Assembly (NCBI GenBank): GCA_014332815.1
Contig: JACSZT010000021.1
Span: 62,001 to 126,000, forward strand
Direction: 5' to 3'
DNA: 64,000 bases
From: Weissella confusa
GTDB taxonomy: Bacteria > Bacillota > Bacilli > Lactobacillales > Lactobacillaceae
A model generated the notes under the pieces. It made no database searches. It had not been told where the DNA came from and was given only the letters and a program-made list of their open reading frames with translations. The position numbers were made by a program, and so were the translations under genes. This document shows, piece by piece, positions 1 through 64,000 of the stretch; the first letter of the stretch is position 1; each line of letters starts with the position of its first letter.

Positions 1-17
1 GTCGCTGCCCCAACCGA

Positions 18-704
18 GAACAACACGCCAACAACCGTCAAAATACCGTCGTTCGAACCAAGCACACCGGCACGAATCGCATTCAAGCGTTCTTCCATCG
101 TTTGATGGGTCTTAACTTTATTATTCATGACGCCATCCCTCCTAGTGTCCAATCAACGTTCCGATATAGTACTTTTACCAGCGGTTTCCGTCGTCACCCC
201 TCGCGAAACGTAAAACGCGCGAATATCTTCCGCTACCCCAGCTGGATTCACGCGCAATCGTTGTGTTTCGCGATCGACAACAACCTTTTCAGCATCCGCT
301 TGTGATGACACTGACGCATATTCACCAGAAGCCATCGACAACGCACAGGCCAACAAATCAGCCAAACCATTCGCACCAATCGTGGCTAAGAATTTCCAGC
401 GAGGTGCCGCCAAAATCATTGCCAACAACGGGAACGCCCCACCGACAGCCGCACAAATCAAAGATGAAACGGCCGCTGACCATGGACTCACATAGTGTCC
501 CAATTGGACATCGTACTTCGTTGCCAAAATCGTTTCCAACGGCGCCTTAGCCATCAGCTCATCCGCACCCAATTAACAAAAAAGACCGAGCCTAAACTCA
601 GTCTTACTTAATGTTTATTTTACCTAACTTTAGAAGAACATGCCAATGCCATAGTGGATGGCAATCGTCAAAAGTCCGATAATCACGTTACGCTTAATCG
701 CTTT
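18..704 (-). CDS. VIT/CCC1-family membrane transporter
   Basis: Restored protein of 228 residues, typical for the VIT (vacuolar iron transporter-like) family, membrane proteins linked to Fe/Mn transport. The N-terminus reads MNNKVKTHQTMEERLNAIRAG, followed by the family segment GSNDGILTVVG; a cytosolic middle part with ASGEYASVSSQ follows, and three hydrophobic segments end in IGMFF. The ATG is printed at 128-126 behind AGGAGG and the stop at 632-630. The first cell is shared with sequence outside the window, but the start codon lies inside. The substrate is inferred from the family only. A terminator follows directly. Confidence 0.85.
578..605 (-). terminator. Intrinsic terminator after the VIT-family gene
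   Basis: Read on the printed minus strand, GACTGAG and its partner CTCGGTC form a stem followed by six T. It sits 25 bases past the stop of the VIT gene and inside one cell, so it is intact as printed. Confidence 0.75.
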
Positions 705-817
705 GATTGGGAATCCCTTACCAATTACGGCACTTAGATACCCAGTCAACGCCACGGCAACCACCCAACGTCGCCGCCAGTGCATTCGGTGCGACTTCAT
801 AGGCATCATATTGCGCA

Positions 818-1639
818 TCAATGCCCGCTTGTTTAAACGCAGCATTATGCATTGCTGGTGATTTTGAATGACGGGCCGGGTAGCCCAAAAGTCCATATCG
901 TGTCGTTGCCATATCAAGTGCGCTCCTCACTCCTGTTGTTACCTTCCAGCTTACCAAATTAAACGCTGGCTCGCGTAACGTCCGCCAAAAACCAGCTCCG
1001 TCGGTTGAATCTCCAATCGTTTTGCCATCGCGAATCACGACGGTGTTAACCGCTGAAAGCCGACGAGCTAATGGCGTCAAGTCATCCAAGTACAGCATAA
1101 TCGCTTCCTTAAACGGCATCGTCACATTGAAACCCGCCACGCCAGATGCAACCAAACTTTTTATCAAATCGGCATATGGCAAATACACCCCAATTTCTTC
1201 CAAATCATGCAATTCAACGCCCGCCAAATCATTGACCATCGCCGCTTTTTCTGGGAAACGTTCACTTTGACGATTGAACACGTGCAACGTCACCGACTTC
1301 GGCGCCGTCGCCATAATCGCGCGGGCTGCCCCACCAGTACCAATCAAAATGACTTGGTCTCTCAACGCCCCTTGACCAATCAACATGGCAAGGCCGTCAT
1401 CTGCTTGACGTCCAGCTGCACGGGCCGCTGCCACGAATGGCGTCGGCTCTTTCTTATAGATGATATCAACTACCTGGACATCTGGTTGCGTTTCATAGAA
1501 TTGTTCAGTTGAAAGAATCGACACGTCCGATTGCATCCCCACATTCGTTGCGTTCACTAACCGTCGCAAAGCCCACGCGTTCCTCGTGTGCATACACATT
1601 TTGCAAGCCGGCTGCTGTCGCTGCTGCGAGAGCCTGTTG
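818..1639 (-). CDS. aroE: Shikimate dehydrogenase
   Basis: Reduces 3-dehydroshikimate to shikimate with NADPH. Restored length 273 residues, usual for AroE. In restored order: YGLLGYPARHSKSP near residue 6 (shikimate-binding start), NVTMPFKE near 60, the nucleotide-binding GTGGAAR near 122, and NATNVGM near 182. In print these motifs occur in reverse order, the clearest single demonstration of the scrambling. ATG printed at 912-910, stop at 1677-1675. The next gene starts 2 bases after the stop. First gene of a seven-gene shikimate cluster. Confidence 0.93.
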
Positions 1640-1641
1640 CG

Positions 1642-2631
1642 CGGCTTGCACATTCTTCATGACTAAAATCATGGTTACTCTTCTCCTTCTTCAGCTGACA
1701 TAATCGCCTGCTTCATGACGTTGATATCAGGTAATTGACCGGTCCATTGTTCAAAACATAACGTGTTCAGCTGACTCGATCGAATCCGGCCCTGCCATCA
1801 AGACAAAGTTGTCTCCACCAATCACTGAGTGGGCGGTCTTAATCACCGTATCAGCTGGGTGGAAAAGTCGTGAACTCTTCAATGCCGCCGGGTGCTTTTC
1901 AATCACTTCAGCAACATCAGCTTCATTCACAAATGGGACTTCTGCCAACGTTTGGTATTGCCCAACAATTTCGACATCCCGCGTGTCCATAATTTCCGTA
2001 ATCATGTCCATCCCCAAGACATCTGCCGCTTGACGGTGCATTTGCAAACCGACCTCACCCAAACCTTGGAAACTGTAGGGACTTGTGCGTGGCTTGTATG
2101 ACCCACCACGAAGCAACGTTGCGCCTGCTTCTTGCACGGATGCGCCCATCGAATCGAAGGTGCGAATTCCGCGCTCAATCAAGATAATTTGGTCATTACC
2201 TTCTGATGCGATATATTCTGCCGCACTTAATAGCTCATCAATAGAGGCACTCATGCCACGCTTCAACGCGACAGGCTTGTTTTGTTGCCCCAGCGCCTTT
2301 AACAAACTGAAATTTTGCATATTGCGCGTACCGACTTGGAAAATATCAGAAACAAACGCGGCTTCCGGGTGGTCGTGAATTTCGACCATCAATCCTTGAG
2401 CACCGGCTGCGACAGCTGCCAATCCAACTGACGTCACGTGATGTGCGACACCAGCGGCGTGTGATGGATCAGCCAAAACTGGATAATGTGTCAATTCTTG
2501 CAAAACCGGAATCGCACTCACATCCATCGTGTTACGTGTGTACTTGTGAACAGCACCTTGCGCTTTGACCAAACCTTGGCAACCTGTTCACCAATTGCAT
2601 GCCGTAGACCAGCTTGAATTTCAATACGATA
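1642..2631 (-). CDS. aroG: 3-deoxy-7-phosphoheptulonate synthase (DAHP synthase)
   Basis: First step of the shikimate pathway, joining phosphoenolpyruvate and erythrose 4-phosphate. Restored length 329 residues with a short N-terminal regulatory-type domain ([12 protein letters not shown]) before the barrel. Family signatures in restored order: [37 protein letters not shown], and ADPSHAAG followed by [13 protein letters not shown] near the end. This resembles the small KDPG-aldolase-type DAHP synthase class of Bacillus, not the large E. coli type. ATG printed at 1672-1670; the stop is one base before the aroB start. Confidence 0.92.
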
Positions 2632-2632
2632 T

Positions 2633-3700
2633 TGCTTCTCAGGTAAAGTTATCTGAATCATATTATCCCCTTACAATTTCGTGAATTGCACGCGCTTTGT
2701 CAGCCAGCGCCATAAATTGTGCTGGTGTCAAAGCCTGTGCACCATGCCGCCACCAAGGGCAATCACGCCATCCTGCCGCGTAAACCCCTGTTCAGCCATG
2801 ACGCCATCCAAGTAGTTAACTGCTTCTAACGACTTCGTCTGTTCACCGGCAGGCAAAACAGCAGGCACAACTTCAAACCCATTCAACACTAAATTGCGAG
2901 CTGTTAAGGTGAAATAGTGCTCCGCAACATTTTCATCTGAAATTTCCAGATAATCTGGGTCAATAATGACCAAATCCGGTTGATAAAAAGTCCCCATAAT
3001 GTTTTTGACATCCGCCATATTGATGGCATTCTTGCCGCCGACACTTGAATCAACCTGGGCCGTCAATGAGGTTGCAACTTGAATAAAGGCAATGCCACGC
3101 ATGTAGATTGACGCAACGAATCCAGCTGTGTCGCCAATCACGACGCCACCCTCTTTTTCATCAGCCATGACAATGTCAGCCTTATATTGTACTGATTGTT
3201 CAATTAACCATTGCGCATTTGCCCGTATGTCAGCGATTGTCTTCATGCGGCCGGTCCACTTCCAGAACTCGCCACCAGCCAAGGCTGACGTCTTCACAAC
3301 CTCAGCATAACCTTCGACTAAATCCCGGTCAGACAATGTGGAGAAAACTGGCAAACCGACCGGTGACAAGCGTTCAACCAACGCATCCGTCAAACCAGCT
3401 TCAGTGATGCCATCACGTTCAAATCGATCTGAAATCGTCACCATGCCTGCCGCGACCGCTTCACCGTGGCGCAATTCGCCGTGGGCCATCAATTCGATGG
3501 CGTGACCAAATGTGTGACCGAAGTTCAACACCTTACGATGGGCCGTGACTCTCACCCGCCGTCATATAACGCATTATTCTGGGTTTCCTTCCACGAATTC
3601 TTTCATTGCTGCTAACTCTTTTTTAACGATTACCGGTTTGCCTGGTGCCGCAAGGGCGACCAATTGCAACGTGCCGGATTGATTTTTCTTATCATTCTTC
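2633..3700 (-). CDS. aroB: 3-dehydroquinate synthase
   Basis: Cyclises DAHP to 3-dehydroquinate using NAD and a divalent metal. Restored length 355 residues. Seen in order: the nucleotide-binding segment DGVIALGGG, the [10 protein letters not shown] motif, an [10 protein letters not shown] segment, and the metal-site stretch [11 protein letters not shown] with HGEAVAAG behind it. ATG printed at 2661-2659, stop at 3576-3574. The stop TAA shares bases with the ATG of aroC, indicating translational coupling in the cluster. Confidence 0.93.
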
Positions 3701-4878
3701 AAATGGTCGTAAAAGTCACCTTCACCAATTAATGGGATTGTGCACGTTCAAGGCAATTGGCGAACCTAATGTCACTTGATGGCGTACCCCACCCATAATG
3801 GTGACCGTATCCGTCTCAATCACTTGGCGTTGCCCACGACCAGCTGCGTGCTGGCGTCGTGCTAGTTCCGTATTAATATCTTCTTGGGTCAAGTGCAAAC
3901 CAGCTGGAATGCCCTCGATAATTGCCACTTCTTGGCCGACAGCAACACGCATGACCGTTTCACGAGCTGATGAACGCTCCAACACATTTCGCAAATCAGC
4001 AGCGTGACGATACTTCATACCGCCAACCAAATCAGCGTGACCTGGACGTGGACGCATCACTTTACGCTTGCTGTTCTCTTCGTCAGCTGGCGTATTGGGA
4101 TCCATAATCTTTGTCCAGTGATTGTGATCATGGTCATCCAACAACGTGCGCATCTTTTCATCCGTTTCGGCGTCCAATGTACGAGTTGGAAAACTCTCCG
4201 TAACAGCACGCAACTCAGCCAAGGTCTTGTATTGCGAAATTTGACCCGCATCAGCGCGAACCGGTCCGATGTTTAACACGAACCCGTGCACATCGATACC
4301 CAATTCGGCCAACAAACGCTTTGCAACGGACACTTCTGAGCCGAACTTTTCAGCGTTCTCAAATCCGCCACCAAATTCAACGCCCTTGAACGCATTAATG
4401 CCAATAATGGCGCGCGCAATCTTGGCATCCAACTTTGTATCAGCGGACACATATGAACCCAGGCCAACTGGTACGCCGGTTGCGATAACTTGAACCGTCC
4501 CACCAACTGTGTTGTAATCACGCTTCGAAGAGCGTTCCACTGACGCGCGGTGGTCTTCGTGAGTATCGATATCGACACTTTGCATTGGTCGATAAAGCGT
4601 TGGAATTGGCTTCACAACGCCCTTCACCACTACCGGTTCACCATTGGTCATGCCACCTTCGAATCCACCGAGGTTGTTAGAACCGCGGTAAAAACCACGT
4701 TCTTCGCTCCAGTAGATTTCGTCCAGTTTTTAATTGTCGGTTTGTCATACACTGACTCCTTTCGGGGCGACTTAGAAGTTTTTAATTTCGGCACGGTACG
4801 CCGCTAATTGCTCCTTCAAACGATCCATATTATCTGTATCAAATTTATCCAAAATCGCAGTGGCCAACTCAATGGCCA
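3700..4878 (-). CDS. aroC: Chorismate synthase
   Basis: Converts EPSP to chorismate with reduced FMN. Restored length 392 residues. It begins [12 protein letters not shown], the diagnostic AroC start; [13 protein letters not shown] and the RSSARET segment follow in restored order, then [12 protein letters not shown] and the C-terminal helix ending [11 protein letters not shown] printed at 3574-3572, stop at 4774-4772. The start overlaps the aroB stop by one base, and a 23-base gap with AAAGGAG leads to aroA. Confidence 0.93.
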
Positions 4879-4901
4879 CCATGTGCTCCGCAATTACGGC
4901 A

Positions 4902-6197
4902 GCTGCTGTAACCGCCGTCGTATCCAACGACACGATCATCATACCAATCGACGGTTACCCCCAACTGTTGCATGGCGCCCAACGTATTTCGGACATCATC
5001 CGAATCAAGCAACCCGTAAATCGTCGTCTCCCCAGTTGCAATACTCCCCAACATAACCGCACGGTGTGAAATACTCTTGTCCCCCGGTACCGTTAACCGG
5101 CCATTAATGCCGGTTGCTGCATCAAAACGGGCACCCATTTTCGTCAATGGATCAATCACGCGTGCCAAAGGACGGGTGCTCAAACTGGCATCCCCAACAA
5201 ATGTCATCGGGAATGGTTGATTCGCCAACAACCCCATCAACAAGCGCGTACTAGTACCAGAATTCCCCATATCAAGTGGTTCATCTGGCTCCGTCAACGC
5301 CGTGAGTGGCCGGCCGTGCTCGCCAAACTTTTGCAACATCCGTTCAGTGTGGTCACGCGTCGCAAGCGGCTCGGTAATTACCGTCTCACCTTCAGATTGC
5401 AAGCCAGCCAAAATCAACGCGCTCTTCACTTGTGCAGATGCCACTGGCAAACGGTAGTGAATCCCATGCAAACCAAAGCCTGGCATCGTCGTCACCGGCA
5501 AACGGTGATTGGTTGACTGACGCAATAAGCGCAGAATGCCGTCACGCGTTGGGTTAACACCAACGCCAGTCAAACGCAGTTCACTATTTGGCACCAACAA
5601 TGCGGCCACAATCCAAAACGCAGCTGACGAAATATCGCCAGGTACGTTAATCGTCGTTCCAGTCAATGCCGTATTCGGTGTCACGATAATGTCTTGGCCA
5701 TCACGGGTAACTGCTGGTTCTTGCGCACCGGTAATCAAGGTATCCCCCAACGCTTGGGTCGCAGCAAAAACCAACATTGGAATTTCATCGACCGCCGTCG
5801 GAATATCCTCTGACGTGATTGTCGTTCCTTGCAAAGCTTGTGTGCGAACAATCAAATCCGCGGTTGGTTCACCTTCTGAAATCACATTATCTAGTTCAAT
5901 CACCGCACCCATGTCGTCCGTCAACAAGGCCGCAATCGCCAGCATCATCCCAATTCGGTGATCGCCTGATGAATCAACCGCCGTTGGCTCTTCAACATGC
6001 AACGGTGTGCCGCCGTGCACCAAGAACCCATCTTCGCGGGCCTCGATGTTTGCCCCTAACTTATTAAGTTGCGTAGTCACAGTTGCAATGCGGTCTGTTT
6101 CCTTCACGTGAGCGAATAATCATTTTATCGGTATCGGTTAATGGCACAGCCAACATCTCAGCTAGCAAGCGACCAACCGTCGTCTTACCGGCCCCCA
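4902..6197 (-). CDS. aroA: 3-phosphoshikimate 1-carboxyvinyltransferase (EPSP synthase)
   Basis: Transfers enolpyruvyl from PEP to shikimate 3-phosphate. Restored length 431 residues. In order: [17 protein letters not shown] at the start, [26 protein letters not shown], a [10 protein letters not shown] segment and [16 protein letters not shown] near the end, all family signatures. ATG printed at 4748-4746 behind AAAGGAG; stop at 6227-6225 overlaps the aroK start (TAATG). The aroC-aroA order without tyrA between them differs from several Lactobacillales clusters. Confidence 0.93.
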
Positions 6198-6700
6198 TGA
6201 AACCAATTAAAATCGCTGTTTTCATTATGCTTCCACCAATCTTTCTAGGTCCGCAAAGAAACTTGGATACGACACGCTGACTGAATCAGCGTTCGCTAAG
6301 GTAACTTCACAATGAACCTGATAGATAAAACACTGGTACATTCGCTTCCGACAACAATTGGATATTACCTGGTGTCTCGATAATGCCACCACCTGTTGCA
6401 ATAATGCCCTCATTATTAATAACTTCTTGCAACACATCATGTTCCAGCGCACGAAAAGCTGGCTCACCCTCTGTGGCAAAAATTTCACCTGGCGTTTGTC
6501 CCGTCTTTTCATCTTATTCACCTAGTAAATCGCGAATTTCAGTTGCGACTTCAACCGCTGTTTTATTGTCTGTCGCAATCACGTGACTGGCAGCTGCGTC
6601 ATATTTCGGCAAGCGGTTACGCCATAGCGCTGCCACTTCCATCAACGTCTTTGAACGCAAAATTGGGCGCGTGTCATCGTCCGCCAAGCGTTCCATCGTT
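6197..6700 (-). CDS. aroK: Shikimate kinase
   Basis: Phosphorylates shikimate at the 3-hydroxyl. Restored length 167 residues. P-loop GFMGAGKTT at residues 8-16, then TDTDKMI, then a middle segment with GEIFATEGEPAFRALE and IIATGGGIIE (substrate-binding GGG), and a C-terminal part with RLADDDTRPIL (lid). ATG printed at 6225-6223, stop at 6516-6514. Only one base separates its stop from the aroD start. Confidence 0.93.
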
Positions 6701-6701
6701 T

Positions 6702-7415
6702 GCCCCAGGCGATGGTTTGCATTTGACTGGCCTGAAGCTCACCCGGATCAGTTAAATAATCCACGCGCCATTCGATGACATCAGCTTGGCTCTCATTTGC
6801 CTGTTCCAACATCACCAGCACATCATTCACGGTTTCACCCATGACTGGTACTGCAATCAACGGGCGCTCAGACGTTGCAACTGCCGACCCAATTTTCAAA
6901 TTCTTGACAATGATAGCTTGTGACTGCGCATCTTCGACCACATCCCCAACTTCTTCGAGTAACGCAACTTCAATATCCACCGCCGCAACCCGACTTGCAA
7001 TCGCCAACTGGTATACCCAGTGATAAGCAACACTATCAAAGTCTTCTTGTCCACCTTCAGCCGTTGTTCGCCACGTAACAATTAACGGCTTATCCGCATT
7101 AAGGCCAAGTTCACCCATCGCCATTGTGATTAACGGCTTGGTTTGATTGGCCGCTTTGGTTGCATCCAACAATCGTTGCACATCCCCATCATCATTTGGC
7201 ATCACGGCTAACTTCACAGCATCAACCGGTGTTGCAACCATGCTTTGTAACTCAGCATCTAAATCAGCTGGCATCTTGTCAAAATAATGACGTGACCCAA
7301 GATAAAGCAATTATATCCAGTCCCAAAACTTGTACACATAAAAACAGCACTGAACATTTTACTGGCCAGTGCTGTTACTAATCTATTTAAATTGTGCCTT
7401 TAATTGCATGACTCC
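6702..7415 (-). CDS. aroD: Type I 3-dehydroquinate dehydratase
   Basis: Dehydrates 3-dehydroquinate to 3-dehydroshikimate through a Schiff-base lysine. Restored length 237 residues; starts MTNLKIGS. Seen: ADVIEWRVDYL (substrate arginine), PLIVTWRTTAEGG, DAVKLAVMP with the candidate Schiff-base lysine, PLITMAMGELG, and the C-terminal YGSQLTFASLGEASAPGQ. The start codon was clear only after restoration because it straddles a cell border: ATG printed at 6512-6510, continuing from base 6706 and the top of that cell. It closes the seven-gene cluster and has a terminator behind it. Confidence 0.92.
7340..7376 (-). terminator. Intrinsic terminator of the aro cluster
   Basis: On the printed minus strand, AACAGCACTG pairs with CAGTGCTGTT and runs into TTTT. 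It lies just behind the aroD stop at 7385-7383, within one cell. Confidence 0.8.
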
Positions 7416-7618
7416 CGGTTGCCCTGGCGCTGATGCTTCACCAAGACTGGCAAACGTTAATTGAGAACCATATTGGTGTCCTTCAAAACGTGACCGTAGA
7501 AGTCAAACAATTCTGACATGATGCTATCCTCCAAAATTAGAACAAAATCTGTGTTGGCAGCTAAAACTTCGTCAGCTTAGTTGGGTTGATTTGTCCGGCC
7601 AACCAACTTACGAGACCC

Positions 7619-7655
7619 ATTATAGGAGTCTAATTTTTAAATGCAAGCCCTTTCA
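7619..7655 (-). promoter_or_regulatory. xylA promoter with a degenerate cre-like site
   Basis: Printed minus strand carries TTGCAT (7646-7641), 16 bases, then TATAAT (7624-7619). Overlapping the -35 is TGAAAGGGCTTGCA (7655-7642), which resembles a CcpA cre box with the central CG replaced by GG. CcpA control of xylA would be expected in this group; this is inference. The restored gap between aroD and xylA is 259 bases and holds the aroD terminator and this promoter. Confidence 0.6.
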
Positions 7656-7674
7656 TTATTCAAAAGACAAGTTA

Positions 7675-9060
7675 TTCTAATACGGCGTAAATAGCCTACG
7701 GCGGTTCCTTCACCAAATGGGTCAACCAAACGTTGGTCCATCGTGTGCCAGTAAGCAACTGAGAACTTCAACCAATCCTTCATTGGCTTTGTTTCTCCGT
7801 TGATTGTTACAGGCTCCTCAGGATTGTAAAAGTTATATCCCTTGGCGTCCAAAAAGTTAATGCCCTTCTTACCACCAAGGTACTCAACCTTAGCTTGCTC
7901 AATCTTGTCGACAACCTTATCCAAGTTGGCGTTCGTTTCAGCCAACGTGTTTCCTTCTGGTGCCAAGTCACGGTCGTGGAAGGCGAAGTATTCAACGCCC
8001 AACTTGTCCATGAACTCAAACATGTAATCAACCTTCTTCAAGGCTTGCTCCATGCTCGTGACATCATCAACACCGTCAACATCCCAAGGACAGTAACCTT
8101 CACGACCACCCCAGAAGACATATGACTCTGAACCCAAACGCTTAGCAATCTCCAAAGAGTGCTTAATTTGGGCTGCAGCGTATGCAAAGACATCAGCAAA
8201 TGGCGTCGTGGCACCACCGGCCAAGAAACGCTTGTTCGTGAACAATGATGATGTGTTCCATAGCAACTTCTTGCCAGTTTCGTGCATCTGTTCCAAACCG
8301 TATGTCTTCAAGAAGGCAATCGTCGTTTGGACATCAGTATCGTATTGGTGTGCCGTTGGCTCCTTTGGCTTTGGCTCCAACAAGAATTGACCAGTGTAAC
8401 CAATTTCGTTAGCGTACTCCTTGGCCAACTTGAAGAACTTAGCGATGTGATCCAACTCACGCTTCGTGTCAGTGTTCAACAATGACTAAACGAACTCGTA
8501 CATGACCAACGTTGCTTCATAGATGTCATTAGGGAATTCATCGATATCCCAACCAGTTTGCTTGTCACCCATGTTGGCGTCCAATGATCCCAACAAGCCA
8601 GCTTCACGGGCGAAGCGAGCTTCGTGTTCGTAAGTGTGGCCAGCCAAGTATGCGTGGTTACCCTCCAAGTTCAACTTGAAGTCGTATGAATCGAATGATG
8701 AGTAGCGCTCCTTGTAGATGTTCTCCAAGAAGTTATCTTCAACCATCTTCAACGCAACACGCAAACCAGCAGCGTAAACATCCATTCCGGCCATGTGGGC
8801 GTAGAACAAGTCATCAGGCTTGAATGATGCGCGGCGAACCTTTGAGTCAAAGTTCAAACCACCAGTTGGCAAACCACCGTTCTGGAATATGAGGTTGTTT
8901 ATTAATTACTTGTTGAAAGTCGTACCCAAAACTGAGTAGATGTAGTTGTTCAAGGTTGCCTTGATAGCTTCCAAACGTCCTGATTGGATCGTTGAGAAGA
9001 TTTCGTCGTTCGTCTTGTTCAAGATGTAATCTTCAAAGTCCTTGAAGGTTGCCTTATCAG
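7675..9060 (-). CDS. xylA: Xylose isomerase
   Basis: Interconverts D-xylose and D-xylulose. Restored length 461 residues, slightly above the common 440-450. Restored order: start [39 protein letters not shown] (catalytic His), [48 protein letters not shown] (metal ligands), [36 protein letters not shown]. The border residues (GYESL, VRPWD, FDSGIGADF) match the family only when the fixed base is put back, and this gene fixed the grid rule. ATG printed at 7519-7517 behind GGAGG, stop at 8908-8906. No xylulokinase gene is adjacent. Confidence 0.94.
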
Positions 9061-9158
9061 CTTCGAAGTCAGCACCGATACTCACGGAAGGCTTTCCACG
9101 AACGCAAACTGCGACTGATTCTTTGCCAATCTGGCATTGGTTTGTTGCATTCATTTTG

Positions 9159-9827
9159 ATAATTGGCTATGCCATTGTGGCATGGATTATTAAACCTTAT
9201 TAACACAAAACGAGCCCAGCAGGTTATCACAGTAGCCTGCTGGGCTCGTTTTTTATTTTTTTACAGATGATTATTTTTGAATCAACCTTTACCTATGGCT
9301 TGTTGGCAGCTTTCAATTTGTTGCCTCGTGTCCGACGCCAGGTCCAAACGATTCGTTACGCCGCCTCATTACGTGGCATCACCTATCACTTTTGGAACCC
9401 ACAATTGTATTTCAAAGCAATTGTCAGTGCCCTGAACTGGTCTGATGACTTGGCCATGGCCATGACATCACACGGGTGAATTATGTTGGTAGTGGCTGCC
9501 CCACTTGCCTTTGGGACATGGTGGTCATTCATTGCGTTTGGAACTGGTGATACACATCGCATTGCGTTGGTTTATGCCTCACGTCTATACGCCTATCTAC
9601 TGCTTGGCGCGGCGCTGACATTAACCACCCACGTGAAAGATTTGCTTATCAGTTTGCACTTGCATGCCAAGTTGTGCTGCATTTTGCCGACCAACATTTA
9701 ACGCTAATCGGAGGTGCCCAACATGTTTAAGTTGAATCCAACCGTTTTGCTCGTTATTCTGATTGGGATTGGTTTTCAAACCGCCTTTAATCAATCCATC
9801 ACGTTGAACATTATCGTTGCCGTGGTT
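9159..9827 (+). CDS. ykoC: Energy-coupling transmembrane protein, YkoC type
   Basis: EcfT-like membrane subunit of an ECF-type uptake system. Restored length 222 residues. It starts MFKLNPTVLLVILIGIGFQ, has four to five hydrophobic segments, and carries ADELA-like coupling motifs in the form LNWSDDLAMAMTSHG, followed by a last membrane segment ending AWIIKPY. ATG printed at 9723 overlaps the end of ykoD. It belongs with ykoD and ykoE; the TPP riboswitch upstream of ykoE suggests hydroxymethylpyrimidine or thiamine as cargo. Confidence 0.85.
9207..9260. terminator. Bidirectional terminator between xylA and ykoC
   Basis: A 13-bp perfect stem, CGAGCCCAGCAGG at 9211-9223 with CCTGCTGGGCTCG at 9236-9248, flanked by A-rich sequence on one side and a T tract on the other. 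It serves the two convergent genes; the stem lies inside one cell. Confidence 0.85.
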
Positions 9828-11232
9828 GGTTTGCTCTATCTATTGTTGCAACGCGTGTCCGGTAAAGTCATCGTCAAAAGAAGTTGCAACTCCTGACCAT
9901 GTTAATCATGGGCCAACCGGTTTTGTTACTTGATGAACCGCTCGCTGGTTTGGATAGTACGTCCGTCAATGTGTTGATGACCTTGTTGCAAGAAACAATC
10001 CAGCAAACCAATCAAACCGTTTTGATGATTTCACATCAACGCCAAGGTCTGACAGGCTTTGTCGATTATGATTCACAACGCCTTGCGCTGGTCTTCCAAT
10101 CAGCCATTGATCAATTCGTGACGATGACCGTGGCGAGTGAAATTGCGCTATCGAAAAAGTTTAGTTTGCAAGCGACTTATTGGACGGATGATCGTGTTGC
10201 AGATGCGCTTGAGAAGTTGCAATTAAGCAACTTACAAGACCATGTTGTGTACCAACTATCTGGCGGACACTTTGGTGTTGCAGTTGGCGACCGCCAATTG
10301 CTGCAAGATGCAACCTTTACCGCACCCGCTGGTCAGATTGGGCTGATTTCAGGTGCTAATGGGATTGGCAAGTCAACGTTCTTCAAAGGACTCACCCATC
10401 AACGCGCGTATGATGGCCAAATTCTTTGGGAAACCGTTGATGGTCGCAAAGTTAAACAAAAGCACTGACAACACGCAAACGGCACGACGATTCTGATTTC
10501 CGACCACGACTTGTCTGGGTACGCCGACCTCGTTGATACCCTTTACCAACTCGATACGGAAACTGGTACGTTGGATGAAGCGAGTCGCGATATGCTAACT
10601 AACATTGCACCTACCCCAACTTTTGGTGGCACACCAGCTGGTGATGGGCCATTGCGTTGGCAATATGTCACGGATGCGATTACGCGATTGGACTTGGGCG
10701 CATTAGCCGACCAAGAACTACTAACGCTGTCTGGTGGCGAAAAGCAACGCGTGGCCTTGGCGACAATTTTTGCGATGCAAAGTGACATCATTTTGCTTGA
10801 TGAACCATTCGCCAACGTCGATCCAGATGCCCGCCAATCGTTGTTGCAAGATCTCAAAGATTTATTTGGTGGCGTTGTCACAAATGACGACGTCTTGTTA
10901 GAAGGTCAATCCATTGGCCCTATCGCATCATTTGAGAAAGCTAAGCGGGTTGCGATGCTGTTTCAAAACCCAGACCGCCAGTTTGCGATGCGCACTGCCC
11001 GTGAGCAAATTACGTTTGCATTGGAAAACTTGCAGTTGTCTGTCAGCGACATCGAACGTCGTGAAGTCAGGTTTGATGAAGCGTTAATTATGACATCATT
11101 ACGTGTTGTAGATTTCAGCTTTGCTTACGAAGCTGATCAGCCAAACATTTTGAATAAGATAAATTTGGATTTGACGCCCGGCAGTTTCAACTTGATGGTT
11201 GGCCCTTCTGGCTCAGGTAAGTCAACGTTACT
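9820..11232 (+). CDS. ykoD: Double-domain ECF ABC ATPase, YkoD type
   Basis: Energises the YkoEDC transporter with two fused ATPase domains. Restored length 470 residues. Domain 1: Walker A GPSGSGKST near 38, Q-loop FQNPDRQ, signature LSGGEKQR, Walker B IILLDEP, and SDHD at the H-loop. Domain 2: Walker A GANGIGKST, Q-loop FQSAIDQ, signature LSGGQQKK, Walker B VLLLDEP, SHQ. In print each domain runs backwards. Several motifs straddle cell borders and are exact only after restoration (LSGG|QQKK at border 10270). ATG printed at 11090. Confidence 0.92.
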
Positions 11233-11234
11233 CA

Positions 11235-11798
11235 AAGCGATGGCTGGCTTGCTACCAAAGGGGTTACAAGAACTGGGGCAAGCTTGGTTTGAGCCTTTCA
11301 GTTTTGACCAGTACAATCGTCACATTCGCTTGGGACTTGGTTAACTCAGGTTACATGGCCTACAAGCCTGGTATGTTGATCACGTTGTTTGTGATTCGTT
11401 TAATCTCTGTTGGGTTGTTCGCCGGTGTGTTGGTCTACTTGATTAACGCCTTGGTTGGCGCTAACGATATGACGATTGGTGTTTGGTTGATGGCTGGTCC
11501 ATTGGCTGGTGTCTTGTTGCAAAAGTTTGGTGCCACGACAATCGGTGAAGTTTTGGCTGCCGTTGTTGAAATGTTGCTTTTCTCAAGCTGGGGTGCCGCA
11601 ACGTTGATTTACGGTTTCGTCCAAGGAATCGGTTCAGAACTTGGTTTCGCCATTATTTTTTTTATTTCCATGGCTTTGGGCGATTCGAAATTTTATTTGG
11701 AGGTTTGCGTCATGCAAACAGTTGTTGAAAACAAGCGCGGTTGGGCGCTACGAGATGTTATTTTCCTAGCCATTATTGCCATTTTCTTTGGGGTTATC
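11235..11798 (+). CDS. ykoE: ECF substrate-binding membrane protein, YkoE type
   Basis: S-component for a thiamine-related compound (hydroxymethylpyrimidine in Bacillus). Restored length 187 residues, all helical membrane segments: MQTVVENKRGWALRDVIFLA at the start, a GAAYLI-like GAATLIYGFVQGIGSELGFA stretch in the middle, and a C-terminus ending GAKSGLMKR. ATG printed at 11712 behind TTTGGAGG; stop overlaps closely with the ykoD start (2-base gap). The riboswitch upstream supports the thiamine-precursor role. Confidence 0.88.
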
Positions 11799-11868
11799 TA
11801 CCAATTATGGGGTGCCTCATACTACTTCTTGTCAGCGACCCCACTTAAGCCATGAATTCCGTGGACAG

Positions 11869-11897
11869 TTGCAAACCCTCGCCTAACCCCCTATACT
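11869..11897 (+). promoter_or_regulatory. Promoter of the TPP-riboswitch transcript
   Basis: TTGCAA at 11869-11874, 17 bases, TATACT at 11892-11897. The -35 overlaps the last codons of pyrD in the same direction. Aptamer begins 12 bases after the -10. Confidence 0.6.
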
Positions 11898-11909
11898 TGT
11901 GTTAACGAA

Positions 11910-12051
11910 TCAAACAAGCTGGGGTGCCGTTATGGCTGAGATAATACCCATGGAACCTAAGCAGGGTAATGCCTGCCGGGGAGCTTGGTTTGTTTACGAT
12001 TGAAGTAAACGGACCCCAGTATCAGACTGCGTTTGCAGTTATGCTGGGGTC
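11910..12051 (+). ncRNA. TPP riboswitch with intrinsic-terminator platform
   Basis: Thi-box core is plain: CTGGGGTGCC, GGCTGAGATAATACCC, GAACCTAAGCAGGGTAATGCC at 11919-11972, closed by matching flanks CAAACAAGCT and AGCTTGGTTTG. Downstream, GGACCCCAGTAT at 12011-12022 pairs with ATGCTGGGGTC at 12041-12051; the final C and the T tract come from base 11854 and from 11657 onward, so the terminator is complete only after restoration. ACCCCAG can also pair with the aptamer segment CTGGGGT, giving a ready antiterminator. Controls ykoE-ykoD-ykoC. Confidence 0.93.
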
Positions 12052-12955
12052 CAACGCTTGCGCCCTGAAATCAAGATTATCGGCACTGGTGGTGTGACAA
12101 ATGGTCGCGATGTCTACGACCACATCCTTTGCGGTGCTGACTTGGTCTCAGTTGGGACGGCGCTATACTTCGAAGGACCTGCTATCTTCGAGCGTTTGAA
12201 CAACGAGTTGATCGCCATTATGGCCGAAAAGGGTTACGACCACCTCGACGTCGCCCACTTCGACATGATTGCCGAAATCTTGAACGACTTCCCATTAGCC
12301 TTCGTAAACACGATTAACTCAATCGGTAACGGTTTGGTCGTTGATCCTGAAACGGACACGGTTGTCATCGCACCTAAGGGGGGGTTCGGTGGTCTTGGCG
12401 GTGAAATCGTTAAGCCAACTGCCCTTGCGAACGTACGTGCCTTGCGTTAGGCCGATAATTTGGCGATGTTGCGCGAAGTGCAAGCTTCTGACTTTAATGG
12501 TTTGGTCGAATTGAACTTGTCTTGCCCAAACGTGCCAGGTAAGCCACAAACAGCCTACGACTTCGACACAACACGTGAGATTTTGACTGAGGTCTTCAGC
12601 TTCTACACAAAGCCTTTGGGTGTGAAGTTGCCACCTTACTTCGATTGTGGCGCTGGTTCGTTGGTTACGAAGAGTGCCACACCTGCTGAACGCGACGGTA
12701 ACGCCGGTATTCGTTTTGCTGAAATGCCATTGGGTTCAATCAACTCAATGGGCTTGCCAAATCTTGGCTTGGACTACTACTTGGACTACACGATTACACA
12801 CCAAGACGAAAAGCCATTGTTCCTTTCAATCGCTGGTCTGACATGAAAAACAGTGTAGTCACAGGCCTTAAAACCTGGTAGACTTAAAAAAATTTAATTT
12901 CACAAGAAGACTTTTGGGGGACAAAAAGCCATGACAACTTTGACTGCGAGCATTG
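12020..12955 (+). CDS. pyrD: Dihydroorotate dehydrogenase, class 1A
   Basis: Oxidises dihydroorotate to orotate; class 1A enzymes are cytosolic and use fumarate. Restored length 311 residues. Order after restoration: [52 protein letters not shown] (class 1A hallmark with the active-site Cys), [29 protein letters not shown] (FMN phosphate), ending LDEFRGQLQTLA. ATG printed at 12931 behind GGGGGA. Divergent from prs; no other pyr gene is in the window. Confidence 0.93.
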
Positions 12956-13140
12956 CTGGTTTTGATTTTGACAACGTATTATTGAACGCTGCCGGCGTAT
13001 ATTGCCAAACGGCATCCGAATTGGACCAAATTCTAGAAGCCGCGGCCACTGCACGCGCCAACTTGTTGTTAGCCGACAGACCGAATAACTTAATTTCACA
13101 CTCCACGAACGAATTCCTCCATTTTTTTGCGGCAGCTTAA

Positions 13141-13230
13141 AAAAACTGCTTTACGGTTACTTCTATTCTACCAAATATCAGCAATAAATTCGCCTAGCAA
13201 CTGTATTTGAGAATTAATTCACGAGTAAAA
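13141..13230. promoter_or_regulatory. Divergent pyrD/prs control region
   Basis: The restored gap between the two start codons is about 220 bases. On the prs side (printed minus) a possible extended -10, TTGGTAGAAT, stands near 13165 with an A/T-rich -35 area. Nothing resembling a PyrR or purine operator is recognisable. Weak call. Confidence 0.35.
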
Positions 13231-14147
13231 CGTTATACCACATTGATTTGCCCAGCAGAAGCACGACGCAATGCATCAATCACAATCATAATTTCCATGA
13301 AAGCGTCGTTCACTTCTTCAGCGATTGGTGCCACGATGTAAACATCATCGCCACGAACGCTTTCCAAAACTCGCTCATAAATTTCACCATCAGCAAAACG
13401 TTGAATATCAATTTGACTCAACGGTTGGTGCAACTCTTCTGACAATAGTGGCGCAGCTTGCAAGTGGTCAACTGGGATATCAAAGAATCCTTGCAATTGA
13501 TCAGCGTGCAAATCGATGGCAACCACGCGGTCAACACCATTCATTTCAAGCATTGAGGCAACCATCTTAGCCGTGATTGGCTCACGTGATTTCGCCTTGC
13601 GGTCTTGACGGGCATAACCCAAATATGGAATCACCACAACGATAATTGCACGACGACCAGCTACTTCACCAACAATAGCATCAGGTGATTCAGGTGTTGT
13701 CATCGCCACGTGGTCATTTACCACACCCCATGGTGAGTGCAACAAGTCGGCAAATTTACGGGCGCGACCAGCACCAGTGTGATCGGGTGACACAACCACC
13801 AAATCATCCGTCATATTGCGACTGTAGAAGTAGATAGCGCTTTGCTTTTCAGCTGGTAACGTCAACGTGTCCGTAAAGACAAAACGAGAAATATTATCAT
13901 CGCCAGCCAATCGTTGGGCAGCATCACCAGACAAAACCGCGTGGGTTGCGACAACAAAAACATCAGTCGCTCCATTTGCACGCAAAGCACGTGCTGTCAT
14001 TTGGACACGGCGACCAGTATCGACGATATCGACATATCATAACGATTATCTGCAGCTGCATAAACCATGTGATTACCCCTCAAGTTAATTAAAATTCATA
14101 TACCTTAGTTAACATTATAACTTAGCTTCTGGATTATTGCGTGACTT
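13176..14147 (-). CDS. prs: Ribose-phosphate pyrophosphokinase
   Basis: Makes PRPP from ribose 5-phosphate and ATP. Restored length 323 residues. GTG start printed at 13106-13104 behind GGAGG, giving an N-terminus ECEIKLFGLSANNKLARAVA; then [41 protein letters not shown] (flexible loop), [20 protein letters not shown], the PRPP-binding region [14 protein letters not shown], and a late segment DIVDTGRR. The last motif differs from the usual DDxxxTG, with one acidic residue in place of two. Downstream gene is an aldo/keto reductase. Confidence 0.9.
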
Positions 14148-14193
14148 CAACAAAACATCCAAAGCGCGATTGTCGTGAATGCGTTGCACAGCC

Positions 14194-15186
14194 TCGGCTA
14201 ACAACGGTGCCACTGACAGCATCGTGAACAACCGAATGTCTCTTCAGCAGAGCCATCTGATGGACCATAGTTTGATGCGTTGTCGAATGAGAAAATACCA
14301 TTGTCAAACGCCTTCAACATCACTTCACGTGAGTTAGCAAGTGGCTTTTGGTCGCCCAAGTTACGCCATAGCCCGAATGACAACGCTGGCAAAATCAAAC
14401 CAGAATCGGCCACGCGACGGTATGGCAGTGTGTTTGGATCCCAACGGTGTGCGTAGAAAATGTCAACGTAGTCCAAGTGCATACGTTGCAATGACATATC
14501 CAATGCGGCCGTCAACGTCTTCTTACCAGAAAACTCCCCTAGTGGACCTGGCCACATGTGGTAACCAGCCTTTGTCGTAATAACCAATTCATTACGGTAT
14601 GGCTTGAAATCCTTTTCAAACACAGATGTCAACATATCCGTCGTTTCGACTTCACGGTTAAACATGTTGTATGACATTTGGTTACCAATAAATGGTGTGT
14701 GCAATTCATCAAAAATCGCCCCAATTTCAGCAACTTGTTCCGTCGTGTAGTTTGAAACACCAACGTACAAAGCCTTACCTTGGCGAACCATCAAGTCCAA
14801 TGCTTCAGCCGTTTCACGCAAGTGCAACGTTTGACCGCGGTCTGCAGCCACCTTGTTCAACGCGTTCAACTTAGCGACCGTACCTTCTGGATCTTCCTTA
14901 ATGAAAGCATTCGTACGGTGCAAAGGCATGTCGGCTGGGAAACCATCTAGGTAACGGTCCGTCAACAAACCTTCAGCCAAAGGACCGTAGGCAACCAAAC
15001 CAGCGTGGTGCTTGTCCAATTGCCACTACCCGCTTGGATAATAGGACACTTTCAATTAGTTGTTCTTCAAAATTTGATCAATCGTTGCCAACTCTTCAGC
15101 TGACAAATCCATGTTATCGCGAACCTTCACGTTGTCCAACAAGTGGTCAACTGATGATGCGCCGATAACGATTGATGGGACGCGGC
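14194..15186 (-). CDS. Aldo/keto reductase
   Basis: NADPH-dependent oxidoreductase of the YghZ/Kv-beta-like branch. Restored length 330 residues. Start [11 protein letters not shown], then LPALSFGLWRNLGD, NGIFSFDNASNYG (catalytic Asp/Tyr region), VITTKAGYHMWPGPLG, LDYVDIFYAHRWDPN (catalytic His), GVSNYTTEQVAEI, and VPSIVIGASSVDHL near the end (NADP phosphate binding). ATG printed at 14068-14066 behind GAGGGG; stop at 15058-15056. Single gene between prs and rbsK; the physiological substrate cannot be named. Confidence 0.88.
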
Positions 15187-15269
15187 GGTCACGAAGCAAC
15201 CAAGCCATAGCCAATTGCGGGCTTTGCAGCGACGGCTTGGTTAGCACCCTTACCACCAGGGGCAGTTGA

Positions 15270-16190
15270 GGCATCGTCCATTGCCATCGTCTCACCTTGT
15301 TGTGGCAAATGTGGAATGTGCAGAATTGTGTCAGCGTTCAATGAACCCAAAACTGTAATCTTCTTCATGTTGTTCGCTCCCTTACTACTTATCAACTAAG
15401 TATAACAGAAAAAGTGCGGGCGGTTAGCCCCACCCAAAATCAAAATTGTGTTGTGTGAGTCAGCTTCCAACATGATGTAAGCCGCACCAGTCGCGACACC
15501 TTCTAGTTCAGCCACGTGGGTTGTATCAACACCATCTGCCTTAAGTGCATCCAAAAGCAATTGCCCATTTACATCTTGGCCAACGGCACCGATAAAGTTG
15601 ACATCCCCACCCATGACCAAATCAGTCACGGCGAACAACTCGGCTGGAATGTCCTTCGTTGCTGGTGCTGGATTAAGAACCGTCATCACGTCAGCTTCCT
15701 TAGCACTCTTAAAAGCATTCAAAGTGGCAACCATTGGCGTTTCAAATTGTGCAATCAACACATCTGATGCCTTGATGGTATCCTCAGCAGCTTCAACGTT
15801 TGATTCGTTAACTTCAACCGCCTTCACCTTCAAAGCTGGCACGAAACCATTTTCGCCATCAGCCATGTAGAAGTAAGAACCACGCTCACCAACTGTGATG
15901 ATGACGTTCTTAGCACCCATTTCTTGCAAACGCTTGGCAGCACTTTCCATCGACAAATCATCCGTCACTGGAATACCAGTAATGATTTCAGCTTCCGTTT
16001 CGTTTGGTACCACGTTTGCGTTCATTCTTTATTATGCGCGTGAAGCGTTCACTTGGTCCAACGTTGGGATTGATGGTTGTGCACCAGCCCCTTGCACCGT
16101 AATTGCGGCAGCTGCGTTGGCAAAGCGCACGGCTTCTTCAACGTTACGCATGTCAGCGTCCAACTTAGTCGTCAATGCACCGATAAACGT
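15270..16190 (-). CDS. rbsK: Ribokinase
   Basis: Phosphorylates ribose; PfkB family. Restored length 306 residues. N-terminal signature [14 protein letters not shown] and GGKGANQAVAA; middle [17 protein letters not shown]-terminal signature [13 protein letters not shown] with the catalytic Asp. ATG printed at 15368-15366 with TATACT upstream; stop at 16034-16032. No rbsD or rbs transport genes are adjacent. Confidence 0.92.
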
Positions 16191-16249
16191 GTCACCAGCA
16201 GCTGTCGTATTTTTCATCACGAGGGGTATCTGGTTCTTGCTTGGTCATA

Positions 16250-16762
16250 ATATCTTGGTATTGCTCCTTGGTAATCGTCAAACCGCCAAGTTCAAAAATC
16301 TTAATCATGTCAGCATTCTTGATGTTGTAGATAAAACGAATGCGACGCACGACGTCATTATTATTCATTGTTGCTCTCCTGTTAAAAAAACGCCGGACAA
16401 GCGTCCGAGCTTCCCAGAACTCAATCAAGTCTTCATTGCTGTAGGTCATCGCAATCTTCAACTTTTTAATCACGACATTGTTAATGTCATTATCACGTTG
16501 CATGCTGTAGTCAGGTTCAACTGGTTGCCCATCTTCATCCTTCTTTACACCACGTTGCGAAATGATCAAACCATTCATGAACTTCTCTAAATCGCGGCGT
16601 GACAAATATTTTTTCAGTGCTTAACCTGCGAAAAATATTAGAATTTTCTAATCGACGATTTCAGTTGTCTCGCCGTCGCGGAACGTGATGGCCAAGCCAC
16701 CAAGCAACTTACGCATAAATTGATCACCAGCAACCAAATACTTAGGGTGACCCTTGCGACGC
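16250..16762 (-). CDS. DUF1456 (YehS-like) protein
   Basis: Restored length 170 residues with the family's duplicated helical repeat: the first begins MNNNDVVRRIRFIYNIKNAD and has KIFELGGLTITKEQ; the second has NNVVIKKLKIAMTYSNEDLIE and AGFKVSKGEVGAMLRRKGHP. The function of the family is not established. ATG printed at 16368-16366 after AGGAGA; stop at 16650-16648. Confidence 0.85.
16384..16407 (-). terminator. Terminator between rbsK and the DUF1456 gene
   Basis: Minus strand CGGACGCTTGTCCGGCG followed by seven T; stem CGGAC/GTCCG. Ends 15 bases before the next start codon, so it could also act as an attenuator. Confidence 0.75.
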
Positions 16763-16853
16763 AACATGGCCCCGACTTCACCCTTTGACACCTTGAAACC
16801 AGCCTTGATGCGATGATCAATTTTGCGTCGTCCTCAACAGCTTGGTGAATCGC

Positions 16854-17339
16854 ATTCGCCAAAGCCACGTGACCTTGTTGTGATTCATCCACCCCAACCA
16901 AAATACGTTGAAAATGCATTGGTTCAATTTCCAAATTCAATTCAGCTACCATGTTAATATCCCCCATATCTATATGATGAGGCAAGTATATCAAACTAGC
17001 GTTAACGCGTGGTGCGATTTCTTCAACCAACACTTCACCGGCACGTTGACCGCTATCAAAGACAACTTCAACATCCTTAACGCCGTGCGCTTCCGCATAT
17101 TCCTTGTAACGCGCCAAGTTGGCTTCCAATTGATCTTCAACCGCTTGCACAGTTGGCAAACTCAACACATCAACTGCTGACAACTCCCCCAACTCCAAAA
17201 TTGCCATATTTACCCCCAAATTAAAACCCCATACCAAGGGCACAGGGCTTCATATCTATCACTTCTTAGGCTCTTCCAAATCGCAACGGGCGATCATTGA
17301 TGATACCTTGGCGTGACGCGCAACGTAAACGGCTTGAGA
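16854..17339 (-). CDS. Universal stress protein (UspA family)
   Basis: Restored length 161 residues. RILVGVDESQQGHVALANAI at the start (nucleotide-binding fold), then DVEVVFDSGQRAGEVLVEEI, and near the end MIIVGAHSKKGWWESLGSQA, the usual ATP-site GxHSxxG...GS form in slightly altered spacing. ATG printed at 16952-16950 behind a run of five G; stop at 17261-17259. Stress role inferred from family. Confidence 0.88.
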
Positions 17340-17390
17340 ACCCAATGATTCCCACCAGCCCTTCTTTGAGTGCGCCCCAACGATAATCAT

Positions 17391-17876
17391 GTCAGCGTAA
17401 AATTCAACGTATCCCAATACAGCATCATTTTCATCAACCGCAACGCCATAGCGGCGTCCTTCTGCCGTCATCGATTCTTTAAAATCCAGCGCATCCGACC
17501 ATTTTTGCATGGCAACTGGGGTATTCGTGGTATTCCAAACGACTTCATCAATTGCTAAAATGCCAGCGTAATCTGCTAATGTATTCGCTTCTCTACTAAA
17601 GCCAGCTCGTTCATACAACCGCAGCGCTTTAGGGTTCGTCCCCAACACGCGTAAGGTTATTTTGTGCATTTTTTCTTGGCGGGCCAATTCTTGTAGCCAC
17701 GCTAACAATTGACCGCCAATGCCTCGCCCCTGGGCAGCCGGTGCAACACCAAGACCAATGTCCCACTTATACTGATAGCTTGGAAAACGTGATAGTTTTT
17801 TAAGCAATAGTATTTTTTCACATAAGTCAAAATTAATTCATACGTATGATGTTTTTTAGATTTTCACTTTCTAAAA
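17391..17876 (-). CDS. GNAT-family N-acetyltransferase
   Basis: Restored length 161 residues. Starts MAIREANTLADYAGILAID with NTTNTPV shortly after; acetyl-CoA signature VAPAAQGRGIGGQLLAWLQE; then RVLGTNPKALRLYERAGF, the typical final GNAT helix and strand; ends DYLMDWFVD. The first two codons lie at the bottom of one cell and the rest in the next, so the start (ATG printed at 17207-17205 behind GGGGG) is only seen after restoration. Substrate unknown. Confidence 0.87.
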
Positions 17877-17880
17877 ATAA

Positions 17881-17908
17881 GAAAAGCGCATGTTACCATG
17901 CGCTTTTC
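17881..17908. terminator. Terminator after the GNAT gene
   Basis: Perfect palindromic stem GAAAAGCGCATG/CATGCGCTTTTC with a 4-base loop, directly behind the stop codon; intact within one cell. Confidence 0.85.
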
Positions 17909-17992
17909 ATCAGTCGACGAACCAGTCCATCAGATAGTCATTTACAAACCGACCATCCAAATAGAATTCATCTTTTAATTCACCAACTTGTA

Positions 17993-18189
17993 AGACATGA
18001 CAAACCCTCCTACTATGTTTTTAAAAACTCATAGCGAGGTTTTCCCCAGTGTACTATTAACTTTTGATTTTAGTTCATAGTGCTAAATAAAATTCATAAA
18101 GGATTTCGTCCAATCTTTTTCAGATTGAAGGCTTATGACTTTCACTTAACCGGGGCTCCTCACCCGCAAGAGTTAGTATACAGGGTGAA
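17993..18189 (-). promoter_or_regulatory. mntH leader region
   Basis: Restored gap of 319 bases between the GNAT stop and the mntH start. Besides the GNAT terminator it holds TTTAG/CTAAA arms 9 bases apart (about 18072-18090), a hairpin CTATG...TTTTTAAAAA...CATAG (about 18015-18036), and AGGAGGG directly before an ATG TCT TGA mini-frame. An MntR site is plausible but I cannot assign one. No known riboswitch consensus recognised. Confidence 0.4.
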
Positions 18190-18195
18190 GCGCTC

Positions 18196-19572
18196 CACCC
18201 GCAACCGACGTTACCCAGTTACCTGGATCCATGTAACCCACGGCAACCAAGGCCCCCGGACCTGAAAAGGCCCACAACTTACGCCAGAATGAACCGTTCT
18301 TTGGCACCTCCACAGAACCGTTCACATCGCCCAAACTTGCGTCAGCAGTTGCATCGCCGACAAAGCCTGGCTTCTTTGTCATTTCTTATTCGGCAATATC
18401 AGTGGCAATCAACGCCAACTCAGTGATAATCCAAAGGACGAAACCACCCGACTTACTCGTACGAGCACGCGTGGCTTGGGCCAAGTCTTCGCGCTTAACC
18501 ATTCCCAACTTACCAGCCATGTATTGCAACATCATTGCGATCAATGATGAGACCAATACGACTGACAAAAGCGTGTAGTGATAGTGGTCTGGGCTTGATG
18601 AAATTACCAAGTAACCGAAAATGACCAAAATCGTCAAAATCAATGTAATAACAATTGCTTCAATCTTACGGAAACCGAAACGCATCAACAACAATAGCAA
18701 GAATACGTCAAACGCTGTCGTCAAAACAGACGCAATCATTGACCAACCGAACAGCAAGTGCAACGCAATTGCTCCTCCGATAAAAGCTTCCTTCAATTCA
18801 GCCTTGTTCTCGCGGTTAATCTTACGTGTTTGTGAAACTGATGAGTGCAAGTACAAGTTGTGCGGCATAACCGTCGCACCGACGATACCCAGCGTCATCA
18901 ACAATGGTGAATCAACACCCTTTGGTGAGTGGGTGCTTACAGCTTGCAATTGTGGTACGTATCCACCCAACATCGCAACGAGAGCGAACAACGTTGACAA
19001 GATTGGTGATGCAATTGCACCAGCAACCTTGCTGTCTGACAACGCTGAGTACATTTGACCAAACGTTCCAACTGAATCAGCGTGACCGAAGAACAATGAT
19101 GCTCCCAAGATCAACAGCATTGAGTTAACAACGAATGCCAACGTCAATTGAATGTTTGAATCCCAAGTCATGAAGCGCAGAATCAAGAGGACGTCCAACT
19201 TTGACTCGTCACCACCGTACATCAATGTAAAGGCGATAACTGGCGCCAAGGCCAATCCACGTGTAATCACACGACGTGCCCACATTGGAATCTTCAAACG
19301 CAAGAATCCAGCCATAACAACTTCACCAGTCAACGTTCCTGTAATCGTTGAGTTTTGACCTGAAGCCAACAACGCAAACTATTAGAACATGTCGCGGACC
19401 GTTTCGACGATCAATTGGATGTTCAATCCAGTTAAAACGATAAATACTAGCCAAGCAATAATCGTCATCCACTTAGGGTTAACGAAGTCTTCGCCCATCA
19501 CCTTCTTTGATGATGTAAACAAAATCAATGGTGCCATCGCAAATGGCAAGGCAATTGATAGGAAGACTTGTG
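18196..19572 (-). CDS. mntH: Nramp-family divalent metal (Mn2+) transporter
   Basis: Proton-coupled uptake of Mn2+ or Fe2+. Restored length 458 residues, about ten to eleven membrane segments. Diagnostic motifs in order: [19 protein letters not shown] (metal-binding DPGN), [25 protein letters not shown] (metal-binding MPH), [21 protein letters not shown] printed at 18382-18380; stop at 19384-19382. The printed frame ends at 18388-18386 only because the unmoved base makes an artificial TAA at a cell border. Confidence 0.93.
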
Positions 19573-19654
19573 AGTCCTTCCTTGGCTAGAATCGCGAGAA
19601 CCGAACCGTCCAATACGGTCGTCGGTACTTGAATATTCATACCTGTCTCCTTCG

Positions 19655-19713
19655 CGTGATATAACACTATTTACGATATAGTATATATTATACGAGATAT
19701 AATGATATGTCAA
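19655..19713 (-). promoter_or_regulatory. padR promoter and probable operator
   Basis: Minus strand TTGACA (19713-19708), 17 bases, TAATAT (19690-19685). The region repeats GATATA (plus-strand starts 19658, 19675, 19696) in an A/T-rich dyad-like array, the sort of site PadR repressors bind. Autoregulation is inferred. Confidence 0.6.
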
Positions 19714-20018
19714 ACATAAACACTTGAGACAAAAAAAGACTTCACAGCAAGCGCTGCAAAGTCTTGATAAATAAAGCTATCTTTTATTTCTGTCAAATGC
19801 GCTTGCCCGTCAGCGGTCATTTTGTAATAACGTCGAATGCGACCTTCGAATGGTTGGTCGTACGTTTCAACATAACCATCTTTCTTCAGGCGGCGTAGCA
19901 CCGGATACATCGTCGACTCACTGACGTTCAGCAAGTCTTGCATGGTTTTCGTGATGATGTAGCCATATGTAGTCCTTTGGCGTGCCATACTTTTCAACGA
20001 TTTGATCGGACGTTAACC
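19710..20018 (-). CDS. PadR-family transcriptional regulator
   Basis: Restored length 102 residues, a short PadR with winged helix only: LDGSVLAILAKEG, YGYIITKTMQDLLNVSEST, YPVLRRLKKDGYV (recognition helix and wing), RRYYKMTADGQAHL. ATG printed at 19640-19638; its stop TAA overlaps the next ATG. In Firmicutes short PadR proteins commonly precede DUF1700 and DUF4097 genes and respond to envelope stress; that layout is present here. Confidence 0.9.
19731..19765 (-). terminator. Terminator of mntH
   Basis: Minus strand AAGACTTTGCAGCG...CTGTGAAGTCTT followed by seven T. Confidence 0.78.
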
Positions 20019-20644
20019 CAGCGTCTATCATTTGTTCCTCATAAAATTGTAGCAATTCTTCGCGTTCGTTTTCTGGCACTCCCGCCATATAACTTCTCAC
20101 GTCTGCTAAATACTCATTAACCATTATTGTTCCTCCAATAGTGAGTCAACTGCGCCACGAAAAGCGCCCAAACGCGATAAATACGCCAAACAAAGCAGCA
20201 ATCAATCCCAATGCAACTGGAATCAAAATTGGTGATGCAAATAACCCAAGAATAATCAACCAAATCAATGTTGCACGGTTCTTTGTTCGCTTACCAGCCG
20301 GCATGTTAGTTGCTTCTGGTGCATCATCCACTTGAATGAAGTACTCCAACTTCAACTTGCGGGCAAACTCAAACAACCACTTCGTCACGCGCCAAACTAG
20401 TGGTGCGAAGAATATCGTAGCTGCCGTTGCGACAATCCCAGCCCCCATGAAGAAGATACCCGTTGCAACTGATTGGAATAGCAAGATAATACCTGAAATA
20501 AATGCAAAGACACCCACGGCCAATGCTGCGATAATTGTTGCATAAATCGCAAAGATGATGCTAATGGTCCCTTGTCCCAAGCAATGTTTGTTTCAGCACC
20601 AGCACTCAAACCACCCACAACCATCACGCCACCAAGCACCATAC
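20018..20644 (-). CDS. DUF1700 (HAAS) membrane protein
   Basis: Restored length 208 residues. The N-terminal HAAS-type helical part has VPENEREELLQFYEEQM and VEKYGTPKDFARKLKLEYF; then three to four membrane segments (WLIILGLFASPILIPVALGL and others), ending [12 protein letters not shown]. Starts within the stop of padR. Probably a membrane partner of the PadR system; molecular role not established. Confidence 0.85.
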
Positions 20645-20648
20645 CGGC

Positions 20649-21467
20649 AGCGCCAATAATCAAAGTTTTCTTCAAATCCATGCGCTTACACCTCCTGTGC
20701 AGGTTCAACATGATTCTTACGAACCAACTTGCGACCAATCCACTTTGCAAAGACAATCACTTGCGATTGTCATCTGGCGCATCAATACGCAATGTCTTAT
20801 CTTGCAAATCAGTCAACACCTTGTTTGATGTACCAGTCGCCTTAACACCCCACTCTGTGCCACGCACGATTTCAACAAGATTATTGCCGGCATCAACCTC
20901 AAGATTTTGCACTTGGGCATCCTTGAACGTCTTGTGTGTCGTTGAAACGTTAACAATCTTAATGTTTAGTTGCTCACCTTGCAAGTTTTCAAAGCGGACA
21001 CCACCATTTGAATTACTTACCGTCGTGTTCTTGACGTTTTGACCTTGGACAATCATGCCACCATTCGTTGTCGTAATCTTCAAGTTATCCAAGCTGACTG
21101 AGAACGGCACCGTAACCGTGACCTTTGGATCATAATTACCAAACGAGAAAATCATGTGGTGCACATAACCATTGTGTGTTGATGCATCCAAACCTGGGAA
21201 ATGACTATCCTCAAGTTTAATCATGCCGTTCGTTGATGTGATGTCACTCGCATCCGTCAACGTCAAATTTTCAGCCTTGAATGCGCTGTTTTGACTCTTT
21301 GAATGCACGGCATGCAAGTTCGTATCTTCAAGCGCAATTGCACCATTCGTCGTCGTAAACCCCCAGTTTGTTAGGTTCATTATACCAAAAATGAGATTTT
21401 TATGAGATAGCAAAAAAGTCGGATATTTAACCCGACTTCATTGTGATTAATTTTCAATTGAGATGAC
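20649..21467 (-). CDS. DUF4097 beta-helix envelope protein
   Basis: Restored length 272 residues. Begins [18 protein letters not shown], a membrane anchor or signal segment, then repeated TTNGxIxLED-type turns ([33 protein letters not shown] at the C-terminus), typical of the right-handed beta-helix of this family. ATG printed at 20681-20679, stop at 21449-21447. Third gene of the PadR operon; likely exposed outside the membrane. Confidence 0.85.
21412..21437 (-). terminator. Terminator of the padR operon
   Basis: AGTCGGGTTAAATATCCGACT followed by TTTTTT on the minus strand. After it come TTGCTA and TATAAT about 23 bases apart and a GGGGG ahead of pepX, so a separate pepX promoter is likely. 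Confidence 0.8.
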
Positions 21468-21563
21468 ACCGTTGGTCGTTTGAATCTTCAAAGCCTTCGT
21501 TGCATCACCAGTTTGGTAACTCTTGTCATCGTCGCCGTTTTGCACATCTTCAACACCTAGATC

Positions 21564-23927
21564 ACGCAATTTTGATGTTGCATCACGGTACTCTGGAAAG
21601 GCTTGAAGCAACAACGCTTGCCAAACGGCTGCTGCCCCAGCACCCATCGCGTCTGTCACTGCCTCGTCATAAAAGCCAATTTTCGTCAGTTCGTGTACCT
21701 GTTGTTCGAACGAGGTCTCAACCACCGCGTATTGATTTATCTTCATTAATTTACCATCATCCACATCCCACTTACCACGCTTTTCATATAGTGGTAGGCC
21801 AATTTCATGAACTGCTTGTATCGGTTGATTAATTTGGTAATCAACGTCTTCTGCAAAGCCCAGTAATTGCAAGGCAACCGCATCAAAAATCTCAGTTGTT
21901 AGCGGCGCCCCACTCTGCAAGAATGTCGTGACATCACGATTGTTATCAACCTCTTCATCGGTATCTACATCCGTTTCGACGTAGACCACTTCTTTGATTA
22001 GCGCACTCGTATCAAATGTCGCCATTGCTTTCCCATTGAAAAACAGTGGCAAATTCGTCTTAGCAAAGTAACCACGGCTGGCCAAATCATCGATAAATTG
22101 CAAGCCACCGGCCGTATGCGTCGTCAACAAAGCATACCAAGCCGTAAGAACACCTGGGAATGCAATATCTTCATAGCGCACCTTGCTTGGTGTCTTGTGA
22201 CTTAGTGGTACATCAACCGTATGCAATTTCGCATCGTTCGCTTCGTTATTTAGCCCTTGATAATAAGGTGATGCGGTAAACAAGACTGGCACATCAACTG
22301 ATGTATCAGGTCGCAGAATTTCAACGCGCACCAAGTCGCGCACACCGTTCGAAAGAACTTGTTCTGGCGAACCGGTATCTTGCATTCCATCTGAATGACG
22401 CGTGCCGACACCTGAAGAATAAGCCACCGCAAAACCACGGGCTAAGAAGTAATTATTGATGTCGACATGACTCGTTGCCTTAAAGCTTTCCGTTGCTTCA
22501 TCAACTTCAGCAACAATCTCATGTTGTTCAGCATCCGGTAGCGTCTCTGAAATAGCTGCTTCAGAAATCACGGTCTCCAAACCAACAACACCAGTAGTTG
22601 CGACCGCCGTTGCCAATGTTCCCAAATATGACTTTCCCGTCATCGCAACCTTGCCGTTTGACCAATTAGCCTTAACGGCATAACCCGAAGTGCGGTCTGT
22701 GAAGGCAACGCGATTACCGGCCAACCATTCAACAACTGCCTTCACATTGTAGTTACCTGACTCACGATCCATCATCTGGTCAGTTTGAGCTTGGAAGGCT
22801 GTCCATTGGTCCTTCGTGCGGTGCCAGTCGGCTGCATCGTGCATGCGTGAATAAACTAATTCCGCCAACACATCCATATCTTCACCCGGGAAACCACCTG
22901 GTGCAATAACCAGACCATTATCACGATAGTATTGGTACCAACGCGAACGATTGTTGTTGATGTAGATGTGTTGTCCTTGATGCAAGTACAACTTCTTGGC
23001 AACACCGCTTGCTTGCAACGCTTGCCACAAACGGAATACCTGGCGTGGCTTAACGTTCCAATCATTCAAGCCATGCACCATCACCACATCAGCTTTGATA
23101 TCTGAAACATGCGGCAAATAATTACGGGCATCCCAGTAATAATCTTCGTAGCTCATCTCATCGTCGCCAGTCAGCGGCAAAGCAACTGTTTTAGTTTGCC
23201 CCCAGTTTTGGCGTGTTTCCCACGTTTCCGCTTGATCATTTGCCTGCCAAGTCACATCCGGCAATTGCGTTTCAGCTTGGTTCGCAACACCATAAAGCTT
23301 GTGTGACAACCACAAATTCATTTGATCTGAGAAATCAGTCACCAAACCAAAGTTTTCGGATGACTTGATGCGCAACTTTACCGTCACTTCACCATCAATC
23401 ACCACGTCATTTTCGAATGGTGCTTCTGTGAACACCAAACGGTTAACTTCAAAACGGTCATTCTCTTGCTTCAACATTTCAGTACGCCAGTTATTAAAGT
23501 CGCGCTTGTAACTCTCGAAATCAGATTCAATTTGCGCATCAACTTGCCATGGCGCAGTGCGGTTTTGCAAGTTCATGTGACCAATACTAATCATCTTTTC
23601 AGTCGTTGGCTTTTGCAGCTTGAACTCTACCAATGGCGTTGGTTGCCACTCCGTTCCACGGTCAATTTGTTGACCAAGTGGCGTTGGCGTGGCACCCAAA
23701 CGTTGCGCCTCACCATAATCAACTAACATCGCGATGGCCTAGTTGTTGACAATTGGTATCAACAATTGACTATTAGTCGTATCAATCGTGTAGCGAATAT
23801 CTTGGTTACCACGCACTGTCATTTCAAAGTCCGTTCCATATAGAATAACGCCCAATTGGTGGCCGGCTTTCAAACGATAAAGCGTTGGCTGCAACGTCAA
23901 GTTAAGCGTCACATACTCATCAGCCAC
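21564..23927 (-). CDS. pepX: Xaa-Pro dipeptidyl-peptidase
   Basis: Removes X-Pro dipeptides from casein-type peptides; cytosolic S15 serine peptidase. Restored length 787 residues, usual for lactic acid bacteria. Order after restoration: [64 protein letters not shown], nucleophile region [26 protein letters not shown] (acid), [13 protein letters not shown] (His), and the C-terminal jelly-roll with [21 protein letters not shown] printed at 21746-21744, stop at 23741-23739. Confidence 0.94.
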
Positions 23928-24005
23928 CAAATCAATTGACACAATGTGCCCATCTGCTTGTGCAGCTTGCAACGTACGACGGGTACGGTCTGAAACCTCG
24001 CCTGC

Positions 24006-24836
24006 ATCATTCAATGTTGTCTTATCCAAATCAATTCCGATTAGTTTGCGTTCCATGCGTTAGACCCTTCTTTTGACTCAATTGGTACTATGTTAGCACA
24101 TTTCGGGCAAAAGAGAACTGAAATTCCTGTCAACGACAGTATCAATACCCATCATTTGGGCATTTTCAAGCAGGTCAAACGCAATTTCACGATCAATATT
24201 AAATGAGTACTCGTGTTCCCAGTGTTGACGTGGCTTGTGGCCCAATGATCCGTTGAAGTTAATCATTGGTGACTTCAAGCCCAACGTGTCGTAAATATCC
24301 ATTGACAAACGCACGGGACGCCCCGTGCAACGCTCCGTCACAAAGTGTTGAATCTGTGATTGGTGCAAGGCATTTTCGGCGTGAATCAAGATGGCATTCA
24401 CATCCGTTTGCAAGTTCAAACGATCCAGCATCTTACGGTTCGCTTCGTCTTGTGGGAAGAAAATGGCATCTTCCGTATTACGTTGTGGGCCATTACCATT
24501 TGCCCACACGTCATTTTTGCTTTCCATCACAACACCGTGAGTTGCGTAACCAATCATCTCGAAGTCGTTCATCTCATCCCCGAAGGCATAGATATCATCC
24601 TTCTTAATATCGTAAGCCTTGCGCAAGATGTCCAAACCAGTATCCTTTGAAACACCAGCTGGAGCCACTTCAAGAACTGGTGATTCACCACCCCAAGTTT
24701 TCACGTTCACGCGATCAGCACCGTACGTTTTTCATGTATTTTAAAAACCTGACCCGTTGCATAAAAAAACGCACCCGCAATTAATATGCAAGTACGTTTC
24801 TAATGTTAATTACAATGACAACTTTAACAACTTCTC
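24006..24836 (-). CDS. Cof-type HAD-superfamily phosphatase
   Basis: Restored length 276 residues. IGIDLDKTTLND (catalytic Asp motif I; the usual second Asp is replaced, DLDKT versus DLDGT, with K), then INFNGS (motif II region), cap domain, and IYAFGDEMNDFEMI (metal-binding motif IV). ATG printed at 24056-24054, stop at 24812-24810. Acts on small phosphorylated metabolites; substrate not predictable. In print its start is fused to the end of PepX. Confidence 0.88.
24762..24800 (-). terminator. Terminator of the HAD phosphatase gene
   Basis: AAACGTACTTGC and GCGGGTGCGTTT form a stem around an A/T loop, followed by a T tract. Confidence 0.7.
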
Positions 24837-24961
24837 AAGATAACGAGCCAAGCCGTCTTCTTCGTTGGTGTATTCTGTCATATCGTCGGCAATTGCCTTT
24901 AGTTCGGGGTTACCGTTCTTCGCCATCGGCCTTGGTATCGTATAAATCCATGTTGGCCTTC

Positions 24962-26365
24962 AAGGGGTTTTGACGGAACGCCTTCACGACAGGCTTATCG
25001 AACGATTCAATAAAAGCATCTGCCTCATCGCCAAGTAATTGACGGTATTTTTCTTCAAATCCTTCTGGTAACTCCGCCATTCGGTATCTCCTTAAATCTA
25101 AGTATTCTTATTTATTTTACTCCATAAACGATGCCAAGTGTGTGGTCTTTCCACCAGGTGCAGCGGCCAAATCTAGCACGCGTTCGCCTGGCTTGGGGTG
25201 CGCAAGTTCACCAACCAATTGGGCTGATGGCTCTTGTGAGTAAATGACACCCGTTGTGTGATCAACAGAGTGGCCCTTTACGGCACCGAAGTTTCCCCAC
25301 TTACCCCATGGCACCTTATCTTTACGGAACATCCCTTCACCAGAACATGGTGCATCCAACACAATCTTGTCGAAGTATTGTGGGAACTTTGGTGACAACT
25401 CTTGTGGTGAGTGGTTCGTCACAATCGCGTTTTGGATACCAAAGCGTTCCACATTTTCACTCAAAATAGCCGCACGCTTACGGAAGATTTCATTTGAGAC
25501 CAACAGTCCCTTTTGTTCAACAATTTCCAAATCAGGGCGTTCGTTAATCAACCAAGCAATGATACGCTCATCTTCTTCTGGTGCGAACGTGCAAGTTGAG
25601 TAAACCAATTGGCCACCTGGCTTCAACATCTTTACGGCTTCTTCCAAAATTTCACGTTGGCGTGCAGCGTTTTCTTCTGGGTAGTGTTCGTGCCAGTACT
25701 TAATTGCAGCTGGTTCCTTGGTCAAGTTAGACTTAGCCAACTTAGGTTCCTTAGAAACGTAATCTTCATCCGTTTGATTTGAAATCAACTTGGCCATAAA
25801 GTGTCCTTCACCATCTGAGTGGTGTGGGAACAAACGCGCCGTCTTCTTCAAATCAGGGTTACCATCGGCCCATTCTGGCTTTCCATCATCCATGCCTTCG
25901 TACTTGTCGGCTAACGCTAAGGCCAAACTTGGCTCGAAGCGCTTCTTCTTCAAAGTTCCCAAGTGGACCCCAACGCGCATCACTTGAAGTCCCGTCAAAT
26001 CAGGCGTTCCTTCTGGCGCTGCGTAGATTTGGTCACCAAAGGCAATCAACAATTCTGGGTCGTAATCCGGCATGAAGTCTGCACGGAATGCTTGCCACAA
26101 TTCGCGTTGGCCCTTTGGATAGAAATTCTTCATTTGGCCATCAACCAACTTACCGAAACCAGTTCCGTTGCCTCCGATTTCAAGCAAGTACCAACCGTTC
26201 TTGTATTGGTCGCGATCACGAATCATGAACGTATCACCGTGAACGTATTGCGCCCACTCTTCGTCAGTCAACTCGTAACGACGCGTAAATTGTTCTGGGT
26301 GAAGGGCAAACATGTCGGCTTCAGCGTCCGTCAAAGTCAACTTTGCCAAGTTGGCAACGTGTTCA
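24962..26365 (-). CDS. rsmF: RsmF/YebU-like 16S rRNA m5C methyltransferase
   Basis: SAM-dependent rRNA cytosine-C5 methyltransferase of the NOL1/NOP2/Sun family. Restored length 467 residues. Start MAELPEGFEEKYRQLLGDEA, then RVLDLAAAPGGKTTHLAS (SAM site), DKIVLDAPCSGEGMFRKD (PC motif), LVYSTCTFAPEEDE (TC motif with catalytic Cys), and a C-terminal PUA-like part LVDGQMKNFYPKG ending EELSDDMY. ATG printed at 25080-25078, stop at 26451-26449. Confidence 0.92.
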
Positions 26366-26416
26366 ACTTCTTCACGTGTAATTTGCTCGTTTGCCATGTG
26401 CATTCCTTTCAAGCTG

Positions 26417-26728
26417 TAATAGGTTTATTTTACCAAAAAACCGCACTATTAGTACATATCGTCAGACAATTCTTCTGCTTTATCTTCACGAACTAAGAAG
26501 CGCAATATAGCTGGCACCTTAATCAAGGTATCCGTGTGTTCTGGTGCATTTGCCAACAATTCTGCTGATTGGTGTGCGTTAACCGCAACGTCATCGCGCA
26601 AAACTGTGTGCATTTCTGTCACTGAATACGTTGGCTTTACGCCCTCCGTATCAACTTCAGCCAAAGTCGTCACCACTTCGAAAATCTTCTCCAAGTGGTC
26701 TGTTAATTGCAGCAGCTTCTGCCAAAGC
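26417..26728 (-). CDS. gatC: Asp-tRNA(Asn)/Glu-tRNA(Gln) amidotransferase subunit C
   Basis: Small stabilising subunit of the GatCAB amidotransferase that makes Gln-tRNA(Gln). Restored length 103 residues: ITREEVEHVANLAKLTLTD at the start, IFEVVTTLAEVDTEGV, then LRDDVA and VPAILDEGAEG at the end. ATG printed at 26397-26395 behind AAAGGA; stop overlaps the gatA start (TAATG). Confidence 0.93.
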
Positions 26729-28185
26729 TTCGTCCTTCATCACCGTGATGAAAGCTTCATACGTGTCGTCTGTGGCAGCAATGTTATCCAACGTTGCTTG
26801 TGCCAATTCAACGGCCGTAATTTCCTTGTTAACGAGTTGCTCGTGCAAGGTTTCCAAATCTGTGTGCAAGAAATCCATTAGCCCTCTGCTCCTTCATCAA
26901 GGTTCGTCCATGTTCAACTTACCAACGCCAACTGCGCCGTTGTCACGCAACTTTTCAACAACCGTTGCGTCGTAAATTGGCTTGAAGTTTTGCAAAATCT
27001 TTGAGGCAGCCGTCGTCGTGACACCCTTTGTCACCAAGTTATCCTTGATACCGTATGGGATACCTGACAAGATGTTGTCTGGGTCGATACCAGCTTCATT
27101 CTTCATACCAACAATACCGTTGAAGGCTGCTGGTTGACGGATTGAACCACCCGTATCAGTCCCCAATGCAAATGGCACTTGACCAGCTGCAACAGCAACG
27201 GCAGATCCACCTGATGAACCACCAGGAACCTTTGTTTGGTCCCAAGCGTTCTTCGTCTTTCGGTAGTATGACGTTTCACTTGTTGAACCCATGGCAACGC
27301 CCTTGATGTCGCCGTTCAAGTTAGCAGCAAAATCAGGAACCGCTTGGTCTGAAGACGTTTGGTCCTTCTCATCTTGACCAGCCATAGCTGACAAAACGCG
27401 GGCGTTGTCCTTAACCGTACGTGTGAAGACACCAACTTGGTCCAATGATGACGCGAAGGCGATAACACCCCAACGTGATACACGACCGTACGTTGAGAAA
27501 CGTTGGAAGTTTGATGACGCTTCGGCAGAACCCAAGATGTAGTAGGCCGCAACACCGTACTTCGTGTGTGGCAATGATACTTCTTCGACTTCAGCACCCA
27601 ACTCTTCAAGCTTGGCAATACCAGCCTTGATTGTTGCCTTAACATCTTCGTTGATTCCGGCACCAAAGTATTCAGCTGGCACCGCAATCTTCAGTTGGAA
27701 GTCCTCGTTCATCAACGTACGAACTTGAGCAGCCTTCTTGAAGAATGCATCGTAAGTTCCTGCTGACAATGAGTACGTTCCCAACATGATACGACGCTTA
27801 ACTTCATCACCGAAGCCTTGTGAACGCGTTTGAACGTACAAGTCGTCCAAGTTCTTCACACCTTCAGGACGGAAGCCGTAACGAATACCATAGATAAATT
27901 GCATACCAACTGGCAAACCATCAACGAAGCCGGCAGGTACTGACATACCTGGCAAACCAGCCATGTTAACTGGAATCGTCAATACGTCGTTCATGTAAGT
28001 GACTTCTGGATCATCTTCGTTAGCACCGAAGTTGTAAGCAACGTTTGGTGTCGTTGGCGCGATAATCAAGTCGTACTTAGCGAAGACGTGCAGCACCGTA
28101 TTGAACTGGTGAAGGTGACATTGCCTTTGAGTTGGTCTTCAACTCAACGTGGACTTCAAGTCCGATTGTCGTTTCAAAGTTAGGC
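26728..28185 (-). CDS. gatA: Asp-tRNA(Asn)/Glu-tRNA(Gln) amidotransferase subunit A
   Basis: Amidase subunit that releases ammonia from glutamine. Restored length 485 residues. In order: [38 protein letters not shown] (catalytic Lys), [19 protein letters not shown] and [16 protein letters not shown] (Ser-cisSer of the amidase triad), [16 protein letters not shown], and a C-terminal [11 protein letters not shown] overlaps gatC, stop overlaps gatB. Confidence 0.94.
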
Positions 28186-29630
28186 ACAGCCATTACTTGT
28201 TACCTCCTGGTACTTGTTCAAACAAACGCGTTGCTTGCTCGTATGCGTATGCAGCACGGTAAATCGTCTCTTCTTGGAAACGGTTTGAGCTCTTGTTGTT
28301 GCGTGATTTGGTAAGCCTTTGGATTATCTGGGTAGAAGTAGTTCTTACGATCCCAGTGCAAATCGCGTGTCACATCAGCATTCAAAGCCAAAGCGGCCAT
28401 CATACCGTATTCCAACGCACCCTTGTTCGCTTGTGGCAAAACACCAGGGTAACCCCAGTCAATAACGTTCGTGTTGGCGTTAGGCCCCTCATCTGGTGAT
28501 GAAATGTCAGGTGCACCAACAATTTCAATCAATGGTGTTCCTTGACGGTTCAAGTCAACATATGAGTAACCATCAGTCCCGTGGGTGTTCTTACCAGCGT
28601 CTTCTTCGACGTGAAGCTCAGTAATACCAACGCGCTTCTTCTCACCCTCGAACTCGATTTCCAACCAACCGTTACGGCCAATTCCTTCTTCGAACGCCAA
28701 AGCCTTACGAACATAGTTGAATGAGTTCAAGTTCTTCAACTCGACCTTAGTTCCGTATTCCTTAGAACCAACTGGGCGAATTGAGATATTGGCGTCAACA
28801 CGCATTGAACCTTCTTGCATCTTAACGTCTGAAATACCCGTAAATTGGATAGCTTGACGCAAAGCTTCAAGGTATGCGTAGAATTCTGGCAACTTTGCAC
28901 GCACTTCTTCAACCCATTCGTCCGTGATGTGAACTGGTGTCAAATCTGGCTCTGGGAAGTAACGGTAATCATCAGCCGTTTCCTTCTCACGCATCAAGAC
29001 AGTTTCACCCGTCGCTTCATCGAAACGACGCGTTTGTTGCTTGATTGTGCCACCAGCCATGTAAATCTTAGCGTGACGACCTTCCAAATCAACTTGCTTC
29101 TCGTTCAAGAAGGCGTTAACGTCACCCATCAAGTAGTTAGCTGAACGCTTTGGATCAGCACCCTCAGCAACCGTTGCATCAAAGAAGTTAGCCATGGCCA
29201 ACGTTTGCGTCAACACTTCTGAGTCGTACACTTCCAAACCAAGTTCATCAACGTAACGGGCCTTACGTTCAGTTGCTACATCCAAAATGCCGTCAATAAT
29301 TGGCATCAAGATAGCTGGATCTGACAATTGCTTCAAACCATTAGCTTCAACGTATTCGACTGGGTCTTCACCTTGCGTAATTGCAGCAAAGACCTTCTTA
29401 GCCATCTTCGTTGAGATTGTACCGTCATCGATCAACTTGATCATGCCGGCCAAGTGAGCTGGCGTCAAAGCAGTCAGACACCAAGTATATCGATGTCTGC
29501 ATAAATTAATCTTATGTTTTTATTGAGGCTTACGGGCATTCAAACCAGCCATCAACAATTCGTTAACCACGTTAGGGTTGGCGTTACCCTTGGTTTCCTT
29601 CATGATCTTTCCGACCAAGAAACCAACAGC
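28185..29630 (-). CDS. gatB: Asp-tRNA(Asn)/Glu-tRNA(Gln) amidotransferase subunit B
   Basis: Binds and phosphorylates the misacylated tRNA. Restored length 481 residues. [20 protein letters not shown] at the start, then [62 protein letters not shown], and the C-terminal GatB/Yqey helices with [20 protein letters not shown] printed at 28193-28191, stop at 29522-29520. Confidence 0.94.
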
Positions 29631-29710
29631 ACGGTCCTTACCGTTGTGGAAGTCGATGATTGATTGCTCGTTGTGCTCGACGCGCCTCATTCAAAGCAGA
29701 ATTTGGTTCA

Positions 29711-30664
29711 GCAGTCGTCGCAAAAGCACTCGTTTCATAACCAGCCTTCTCATAGACATTCAAAATATCAACCAAGTCGCGACGAATGGCTTCGCGACCA
29801 GACGTTGGATTGTAAATGATACGCGCACGCTTCATGGTGTTCTCTCCTCAAATTTTCAATATATGTATTGCTTTACCCTTCAAAATCACCTTAGCGGCTT
29901 CCAAAGGATCTTCACGTGGAATACGCAATGCACGCGCGTAGTCATTCGTTGTACCAGCTGGAATAATCGCCAACATCGGACGCTTCTCCAACGGTGCAAT
30001 ACCGTTCACAACTTCGTTAATGGTACCGTCACCACCGGCTGCAACCAACAACTCAAAACCATCTTCGGCGCCGTTGTCGTATTCAACACGCAAGTTCATT
30101 GGTGCGACACGCGTCAACATTTCGGCACCCTTAACAACGTAAGCCAAGTAACCGTACATTGACTTCAACTTTGATGGCACTGAATAAGTCAATTCTGACA
30201 AAGAACCACCAGCAGCAATGTTGATAAAGTAGGTGTCGTTAGCTTGTCCAACGTCCATTTGCGCTGCGAGCAAGTTTGGATTATCAACGTGCTTTCCCGT
30301 CAACACTTCAGAAATCAATTGCAAGATTTCAGCAAACTTTGTCGTCTTAACAACCAACAACGTGAACTTACCATCATCCAATTGGGCATCTGGCACAATT
30401 TGCTCGAATCCACCAACTGAGTTCGTCAAAGCCAAGAAGAACATTGATGATTGTCCTTCAAAGACTTAATCTTCATGTAAGTACAAAGGCAAATCAATTA
30501 GGCTATCATCTGGCATTTCATCCACGTTTGCGACCATCGCGATGTGCGCCTTGTGATCCTTGAATACAACAGGTGCATCCCCACCATATTCACCATCCAA
30601 ATTAATCATAACCTTAGCATTCTCATCCAACGGCTTGATTGTGACGTTTTCTGACTTCACGTAA
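29711..30664 (-). CDS. dgkB: Diacylglycerol kinase, DagK/YegS type
   Basis: Soluble lipid kinase that recycles diacylglycerol from lipoteichoic-acid synthesis. Restored length 317 residues: MKRARIIYNPTSGREAIRRD, LLVAAGGDGTINEVVNGI (catalytic GGDGT), AIIPAGTTNDYARALRIPRE, and VFKDHKAHIAMVANV late in the protein. ATG printed at 29835-29833 behind GAGGAGAG. The stop codon is split by the cell border at 30664. Its place behind gatCAB is usual in lactobacilli. Confidence 0.92.
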
Positions 30665-30718
30665 GTTAAGGCATCATTTGATTGGGCAGCAATTTGGCTA
30701 ATGGCGACTTGCATATCC

Positions 30719-31159
30719 CAGGCACGCTTTATATGGTGCGCCAACTGTTTATAATACATTTGCTTTGAATTCGCCGGTTGCTCGACTTTTTTAGTTTTTC
30801 CAAACATCATCATCTCTCCAAAAAAGAGCCTACCAAAATTCGGCAAGCTCTTGTCTACTCAGAACGCTTGATCATGATTGGTTAATGCATCACTTAATTC
30901 CAATGATTCAAGATATTCATCCGCGACTGACAGCTGGTCGTTCAACTTCTTCTCAAGCATCGGCACCATATCTTCAGCCTCAACATACATGGTGAACGGC
31001 GTTACCCCATTCTGTTGCTTAGCATTTGGTTGTTGCACTGAGACATATAAACTTTGTGGGCAGGATGCCGTTTAAGATTACGCTGTATATTTATAATAGT
31101 CCAATTCTGTGGAAAAACAACTATTTACGCTCGATGGTTGTATGTTAATTTCATGAATT
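30719..31159 (-). CDS. Conserved-looking protein of unknown function
   Basis: Restored length 146 residues, no family recognised. Begins MFGKTKKVEQPANSKQMYY at the best-spaced of three tandem ATG codons (third, printed 30807-30805). A helix-rich N-terminal half with KRAWDMQVAISQIAAQS is followed by TPFTMYVEAEDMVPMLEKKL and a coiled C-terminal part REMQQAGKLADMLKTLL ending TRHDLH. No signal peptide or membrane segment. Spans three cells and exists as one frame only after restoration; a terminator rebuilt across border 31258 follows it. Confidence 0.7.
30820..30853 (-). terminator. Terminator of the gatCAB-dgkB unit
   Basis: Minus strand AAGAGCTTGCC/GGTAGGCTCTTTTTT. The next gene starts right behind the T tract (GGAGAG ATG ATG ATG), so read-through would be needed unless another promoter is used. 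Confidence 0.75.
31061..31075 (-). terminator. Left half of a split terminator (right half at 31438-31455)
   Basis: Minus strand ends AAACGGCATCCTG here, and GGGATGCCGTTTTTT lies at the top of the next cell. In print they are 370 bases apart; restoration puts them 7-8 bases apart as one hairpin with a T tract. Strong independent support for the cell rule. Confidence 0.75.
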
Positions 31160-31333
31160 TAATGCAAATCATGGCGCGTAACCACATTATGGTTCAACAA
31201 CGTCTTTAACATATCCGCTAATTTGCCTGCTTGTTGCATTTCGCGGAGCTCTGCTACCACATCACTTTTATCCGATGCTTCACCTTTAGCATACGATCCA
31301 AACAGTACAACTTTTTGAACATTGTACTTATCT

Positions 31334-31660
31334 AGTATTGGATGAATCAATTCGGCTATCTGTTTTGTTTCGTATATCATACTTAACCGCCTCCTTGCTT
31401 CTCCTATTATGCCTGGCTTTTGATAAGCGTACAACTAAAAAACGGCATCCCTGGTTTTATCAACCAACACTTCAGTATGTGACTGAATCCCTTCAATAAT
31501 GTCATGTCTAAATTCTTTATTGTACGCAACTTCCAAATCTTCTATCGGCATAATATCCACTCGCTTCCCTAATGCAAATTCCAAGTCTTCTCGAAACTGT
31601 TCACGGGTCAGCAGTCCTTTTACATCAGATTTTTCACGAGCGTATAGTAAATCGGCGCAA
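31334..31660 (-). CDS. MNT-type minimal nucleotidyltransferase
   Basis: Restored length 108 residues. VVLFGSYAKGEASDKSDVDL carries the GS...DxD catalytic signature of polymerase-beta-like minimal nucleotidyltransferases; the second half (FALGKRVDIMPIEDL) supplies the third acidic strand. The DVD is cut by the cell border at 31456 and is complete only after restoration. ATG printed at 31380-31378 behind GGAGGCGG. Stop TGA overlaps the mmcQ ATG. Such proteins are often the antitoxin half of MNT/HEPN pairs; no HEPN gene is adjacent. Confidence 0.85.
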
Positions 31661-32046
31661 CTCGGTATTGATGTACGGATCATTCTTCAGTGTGATGACA
31701 TTGTCATGCACGATGCCGAACATCTTTCCCATGATATCGAAATAATAAGTTTCCCAATCATCACGCCAATACGCTTTAGCCCCAGGCAATGAATTTGCGT
31801 ACGCAATGGCCATCTCTTGTAATGGTTGGAGTTTGTCTGTTTTATTCATCGGGGGTTATAGCTGTCCCAGATCAATTCGCAATTGCAATTCAGCTTGTTG
31901 CTTCTTAGTCATCTTCTTAACAACCAAATCATAGGAAGCATGAATCAGTTTCTTGATCCCTTCATCAGGAAATTCGTTTTTATCGACAACAATACTATTC
32001 CAGTGCTGCTTGTTCATGTGGTAACCCGGAATGATGAATGGAAACT
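31657..32046 (-). CDS. MmcQ/YjbR-family DNA-binding-like protein
   Basis: Restored length 129 residues. MNKTDKLQPLQEMAIAYANS, GAKAYWRDDWETYYFD, MGKMFGIVHDNVITLKND, then FIIPGYHMNKQHWNSIVVD, the typical late motif, and a C-terminal KKLIHASYDLVVKK helix. CyaY-like fold by family; function unknown. ATG shares bases with the stop of the nucleotidyltransferase (ATGA overlap), so the two are translationally coupled. Confidence 0.85.
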
Positions 32047-32052
32047 GTTTTG

Positions 32053-32136
32053 GCAACGGAGTCCCATTCTCCCTAAGCCTCAGCGTTTTTCCGCGCCTGC
32101 CGGCTTGAAATCCACTGCTGCTAAGTGATAATTGGT
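32053..32136 (-). CDS. Possible 27-residue hydrophobic small protein
   Basis: Restored frame starting 6 bases after the mmcQ stop: MTIKLTWIILAAGMVGGWAG then GAELLRY. A single hydrophobic segment, ATG printed at 32245-32243 with CTGGA as a weak ribosome site. It runs into the left arm of the long-hairpin element, so the coding reading may be accidental. No family recognised. Confidence 0.3.
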
Positions 32137-32298
32137 GCTCCTGTCCTTGCTTGGTCACCGGCTAATATCGCAGGAGCTCCGCACCACCAGCCCAACCACC
32201 CACCATGCCAGCAGCCAAGATAATCCATGTTAGTTTGATAGTCATTCCTTTGTTGAACCACAACGCTGAGACAATCTACAACGGATTGACTGGTAACG
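32089..32298. repeat. Long-hairpin element, copy A
   Basis: Printed arms 32161-32209 and 32396-32443 are inverted repeats of about 48 bases (GGCATGGTGGGTGGTTGGGC against its complement), with nested pairing inside. After restoration they close a hairpin of about 210 bases. The apex contains a 26-base segment (printed 32088-32113) identical to copy B near 59528-59553. Lies between mmcQ and the convergent metal-binding gene. Could be a structured RNA or a MITE-like palindrome. Confidence 0.7.
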
Positions 32299-32306
32299 AT
32301 AAGTAA

Positions 32307-32355
32307 AAAATTAACGCCTTGGATGTCATTTTCGACGTCCAAGGCGTTTTTCGTT
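32307..32355. terminator. Terminator of the metal ABC operon
   Basis: AAAAATTAACGCCTTGGATGTC...GACGTCCAAGGCGTTTTTC: a 12-bp stem with A and T tracts on its two sides, directly behind the binding-protein stop at 32304-32306. Confidence 0.85.
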
Positions 32356-32387
32356 TGTTTGTGGATTGGAGTTTGTGTCGTCGCTTG

Positions 32388-33338
32388 CGCGCCGAGGCAT
32401 GGTGGGTGGTTGGGCTGGTGGTGCTCCGTCCTGGAATATAAGCTGTATCAAACGGTACACCTTCACAAATTCGCACGCTAGTTGAAGCATTGCAAGGCGA
32501 AAAGGTTCCTGCAACCTTCGTTGAGCAAGGCGAGTCAGACAAGCCTATGCAAACTGTTATTTCACAAATCAACTCACATATTGCTGGTGAGTTGTGGACG
32601 GACTCAGTTTCAAAGAAGTCTGGTGTTGTCCCAACGTACTACGTTCCTGAGCACAAGGCTTACTACGCAAAGCGCGCTGCAGCTTACGAAGCTAAGTTGC
32701 AAACTCTTTACGAAAAGTGGGACGCTAAGTTCTCTGCCCTACCTGCTGATGACAAGAAGTTGGTTACGCAAGAAGGTGCCATGGCATACTTCGCCCGTGA
32801 CTTTGGTTTGAAGCCATACTTCATTTGGGAAATTGATACGGTCTCAGGTTGGTTTGATAAGTTGATGAAGACGACTGACAAGCACTACGGTAAGCAAATT
32901 TTCAACGTGACTGACGGTATCGACACAATCAAGTTGACGACGGCCGGTGTTGCTGGTCAAGATAACCCTCACGCTTGGAACGGTATCTTGGAAGGTAAGA
33001 CTTACGCTGCTAACATTGCTAAGGTACTTGAGAAGAAGGCCGGTCGTTTGAATGTTGTTTCTTCATTTTCAATCATTAACGAAATTAGCCAAGAAGTTGG
33101 TGGTAAGTACGTTAATGCACACACGATTACAGCGATTGGCGCTGACCAACACGATTACGATCCAACGCCTACTGACGTTAAGCGTACGCAAGACGCAGCC
33201 GTTGTCTTTGCAAACGGTTTGAACCTTGAAAAGGGTGTGTTGTAACGGGTGCGGTTATTTTTATTATTTCGTTTTTGATTCACTTGGTTACGCGTCGTCG
33301 CATGCATGACCAAGCTACTAAATAGGAGTTTTATTATG
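32388..33338 (+). CDS. Metal (Mn2+/Zn2+) ABC transporter substrate-binding protein
   Basis: Cluster A-I (TroA/ZnuA-like) binding protein. Restored length 316 residues. MKRVIGIIVAIAVIAGVVFG is an uncleaved-looking N-terminal membrane segment without a lipobox Cys. Then GADQHDYDPTPTDVK (first metal His), QDNPHAWNGI (second His), EGAMAYFARDFGLKP (third ligand area), a late EQGESDKPMQTV, ending ETIYNGLTGNDK. ATG printed at 33336. Last gene of its operon in transcription order. Confidence 0.9.
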
Positions 33339-33348
33339 AAGCGAGTTA

Positions 33349-34197
33349 TTGGGATTATTGTTGCTATTGCTGTTATTGCCGGTGTTGTCTTTGGGTTGAC
33401 GCACCGCAATTCAGCTTCTGACGGTCGTTCAAGCGGTTGGTTATCATCGTTGCTTTGCGTGCGGTTGGCGTCATCTTGGTGACGGCATTGCTCATCACCC
33501 CCGCTGCCAGTGCGCGATTGGTGGTTAAGCGATTCCAACCAATGATTTGGCTATCATCATTCTTCGGTTTGATAAGTGCCTTTGTTGGGTTGTTCCTCAG
33601 TTACACCTTTGACTGGCCATCTGGTCCAGCCATCACCGATATTCTATTTGGAAATATTTTGGCCGTTTCAAGCGGTGATTTGATTTCTAGTTTGGTGATT
33701 GGCTTGATTGTTATTGCGGTTGTGACGACTTTCTATCGCGAACTGTACTTAACAACATTTGATCGTTCATACGCACAAGCACAAGGGATTCGCGCTAATC
33801 TATTCCGCAACATCTTAGTGGTTTTGATTACTGGAATCGCCATCGCAGCATTAATGGGCATCCCCTACTACTGGGGTGCCGGGGTGTTTGGCTTATTAGC
33901 CGCATTAGTGATTAACTTCATTTCTGAGCACACGCCCTTAAAAACAGATGCTGCGATTGGTTTAACGTTCAGTACCTTCTTCGCTTTAGGAACCATCATT
34001 ATGACGGCCGGGCATTCAACAACCAAGCTAGTCATAATCACATTGTACAGGGAGGTTAATATGTCTGCGTTATTGAATTTCTTTCACGCACTCGGTGAAT
34101 ATACCTTTCTCCAAAACGCGCTGATTGCCGGCGCTATGATTGGTCTAATCGCCGGTATTATTGGTGCGTTCAGCATCTTACAAGGTACCGCTTTGAT
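33349..34197 (+). CDS. Metal ABC transporter permease
   Basis: Restored length 282 residues, eight to nine membrane segments of the ABC-3 family: IGAFSILQGTALIGDAMSHAVLP near residue 40 (family signature), then PYYWGAGVFGLLAALVIN, AIGLTFSTFFALG, YAQAQGIRANLFR, ALRAVGVILVTALLITPAA (late family signature) and a basic C-terminus HLVTRRRMHDQATK. ATG printed at 34061 behind GGGAGG, one base after the stop of the ATPase gene. Confidence 0.9.
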
Positions 34198-34198
34198 T

Positions 34199-34948
34199 GG
34201 TGACGCCATGTCCCACGCAGTGTTACCGTTATGGATGCGTTGCGTGATTTACGTGATGCAGGCAAGACAATCATCATTGTGCATCATGACTTAAGTAAGG
34301 TTGCAAACTACTTTGATTCAGTCATCCTGCTCAACCACGGTCTGCTCCGTCAAGGAAAGCCCGAAGATGTGATGGATGCCGCCACCTTGTCCGAAGCCTA
34401 TGGTGATCACTTGATTATCATGGATTTCGGTAAAGCTGAAGAAACAATCGTCCAAAACGCCCTCGAGAAAATGGACATTGCTCACTTGGCTAATCGTTCG
34501 CTAAACGAACTTTCCGGCGGGCAACGTCAACGTGCTTTGGTAGCCCGTGCACTTGTACAAGATGCAGATGTCTACCTATTAGATGAGCCGTTCGTTGGTA
34601 TCGACGTCGCCTCTGAAGCACAACTCATTAAAGCGATTCTAGGAATCATTCAACCAACCGCCGGCACAATCACTTATGACGACGCGCCCGTTACTGGCCG
34701 TGTTCGTCGCGATAAATTTGCCTACGTTCCTCAACGAAGCGACCTGGACTTAGATTTTCCAGTAAACGTTTTCGATTTGGTCATGATGGGCGTGCTATCG
34801 CAAATCTCCCGTTGGCATTCGGAACCTGTTAAATTGTTACTCGTTATTCTATTTTTACTTTGGATAAGTAAGTATGCATGAAAGGAATGGCATATGTTAA
34901 GCGTTGATCACTTGACGGTTGGCTATGAATACGGACCTGTTTTTACAG
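34199..34948 (+). CDS. Metal ABC transporter ATP-binding protein
   Basis: Restored length 249 residues. MLSVDHLTVGYEYGPVFTDL, Walker A GPNGAGKST near 40, FAYVPQRSDLDLDFPV (Q-loop; the Mn/Zn-type VPQR), signature LNELSGGQRQR, Walker B VYLLDEP, then TIIIVHHD (H-loop). ATG printed at 34894 behind AAAGGAATGG. Order ATPase, permease, binding protein matches MntBCA/AdcCBA-type operons; Mn is favoured for a lactic acid bacterium but Zn is not excluded. Confidence 0.92.
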
Positions 34949-35020
34949 ATTTGTCTCTTTCTTTTAATCCAAATGAACTCATCGGTATTATCGGTCCTAA
35001 TGGTGCTGGTAAGTCGACGT

Positions 35021-35217
35021 ACGTGTTGGCTTTCGCTATAATAATGCCAACAAACTCGCTTTTCTAATGGTTAATTCTACCATATAAAGCGAGCCTCGGA
35101 ACAATTGGACGAATCTTTTCTGCGATTGTCCTTTTAAACAAGCAATGTTCGGATATATAAAACATGTTATTTATTTCATATATAATATGATGACTTTTTC
35201 ATTTGTCATTCCGGACG
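35021..35217. promoter_or_regulatory. Divergent control region, metal ABC operon / folC
   Basis: Restored gap of 322 bases. It has a 40-base hairpin CTCGCTTT...ATGGT...ACCAT...AAAGCGAG (35055-35095), a second hairpin GTTGGC...GCCAAC (35026-35052), and TATAAT-like boxes in both directions (ATATATAATATG near 35180). No MntR or Zur site can be assigned with confidence. Confidence 0.45.
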
Positions 35218-35270
35218 AGAATAACACGCAGCTTGCTCTCTGGATGCCCCATCCAGCGCAAAATTTCTTG

Positions 35271-36566
35271 CAACATGCCAACGCGATTAGCTGCTTCTGG
35301 TCGAACTCGCCAGGGACCGTCCATCTTCTTTGTAATCTGTTGATAAGTCTCAGCTGTACCCATATTTCCCTGTCCTTACTATATATAGTAGCTTTTGAAG
35401 TGTACAAACGCACATAGTGCCGTGACTTCTTCTAGAACGCGCTTATAGCTGCTAACAAAGTCAGCTTCACTAATCATTTCACCATTAGTTGTAATAACTT
35501 CGCGATCATTCAAAATGGCTGGCGTTGAAAAGTGGCCAACCTTGTAGCCCGCTGTAACCAAAATCTTAGCCAACATCACACCGGTTGAACCCTTACCATT
35601 TGTTCCGACGATGATACCCAACAAACCAACGTGGTCATATGAAATCTTGGTAAAGGCCACCACTAATGGCTTTTCAATCACGTTGGTTGCATCACGCAAA
35701 CCACCCACGCCGGCTTCAAGAATGACAAAGTCCATTTCTTTACGGGCGAAGTAATCCAAAGCCACAAGTGTCCACCACTCAAACTTTGATAGTGTCTCTT
35801 CATCCCCGCCAACGTTCAAAACCAACCCACTTGGCGATGATTGCACAATTGTAATCACTGGCTTTGGGTTTGGATTCCAAATTGCGCCCACTTCTTCTGC
35901 CTTATCGTGCAACAAGTGGTACACTTCAATATCTTGGCCTGGGTAATTGACGATACTTGCACCCGGCTTGATTGCGCCAGCTTTGTCTTGCGCAATTTCA
36001 AGCAGGTCGCCATCATACAAAATGTTGCGTTCCGCATCAAATTCCATACGGCCTTGAATCTTAACGTGGGCCAACGCTTCAGCGACGTCCACATCCTTGA
36101 TTTCAAAACCACGACTCTTTAGTACTGTGACAATTTGCAAAACCGTACTCAAGTTATTCGCTTGGTACGCACCAGTCAATGACAACTTCAGTCCTTCGAA
36201 TTGATCAGCCAGCTCATCAGCTGACATGGCACGATCAGAGTCAGGCGTAACAGCAATCACCGTGTCGACATGTGGCAACAATTCTTCCAACATATCGTGG
36301 TAATTCTTACCCTTTAGCAAGCCCAAAACAACGACCGGCTTAAATGGCAAGTGCCATGAACGAATTGATGCAACCAAACTAATAATACCGTCTGGGTTGT
36401 GCGCACAATTGTTCGAGGCAATTACCAATCGCTTTAACATGTCTTACATCCCTTCAGATTCAATCGCGCGTAGTGTGTAGAATGAACCGGTAACCAGAAT
36501 CAAGGCTTCTGATGATTCACGAACACGACGCGCCAACGTAATCGCGGCACTTGGATCGTCCGCGAT
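35271..36566 (-). CDS. folC: Folylpolyglutamate synthase
   Basis: Adds glutamates to folates. Restored length 431 residues: MGTAETYQQITKKMDGPW, IIVGTNGKGSTGVMLAKI (P-loop), GHFSTPAILNDREVI, FVILEAGVGGLRDATNVI, TKISYDHVGLLG (metal and ATP), a late CAHNPDGI segment and the end LVTGSFYTLRAIESEGM. The GHFSTPA form differs from the common SPHL/SPHI. ATG printed at 35363-35361 behind AAGGACAGGG; three-base gap to rdgB. Confidence 0.9.
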
Positions 36567-36569
36567 TTC

Positions 36570-37175
36570 AACGTCAACGTTACTCATCATCACAATCTTA
36601 GCCCCAAACAACGCTGAATCATCCGCCAAAATATATTCGTCTGGCAAAATCTCATGGATTGTTTGGGCCTTTACGCGTGCGTTTTGAGCCATGTCATCAG
36701 TTGTCTCATCTGGAAATGCAATTTGCTCATGTAGGTCACGATAATTAATCGCTTCAACACCCAAAACTGCCAGATAATCAACCATTTCTGCTGTCTTATG
36801 TTTACCGCCACGTGCTTGACTGAAATACGTCTTGCCTGATGGCGCAATGACGACAAAATCAGCTTGCAAATAAGCCGTTCGGTCAGCGCCGTCTGGCAAC
36901 TGCGCTAATACATACGCATTAATTTCCGCATCCCCACGTAATTGGTGCGCTTGAAACTCGCGCATCGTCGTCACACCAAAATGATTCGGAATCGCTGGTT
37001 TCTTCATTATCTATCTATATTATTATTGCCATTCACCAGCTGCTTTAAGCTGTTGCAAAATCATGATGGCAGCGCGACCACGGTGAGCATAATGCACACG
37101 CTCCGGCATGTCGATTTCAGATAATGTCATACCGTTTTCTGTGACCATTAACTCATCCAAGCCGTTGCGTCCACC
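36570..37175 (-). CDS. rdgB: XTP/dITP pyrophosphatase (RdgB/HAM1)
   Basis: Removes non-canonical purine nucleoside triphosphates. Restored length 201 residues: MLKRLVIASNN start, KTAEMVDYLAVLGVEAI, DDMAQNARVKAQTIHEI, YILADDSAL (general base Asp), then RGGTLATEPRGGRNGLDELM and the C-terminal SHR-like YAHRGRAAIMILQQL. The middle part (IPNHFGVTTMREFQAHQL) is less usual for the family. ATG printed at 36440-36438, stop at 37025-37023. Confidence 0.85.
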
Positions 37176-37212
37176 GCGCGGTTCAGTTGCCAACGTGGCT
37201 TTTGGATGGCGT

Positions 37213-38739
37213 CAGTCAAATATTCAGCCTTAAAACGGCCCTTAATAAAGAGCAACGTTTCAGGTTCAACATCATTTGAATTATAGGCTAAATGCTTGAC
37301 CTCACCATCAAAGTCCGGCGCTGAAATCAATAAATCTTGATCGGCCAACAACTCAGTAATTTGTTGTGCTGTGAGTTCCATTTATCCTATCTCTCGTAGC
37401 ATTTCGTAGGCCATGTACGTTGCAGATGTCTTACCCTTGGTACCTGTGATACCAATCAAAGCAAGGTCGTTTTGTGGATAGCCGTAAAACGCCATACTCA
37501 AAATACTCATGGCCGCCGGCACATCATCAACTACCCACGTTGGTAGCGTTGTGTCGTGAACAAAAGTTTCTGGGGCGACCAACGCTTTAACACCGCGTTC
37601 CATCTTGTAGGCTTGTGATGACACTTCCATCACCATGTGTGTCATCCCGTTATCAACGGCTTCACGCATCCAACGGAACAAGTCCAATGACTCAGGCGTC
37701 GTCAAGTGCGCGCGATAGTGGAACTTTGGGTCCGCTCCAGTAATCACCTGCAACGTTGATGACAACGCAACCTTGTCGTCCGTTGCAACGCGACGTGGTA
37801 CAGCCATTTCAGCATGTTCAATCAACTCGCTAAAGTGGTCTGAATCAGCATTCAAGATGATTTGTTCTGAGTGATCAAACAACATCATCTTGTGTTCCAA
37901 ATAATCTTCAAACGTTGGGTGTTCGTTTTCACCAACGTGGTCTGGACTAATGTTCAAGAAAATCCCTACGTTATAACGCAAGCCATAAAGCGCTGCGACC
38001 GCGTTTCCTTGGTTGAAGTCTCCTGGCATGTCCAAGTGGTATTCACCCGCAATGCCGAGACGTTCTGCTTGTTGACCAGCTTGGCGGACCGCAAACGTGC
38101 TACCTTGCAAGTCAGCTTCAACCGTTTCGTAGTAAACATCAGCCTTTGGTGAATCCTCATCTTCGCGACCGTATAGCCAAATACCATACGTCAACTTTTC
38201 GACCGTTTCATTTTGACGAACAAAGTTCAACAAAGCAGCGATTGACGCATAGTTGTGCGCATAATCCACATAAATGGTACCGTGCTTAGCTGACGTCAAC
38301 ACTTGCATGCGACCAGGAATCTTGACTACTTCTAGTCCTTCGCGCATGGCATCTGGATCAGCACCCGTCAAACGCGCTGCAATCAAGATTGTACGATCCA
38401 TTTCGCGGTTAATCACAACATCCTTGTTAGTGATGGCCGCTTGAATTTCGTCTGCAATTGCATTTGGATCTTCGAATTGTGGATCATCACTGGTTAGGTA
38501 AACCACATCGGCTCCTTCACTGACCGCTTGACCAATACCAGGTCGACGTGACACACCCTTGTTTCCAGGTGCACCAACGACAAGATCGGCAATTCTGTAT
38601 ATTATACCAAATTTTATGATTAAAAACTAGGCTTCCAATTCGTTAACAACACGTTGTGCAACCGCCCAGTCGTTTTCATATGGCGTATCAACGCCACCAA
38701 TCTTTTGGTATTCATCCATTCCCTTAGCCGCCAACACAA
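37213..38739 (-). CDS. murE: UDP-N-acetylmuramyl tripeptide synthetase (MurE)
   Basis: Adds the third amino acid of the peptidoglycan stem. Restored length 508 residues: [41 protein letters not shown] (P-loop), [33 protein letters not shown] (Mg and ATP), [11 protein letters not shown], and a late [19 protein letters not shown]. No meso-diaminopimelate DNPR signature was seen, so lysine or another diamino acid is likely. ATG printed at 37381-37379, stop at 38629-38627. Confidence 0.9.
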
Positions 38740-38856
38740 CCACGTCGTTTGGACCGGCTGCTTTAATCGCTTCGGTGATGGATGAGTGCTCGTAAATTTT
38801 TTCAACGATACCCTTAAAGTCGTGTTCGAAGTTGGCAAACTTCTTACCTTCAACGA

Positions 38857-39204
38857 AGTCACCCAAGTCGAACTCTGACGTATTTTCTGCAGGTTCCTTA
38901 GCCATGGCACTATCCCCTTTTAATCTCTGCATATTTAATGCATTTATTCACTGTTTTAAACATAAAAAATCACCGATACTAGCATCATCGTCTTCAAGCT
39001 TGATGTCTTCAGGAATTTCTTCTTCATCTTCCTCTTCAGTTTCATCAGCCTTACGTGGTGCTGGGTTGTCCGTCTTCACCAAAATCTTAGTTTCTGACAT
39101 GCGGACAACAGCGCGGTGGTTATATTCGTTAACCGTCGCTGTATCTTCTGGGTCGTTTTCAGTAATCAAGACCAACAGAATTTGGTTAGGTGCCATGTGG
39201 CGTT
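38857..39204 (-). CDS. DUF2187-like small acidic protein
   Basis: Restored length 115 residues. A small beta-barrel-type core KKFANFEHDFKGIVEKIYEH, VLITENDPEDTATVNEYNHR, AVVRMSETKILV is followed by a strongly acidic tail (ADETEEEDEEEIPEDIKLED) ending in eight Glu. Function unknown; the core resembles YkvS/DUF2187. ATG printed at 38905-38903 behind AAAAGGGG; stop lies three bases before argS, so the genes are probably co-translated. Acidic tail could bind basic partners; inference only. Confidence 0.7.
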
Positions 39205-39207
39205 CCT

Positions 39208-40893
39208 TTGCCAACAAGAATGTTGGAAAGGCAAAATCACCCATTGATGAATCCTTAGGCACTTCAACCTTTGACAAAATCGTTGCTTCATCTAGTTCAG
39301 GCACAACCGCAGCGACGGCTTGAGCCACTTGATTCTTGTAGTCCATCGGTTACTCCTCTTCTTCTTCCTCTTCTTGAATGTTAGGTGATGACATGTCGAT
39401 TGTGACGTGTCCTGCTTCACCGTCCGTGTTGTGACCGTATTCTTGGTTTTCCAAGATAGCGTGCAACACATCAGCACCAAAGTTTTCTTGGTTCAAGAAG
39501 AAGTTAACGTAAGGTCCGGCAGCTTCAACTTGCTTAAAGTTTGACGCATCGATTGCCTCAGCTACTTCAGCCGGCAACGTGTTGATTGGATCAGCCTTAA
39601 CTTCAGCTTCTGATCCCCACATCTTGTAGGCAACCATCAACTTACCGAATTGCGTACCCCAGTCACCCAAGTGGTTAATCTTGATTGGTTGGTAACCGTT
39701 GGCCTTTGAAATTTCAGCCAATGAGTTTCCGATAACCGTTGAACGCAAGTGACCCATTGACATTGGCTTAGGACCGTTGAATGAGTCAAACTCGATATCC
39801 AACGTCTCGTAAAGCTCCATGAATTCCTTCAATGACTCTTCACGGAACCATGACCACAATTGACGAGCTTCCTCATCACCGTCTTCCAACTTCTTAAACC
39901 AAGCGCGACCCTCATCATCCAATGCTGGGTTTTCCTTAGCTTCTTCGTGGAAACGCACGTAGTACTTAAGGTAGTTCTTCTTACGGAAGATGGCAGCAGC
40001 CAAATCACGCGTCATGTACAAAGTGGCACCGTCAGTACGTTGAATCATGGCAACGTTCAAGTTGTACTTATCCAAGTTAACAACCTGTGCACCTTGAGAC
40101 TCTACCAACAAGCCTTCTTCCTTCAACTTGTCGATAACGCCGTCCATCTTGTCGTTGTAGAAAGCTTAATCCTTCAAAACATCCTTCAACAAGATGATAC
40201 GTCCTGAACGCGTTGAAAGCTTCTTTCCATCAACAGTGATCAAACCAAATGGGATGTGCTCAACGTCATCTGACCACTCGTAACCCATCTCCTTCAACAC
40301 GGCCTTCATTTGCATGAAGTGCTCACGTTGCTCACCACCAACGACGTACAATGACTTGACGAAGTTGTTTGCGTATTGGACGTATGGACCAGTATCACCT
40401 TCGAAACGAACCACTTCTTCCAACTTAAAGTCGAAGTTTCCGATACGCTCGTTCATCAAATCGTGGAACACAACGGCTCCCGTTCCAACTTCGTGCGCAA
40501 CCAATTCCTTGTTTGCCAAAGTTGGGTTCTTCTCTTCGATTTGTTCCAAAGCCAATTCCACAGGCTTGTTGAATGTACGAGCCAAGTTCAAAGCGTACTT
40601 TGCGATAACTGATGGTTCGCGATCACGCCATGCGCGACGAACAACATCGTTAAAGTCACCCAACAACTTTTCAGTTTCCCAAACGTTCTCATCAGTGATG
40701 ACAACATCTGACAAATCAAGTTCAGGGTTACCCGCCTTGCGCAAGATTGATTGTGCACGGGTTAAATACACAGTCGCAAATAAAAAAGGCAGTTGACCTC
40801 ATAATGAAGTCAACTGCCTTAATCATAATTACATTTCCTTTGGCGCCTTAACACCCAACAAACGCAATGACTCAGTCAAGACTTGTGAAACAG
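39208..40893 (-). CDS. argS: Arginyl-tRNA synthetase
   Basis: Charges tRNA(Arg); class I synthetase. Restored length 561 residues: [41 protein letters not shown] (HIGH motif as MGHL), [62 protein letters not shown] (KMSKS equivalent as KLSTR), [16 protein letters not shown] (tRNA recognition), ending [12 protein letters not shown]. The fixed base at each border restores Ala in SPNIAKP and Glu before AFYND. ATG printed at 39346-39344, stop at 40831-40829. Confidence 0.95.
40782..40822 (-). terminator. Terminator of argS
   Basis: AAGGCAGTTGAC...GTCAACTGCCTTTTTTA on the minus strand; 12-bp stem. Confidence 0.85.
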
Positions 40894-41071
40894 CCGTAAC
40901 CAAAGCCAAACGGGCGTTCAATTGACCGTCGTCTGCCAAAATCTTTGAGTTAGCGTAGTACAACGACCGGCTCCTTCAACAGGCCAGGTCGTTAATCGAA
41001 TAAAGGTGCTTGTTTGTTTTAAAACAAACATTTTTAAGCTAAACATGATGTCCCCTATACATTCTTTGTAC

Positions 41072-41176
41072 CTGTTCAATATGCAATGATATTAGACCCG
41101 AATTAGAAAAACGTCAATACTTATTTTTAATAACTAATTTTTCGAATTACAAATCTCTTTCCAAATCACCGCTGAT
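41072..41176 (-). CDS. Possible 34-residue leader peptide of the opp operon
   Basis: Restored gap of 327 bases between argS and oppA holds TTGACG, 17 bases, TAATAT (about 41115-41087 minus), AGGGGACATC and a frame MFSLKMFVLKQTSTFIRLTT continuing [14 protein letters not shown] then stop. Inside it, ACGACCTGGC...GCCGGTCGT forms a strong hairpin (printed 40962-40990). Either a leader peptide or just a structured 5' UTR; the gene stops 44 bases before oppA. Confidence 0.4.
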
Positions 41177-41220
41177 TGCATACGTAAACGTATCTGACTT
41201 GCTAGCAGCTAAGACTTGAT

Positions 41221-42771
41221 TAGTCATGCCCCCGGCTGAAATTGCCAACATTGACAATGTAGTTGCTACTAGCATTTGCTTCTTCATACTCATTATTTAT
41301 TTGCCCCTTGTATTAGTTGATTAACTGTCAATAAAAATTAATACGCGTGGCTTCGTCGTAAATGGTTGTCCGTCACTCCATTTCACCCCATGACGGAGAT
41401 TAACGGTAATTGTTTTGCCATCTGATGAAACCTCATGGCTCGTCGCTAGAACTGGCTCGTACGAACCATCTTCAGCAACGTGAAACAGTGGTGAGTATTG
41501 AATGCTATCAAACGTCAGTCCCCATCGATCAGACGTTGCAATCGGATTCGTTGGGTACACATGCTTTGGAATGATAAACGTATCTGTCATGATGTTGTTC
41601 ACGGCTGAAGTCGACTTTTCCGGCAACACAAACTTAACCTGAGTATCATTTACCTTTTCGATTTGAATTGGTTGATTATTAATGTAGAGATTATCTGAAT
41701 TACCATTAGCCTTATCAGCTAGTTTTTGATAGGTGAACACGACATCATCAGGCTTCAGCGCAACATTCGTTGTGTTTGGATCAGTCAAAATTCGTAGCAC
41801 AACATGCTTCATCTTGGGTTGGCCACCAAAATAATGTGCGTTGCGAACAAAGCGAACTTCCTGACCTTGCTTATAACTTTCCAACGTGTATGGACCCGTA
41901 CCAACATTTCCTGGTGTTAATGAACTACCTGAAAAATCAGTCGTCTTATACGCCGCTTGATTCATTTGGTGCTTATCCAAGGCGTAGAAAATAGCTTGAC
42001 GCACCTTGACGTTAGCAAGCTTTTGCACATGCGTGTTCAACCCCATGTAACCAATGCGGTTTTCAGAATAAGCAGTAACCTTTAAATGAGCTGACTTCAA
42101 TGACTTCAATTGCGTTGGCAAAACAAATGATGCGTCAACTTCGCCCTTCAAGTTAGCTTGAATCTTTTGTGCAGCATCTGATGAATCATATCCCAAATTC
42201 AAGGTCAAATTTTTAACGCCGGCTGCATGCAATAATTGCTTTGCCTTGTTGTCGTTAGTCTTATACGCTTGAACATCCGTCGTCGCATACTTATCCTTTG
42301 GTGGCAAGAACGACACTGGCGTATTGTAATACGTCTTATTCAAGTAGTGGTATTGCCAATAATTAGCCTGACCATTTGATGCGTACAACGGTGTGTATTG
42401 ATGTGGATCAAGCCCCATAATATAACCATCTAGAAAGGCATCATACTTAGTCTGACCCTTGGTGTGCATCGCCGCTGATAGCGCCGTTGAATCAGCCGCC
42501 TCGGCGTTGACCTTAATACCAACCTTATGCAATTGCGCCACAACCGTGTAAATCGGCAAATTCTTCGCCTCATCCGCACCCTTTACATCCTTATTAATAA
42601 CCAGAATTTTCTTATTATCTACGATTGGGTAAACAATCGCTGCATCAGCAATCTTTTGTTGTAGTTGCTTGTAAGTTGCTTGACGACTAGCTTCTGTCGT
42701 CTCCGCATCACCCTTTGCAAATAGCTTATCAAGCTCATCACTGTTGTAACACATGAATTTCAGCTGTCGAC
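41221..42771 (-). CDS. oppA: Oligopeptide ABC transporter substrate-binding protein
   Basis: Extracellular peptide receptor. Restored length 516 residues. Signal peptide MSMKKQMLVATTLSMLAISAGG with cleavage after LAA and no lipobox Cys; then GDLESTNPIATSDRWGLTFD, LRHGVKWSDGQPFT (SBP family 5 signature region), IKPNDVVFTYQKLAD-like segment, GTGPYTLESYKQGQEV, KVRQAIFYALDKHQM, YNSDELDKLFAKGDA, ending ADWSKLSK. ATG printed at 41293-41291 behind GGGG, stop at 42913-42911. Lacks lipid anchor, so it may be held by other means. Confidence 0.9.
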
Positions 42772-42782
42772 ATGGTGGGCTT

Positions 42783-43721
42783 AATAATCGCATCAACCGC
42801 GTTGAACGGTGCCAAATGAATTAACCCAAAGACGAGGAATGACAAAATTAGCAACAGTGGTAGCGCTAATAATAATCGATGCCTGATTAGTTTTAACATC
42901 TATCCGCCCTCTACTTTGAAAGCTTAGACCAATCAGCAAATTAATCCCAACACGACTGCGATAATCGTCGCCGTCAAATACGATGGCAAGACTAGCATCA
43001 CCGTGTTTGGAATTCTTTCCGCAAGCGCTTGTCCGATATCCTGTTGATTAATAATCGAGTGGCCAAAGTGGCCAGTCACGAAATTCATTAACCACAAAAC
43101 ATATTGCGTCATAAACGGCTTATCGATGCCATACCGGTAATATGGCAATACCATGTGCCAGAAAACCCCCAGCGGGCGCGCCGTGCTACCCATCCCGAAG
43201 ATTGGAAACAAATTAAGTGCGTATCCTAGAAAATACAACAATAGTAGTGCAATCCAAAATGACGGCGTGGCCAATCCGATGGCAGTCAATGTATCAATAA
43301 ATCGCCCAACTAATTTCTGGGGCGACCTACCCCCGTTAATTAACAGCGGTAGTGACTGACCAAGTTGTGTCACTACCGGCAACAACACGTTTGGCAAGAC
43401 GTGACGGAACAAAATCGAACGCTCACTGGCGCCGAATGCTCGTTGTACCATCACGTAATCTTGGCGATACTCTGTCATCGTTTTACTACGAACGTACCGC
43501 GTTGTTTCTGGGAAAAAGGCAATCACCAGCGTCCCGTTGCATGACTACCTCCTAACGCGTGGATCAACCAACGCATATGAGATATCTGCCAACAAGTTGC
43601 CCACAACAACTAAAAATGCGGACAATAGCATTACTGCTAAAATCACTGGATAATCTAGCTTGACTGAGGCATCCATCATATAAGCACCGACGCCTGGCCA
43701 ATTAAACACTGTTTCGGTAAT
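42783..43721 (-). CDS. oppB: Peptide ABC transporter permease OppB
   Basis: Restored length 312 residues: MLKLIRHRLLLALPLLLILS membrane start, LGLIHLAPFNAVDAI-type segment, YVLWLMNFVTGHFGHSIINQ, FWIALLLLYFLGYALNLFPI, the EAA-like cytoplasmic loop DYVMVQRAFGASERSILFRH, VFNWPGVGAYMMDA, ending YALVDPRVRR, all typical of DppB/OppB. ATG printed at 42899-42897; stop two bases before oppC. Confidence 0.9.
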
Positions 43722-43723
43722 CA

Positions 43724-44554
43724 TCGCACCCTACACGGGCTAAGTAGTCACGCCCTAAATCGTCCGTCCCAAACCAATGCTGCAGTGTTGGACCTTGTGA
43801 CATGTTCGCCACGTCCACGGCATTCGGATGAAGTGGCAATAATGGTGCGAAAATGGTCAATATCACGAGCAAGACCATAATGCCAATCCAAATAAAGTAA
43901 CTAGGTCGTTGCGTTAATAAGCGTTTTATGCCAGGTCGTAACATGGCACTCAACACGACGACTAATACCAACCACGGTATGGCTGAAAAAACATCCAGCA
44001 ATCGCATCAAAGCGACATCAATCCACCCGCCATAATAACCGGCAATCGTTCCAACCAACGTGCCCAATACAACTGACACGGCCATTGACAAAAAGCCAAC
44101 TGTTAATGATATGCGCCCACCGTATATTTTTGTGCCAGCCGCTGCAACAATTATCGGCGCCACCATTGGAATCAGGTGATGCCACATAATCGCCAGCGAC
44201 TTTTCCCCAACAAATTGCGCATAGACTACAAAATCACGTTCTTTAACAGTGACTACCTCGGCGCGAACCAGCCGCGCAATCGACATCCACGAAAAGATGC
44301 TAATAATGACGATAATTGTTGTGAGCTCACGCAACAAATTACCCAGTTTATTGAATGCCAAAACCGTCAGCATAATAAACACACCAGGTATAATCGCCAT
44401 GTATGGTGCATCTTGCAAGCGCGACTGCGCCGCATTTAACAACGACCCCCACGAAGCAGTCGGGTCTTGCACGCCCATCCCCAGAAAACTTAGGGCTGAT
44501 TCTGTCATAATTGCATTTGCAATTGTCCTAACAACGCGCGCATCGTCATTGTTT
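43724..44554 (-). CDS. oppC: Peptide ABC transporter permease OppC
   Basis: Restored length 276 residues. [16 protein letters not shown]-type segment (printed [17 protein letters not shown]), [37 protein letters not shown] (EAA loop), [19 protein letters not shown], and the end [16 protein letters not shown]. The first eight bases of the gene sit alone at the bottom of one cell (ATG printed at 43542-43540). Its stop overlaps the oppD start. Confidence 0.9.
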
Positions 44555-45338
44555 TACCAGAACCAGATTCACCAACTAACCCAAGAACCGTATTTCGTGT
44601 CAACGTCAAATTGACGCCCTGTAATATCGGCTTGTTCTCATGATGTTTATTTCGGACGGTCACGCCTAAATTTTTAATGTCAATCATTGGATCAGCCATC
44701 ATATTCCTCCGGTGAAAGTGCTGCTTGACTCGTGAATAATCCGGATGTTCACGTTTGATAACTTCCTCAAGATGATAGCCAACCGTTCGAACTGGATTCA
44801 AACCCGTTAACGGATCTTGAAAAATCATTGCCATTTTAATCGGCAACCGTTGCCGAACCGGGTACGCCACACCGTTCACTTGCCAAGCATCGGCAGATAC
44901 AATTGCTTCACCTGGTAGAGAAATTTGAGCTTGTACGGTCACATCAAGTGCCGTCGTCGGCTCATCCGCAATCAGCAAGTCCGGTTCTGCCAGCAAAGCC
45001 ATCGCAATCAAAACTCGTTGTCTAAGACCACCTGATAATTCATGTGGGTATTGTCCTAATCGATTCTGTGGTTTGGTTATTTCGACTTTTTCAAGCGCCA
45101 TAACTGCTAATGCTTGGTCACTGGCTAGTGAAACAAGTCGTTGTGTATAGGCGTCTGTTGGATTAGTAAATATCTTATTAACATCTCCAAAATCAACAAC
45201 TCGCCCTTCACGCATAACGACCACTTCATCAGCGATTGCTGAGACAACGCTCAAATCGTGACTGATAAAAATCACGGTCAGATGTTCAGCTTGTTGTAAC
45301 CTTTTTATCAAACCCGAGTAACTGTAACGCCACCTGGC
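44544..45338 (-). CDS. oppD: Peptide ABC transporter ATPase OppD
   Basis: Restored length 264 residues, shorter than the usual 330-350: [20 protein letters not shown], Walker [26 protein letters not shown] (Q-loop), [20 protein letters not shown] (signature), [19 protein letters not shown] (Walker B), VIFISHDL, and a tail [16 protein letters not shown]. The common C-terminal iron-sulfur or oligopeptide domain is missing. ATG printed at 44702-44700 overlaps oppC; stop overlaps oppF (ATGA). Confidence 0.9.
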
Positions 45339-46177
45339 TCAAGGTTGTTTTCCCCGAGCCTGACTCACCGACCAGTCCCAACGTTTCGCCAGCTCGAATC
45401 GTTAATGACACATTATCTAGTGCCACCAAATCTGATTGGCCGCGTTTGCCCGGATATCGTACTGTCACGTTGTCGAGTTTCAATAAATCACTCATGTTGT
45501 TTGTCTCCTCTCATGCCAATGCCAACTTAGTGGCTGTCTGCTTATCATAGCGAAGCTGCAACGGCTCACGGACCGATTGCAATGCTGTTTGTTTAGGATT
45601 TAATGATTCATACGGGTCTTGAAAAATAACTTGCATGTTCGACATAACCCGTCGCCGGTTTTCGCTTGTTACCAGTTCATTTTCAAATGTCACTGTACCA
45701 CTCGTTGGCTGTGTCTGTAACTCAGCCATTAATTGCAGCACTTGTGCTTGAATCGACACGTCCAAGGCAGAAATTGGTTCATCAGCGACAATAAACTTTG
45801 GGTGAACAGCAACGGCACGGGCAATGCCGATTCGCTGTCGTTGCCCACCGGAGAAGGTTGCCGGATAACGTTGCGCATCATTTTCATCCAAACCAACTGA
45901 TGCTAAAGCCAATGACACAATCGACTTGCCAATTTCAGGAATCGCTGCCAGCAATTCACGGGTATAGGCGTGTACCGGATTCTGGAAAATCTCTTCAGCT
46001 GGTCCAAGTTCCACTAAATGACCAAAGTACAACACGGCAATTCGGTCTGCAATCTGACGAACTTTGCTTAAATCGTGCGAAATAAACAAGTACGTGAGGT
46101 TGTAACTCCCCCGGCCTCACGTAAAGCGGCGGTGTAATTTTGCTGTGTGTAATCAACATAATTTGTGCCATGCTTAG
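45335..46177 (-). CDS. oppF: Peptide ABC transporter ATPase OppF
   Basis: Restored length 280 residues: [20 protein letters not shown], Walker [49 protein letters not shown] (signature), [19 protein letters not shown] (Walker B), [11 protein letters not shown], and the C-terminal ELLAAIPEI...KPFVIGNEWVQVTPEHYV. ATG printed at 45495-45493, stop at 46239-46237. Last transporter gene; a glutamine-amidotransferase-like gene follows 13 bases later. Confidence 0.9.
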
Positions 46178-46190
46178 GATTTGCATGGTT

Positions 46191-46931
46191 CAAGTGATTA
46201 CTTGGAATACCAATAGTTGTCACGTTGTCTCCCTCTTTATTTTAAAACATAATGTTCCGGCGTTACTTGAACCCACTCATTGCCAATCACAAACGGCTTC
46301 CGCTCCGTTGTTTACGGGCTTCAGCAATGATTGCCAACTCAAACAAATCACGTTGACGATCTGTTTCACCCATCTTAGGTGTTGGATCTTCGCCATAAAA
46401 TAACGGTCCAATATCTTGTCCGCCAATCAACAACACCGCATCAACCGCATTTACATATTCAGCCGCTTCCTCTGGTGTCCCCATCGGAAAAACAATTGGT
46501 AAAGACGTCCCCGCCAAGAAGGTTCCTGCCATGACATCAATGCGATGCGTTGGCTCATACCATTTAACCGGATATTGCATGTGCTTCACAACTGGTTGCC
46601 CATTCGCCGGTGTATATTGCGTGTTGATATCTTGAATCAAGGTACCACCAAACGCAACATTCAAAATTTGTGACCCACGGCAAATTCCCATCAAAGGCTT
46701 ATAATCTTGGAATACCTTCAAGTGCGTGGCATCATGATCAAACATCATTTCTGGGTGATATTGCACACCACGAACTGACGCGTCTTCAGTTTGGAAAGCC
46801 TCAATTGTGCCATCGCTTGCATAAGCAGCTGGCTTCAAGCCATCCCCCAAACGCTTAATACCTTGGTGGTGGAATGAATTAACAATCGGTTGATCACCGT
46901 TTAATTTTTTATTTGTTAAAAAACAACAGAA
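46191..46931 (-). CDS. Gamma-glutamyl hydrolase / peptidase C26 (PuuD-like)
   Basis: Class I glutamine-amidotransferase-fold hydrolase. Restored length 246 residues. GTG start printed at 46223-46221 behind GAGGGAG, giving [20 protein letters not shown]; then AVLLIGGQDIGPLFYGED, PLMGICRGSQILNVAFGGTL (nucleophile Cys in GICRG), NSFHHQGIKRLG, VRGVQYHPEMMFDHDA (His and Glu). Likely splits gamma-glutamyl peptides imported by the opp system; the pairing is inference from position. Confidence 0.88.
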
Positions 46932-47011
46932 ATAATTATATCAGTAAATACGCGGTTTCTTGGATTTTGTAACAAAATTTACACTGGCGCTTTGGGACGT
47001 AATATGATTTA

Positions 47012-47052
47012 CAAAAATCACCCATCGTACAAAACTGTACAATGGGTGATCG
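47012..47052. terminator. Terminator after the C26 peptidase gene
   Basis: ATCACCCATTGTAC/GTACGATGGGTGAT with T tracts; symmetrical, so it may work both ways. Confidence 0.85.
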
Positions 47053-47124
47053 GATTTCAGCGCTATTTAATTCTTATGTTCAGCAACATAATCCACGATA
47101 AGGCACCAATCAAGTTCATCACAG

Positions 47125-48156
47125 CAGCCATAATGATTGCTGTCTTTGCCTTCAAAGCACCCGTTGTAATAGCCGTAGCGATTGCATTCGCCGCATCGTG
47201 GAATCCGTTAACCCCATCAAAGATAAGGGCAACGATAATAACCACCGTTGCTAATACGTAGACTTCCATGTCTCTCTCCTGAAATACATATTACTATTCA
47301 GCCAAACCAGCTCCCATCAATCCACCAATGATGGCATGTGTTGATGAAGATGGTAGACCAAACCACCACGTGATTAAGTTCCAACCAATTGCACCGAGCA
47401 AGGCAGCAATAACCAAGAACAATTGTTGCTCGGCACTTACCTGCGTCATATCAACGATGTCACGTGCGATAACCGCAGCAACGGCCGTTCCCACGGAAGC
47501 TGATGTGAAAATTTGTGCTGTACGGAAGAATTTATCTGTTTCCTTCAAATTAGCCTTCTTGATAATCTTATTCAAAATCACCATGATGAGTAGCGCTAGT
47601 CCAAATCCGACAACTGGTGACAACACCATTGGATCAATGACCTTTTCAACTACCTTAGCCAACTTAATGTGTACGTTGTTACCGGCGATTTTCTTGCTTC
47701 CTAGCGTGTGGATAATACGTTGTCCACCGGCCATCGTTCCAACTGAGATCGCCAAAGATGCCATCAAGATAATTTGGAACGGAATCTCCGTTTGCCCTGG
47801 CGTAATACCAAAGAAACCAACTGGTGCAGCTGCCATGAACATCAAGCCCATTGACTTTTGGGCGTCTTGCAGACCGTGTCCCAACGCCAAAATCCAAGCC
47901 ATTACGATGTTCTTCAATGTGCTCCACTTCACGGCACGAATATCATCAGAAGCACCAGTACCAGCAATTGCTGACGTAACCGTGTGCGTCGTTGAAATTG
48001 GTGCGTGAACGAAATAAGCAGAGATGAACAACACGGCTGATGAAACAGCTTCAGCAACGAATCCCTTTTGTGGGCTCAAGACGGTAAATTTTCAATCCTT
48101 CTTTTTTTTGCATATATAAGTTAATTATACAGGTTTTTAGGTTTTCTGCCTTAAGT
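47125..48156 (-). CDS. pit: PiT-family inorganic phosphate transporter
   Basis: Low-affinity phosphate permease. Restored length 343 residues, about ten membrane segments. VYVLATVVIIVALIFDGVNG, FHDAANAIATAI (family signature), LITWWFGLPSSSTHAIIGGL (GLPxSSTH), HGLQDAQKSMGLMF (second repeat signature), ISTTHTVTSAIAGTG (second repeat), ending EEIFRMLFM. ATG printed at 47269-47267 after AGGAGAG; stop at 48220-48218. No PhoU-like accessory gene is adjacent. Confidence 0.93.
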
Positions 48157-48167
48157 TCGGGCGGTAT

Positions 48168-48210
48168 CAAAAAGACGCTACCCGCCTTAATCGGCAAGTA
48201 GCGTCTGTCA
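48168..48210 (-). terminator. Terminator of pit
   Basis: AGACGCTACTTGCCGATTAA/GGCGGGTAGCGTCTTTTT: stem AGACGCTAC/GTAGCGTCT with nested GCC/GGC. Confidence 0.82.
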
Positions 48211-48287
48211 TATTTAATTACATAAACAACATGCGGAAGATTTCTTCAAACATGAAACCAATCAATCCAGCTGATGGCACTGTAACC

Positions 48288-48746
48288 TTGGTAGCGTGGA
48301 CGGCCTGAGCCATCTGCGCGACGGACAATGCGCATCTCCTTAATATCGCGCGAAACTGTTGCTTGTGTGACTTCAATGCCTGCAGCTTGCAACGAGTTCA
48401 TCAAGCCTTCTTGTGAATCAATCACCTCGCGTGACAAAATGTCCAAAATCAACGCTTGGCGTTCTTGCTTCTTTAATGCCATGTCATAAATTGTGTTGTG
48501 ACCGGCCAACGTTGCAAGAACTTCTGCCAAGTTTGCCGCGTCAATCAATGCTGCCAAACGGTTTCCATTACCTTGTGTTGTCTTAACAACCGTCATGAAT
48601 TCAACCCTTGTCACTGACACTGCAGTTTCTGCAAAGCCCTTTTGCACTTGTTCGCTGTCAACAACCGGTGTATCCGACATCTCCCAAGCACACTGATTAC
48701 CAAAATAACAGTCAGAATAAAAACACCTATCCAACGGTTAATTTGG
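48288..48746 (-). CDS. argR: Arginine repressor ArgR family
   Basis: Restored length 152 residues: ALKKQERQALILDILSREVI with a winged helix EVTQATVSRDIKEMRIVR (recognition helix SRDIKE), a linker RADGSGRPRYQGEMSD, and a C-terminal oligomerisation part LAALIDAANLAEVLATLAGH where the usual GTI-DDT core is partly changed (GHNTIYATSPSAEAAEKLAQ). The start (ATG printed at 48482-48480) lies at a cell top, two bases after AAGAAGG. Regulates arginine genes; none lie beside it. Confidence 0.87.
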
Positions 48747-48747
48747 A

Positions 48748-50856
48748 ACCGTGTCCAAAAGGGACCGAATATTCGCCGTATCCACGCGAAAAATGCTTTC
48801 ATTCGTGTCATCATCTTACTGCATCCAATTTGTAAAGCGTTGCGCTAACTTTTCAGCCGCTTCTGCAGATGGACTAGTCATGGTTCATGATAAAAATTAC
48901 GGTCCTCTGTTGCCAAAACGGCATTTACGGCATTAGGTGAAATCTTATCAAAAGAAACATACGTCCCCTTTTGTCCAGCGATTGAACCAGCCTTATTATC
49001 TTTAACATCGTAGATTTCGGTAGATGATTGCAAGCGTGTCTTCAAATCTGACACATCAGTTGTCTTAGCTTCAAAGGGTTTTGAATACTCTTTCTCAACT
49101 TGAATCGCAAGGAATAATTCGCGTATCTTACGCGTGATGGTTTGGTTTTGCGTCAAGAATGCATTTTTTACCAATTGTTGCGTAATCGTTGACCCACCAG
49201 CTGAGGCATTGATACCGCGAATTCGGTAATAGACCGTCGTGACTGCCCCTCGTATCATGCCTGTAACCGAGAACCCACGACGATTCAACGCATTCTTAGG
49301 ATAATTCAACGGATCATAGCCATTTGGCGACTGCAACATTCCCGCCAGCATCGCCCCTTGCGTCACGGACAAATCCGAAGCGTTAACCCCAAAGTACTTC
49401 AATGAAGCATCTTGGATTCCCCAGACACCTTGACCAAAGTACGCATTATTCAGGTACATCGATAAGATATCGTAACCGTCATTCAAGATTTCCGATTCGG
49501 TCAAGCCATATTTGTTAATAGCCTCATCAATAACCGCATCGAAGAAATATGGATAGTTATAATTCGAATTATCAACATTGTGGTCAGATGCGCCAATGGC
49601 CGTCGCTGCATATTGATCAGCTTCTGATTGACTCAACTTCTTGTCGTTTACCAAATTTTGCAAAACTTGATTCATGCTTGTCGCACGGTTGAAACCACGG
49701 AAGACGTGTTCACCACGACCACCAACAACCGCACGCACGCCACCAGTCTTCGCATCCATTACGACCGATGCCGCTTGTGAATCACCACCGATTGGGTTCA
49801 ACCAACTGGTCTCATAATCATCTTGCAAGTTTTTTTGATCCGTTTGATTCAATGTCGTATAAATCTTATTTGGAATGTTGTATGAGTTTTCAAGTGCGAC
49901 GTACATTGGGACATCTTCACTGGTGTAATCTGCATAATTCGATGGTGAATAACCATTCGTTCCAAAGCTCGTCTTCTCATTCTTCAATTCTGAATCATAT
50001 GAGAAGCCACGTGATAGTGATGGCGCATAATCAACAATCGGCTTAATCGTTGAACCAGGTGAACGGTGGATGAAATGACTTTGACTCATCACTCCGTCGT
50101 TGGCAAAACTTGTGTAGGCTTGGGTCATTTGCAACGGTGTCACACCCTTTTGCAAACCACCAATTCCCATGGCCAAGTTCTTATCCGACTTTTTCAATGG
50201 TAAGCCAGCCTTAATCCCCGCATTGTATCCAACGGAAACGCCCATTTGATCAAGCAACCAAACAGAATCACTACCCGTTACCTCGGTCGTACCAGTCTTT
50301 CCGGCCACCGTGTAACCATATGGATCAGCTGCTTTTCCAGTTCCGTTCGTGTAAACGCCCATCATCATTGATGTCATCTCATCAGCAACCTTCTTTGACC
50401 AAAGACGTGTTTGCTTTTCCTTCGCTTTAACAATCACCTTACCGGAAGAGTCCACAATTTTGGTCTTAACACCAAAGGCCGTTTGATCAGTATTTGGAAT
50501 CACTTGCTCCAGCGTCGTCTTCATCAACGGTCCAGCCGTCTGACCAAGTGATACCGGAATCGTTTCACCATTAGCAGATGAATCGTAACCCGTCCAAGTT
50601 GTAACCACCACATCCGGTGTGTAAGCGATGGCCCATGAGTCCGTGGCGTTCGTTGCCGTTGAGGCCTAATTACCAAACAGACTTTGAATTCCTGACCATG
50701 CTGCTTGGGCACCGTCCTTCACATTTGACCACGCTTGACTTGCGCCATCCTTAATGTCTGATTGAATACCGTCGAGGGCATTTGAGAAACCGTTCGATGA
50801 TGAACTACCGTTAGTCTTACCGCTCTCGCCAGTTACCGTGCTCATCTTTTGACGGA
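48748..50856 (-). CDS. pbp2A: Class A penicillin-binding protein (PBP2a type)
   Basis: Bifunctional peptidoglycan glycosyltransferase/transpeptidase. Restored length 702 residues. Membrane anchor after FQINRWIG (residues 23-45), glycosyltransferase ATEDRNFYEH-type site (printed LATEDRNFYHEP), GGSTITQQLVKNAFL, RKIRELFLAIQVEK; then transpeptidase SPGSTIKP (SxxK), a SxN region and VAGKTGTTE (KTG). C-terminal Ser/Asn-rich tail ends SGIQSLFGN. ATG printed at 48814-48812, one base after argR; stop at 50668-50666. Confidence 0.92.
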
Positions 50857-50910
50857 CACCCATTTGGGCAGCTTGGAAGCGTTGGAACACATCCTTAGCA
50901 GCTGCGTCGG

Positions 50911-51255
50911 CGTTCAATGCTTCAACTGCATCACGCAACGTCTTGTATTGAGCCGTCTCACGCAAATCAGCAGCAACTGCGTTTACGTTGTCATAAATGT
51001 TAATCATATTAATTAATATCCTTCTTTAAATTAGTATTTCCATTATCGCATACTTTACTTAGTCTTGACCGTACAACTCAGCGATTGGCTTCGTGATGAT
51101 GTTGTTGATTTCCATCAACAATTGGTTAACAGCTTGCTCAGCTTCCATCATCTTCTTCAAAGAATCGTGCTTGTCCATCTCACCAGCAATTTCTTGCCAT
51201 TCTGCAACTTGCGCAGCTTCTGGCTCTTGACCAGCTTGCATTGCTTGGTTGATTT
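50911..51255 (-). CDS. ylbF: YlbF/YmcA family protein
   Basis: Restored length 114 residues, helical: MINIYDNVNAVAADLRETAQ, LRDAVEALNADAAAKDVFQR, FQAAQMG, then a second helical part KHDSLKKMMEAEQAVNQLLM ending IAELYGQD. In Bacillus the family forms the Y-complex acting on RNase Y. ATG printed at 51007-51005, stop at 51061-51059. Preceded by PBP2a, followed by a terminator and yhaO. Confidence 0.88.
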
Positions 51256-51393
51256 TATTAGCCAACCCCACAAACGGATTACCCAAGTGCAAATCGGCTG
51301 CGTGAATAAATTTCATGCGGTCCACCACTCCTCTTAAAGTCTTTGTGTTCTATTATCCCTGATTAGTCAATATTAGGAAATACCTAACATTGT

Positions 51394-52587
51394 TTCTTAA
51401 CCTTTACCCACAAGAAAAGGCGTCGCAAAATTTGCGACGCCTTTATCATATTGGAACCGGAATGTTCGCTTCATCCAAGCGTTGCAAAGCCGTCACCAAC
51501 GTCAATTGCGCACGTGTGTCAGGCGTCGTTGTATCAAATAAATCCCCCGCCAACAAAACGAAATCCACCGATTCAGCGATGGCATCATCAACCAAGCGGG
51601 CCAACGCTGTTTCACTGGCCGTTTGCAAATTATTTTGTAGCCATGCCGGCAGCTTGTTTGGGAACTTAACTGCCATGTCTTCATTAATATGACGCGTTGT
51701 GTATGAGAACCCGGTGATGGCAACTTTCTCACCACCAGTTGTCGTTAATTGCGTGGTTGTGATGTCAGCAGGCAAAGCCGTGACATTCGCTGGCCAAACT
51801 GGCAATGCTTGCCAGTCTTGCACAAAATCGTGATTACCAAATCCCATGACGTTAAGTCCTTGCAAACTACCTGAATACCCAACGAACGGTTCTGCTTGCA
51901 GTGTTTGACGCACGTGAATGTGGCCTAATGCCCAATAGTCATAGTGATGTGCCTGCATATCGCCCAAGCTGAATGGTGCATAATCCCCCGCACCATCTTG
52001 TCCAACCGAGCCGTGGTACATGCCAATGTGAAATACCACGCCAGGTACTACTGTTAGTGATACCAACTCAAATTCTTCCGGCGTCCCTAGTTCACGACGG
52101 ATTTGGGCAACTGCAGTATTTAAATCGCCCGTTAACGTCATGTCATGAGTCGTCCACACAATCGGTGCGACTGGCGTAAACTCTGGCACCAAGCGCGTCC
52201 CCTGATTTTCAACCAAGTAGTAACCCTTAGCCCCACTTTCATTGCATGTTTCAAAGTCAAAGACTGCATCAGCTGTTTCATCCCAATAATGTTGGTCCAC
52301 CGCTGGCAAAGTTGCTTTTAGCGGTGTGCTATCCAAACGCACATCGAACACGTAAAACGCATCGTTCGATTGCGATGCACGCGTCAACGCTGCCAATAAT
52401 TGACCATTTTCAATCATCGACAGCAATTGTGGCTCATCGGTCTTACGAAATCAAACCGTTGCTGTTGCCATTGACCAAATCCGACAATGGTTGCATTTTT
52501 AATCCACATCCGTTTGGCCTCCTTGTTCCGCAACGCGTAGTTTTGTTTCAACTGCTTCTTTGAGTTCAGCCATCATGTCAGGTGACA
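51394..52587 (-). CDS. yhaO: DNA repair exonuclease YhaO (SbcD/Mre11-like)
   Basis: Metallophosphoesterase. Restored length 397 residues: MKFIHAADLHLGNPFVGL (DxH motif), DFVLLAGDLFDTTTPDTRAQ (GDxFD), FGNHDFVQDW (GNHD), FHIGMYHGSVGQD (GMxHG), DYWALGHIHVRQTL (GHxH), ending AEQGGQTDVD. ATG printed at 51316-51314 with TTGACT and GATAAT upstream; its last codons overlap the yhaN start (frame-shifted ATGTGGATTAA). Confidence 0.92.
51413..51445. terminator. Terminator after ylbF
   Basis: AAAGGCGTCGCAAAATTTGCGACGCCTTT, perfect palindrome with A and T flanks, inside one cell. Confidence 0.88.
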
Positions 52588-54904
52588 AAAATGACGTCAA
52601 AATTGATGCGTCAGTCACCTGCTTCAATCCCAGGCGTTGCAGCCCAAACGGGTTAGTTCATATGTCGTGCCGTTCACTTCAAATTGCAGATGACCACCGT
52701 AGGGACCTTGCTCAAGCGGTTCGTAAGTGTTGACCTTGCGTCCTTTGGCTTGCGGAAAGCCGAACAACATTCCCAGCAAGAATTGGTGCAACGTTGTCTT
52801 ACCTGCTTCATTCAGTCCTTGAATAACTTGTAAGCCATCAGCCAGCAGGCGCAAGTGTTCCGCAAATTCATCGGGACGAAGCGCAAAGATTTGCGTCAAC
52901 GCATCCTGATCGAAACTAAATACCGCTTGGTACAAGTCGCGGTCAACCGGTCCTAACAACTCAGTTAGCATCCCCTCGGGGTCCGCAAATTCTTGTTGCG
53001 TGTCAACGGCCACCAAGCGCGTTGTGGTTTGCGTACGAGCGGCCTGTTGTTGTTCAGACAAGGCCCGCAAAGATGGTCGCGCTGCAATCGCGGTTTGCAA
53101 GTTATCTTGAGCAGTCTGCAGTGTTTGTAACGCTTCGTTAATTGGACGACGCGCTGTTTTCGTGACACCAAATTGACTGACTGCCTCTTGTTCCCATTGA
53201 TTTGCAATTGCTAACCATTGTTCCGACCCCGGCGTCAACGCCAACAATTGTTGTTGTACCTGCTCGGCCTCATCAGCCAAGCGAGTATCAATCGGTTCTG
53301 GTGCATCTGCAAGCTGTGCCGTGAGTTGTTGCCAGCGTTGGTAAATCGGCACCAGTTGTTGCTGCTTAGCTTGTGATGACAAATCAGTTGATAGATTGCG
53401 TTGGCGCTCCGTTAGAGTGGCCAAACGCGCTTGGACTTGGAATGGCGTGAGTTCTGGTGGGAAGACTTGCCAACGGTACTTCGCTAACAACAAACTCGTT
53501 TGGTTTTGAATATCAGCTTGGCGACGGGCAGCTTCACGTTGCTGTTGGTTCAATTGATCCAACGCATTAACCGCTTGGGTCGCATCATCCAATTGTTCAT
53601 CAGAAACCGTTGCTTCAACCGATACCGTTTCCGCCGTTACGCGCTTAGGCAACTTGAAGAACAAGAATGCGCCAGCCGCACCCAATAGGATAATTGCCAA
53701 GATACCTGCCAAAACTTGGTGGCCAAGCATCAACCCTAGCCCAGCGACAATTCCAAACGCAATCGCCCCAATACCGGCACGCTGATATTGCCCAGAAACG
53801 GCAATTTGTGGCCCACCTTGTAGCTGGTTTTAATCACTTTCAGACAATTGATATCCCAACCAAGCCAGCTTTTCTTCCAAAACCTTGTGTTGTGGCATCA
53901 TTGCCTGTTGCGCAGCCATCAAATCAGCTAGTTGCTGGGCCATTTGGTGCCCCAAACGTACATCAGGCTGGGCATTCAGCACCATCTCTGGTGTCATATC
54001 ACCATATTCGGCTGGTAAATCAGTTGATTGTTCACGCAACAAGTCAGCTTCTTGAATCATGGCTTGGGTGCGTGTGGCCAGTTCACGTTGTTGCAACAGT
54101 TCACCAACTGATGTAACACCCAAAACTTGCAACAACTCATTCAAGCGTTGTTGCAGTTTCGCCTTTTGCACCACTTGCTGGTCAACCGTGCGGTTATTTG
54201 CTCGCAGCTCAGCCAATTTTTGACGAGTTTGGTCCGCAATTTGCTGTTGTTGGGTTTCAATTGATGTATCCGTCATCAAACGTTGTTGTTGGGCTTCCAA
54301 ACGCGCCAACGTTTGTTGCACCTCATTCACTTCTTCTTGCAAACGCAACGTCACTGCTGATGGATCAGTGTCATCAACTGTTTCACTAGCAGTAGCCAAC
54401 GCATTCAAATCAGCATCCCCAAGGTGACGCGTTACTTTAATTAAAGTCTTTGTTTGTGAAATTTGCGTATAGTTTCCTTGCGTTAAGCGTTGCAACAAAT
54501 CGCCGGCATAGTGAATCAATTGTGGGAATCGGTCACCGATGGCGGCATCCAACGTCTTAGCAACCCATTCATTGGCCAAACGGTTCACGAAATAAGCCTT
54601 CAAATCAGCTGTAATCGCCGCTTGGTTGCCCGCCATTTCTTGCAGCATATCAATCATAGCCTGGCGGCGTTCACGATCGAAATCAACAAACGCATCATCG
54701 ATTAACAGTGGCAACTGAATGCTTGCCTTAACCGCTTGTGCGAACGCCAAGCGCAACGCAACATAAACTTGTTCCGCTGCTCCCTTTGATAGCTGGCTGA
54801 CATTAAAGATTGCCCCATCAAATCGCCAAGTAACGCTTACCTTGTTGTGTCACGCGTGGATCAACTTCCTTCAGCAAGACGTAAATCTCCATGCGTTCAT
54901 CAAC
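52577..54904 (-). CDS. yhaN: YhaN AAA/SMC-like ATPase
   Basis: RecF/SbcC-like partner of YhaO. Restored length 775 residues: MWIKNATIVGFGQWQQQRFD, Walker A region GLNEAGKTTLHQFLLGMLFG, long coiled coils rich in Gln and Ala with a central membrane-like patch VLAGILAIILLGAAGAFLFF (as in Bacillus YhaN), then QLSKGAAEQVYVALRLAFAQ (signature), LPLLIDDAFVDFDRERRQAM (Walker B) and VLYFTAHQV. ATG printed at 52509-52507; stop overlaps yhaM (ATGA). Confidence 0.9.
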
Positions 54905-55851
54905 TTGATATTCTTTTAGTTGTTTTGCTTCTGTCATTTTGAAGCCCCCTTCAATTCATTCAAATCCAACACATTGTCTGCAGCGACTTGGTGTGCCGTG
55001 AAGTACAAGACTTGTTGTACTCATAAAGTCAGCTGGATCTTGTGGTTCACCGGCATGCGTTGGACGTAAAGACAAGACCTTTAATTGTGGCTTGTCTTGA
55101 TAAACTTGGCGAACCGCTGTCATGAAGACAACCATCCCACTCTTCAAGGTGTTCGCTTCTTCTTGCGTTGCATCCCACTTCATGCCACGGATTTCCATTG
55201 AACGGTCCGCAACCGGATGCACGATTGAGAGTGTGTGGAATCCCAACCCACCCGCAAAGGCGTGGTGATTGCTCTTGGCCGCTGGATACTTGTAAAACTG
55301 GTCATGGAACTTTGCAATCAAGTGACGCACGATGCGTTGCCAAGTAGCGTTCGTGATTTGGAACAAAATCGCTGAAACTTCTTCTTCCATTTCAGAGGCC
55401 TTCATTGGCGCTGTCATGTTCATTTCATTGGCAGCTAAAACAATTTGCTCATCGATTAAGACAATGTGTCCAATCAAGTTTCCGGCCGTCGTATATTGCG
55501 TGGCGATTGGCCCCGTTAATTCGATTACCTTGCCCAAATCGTGGAGCAAAGCGCCAGCGTATAGCAAACTAGCATCCAAGCCAGGATATTGCTTTACCAC
55601 TGCTTGCGCCAGTTGACGTTGTGAGAACTCACCTGGTTCTGTTTCAGCCAAGGCATTATCAAAGCTTTGAATGTTAGCATCCAATTCATCAAGTTGGTGC
55701 AAAATGTTAGCTTCCTTAACCATCGGACGAACTGGTGAACCATACTCCATCAACCCGTGGTGCGCCAAAACAGTGTGACGCAGCAACAACATTTCTTCGC
55801 TGTACAAATTTTCTGAATAGTACTTTACTATTTTATGTAAAAACCTTTCAC
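54901..55851 (-). CDS. yhaM: 3'-5' exoribonuclease YhaM
   Basis: Restored length 316 residues. OB-fold start MTEAKQLKEYQVDERMEIYV, DATQEEANTLKSGMVVFM, then HD-domain GGLGFHTLSIVHPVADRSME, YAGALLHDLGKVIELTGP (HD), GNLIGHIVLIDEQIV, HTVLAHHGLMEYGSPVRP, ending [15 protein letters not shown] printed at 54937-54935; stop at 55969-55967. Third gene of yhaO-yhaN-yhaM, as in Bacillus. Confidence 0.92.
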
Positions 55852-55853
55852 AA

Positions 55854-55867
55854 TGCAAACGTTTTCC
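55854..55867 (-). promoter_or_regulatory. cre-like CcpA site before gntK
   Basis: TGCAAACGTTTTCC (plus strand) fits the cre pattern with the central CG and A/T-rich flanks. It lies in the yhaM-gntK gap between the terminator and the gntK start. Confidence 0.55.
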
Positions 55868-55913
55868 GCGTAAAGTTTTTTCTCATTATCCCTGTACTGG
55901 TACATTTCATTAA

Positions 55914-55961
55914 CAAAAAGAATGTACAGCGCGTCACAAGTACGTACTATACATTCTTTTT
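55914..55961 (-). terminator. Terminator after yhaM
   Basis: AAGAATGTATAGTACGT...GCTGTACATTCTTTTT on the minus strand. Confidence 0.78.
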
Positions 55962-56043
55962 ATATATTATTTAGTTGGTTTATAAATTGCGCGGTTATCC
56001 AACGCCCGGAAGGCTTCCCAAATCTCGTTTAGGTCCTCTTCGG

Positions 56044-57585
56044 CCATGTCTGGTTCGTCACGGTAAAGCTTGTAACCCTTGTTGGCACTGGCAATAACAT
56101 GCCCTTCAGTGTCAAACAAAACAGCCTTAGTTGACGTTGTCCCCAAGTCAACTCCGATCAAGTATTCCATTGTAAGACCTCTCAAATCTTCACTAATCTT
56201 AATTAGGTAAATCTCTTGGCCCAAGCCAGTTGACTTCAACTCTTCCGTGTACTTAACAGCGCGCGTATCAGCCCAAGTGATAACGCGTGTCAATGGTTGC
56301 CAATCCTTGTCGAAGGCAATCAATGAGTGCATTGCAGAACTGAATGATACACCCAAAATTTTGCCGCCGTTTGCGCCGCGAACGACCTCAGTCATAGCAT
56401 CAAACAAGTTGAAGATGTTGAACATACCCGTTCCTGAAGCAATTGAAATATCCATCTTGTTGGCACCGAACAAACGGTTGAACAAGTATTCCTTAATTCC
56501 CAAGTAGTGTGCAGCATTGTTGTAGATGTCTGGCTTTTCGTTCTTCAACCACAACATCTTTGACAAAGGTGCCATTGGGTGAATTGGCGTACCCGTCTTG
56601 CGACCAGGTTGCACAGCGTTAACACCCAAGTTTGACAAAGGACCATCACCAGCACCATAAACGAATGGCGTGTCAATATCCAAGCCCATAACAGCAGCGT
56701 ATTCCGCAACCATGCCACGCTCAATCTCGTATGGCTCAACTGGTTGTGGCATTTGCTCCTTCTTGATACCCGTTACTTCTAGGGCTTGCTCATCCCAATG
56801 GGCAGCCGTTGACTTCTCGGCGTCAAACATCTTGTCGCGGGCCCAACGGAAGACATCCCCACCGTTGTTAACTGGTCCACCAACAACCCAGTGATCCTTG
56901 TCCAAGGCATACGTAAACGTACGTCCCTTTGGATCAATCTTAGGTGCGTCAGTTACGACACGGATGGCACCTGACGTACCGATCGTGACTGCGGCAATGA
57001 TACCTTCTAGCACGGCACGTACCATGTGGGCACGTGTGTGGTTGTGCGTCAATCCGAAGAATGAACCACGTGCGTTGGCATCCCAGATTGGGGCACGCTC
57101 ACCACCCAAGTATGGGTGGAATAGCAAACCATCAGCACCGGCAGGAATCTTAGATGCGATTTCCGTCAACAAGTCATACGTATCAACACCCATCAACAAA
57201 GCCTTTTGTGCCATAACCGTAGCGGCCAAAGCACCTGACTCGAAGGCCGTTGGCACCGTAACTGGTTGCTCAAAGATGTCGGCCGTCATTTGACGCCACA
57301 AAGCTGAACGCGCAAATCCACCAGTTGCTTGCACTGACTTCAAATCACCAACAACTTCTTCAAGGGCCAAAGCAACCATGTAGATGTTGAAGAGTCAGGA
57401 CTACTTGTCGCCCTTGTTTACGTGCTTACGTTGGAAGTTCGCAATGTTTGCGTACTCCGTTTGCAATTGACGTGCCAAACGAATAAAGATTGGCGTCAAC
57501 TCACGGTAAGCTTCGTAGTTTTCTGGGTTTGGATCGTACGTGTTTGAGTCACCGACCATGTCGCCGATAACATCCAAACTATCAA
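56044..57585 (-). CDS. gntK: Gluconokinase (FGGY family)
   Basis: Phosphorylates gluconate for the pentose-phosphate/phosphoketolase route. Restored length 513 residues: [49 protein letters not shown]-type segment, [75 protein letters not shown] (FGGY late signature), ending [13 protein letters not shown] printed at 56170-56168 behind AGAGG; stop at 57403-57401. First gene of the gluconate locus. Confidence 0.93.
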
Positions 57586-57699
57586 CCATTCGCACAACCA
57601 ATGAAACGAACGTGTTCAACTTGAACTTAACAATCAAAACAAGCAAAATCAAAATTGAAATTGCCAACATAACGAATTCCATCGTTTATTTACTCCTTA

Positions 57700-59079
57700 A
57701 GTAGGTAAAATAGCTATTTTAAAATAGATTGCTCACAGTACTGGCAAAGTGTCATGCACTGTGAGCAATATTTTTTTATCTGCTTTTCGAGATACCAAAC
57801 CAGTTAATCAACGTCTTCGCGATTCGGTATGAACCACCGGCATCGGCAACCAATCGACCGATCATACCACCGAAGATGAAGATAACTGAGTTTGATCCCA
57901 AGATATTACCCATACCTTGGTCACCCAAAACAGCGTTTGGAACATCCATTGGGTTCATACCCAATAGCAATGCCAAGATGAACGCCGATGGAGCTGGCTG
58001 TGGAGGCAAGAATCCTTGTGCTGATGACAAGGCAGCCGTCATTGAGATACCCAAGTAAAGCAATGGCACACCGGCTTCGATGGCAACCGCAAATACGATA
58101 GGAATCAAAAGCACCATTCCAACACCGAAAATCATTGAGATTCCAATGATGAATGAGGCAATCAACACGGCCCATTGCAAACGCTATGGCGTCTTGTCCA
58201 ACTCGTATTCCTTAACTTCACCAACAGCCTTGATTTCCGTCTTAAATTGGAATGCGTCAGGGGCGTACTTTTGAGCCAACTTTGTGAACAAAGGACCCGC
58301 AACAACGGCCGTGATAACTGACACAATCAAACCAAGAATCAACGTCAAACCAATGTTAGCACCCAATGACATTGCCACGGCCGTCCAGACACCCATTGAG
58401 AAGATGGCAAAGATCAACGCAATCGTCATCGCAACAGCTGGCGTTGCCAAGAACTCAACAACCTTATCGAAGTTTGATGGGTTCTTTGGCGTTACACCAC
58501 CCGTGTAAATCATCTTGTAAACCGTAGCGATAATCATGAAGATCAATGGGAACACTGACGTAATTACTGACAAGAAGAATGCTGCCCAGGCGAAGATAAT
58601 CACCGTGATAGCTGACATGTGACCGTTAGCTGAGAACAATGAGGCAACCTTGTCTGACAAACCACCGTTTACCAAGACACCACGCCATGCTCCTCCACCA
58701 CCAACGATCAACAAGATACCAGCAACTGCGCTCATACCGTTGTTCAATGATGCACCGATTGATTGGGCTGACTTCTTTTGCTCGAAGAATTCTTGGAAAA
58801 TCCAGAATCCAGCGTCGTTAACGTGTGATGCAATCAATGATCCGGCACCGATTGCCAAAGCAACCAAAACTGACAACGTTGGGTTGTTTTGTGATTGCAC
58901 GATTGACAATACGATTCCGGCAGCCGTCATACCGGCAACCGTTGCTGAACCAACTGAGATACGCAATACAGCAGCAATGCATAACGGGTAAGCGGCGACA
59001 CCAACTCCAAACCCAGTCCACAAAAAAGCTCACACAGCAAATGCCGTGTGAGCCTTAATTGAATGTTTATTTTGTTATA
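57700..59079 (-). CDS. gntP: Gluconate permease, GntP family (first copy)
   Basis: H+-coupled gluconate uptake. Restored length 459 residues, 12 or more membrane segments: MEFVMLAISILILLVLIVKF, FIFGGMIGRLVADAGGSYRI, GFLPPQPAPSAFILALLLG, AAYPLCIAAVLRISVGSATV, ASHVNDAGFWIFQEFFEQ, and the GntP C-terminus QIWTVLETIISLTGMVVILA. ATG printed at 57682-57680, stop at 59077-59075. Confidence 0.93.
57728..57772 (-). terminator. Terminator or attenuator between gntK and gntP
   Basis: ATTGCTCACAGTGC...GTACTGTGAGCAAT stem. No T tract directly behind it on the minus strand, so it may trim expression of the downstream permease instead of ending transcription. Confidence 0.6.
59022..59056 (-). terminator. 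Terminator after the first gntP
   Basis: AAGGCTCACACGGCATTTGCTGTGTGAGCTTTTTTG: 11-bp stem with T tract. Confidence 0.85.
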
Positions 59080-59296
59080 GCAAGATCATTGCCATTGCCA
59101 AGATAACAACCATACCTGTCAAAGAAATAATCGTTTCCAAAACAGTCCAGATTTGGAACGTTTGCTTGATTGACACTAGTTTCCCTTCCTTCGCTTTGAG
59201 CGCCGGCTAATTCAGCAGGAGCTCCACACCACCCCAACTCACCCAAAAACGATAGCAATCAAGATATTCTCGTCTGCCTCTGATAGTCATCTGCGG

Positions 59297-59505
59297 TGCA
59301 TAGTACAGATAGCGATCACCTATTAGTTAACCGTGGATGGTAATCAAAATGACTGAAGAACATCTCGATTGCTGCGTTTTTTTGGCTTGCTTCGTAGTTA
59401 TTTTTATATTTAGAAATGGTCATGTCGTGCTAACGCACGAATCGTTTTTGGGCGAGCCGGGGCGGTGTTCCGTCCTGCTGAATTAGCTGGTGGCGACGGG
59501 AACCT
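59297..59505. repeat. Long-hairpin element, copy B
   Basis: Printed arms 59206-59253 and 59441-59486 are inverted repeats of about 47 bases with few mismatches; nested pairs (TTCCTTAGTC/GACTTAGGAA) fill the interior. Restored size 209 bases, almost the same as copy A, with the same 26-base apex (59528-59553) and different but still pairing arms. Sits in the 666-base restored gap between the two gntP genes, which otherwise holds the first gntP terminator and the control sites of the second gntP. Confidence 0.72.
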
Positions 59506-59642
59506 GATTTTCCTAAGTCCTGGCGTATTTCCGCGCCTGCCGGCTTGAAATCCGCCCTGACTAAGGAACCTGTAGGCCAGCGAGTAATGTAAGCATCTCG
59601 TCTTACCCCTTCTCAATTAAAAAATATCTCAAAATATGTCCC

Positions 59643-59703
59643 ACTTATGAAACCGATTACATAAGTCAACCTAAATATTGTACACCTTTTGTAAGCGCTT
59701 GCG
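59643..59703 (-). promoter_or_regulatory. Operator and cre site before the second gntP
   Basis: ACTTATG and CATAAGT (59643-59649 and 59660-59666) form a perfect 7-bp dyad with a 10-base spacer, the style of a GntR-family operator. About 24 bases away on the far side stands TGTAAGCGCTTGCG (59690-59703), a good CcpA cre. TACAAT lies between them as a likely -10. Suggests gluconate induction plus catabolite repression. Confidence 0.65.
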
Positions 59704-59745
59704 GGTAATAAGTTCATTAAATTTTTAATCAGCATTATTTCATTG

Positions 59746-61248
59746 TTGGGATACCAGAATAAAAAAAGTAATCAGCGATTCCGGCTGGGTTCATTCCCAA
59801 ACCTAGGGCAACCAAAATTGAAGTAATAATCAAAGAAACGAAAGTGTTAATCTTTGCCTTCAAAATCAAAAATAGCAATAATGCAATACCAACTACCAAA
59901 ATCAAGAATGGCCAAACGTTAAAGCCGTTTGTCATCCATTGGAATAATCCCGTCTTAGGATCAGTAGGAAATAGCAATGAAATTCCGATAATGAATGATG
60001 CACCAGCAACCGCCCACTGCAACTTTGACTTACCAAACTTGTTAATCAAAGTTGACGCGATACGGTATGAACCACCAGCATCAGAAACCAAGCGACCGAT
60101 CATTGACCCGAATCCAAAGACAATGACCAACTCACCCATCGTGCCACCAATACCATTCTTCAAGGGGATGATACCGTACATCAATACGACACCAATGTTA
60201 GCACCCAATGCGTTCGTCACGGCAGTTGGTGATGGCTGTGGTGGCAAGAATCCTTGGGCAGCTGACAAGGCAGCGGCCATTGGGATTCCCAAGTAAAGCA
60301 ACGACACACCGGCTTCCAAAGCAATTGTGAAGACGATTGGAATCAAAACAACCAGACCAACTTGCGTTGAAATCAACATGAAGAACACAGGCATCAATGA
60401 CGTGACAAGTGACAAACCAAATGATGGTGTGTCTTCCAACTTAAAGGTCTTAACTTCACCAATCGCATCAAGCTTCTTAGTAATCTTAAATGCCTTTGGC
60501 TCAACCTTTTGAATGAAACGTGTGAACAAAGGTCCGGCAACCAACATTGCGACGATGGCAAATCCCATTGACCAGATAGCAAAGGCCATTGCAATAACCA
60601 TGGCGATAACTGGGTTACCCAACATGGCGATGATACGATCAAGCGTTGTTGGGTCAGCCAAGTAACCGTGTTGGGCAGCTGGCGTCATCGCCTTCCAAGC
60701 TGCATCACCAACCATACCACTGTAAACTTGCTTTCCGCCGTTGTGAGCCAACGTGTAAACGGCAATCAACCATGCGAAGACGATTGGTGACAATGACGTG
60801 TGTGAGAATGCTGAAGCAATAGCGGTTGAGATACCACCAGCAGTCAAGATACCCTTAAAGGCAGCTCCACCACCGATAACCATCAACAAGTTAGCGATTG
60901 ACTTCAAAGCTTCTGACATCGATGAACCAACTTCGCCCATCGTACGTCCTTGCTTTGGGACATCCAAATCAAAGAATTCCTTGAACATCCAGAAGCCGGC
61001 ATCGTTAACGTGTGAAGCGGCCAATGAACCGGCACCGATTGCCAATACCACGAAGGCTGGGTTAACAGCCGTTTGACTAGCAACCAATGGTGCAACGATT
61101 CCGGCAGTCGTCAAACCAGCAACCGTAGCTGATCCAACTGAGACACGCAAGATAACTTAGTTTGTGAAATATTTAATATGTTTATATTCACAAATAAAAA
61201 AGCGCAAACTTCGATGAAAGTTTGCGCTTTTTATGAATTGACGTCAGA
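59746..61248 (-). CDS. gntP: Gluconate permease, GntP family (second copy)
   Basis: Restored length 500 residues, about 40 longer than the first copy because of an N-terminal extension (MLTLLAGL, TDPKTGLFQWMTNG) before NVWPFLILVVGIALLLFLIL. Same motifs as the first copy: VFGFGSMIGRLVSDAGGSYR, GFLPPQPSPTAVTNALGANI, VSVGSATVAGLTTAGI, ASHVNDAGFWMFKEFFDLD, KIWTVLETIISVVGLIVILI. ATG printed at 59596-59594 behind AAGGGG; an internal ATG before NGFNV is an alternative start. Confidence 0.92.
61194..61233. terminator. Terminator after the second gntP
   Basis: AAAAAGCGCAAACTTCGATGAAAGTTTGCGCTTTTT: 11-bp perfect stem with A and T flanks. Confidence 0.88.
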
Positions 61249-61372
61249 AGTAAGTAAATTCCTATGAGAACAATGCTGACAAAATCAAGATCACAATCAA
61301 TCCAACAACTGAAATAATTGTTTCAAGCACTGTCCAAATCTTCAACGTTTGTGATTTAATCGCATATATTCA

Positions 61373-61600
61373 GATACAAACATAAATACGCTGACCGCTG
61401 CCATACCAACTAATAAGACAACAACACTCCATGTATTCAACACGGGCGCCGTAAAGTGCAAAAGGTACAAAACAAACAGAATGCCCGTCAGGTTGTACCA
61501 CACCCAACGAACCCATTTATTATGCCAAATCATGATACTCTCCCTGAATCATTCTTTTCCAAACTAAAAGCGCGCTAGTAAAATGAACGCGCTTGTTTTT
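61373..61600 (-). CDS. Small two-segment membrane protein
   Basis: Restored length 75 residues. MIWHNKWVRWVWYNLTGILF opens the first membrane segment, WSVVVLLVGMAAVSVFMFVS the second, then a hydrophilic acidic tail VESPEEADDQGN. ATG printed at 61533-61531 behind GGGAGAG; the frame continues across border 61552 and ends TGA at 61704-61702. No family recognised. Confidence 0.75.
61565..61600. terminator. Terminator before ymfF
   Basis: AAAAGCGCGCTAGTAAAATGAACGCGCTTGTTTTT: stem AAGCGCG/CGCGCTT. Confidence 0.75.
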
Positions 61601-61652
61601 TATTGTCGTACAATTCGAGTCTGCGAACTCGTCATGATAACGAATATTTTGT

Positions 61653-61685
61653 GCAGAAACTTATACTATAAGTATAAACTTCTGC
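61653..61685. promoter_or_regulatory. 33-base near-perfect palindrome upstream of ymfF
   Basis: GCAGAAACTTATACTATAAG pairs with its downstream continuation TATAAACTTCTGC; two mismatches in 15-base arms. Contains TATACT on one strand and TATAAG on the other. No T tract, so more like an operator over a promoter than a terminator. Confidence 0.5.
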
Positions 61686-61753
61686 GTCCTATTTTACCAA
61701 CTCAATTTCCTTGGTCGTCAGCTTCTTCCGGCGATTCAACTGTCACCGGACGG

Positions 61754-63022
61754 GCCAAAGCGGTTTGTGAGGGATACTTTTGTGAAGCTGTTTCAAGCAT
61801 GTTACTTGCCAACACACGGCCTCCCAGAGAAGCCACGTCATGTTGACGCGTAAAGTTAATTAATATTCTTGTCGTTGCAAATTGCTGAGTTGGCAAAATA
61901 TGCAGAAAAACGCCAGGTTGAACGGTTACTGTAGTCACTGACATACCTGGATCGAAGCCTTGTTCGGCATCACCTAATGGGTTGCACATCATCTCGCGAA
62001 TAAAGGCAAAACCATCGCGCAACAAACTTTGTGAATCCGATGCAAAATCATCATGCACCAATGTCATTCGCAAACGTAGTGTATGCAACGCCCCGGTTTT
62101 AAGGACATCGGTACCAAATGACGCCCCGTATAAATCGCTCAAGACAATCGTATCTTGCCAAGCATCCCACGCTTCTTTTGGTGAGACCTTTTCCAGAATG
62201 TCAGTTGTACCGTAAGCAGGTACAGCTTGCACTGGATCAGTGAAATAGGCGTTAATCGCTTGGCGAGCCGCATAGAATGGCTTTTCCTCTTGTAGCCCTG
62301 CGATTTCATCTAACGCAATTTCACGTTGGCGCTCAAAAACAGTGAATTGGTAAGCCAAAATCAAACGCGCCTGGTTCACCTTATCAAGCTCTACCGTGCG
62401 CTTTACCGCTGGGAATAGGTCTTGTTCATAATAAGGATTACCAGCGATGGCACGTGGTTCCAATGGTAATTGTGCCACCGCTTGTTCAACCGTTGCCGCG
62501 TCCACGTCACCTAATACGATAATATCAACGCGGTCATGCGCGTCCTCAGCTTCCACCAACTTACCGTGATCAACACCTGATTCCACCATCAGCAGACCCG
62601 TATAAGGATTGTAATCTGAATAAATCGAGTAAGCCAAGCCGGCTGTCTCACGGACATTCATAAACAAACGTGAAACGGCAAGCCCGCCAAACAACGCATT
62701 AAAGACGAAACCTTGGAAACGATTAGCTTGTTCTAACTTGACAGCATCAACCGCAGCCAACCACTCTTTCGGCGTTGTGTGATAACCAATCAATTCTTGA
62801 TTCTGAACACGTTCTGTAATGCGACCAGGTTGGTCAAGTGACACAACGTAGTCTGCCTTCATCAAACGCTTGATCATGTTTAATTCGTCATCACCAACAA
62901 GTTCCGTTTGCAAGCGCGTCAATTCAGCATCGATACGGCAACCGTCACCATCCCCACGAATTGGTGGAAATCAGGACGTGGCAAAATGTGCAAACGCGCC
63001 CCATTTGGCAACGTTTCGTGAC
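61754..63022 (-). CDS. ymfF: M16-family peptidase homologue YmfF (no catalytic motif)
   Basis: Restored length 422 residues. MSVTTVTVQPGVFLHILPTQ, LINFTRQHDVASLGGRVLAS, LSDLYGASFGTDVLKTG, LINAYFTDPVQAVPAYGTTD-type segments, TAGLAYSIYSDYNPYTGLLM and a C-terminal LQTELVGDDELNMI. The HxxEH zinc motif of M16 proteases is absent where expected, as in known YmfF-type partners. ATG printed at 61944-61942; stop TGA overlaps the ymfH start region by eight bases. Confidence 0.88.
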
Positions 63023-64000
63023 GCTCATTAGGCGCAAAACGACTTAATGCATCAACCATTAGCCTTACCTCCTACCAATTCATAATGCAATTGCTTCGTC
63101 ACTGCTTGCGCAACTTGTTGGACTTGTTCAGCTGTATAGCTGGTGCCGTCATAAAGTAGCTGGTACGGGTCTGTGTCGTAAACGCATTGGCATTCGCCCC
63201 CAATTCACTCATGCGTGAAAAGGCATCATAACCGGGTTGCGCAAATAACTTGTGTTCCAAGAAATGTGCTAATCCAGCTGGTTGCTTAACCAATTGACCA
63301 TCTTTCATAAACATTTGGTCACGCGCACCAAAAATCGTCCCGGCAATATCATCAGCCATCGGATCACCTGGGAATAACTGGCCCAAAATCAAACGATATA
63401 AACGGGCGTTCGTGTCATCTTGATACATATCTACTTCTTGTGAAATGATATCGCGCTCACGCACAACTGAACTTTCTTCAAAGTAAGGCTCTTGCGTGAA
63501 GTGCAATAATTCTGAGAAAGCGGCATATTCACTAACAGGTGCCAACGTCTTAACCGGCACTGTGATATTATCAGTTGCTCGGCGTGAGCTAATCGGCGCA
63601 TCCATCACAAGTTCACGAACCGCATCAATATCGAACGCACCAGCAACGACAATATCCATGTTCTCTGGGCGGTAAAAGGCATCAAACGCAGCTTGTAAAT
63701 CAGCTGGCGTCACACTGTGTACCGATTCATCGTCAATCATCCCCGAGTCGTACCACATCATATAAGTTGGCGAAAACTCACCGAAGACCAAATCGACTGC
63801 TAAACTTCCCGCAATGGCGATACGCAAGGCATCCATGCCAGTTGGCATTGTCGCCCCGTCATACCAGCGTTGACCGATAGCAATCTTTGTTCGCACAATA
63901 TCCATGTCCACTTCAAGCGGTTCCGTAAGATTAAACTTGCTAATCAAACGACCCAAGGCGTCCTTTTTCACCAATTCAAAATCACCAGACAAATCCTTAA
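63015..64000 (-). CDS. ymfH: M16-family zinc peptidase YmfH (cut by window end)
   Basis: Restored start MVDALSRFAPNERHETLPNG (ATG printed at 63059-63057 behind GGAGG). Then GLAHFLEHKLF with the HxxEH-type motif, MSELGANANAFTTQTRTSYF, YQDDTNARLYRLILGQLFPG, AFYRPENMDIVVAGAFDIDA. About 328 residues are in the window; the last cell is incomplete. Active half of the ymfF/ymfH pair, possibly processing secreted or membrane peptides; function in this group not established. Confidence 0.9.

Follow-up and report, generated by a model that had tools for sequence, protein, structure and literature searches.

The window analysed here, i.e. the whole stretch of 64,000 nucleotides of a Weissella confusa contig (JACSZT010000021.1, hereafter C14), carries two neighbouring gntP genes with a long-hairpin element between them, in a record whose sequence is scrambled. 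Throughout the window, blocks of 198 bp are each reverse-complemented in place. In the raw sequence, GntP, gluconate kinase and other proteins appear with their C-terminal piece ahead of the rest, and clean genomes of the genus align to the gntP region piecewise, in segments of some 200 bp whose strand is kept and whose order is reversed. Complete genes were recovered once the blocks of 198 bp, measured off from the start of the contig, were inverted one by one; the window, which had aligned to a clean relative (G043) in 315 pieces none longer than 215 bp, then did so in 24, the longest of 22,917 bp. The block size was decided by similarity to G043: when sizes from 190 to 206 were compared using a longer seed, 198 was the only one that worked (13 alignments), all other sizes giving at least 93. 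ORF length was uninformative on this point, as multiples of 3 leave reading frames open. Another contig of the assembly, C18, is also block-scrambled, with a phase that differs between two sampled places, and C13 and C21 are intact in the stretches sampled. This pattern would fit a line-by-line reverse-complementing of certain contigs. The gene annotation of the record is unreliable, and the gene content and low completeness (66.5 %) of this public assembly, with at least two block-scrambled contigs, are misleading.

After restoration, the gap between the gntP genes spans 59081-59746 (stop of the first gene at 59080, ATG of the next at 59747), i.e. exactly the 666 bases given in the sequence-only reading, and the Pfam domain GntP_permease was found in clean orthologues of both genes. 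An in-frame stop of the upstream gntP (window 58184-58186, restored 57989-57991) lies exactly at a block edge and may be a real mutation or an assembly fault; apart from it, the gene is 98 % identical to its 459-aa orthologue. The restored gap contains the intrinsic terminator that ends the upstream gntP, what is left of a collapsed left arm, the middle arm of 120 nt, the hairpin of 209 nt and a terminal hairpin of 16 nt. These features (copy B), together with those of a second hairpin (copy A), are given below in window coordinates.

59021..59054 (restored 59101-59134), minus strand: intrinsic terminator of the upstream gntP, directed at the element
58979..59018 (restored 59137-59176), minus strand: collapsed remnant of the other long arm and left end, from comparison with the intact L045 and L046; end approximate
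59254..59373 (restored 59178-59297), minus strand: copy B middle arm, 120 nt, palindromic; middle-arm model match C14:121254-121373
59281..59290, minus strand: ATGACTATCA within the middle arm
59177..59253 (restored 59298-59374), minus strand: copy B hairpin, part 1, outer left stem ATCGTTTTTGGG... and inner stem
59441..59572 (restored 59375-59506), minus strand: copy B hairpin, part 2, apex and right stem ...CCCAAAAACGAT
59420..59440 (restored 59507-59527), minus strand: small terminal hairpin TCGTGCGTTAGCACGA and outer end; end approximate
32051..32208 (restored 32091-32248), minus strand: copy A hairpin, part 1
32399..32446 (restored 32249-32296), minus strand: copy A hairpin, part 2

The 209-nt hairpin of copy B (restored 59298-59506, minus strand) is thus split in the window between 59177-59253 and 59441-59572. 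Its extended arms, ATCGTTTTTGGG/CCCAAAAACGAT, had been proposed earlier and were located at window 59242-59253 and 59441-59452, as part of a 28-nt inverted repeat (86 % complementary) beside which lies a second one of 18 nt (94 % complementary). Copies A and B proved to be related, with equal size and apex as had been noted, and their similarity far exceeds that of chance GC-rich palindromes. Copy A is a half-element (type A, see below) between yjbR and a convergent znuA-like gene. Both copies fold with high stability, with z = -10.6 for the 426-nt restored stretch of copy B and z = -8.2 for copy A (60 shuffles each).

The contig being scrambled and the arms being shifted by block inversion, the hairpin itself could be suspected to be an artefact of the scrambling. 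The same hairpin occurs in unscrambled relatives, so it was not created in this way, and such hairpins are also present in two unscrambled stretches of the same record; this explanation, whose probability is practically nil, is refuted for the hairpin, and artefactual are the raw spacing and order only. Raw coordinates mislead because the contig is built of 198-bp blocks each reverse-complemented in place, and the hairpin is hard to spot because the public record is cut into small flipped blocks.

The window contains ATGACTATCA at two positions only, 32236-32245 in copy A and 59281-59290 in copy B, against 0.10 occurrences expected. The sequence-only reading had seen it before both left arms and had suggested a shared element boundary; its presence at both copies stands, whereas the boundary does not, since the motif lies in the middle arm (family consensus roughly ATGATNATC). 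The true ends are an inverted repeat (about TTTGTGGTTAGTGTCG) located outside the small terminal hairpin.

Comparison with clean genomes identified copy B as a partly collapsed member of a dispersed Weissella repeat family, its hairpin being one arm of the element. The hairpin was found in 5 of 28 genomes of the genus, and the middle-arm model together with another arm type raised this to 6 of 28, the additional genome, G021, being weaker (matches at G021:C44:26089-26211, i.e. L261, and on G021:C11). These G021 matches are possibly a diverged branch with other arm types. Dispersed copies are most numerous in G013, at about 30 loci, and fewer in G043, G023, G003 and G000 (the scrambled record). 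The middle-arm model gave 58 matches in G013, which amounts to about 30 loci, most of them being hit once on either strand of this palindromic arm. A pattern scan of a species-genome collection, which may omit records of the window's own genome, returned 20 stretches, all from Weissella confusa, and arm model R1, applied with stricter filters to a sample of 201 Lactobacillaceae genomes, matched only G000. Before filtering, a clean relative of 2.3 Mb had 88 inverted-repeat clusters. The filter required an arm pair that spans more than 60 bp and, in addition, either another pair or an arm score of 24 or more; eight clusters passed it, seven of which belong to the hairpin family. G043:C1:2039305-2039661 holds another long inverted repeat, unrelated to the family, whose arms measure about 70 bp. 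A phage or plasmid element was rejected, as there was no match to the repeat in viral contigs (exact pattern) nor in plasmids and phages (blastn with one copy).

Complete elements of the clean Weissella genomes are inserts of about 560-606 bp, made of inverted-repeat ends, small terminal hairpins, and two long arms of 176-212 nt on either side of a palindromic middle arm of about 122 nt. The terminal inverted repeats (about TTTGTGGTTAGTGTCG) are imperfect and present at both ends. A complete element consists of two half-elements joined head to head, each of which starts at the centre with one half of the middle arm and continues outward through a single long arm, of type A, B, C, D or another, to a small terminal hairpin and the inverted repeat at its end. 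Some halves stand alone; the pairings observed are B with A, C with A, D with A, and C with an arm type of 187 nt. Copies are non-coding, with no consistent reading frame across the aligned copies; a coding reading of the left arm of copy A as a short Gly-rich peptide was rejected, its frame and length varying between copies. Rfam gave no credible match for the repeat, and none at gathering score in 18 loci, and promoter scans of two elements did not rise above shuffled sequences.

In 19 of 30 regions, the minimum-energy fold has three abutting arms of more than 35 nt, with at most one unpaired base between neighbours. Among the 11 regions without this three-arm star, three (L045, g820 and g600) fold otherwise and eight are truncated or devoid of a long arm (L049, L063, L098, L102, g1595, g1698, copy A and copy B). 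Against 60 shuffles each, the folds of two complete elements reached z = -18.4 and z = -17.0. For most complete elements, a star of adjoining helices is the predicted fold of one strand.

The elements lie in intergenic DNA, and their position relative to transcription terminators was assessed for those whose ends could be placed. An intrinsic terminator lies beside all 24 of them (about 19 distinct loci after orthologue removal), with a hairpin of at least 12 pairs, directed at the element, and a T run 4-28 bp from that end. In controls, for which the thresholds were laxer, a terminator was present at 39 of 400 random placements and at 361 of 1,500 points drawn at random from intergenic DNA. 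The empty sites of G043 that correspond to L047, L048 and L056 also show the T-rich terminator end. At the gntP locus, the T run of the upstream gntP terminator lies about 5 bp ahead of copy B.

These sites bear on the function that had been suggested for the hairpin, a strong barrier to transcription or supercoiling between the gntP genes, considered here more broadly as a putative host regulatory device that could also act on RNA stability. The very stable fold agrees with such a role, as do the neighbouring genes, which are co-directional in 21 of 28 groups (convergent in 4, divergent in 1, and unclassified in the remaining 2). However, a terminator already stands ahead of the element, neighbours differ among loci, and some copies lie between convergent genes. 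The gntP locus bears complete elements in G013 and G043, the collapsed one in G000, and remnants in G003 and G023. With copy B just past the upstream gntP terminator and the locus reduced to remnants in two relatives, a barrier is less likely as the purpose of the element, and we consider this explanation very unlikely.

Sequence variation within the arms was analysed on an alignment of 32 hairpins, i.e. those of 30 clean loci and the two of the restored window, the partial copies L050 and L099 being left out. The outer 29-nt stems of these 32 copies, one of which is a deletion chimera pairing at 14 of 29 positions, show 89.7 % complementarity within copies and 55.5 % between them; none of 10,000 permutations reached the within-copy value. 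These stem-coupling figures, like those of the core, are not to be read as probabilities, the copies being related. The core was analysed in 29 of the 30 copies from clean loci, L103, a deletion chimera, being left out: 99.0 % of cells pair versus 93.7 % when shuffled, two-sided changes affect 14 pairs versus a shuffled mean of 10.0 (reached in 1 of 500 shuffles) and 81 cells versus 20.3 (0 of 500), and pairing falls to 35-45 % when partners are slid. The core measure of further pair types was not raised (26 versus 27.8 in shuffles). Interior loops lie at the same places in the 29 copies.

Imperfect pairs carry a strand signal. On the outward strand, G.U exceeds A.C by 56:5 in the outer stems, by 20:3 cells in the core (over 7 and 3 positions, respectively) and by 12:1 in five type D arms. 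The excess is absent in nine type C arms counted without four partial arms (5:11, mostly one conserved site) and in the middle arm (about 10:8). A first count of 72:27 had come from folds forbidding G.U, and 26 of the 27 were C.A. The outward strand is the more stable one in 32 of 32 A/B arms, 5 of 5 D arms and 7 of 9 C arms. The two halves of one element favour opposite strands, and no single transcript fits both.

In our reading, the coupled stems and the G.U excess reflect selection that acts, in each half, on one strand in its folded state; the alternative is strongly strand-biased mutation. The latter is part of another explanation, in which the arms are passive DNA palindromes kept alike by template switching or gene conversion, free of selection on the fold. 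Arm-to-arm copying would give whole stems that vary among copies yet remain complementary, as seen here, and the type C and middle arms, devoid of a G.U excess, agree with it. Yet such copying would erase the interior loops that are fixed at the same places in 29 copies. The G.U to A.C ratios of 56:5 (A/B) and 12:1 (D) are also larger than is usual for mutation asymmetry. We hold passive palindromes to be an unlikely explanation.

Evidence on mobility came from the comparison of filled sites with empty or nearly empty sites in G043. Flanking direct repeats, which had been suggested as a check, were looked for: no consistent target-site duplication emerged from 15 filled/empty junction comparisons, several of which are blurred by divergence and remnants, and GTT on both sides at L056 is possibly due to chance. 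Identity between copies of one genome does not exceed 95.3 %, against up to 99.5 % for orthologous pairs, and recent transposition is thus not shown. Some of the apparently empty sites bear remnants and are losses, which account for part of the presence/absence pattern, and elsewhere the comparison of G003 with G043 revealed deletions leaving a half-element or an internal junction. Minimal end-repeat stems also stand alone, e.g. at G043 455518 after a terminator. Stems with little or nothing between the end repeats were observed on contig C1 of G043 near 209842, 455518, 1659722 and 2012825, and are possibly fully collapsed elements. No partner transposase was found for the repeat, and a search for its end repeats revealed no parent transposon with the same ends in G043 contig C1 (one contig, 22,500 masked bases).

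Taken together, these data probably describe an old, decaying, non-autonomous and protein-free mobile element of a small Weissella group, whose folded strand is under selection. The family would have been dispersed by transposition to sites next to terminators, through an enzyme supplied in trans that acts on, or depends on, a single strand in its folded form, either RNA or the outward strand of the DNA. This dependence would keep the arms paired, and copies would then decay by deletions into half-elements and small stems, as may have happened at the gntP locus. More tentatively, each half-element might be an outward-reading structured RNA or a specific DNA strand that moves in folded form and enters at intrinsic-terminator hairpins with no protein of its own, a target preference that would have arisen independently of group IIC introns, joined halves and star being a transposition intermediate. 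This last proposal is speculative, and we would not expect it to hold; if true, half-elements moving by their fold would form a new class of fold-dependent mobile element.

Several known systems share part of these properties. BOX and ERIC are modular or hairpin-forming intergenic repeats like the Weissella repeat, but they are shorter, and we know of none that forms multi-arm stars beside terminators. The repeat resembles bacterial MITEs, at least as seen in the parts consulted of the reports on Coxiella (PMC5896051) and MITEAba12 (PMC6382973), in being short, non-coding, dispersed, mostly intergenic and bounded by inverted repeats. The searches made here found neither a target duplication nor a parent transposase for it, and it differs from MITEs in its long arms, which abut over about 600 bp and whose stems change in a coupled way, and in its strict terminator neighbourhood. 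We file the repeat as a MITE-like variant of the non-autonomous interspersed repeats. With the REP/REPIN-RAYT system, as far as the consulted part of its description goes (PMC3733652), it shares palindromic intergenic repeats able to act as folded single strands and arranged in head-to-head pairs, but REPs measure 20-40 bp. The Y1 transposase (Y1_Tnp), searched for as a RAYT test, was found only in G021 and G023 among the six family-bearing genomes.

Group IIC introns, according to the sections consulted of PMC4424553, likewise insert at intrinsic terminators and fold in several domains around a hub. The Weissella repeat might accordingly be a degenerate RNA retroelement related to them, in keeping with its terminator sites, its multi-arm fold around a hub and its RNA-like mismatches. 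However, no group II match was found in Rfam, either at gathering score (18 loci) or up to E = 10 (three elements), nor did any of the six genomes that bear the family give a match to reverse transcriptase, the negative for G000 being unreliable in a scrambled record, where negatives carry little weight. The repeat is symmetric, and symmetric ends with halves on opposite strands do not suit an intron. This origin appears extremely improbable.

The decaying mobile element with a selected fold remains our preferred reading. The literature searched, mostly at abstract level, yielded no description of the Weissella repeat, including in what was seen of PMC9161744 and PMC8506157, and no described repeat was found in which long arms that abut and stems that change in a coupled way occur together with exchangeable halves and neighbouring terminators. 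The roughly 30 loci of G013 offer a natural replicate set for considering a folded single strand as a unit of movement, as well as the tolerance of cells to long palindromes. Apart from the repeat, a TPP riboswitch aptamer scoring above the Rfam gathering score lies at window 11910-11999.
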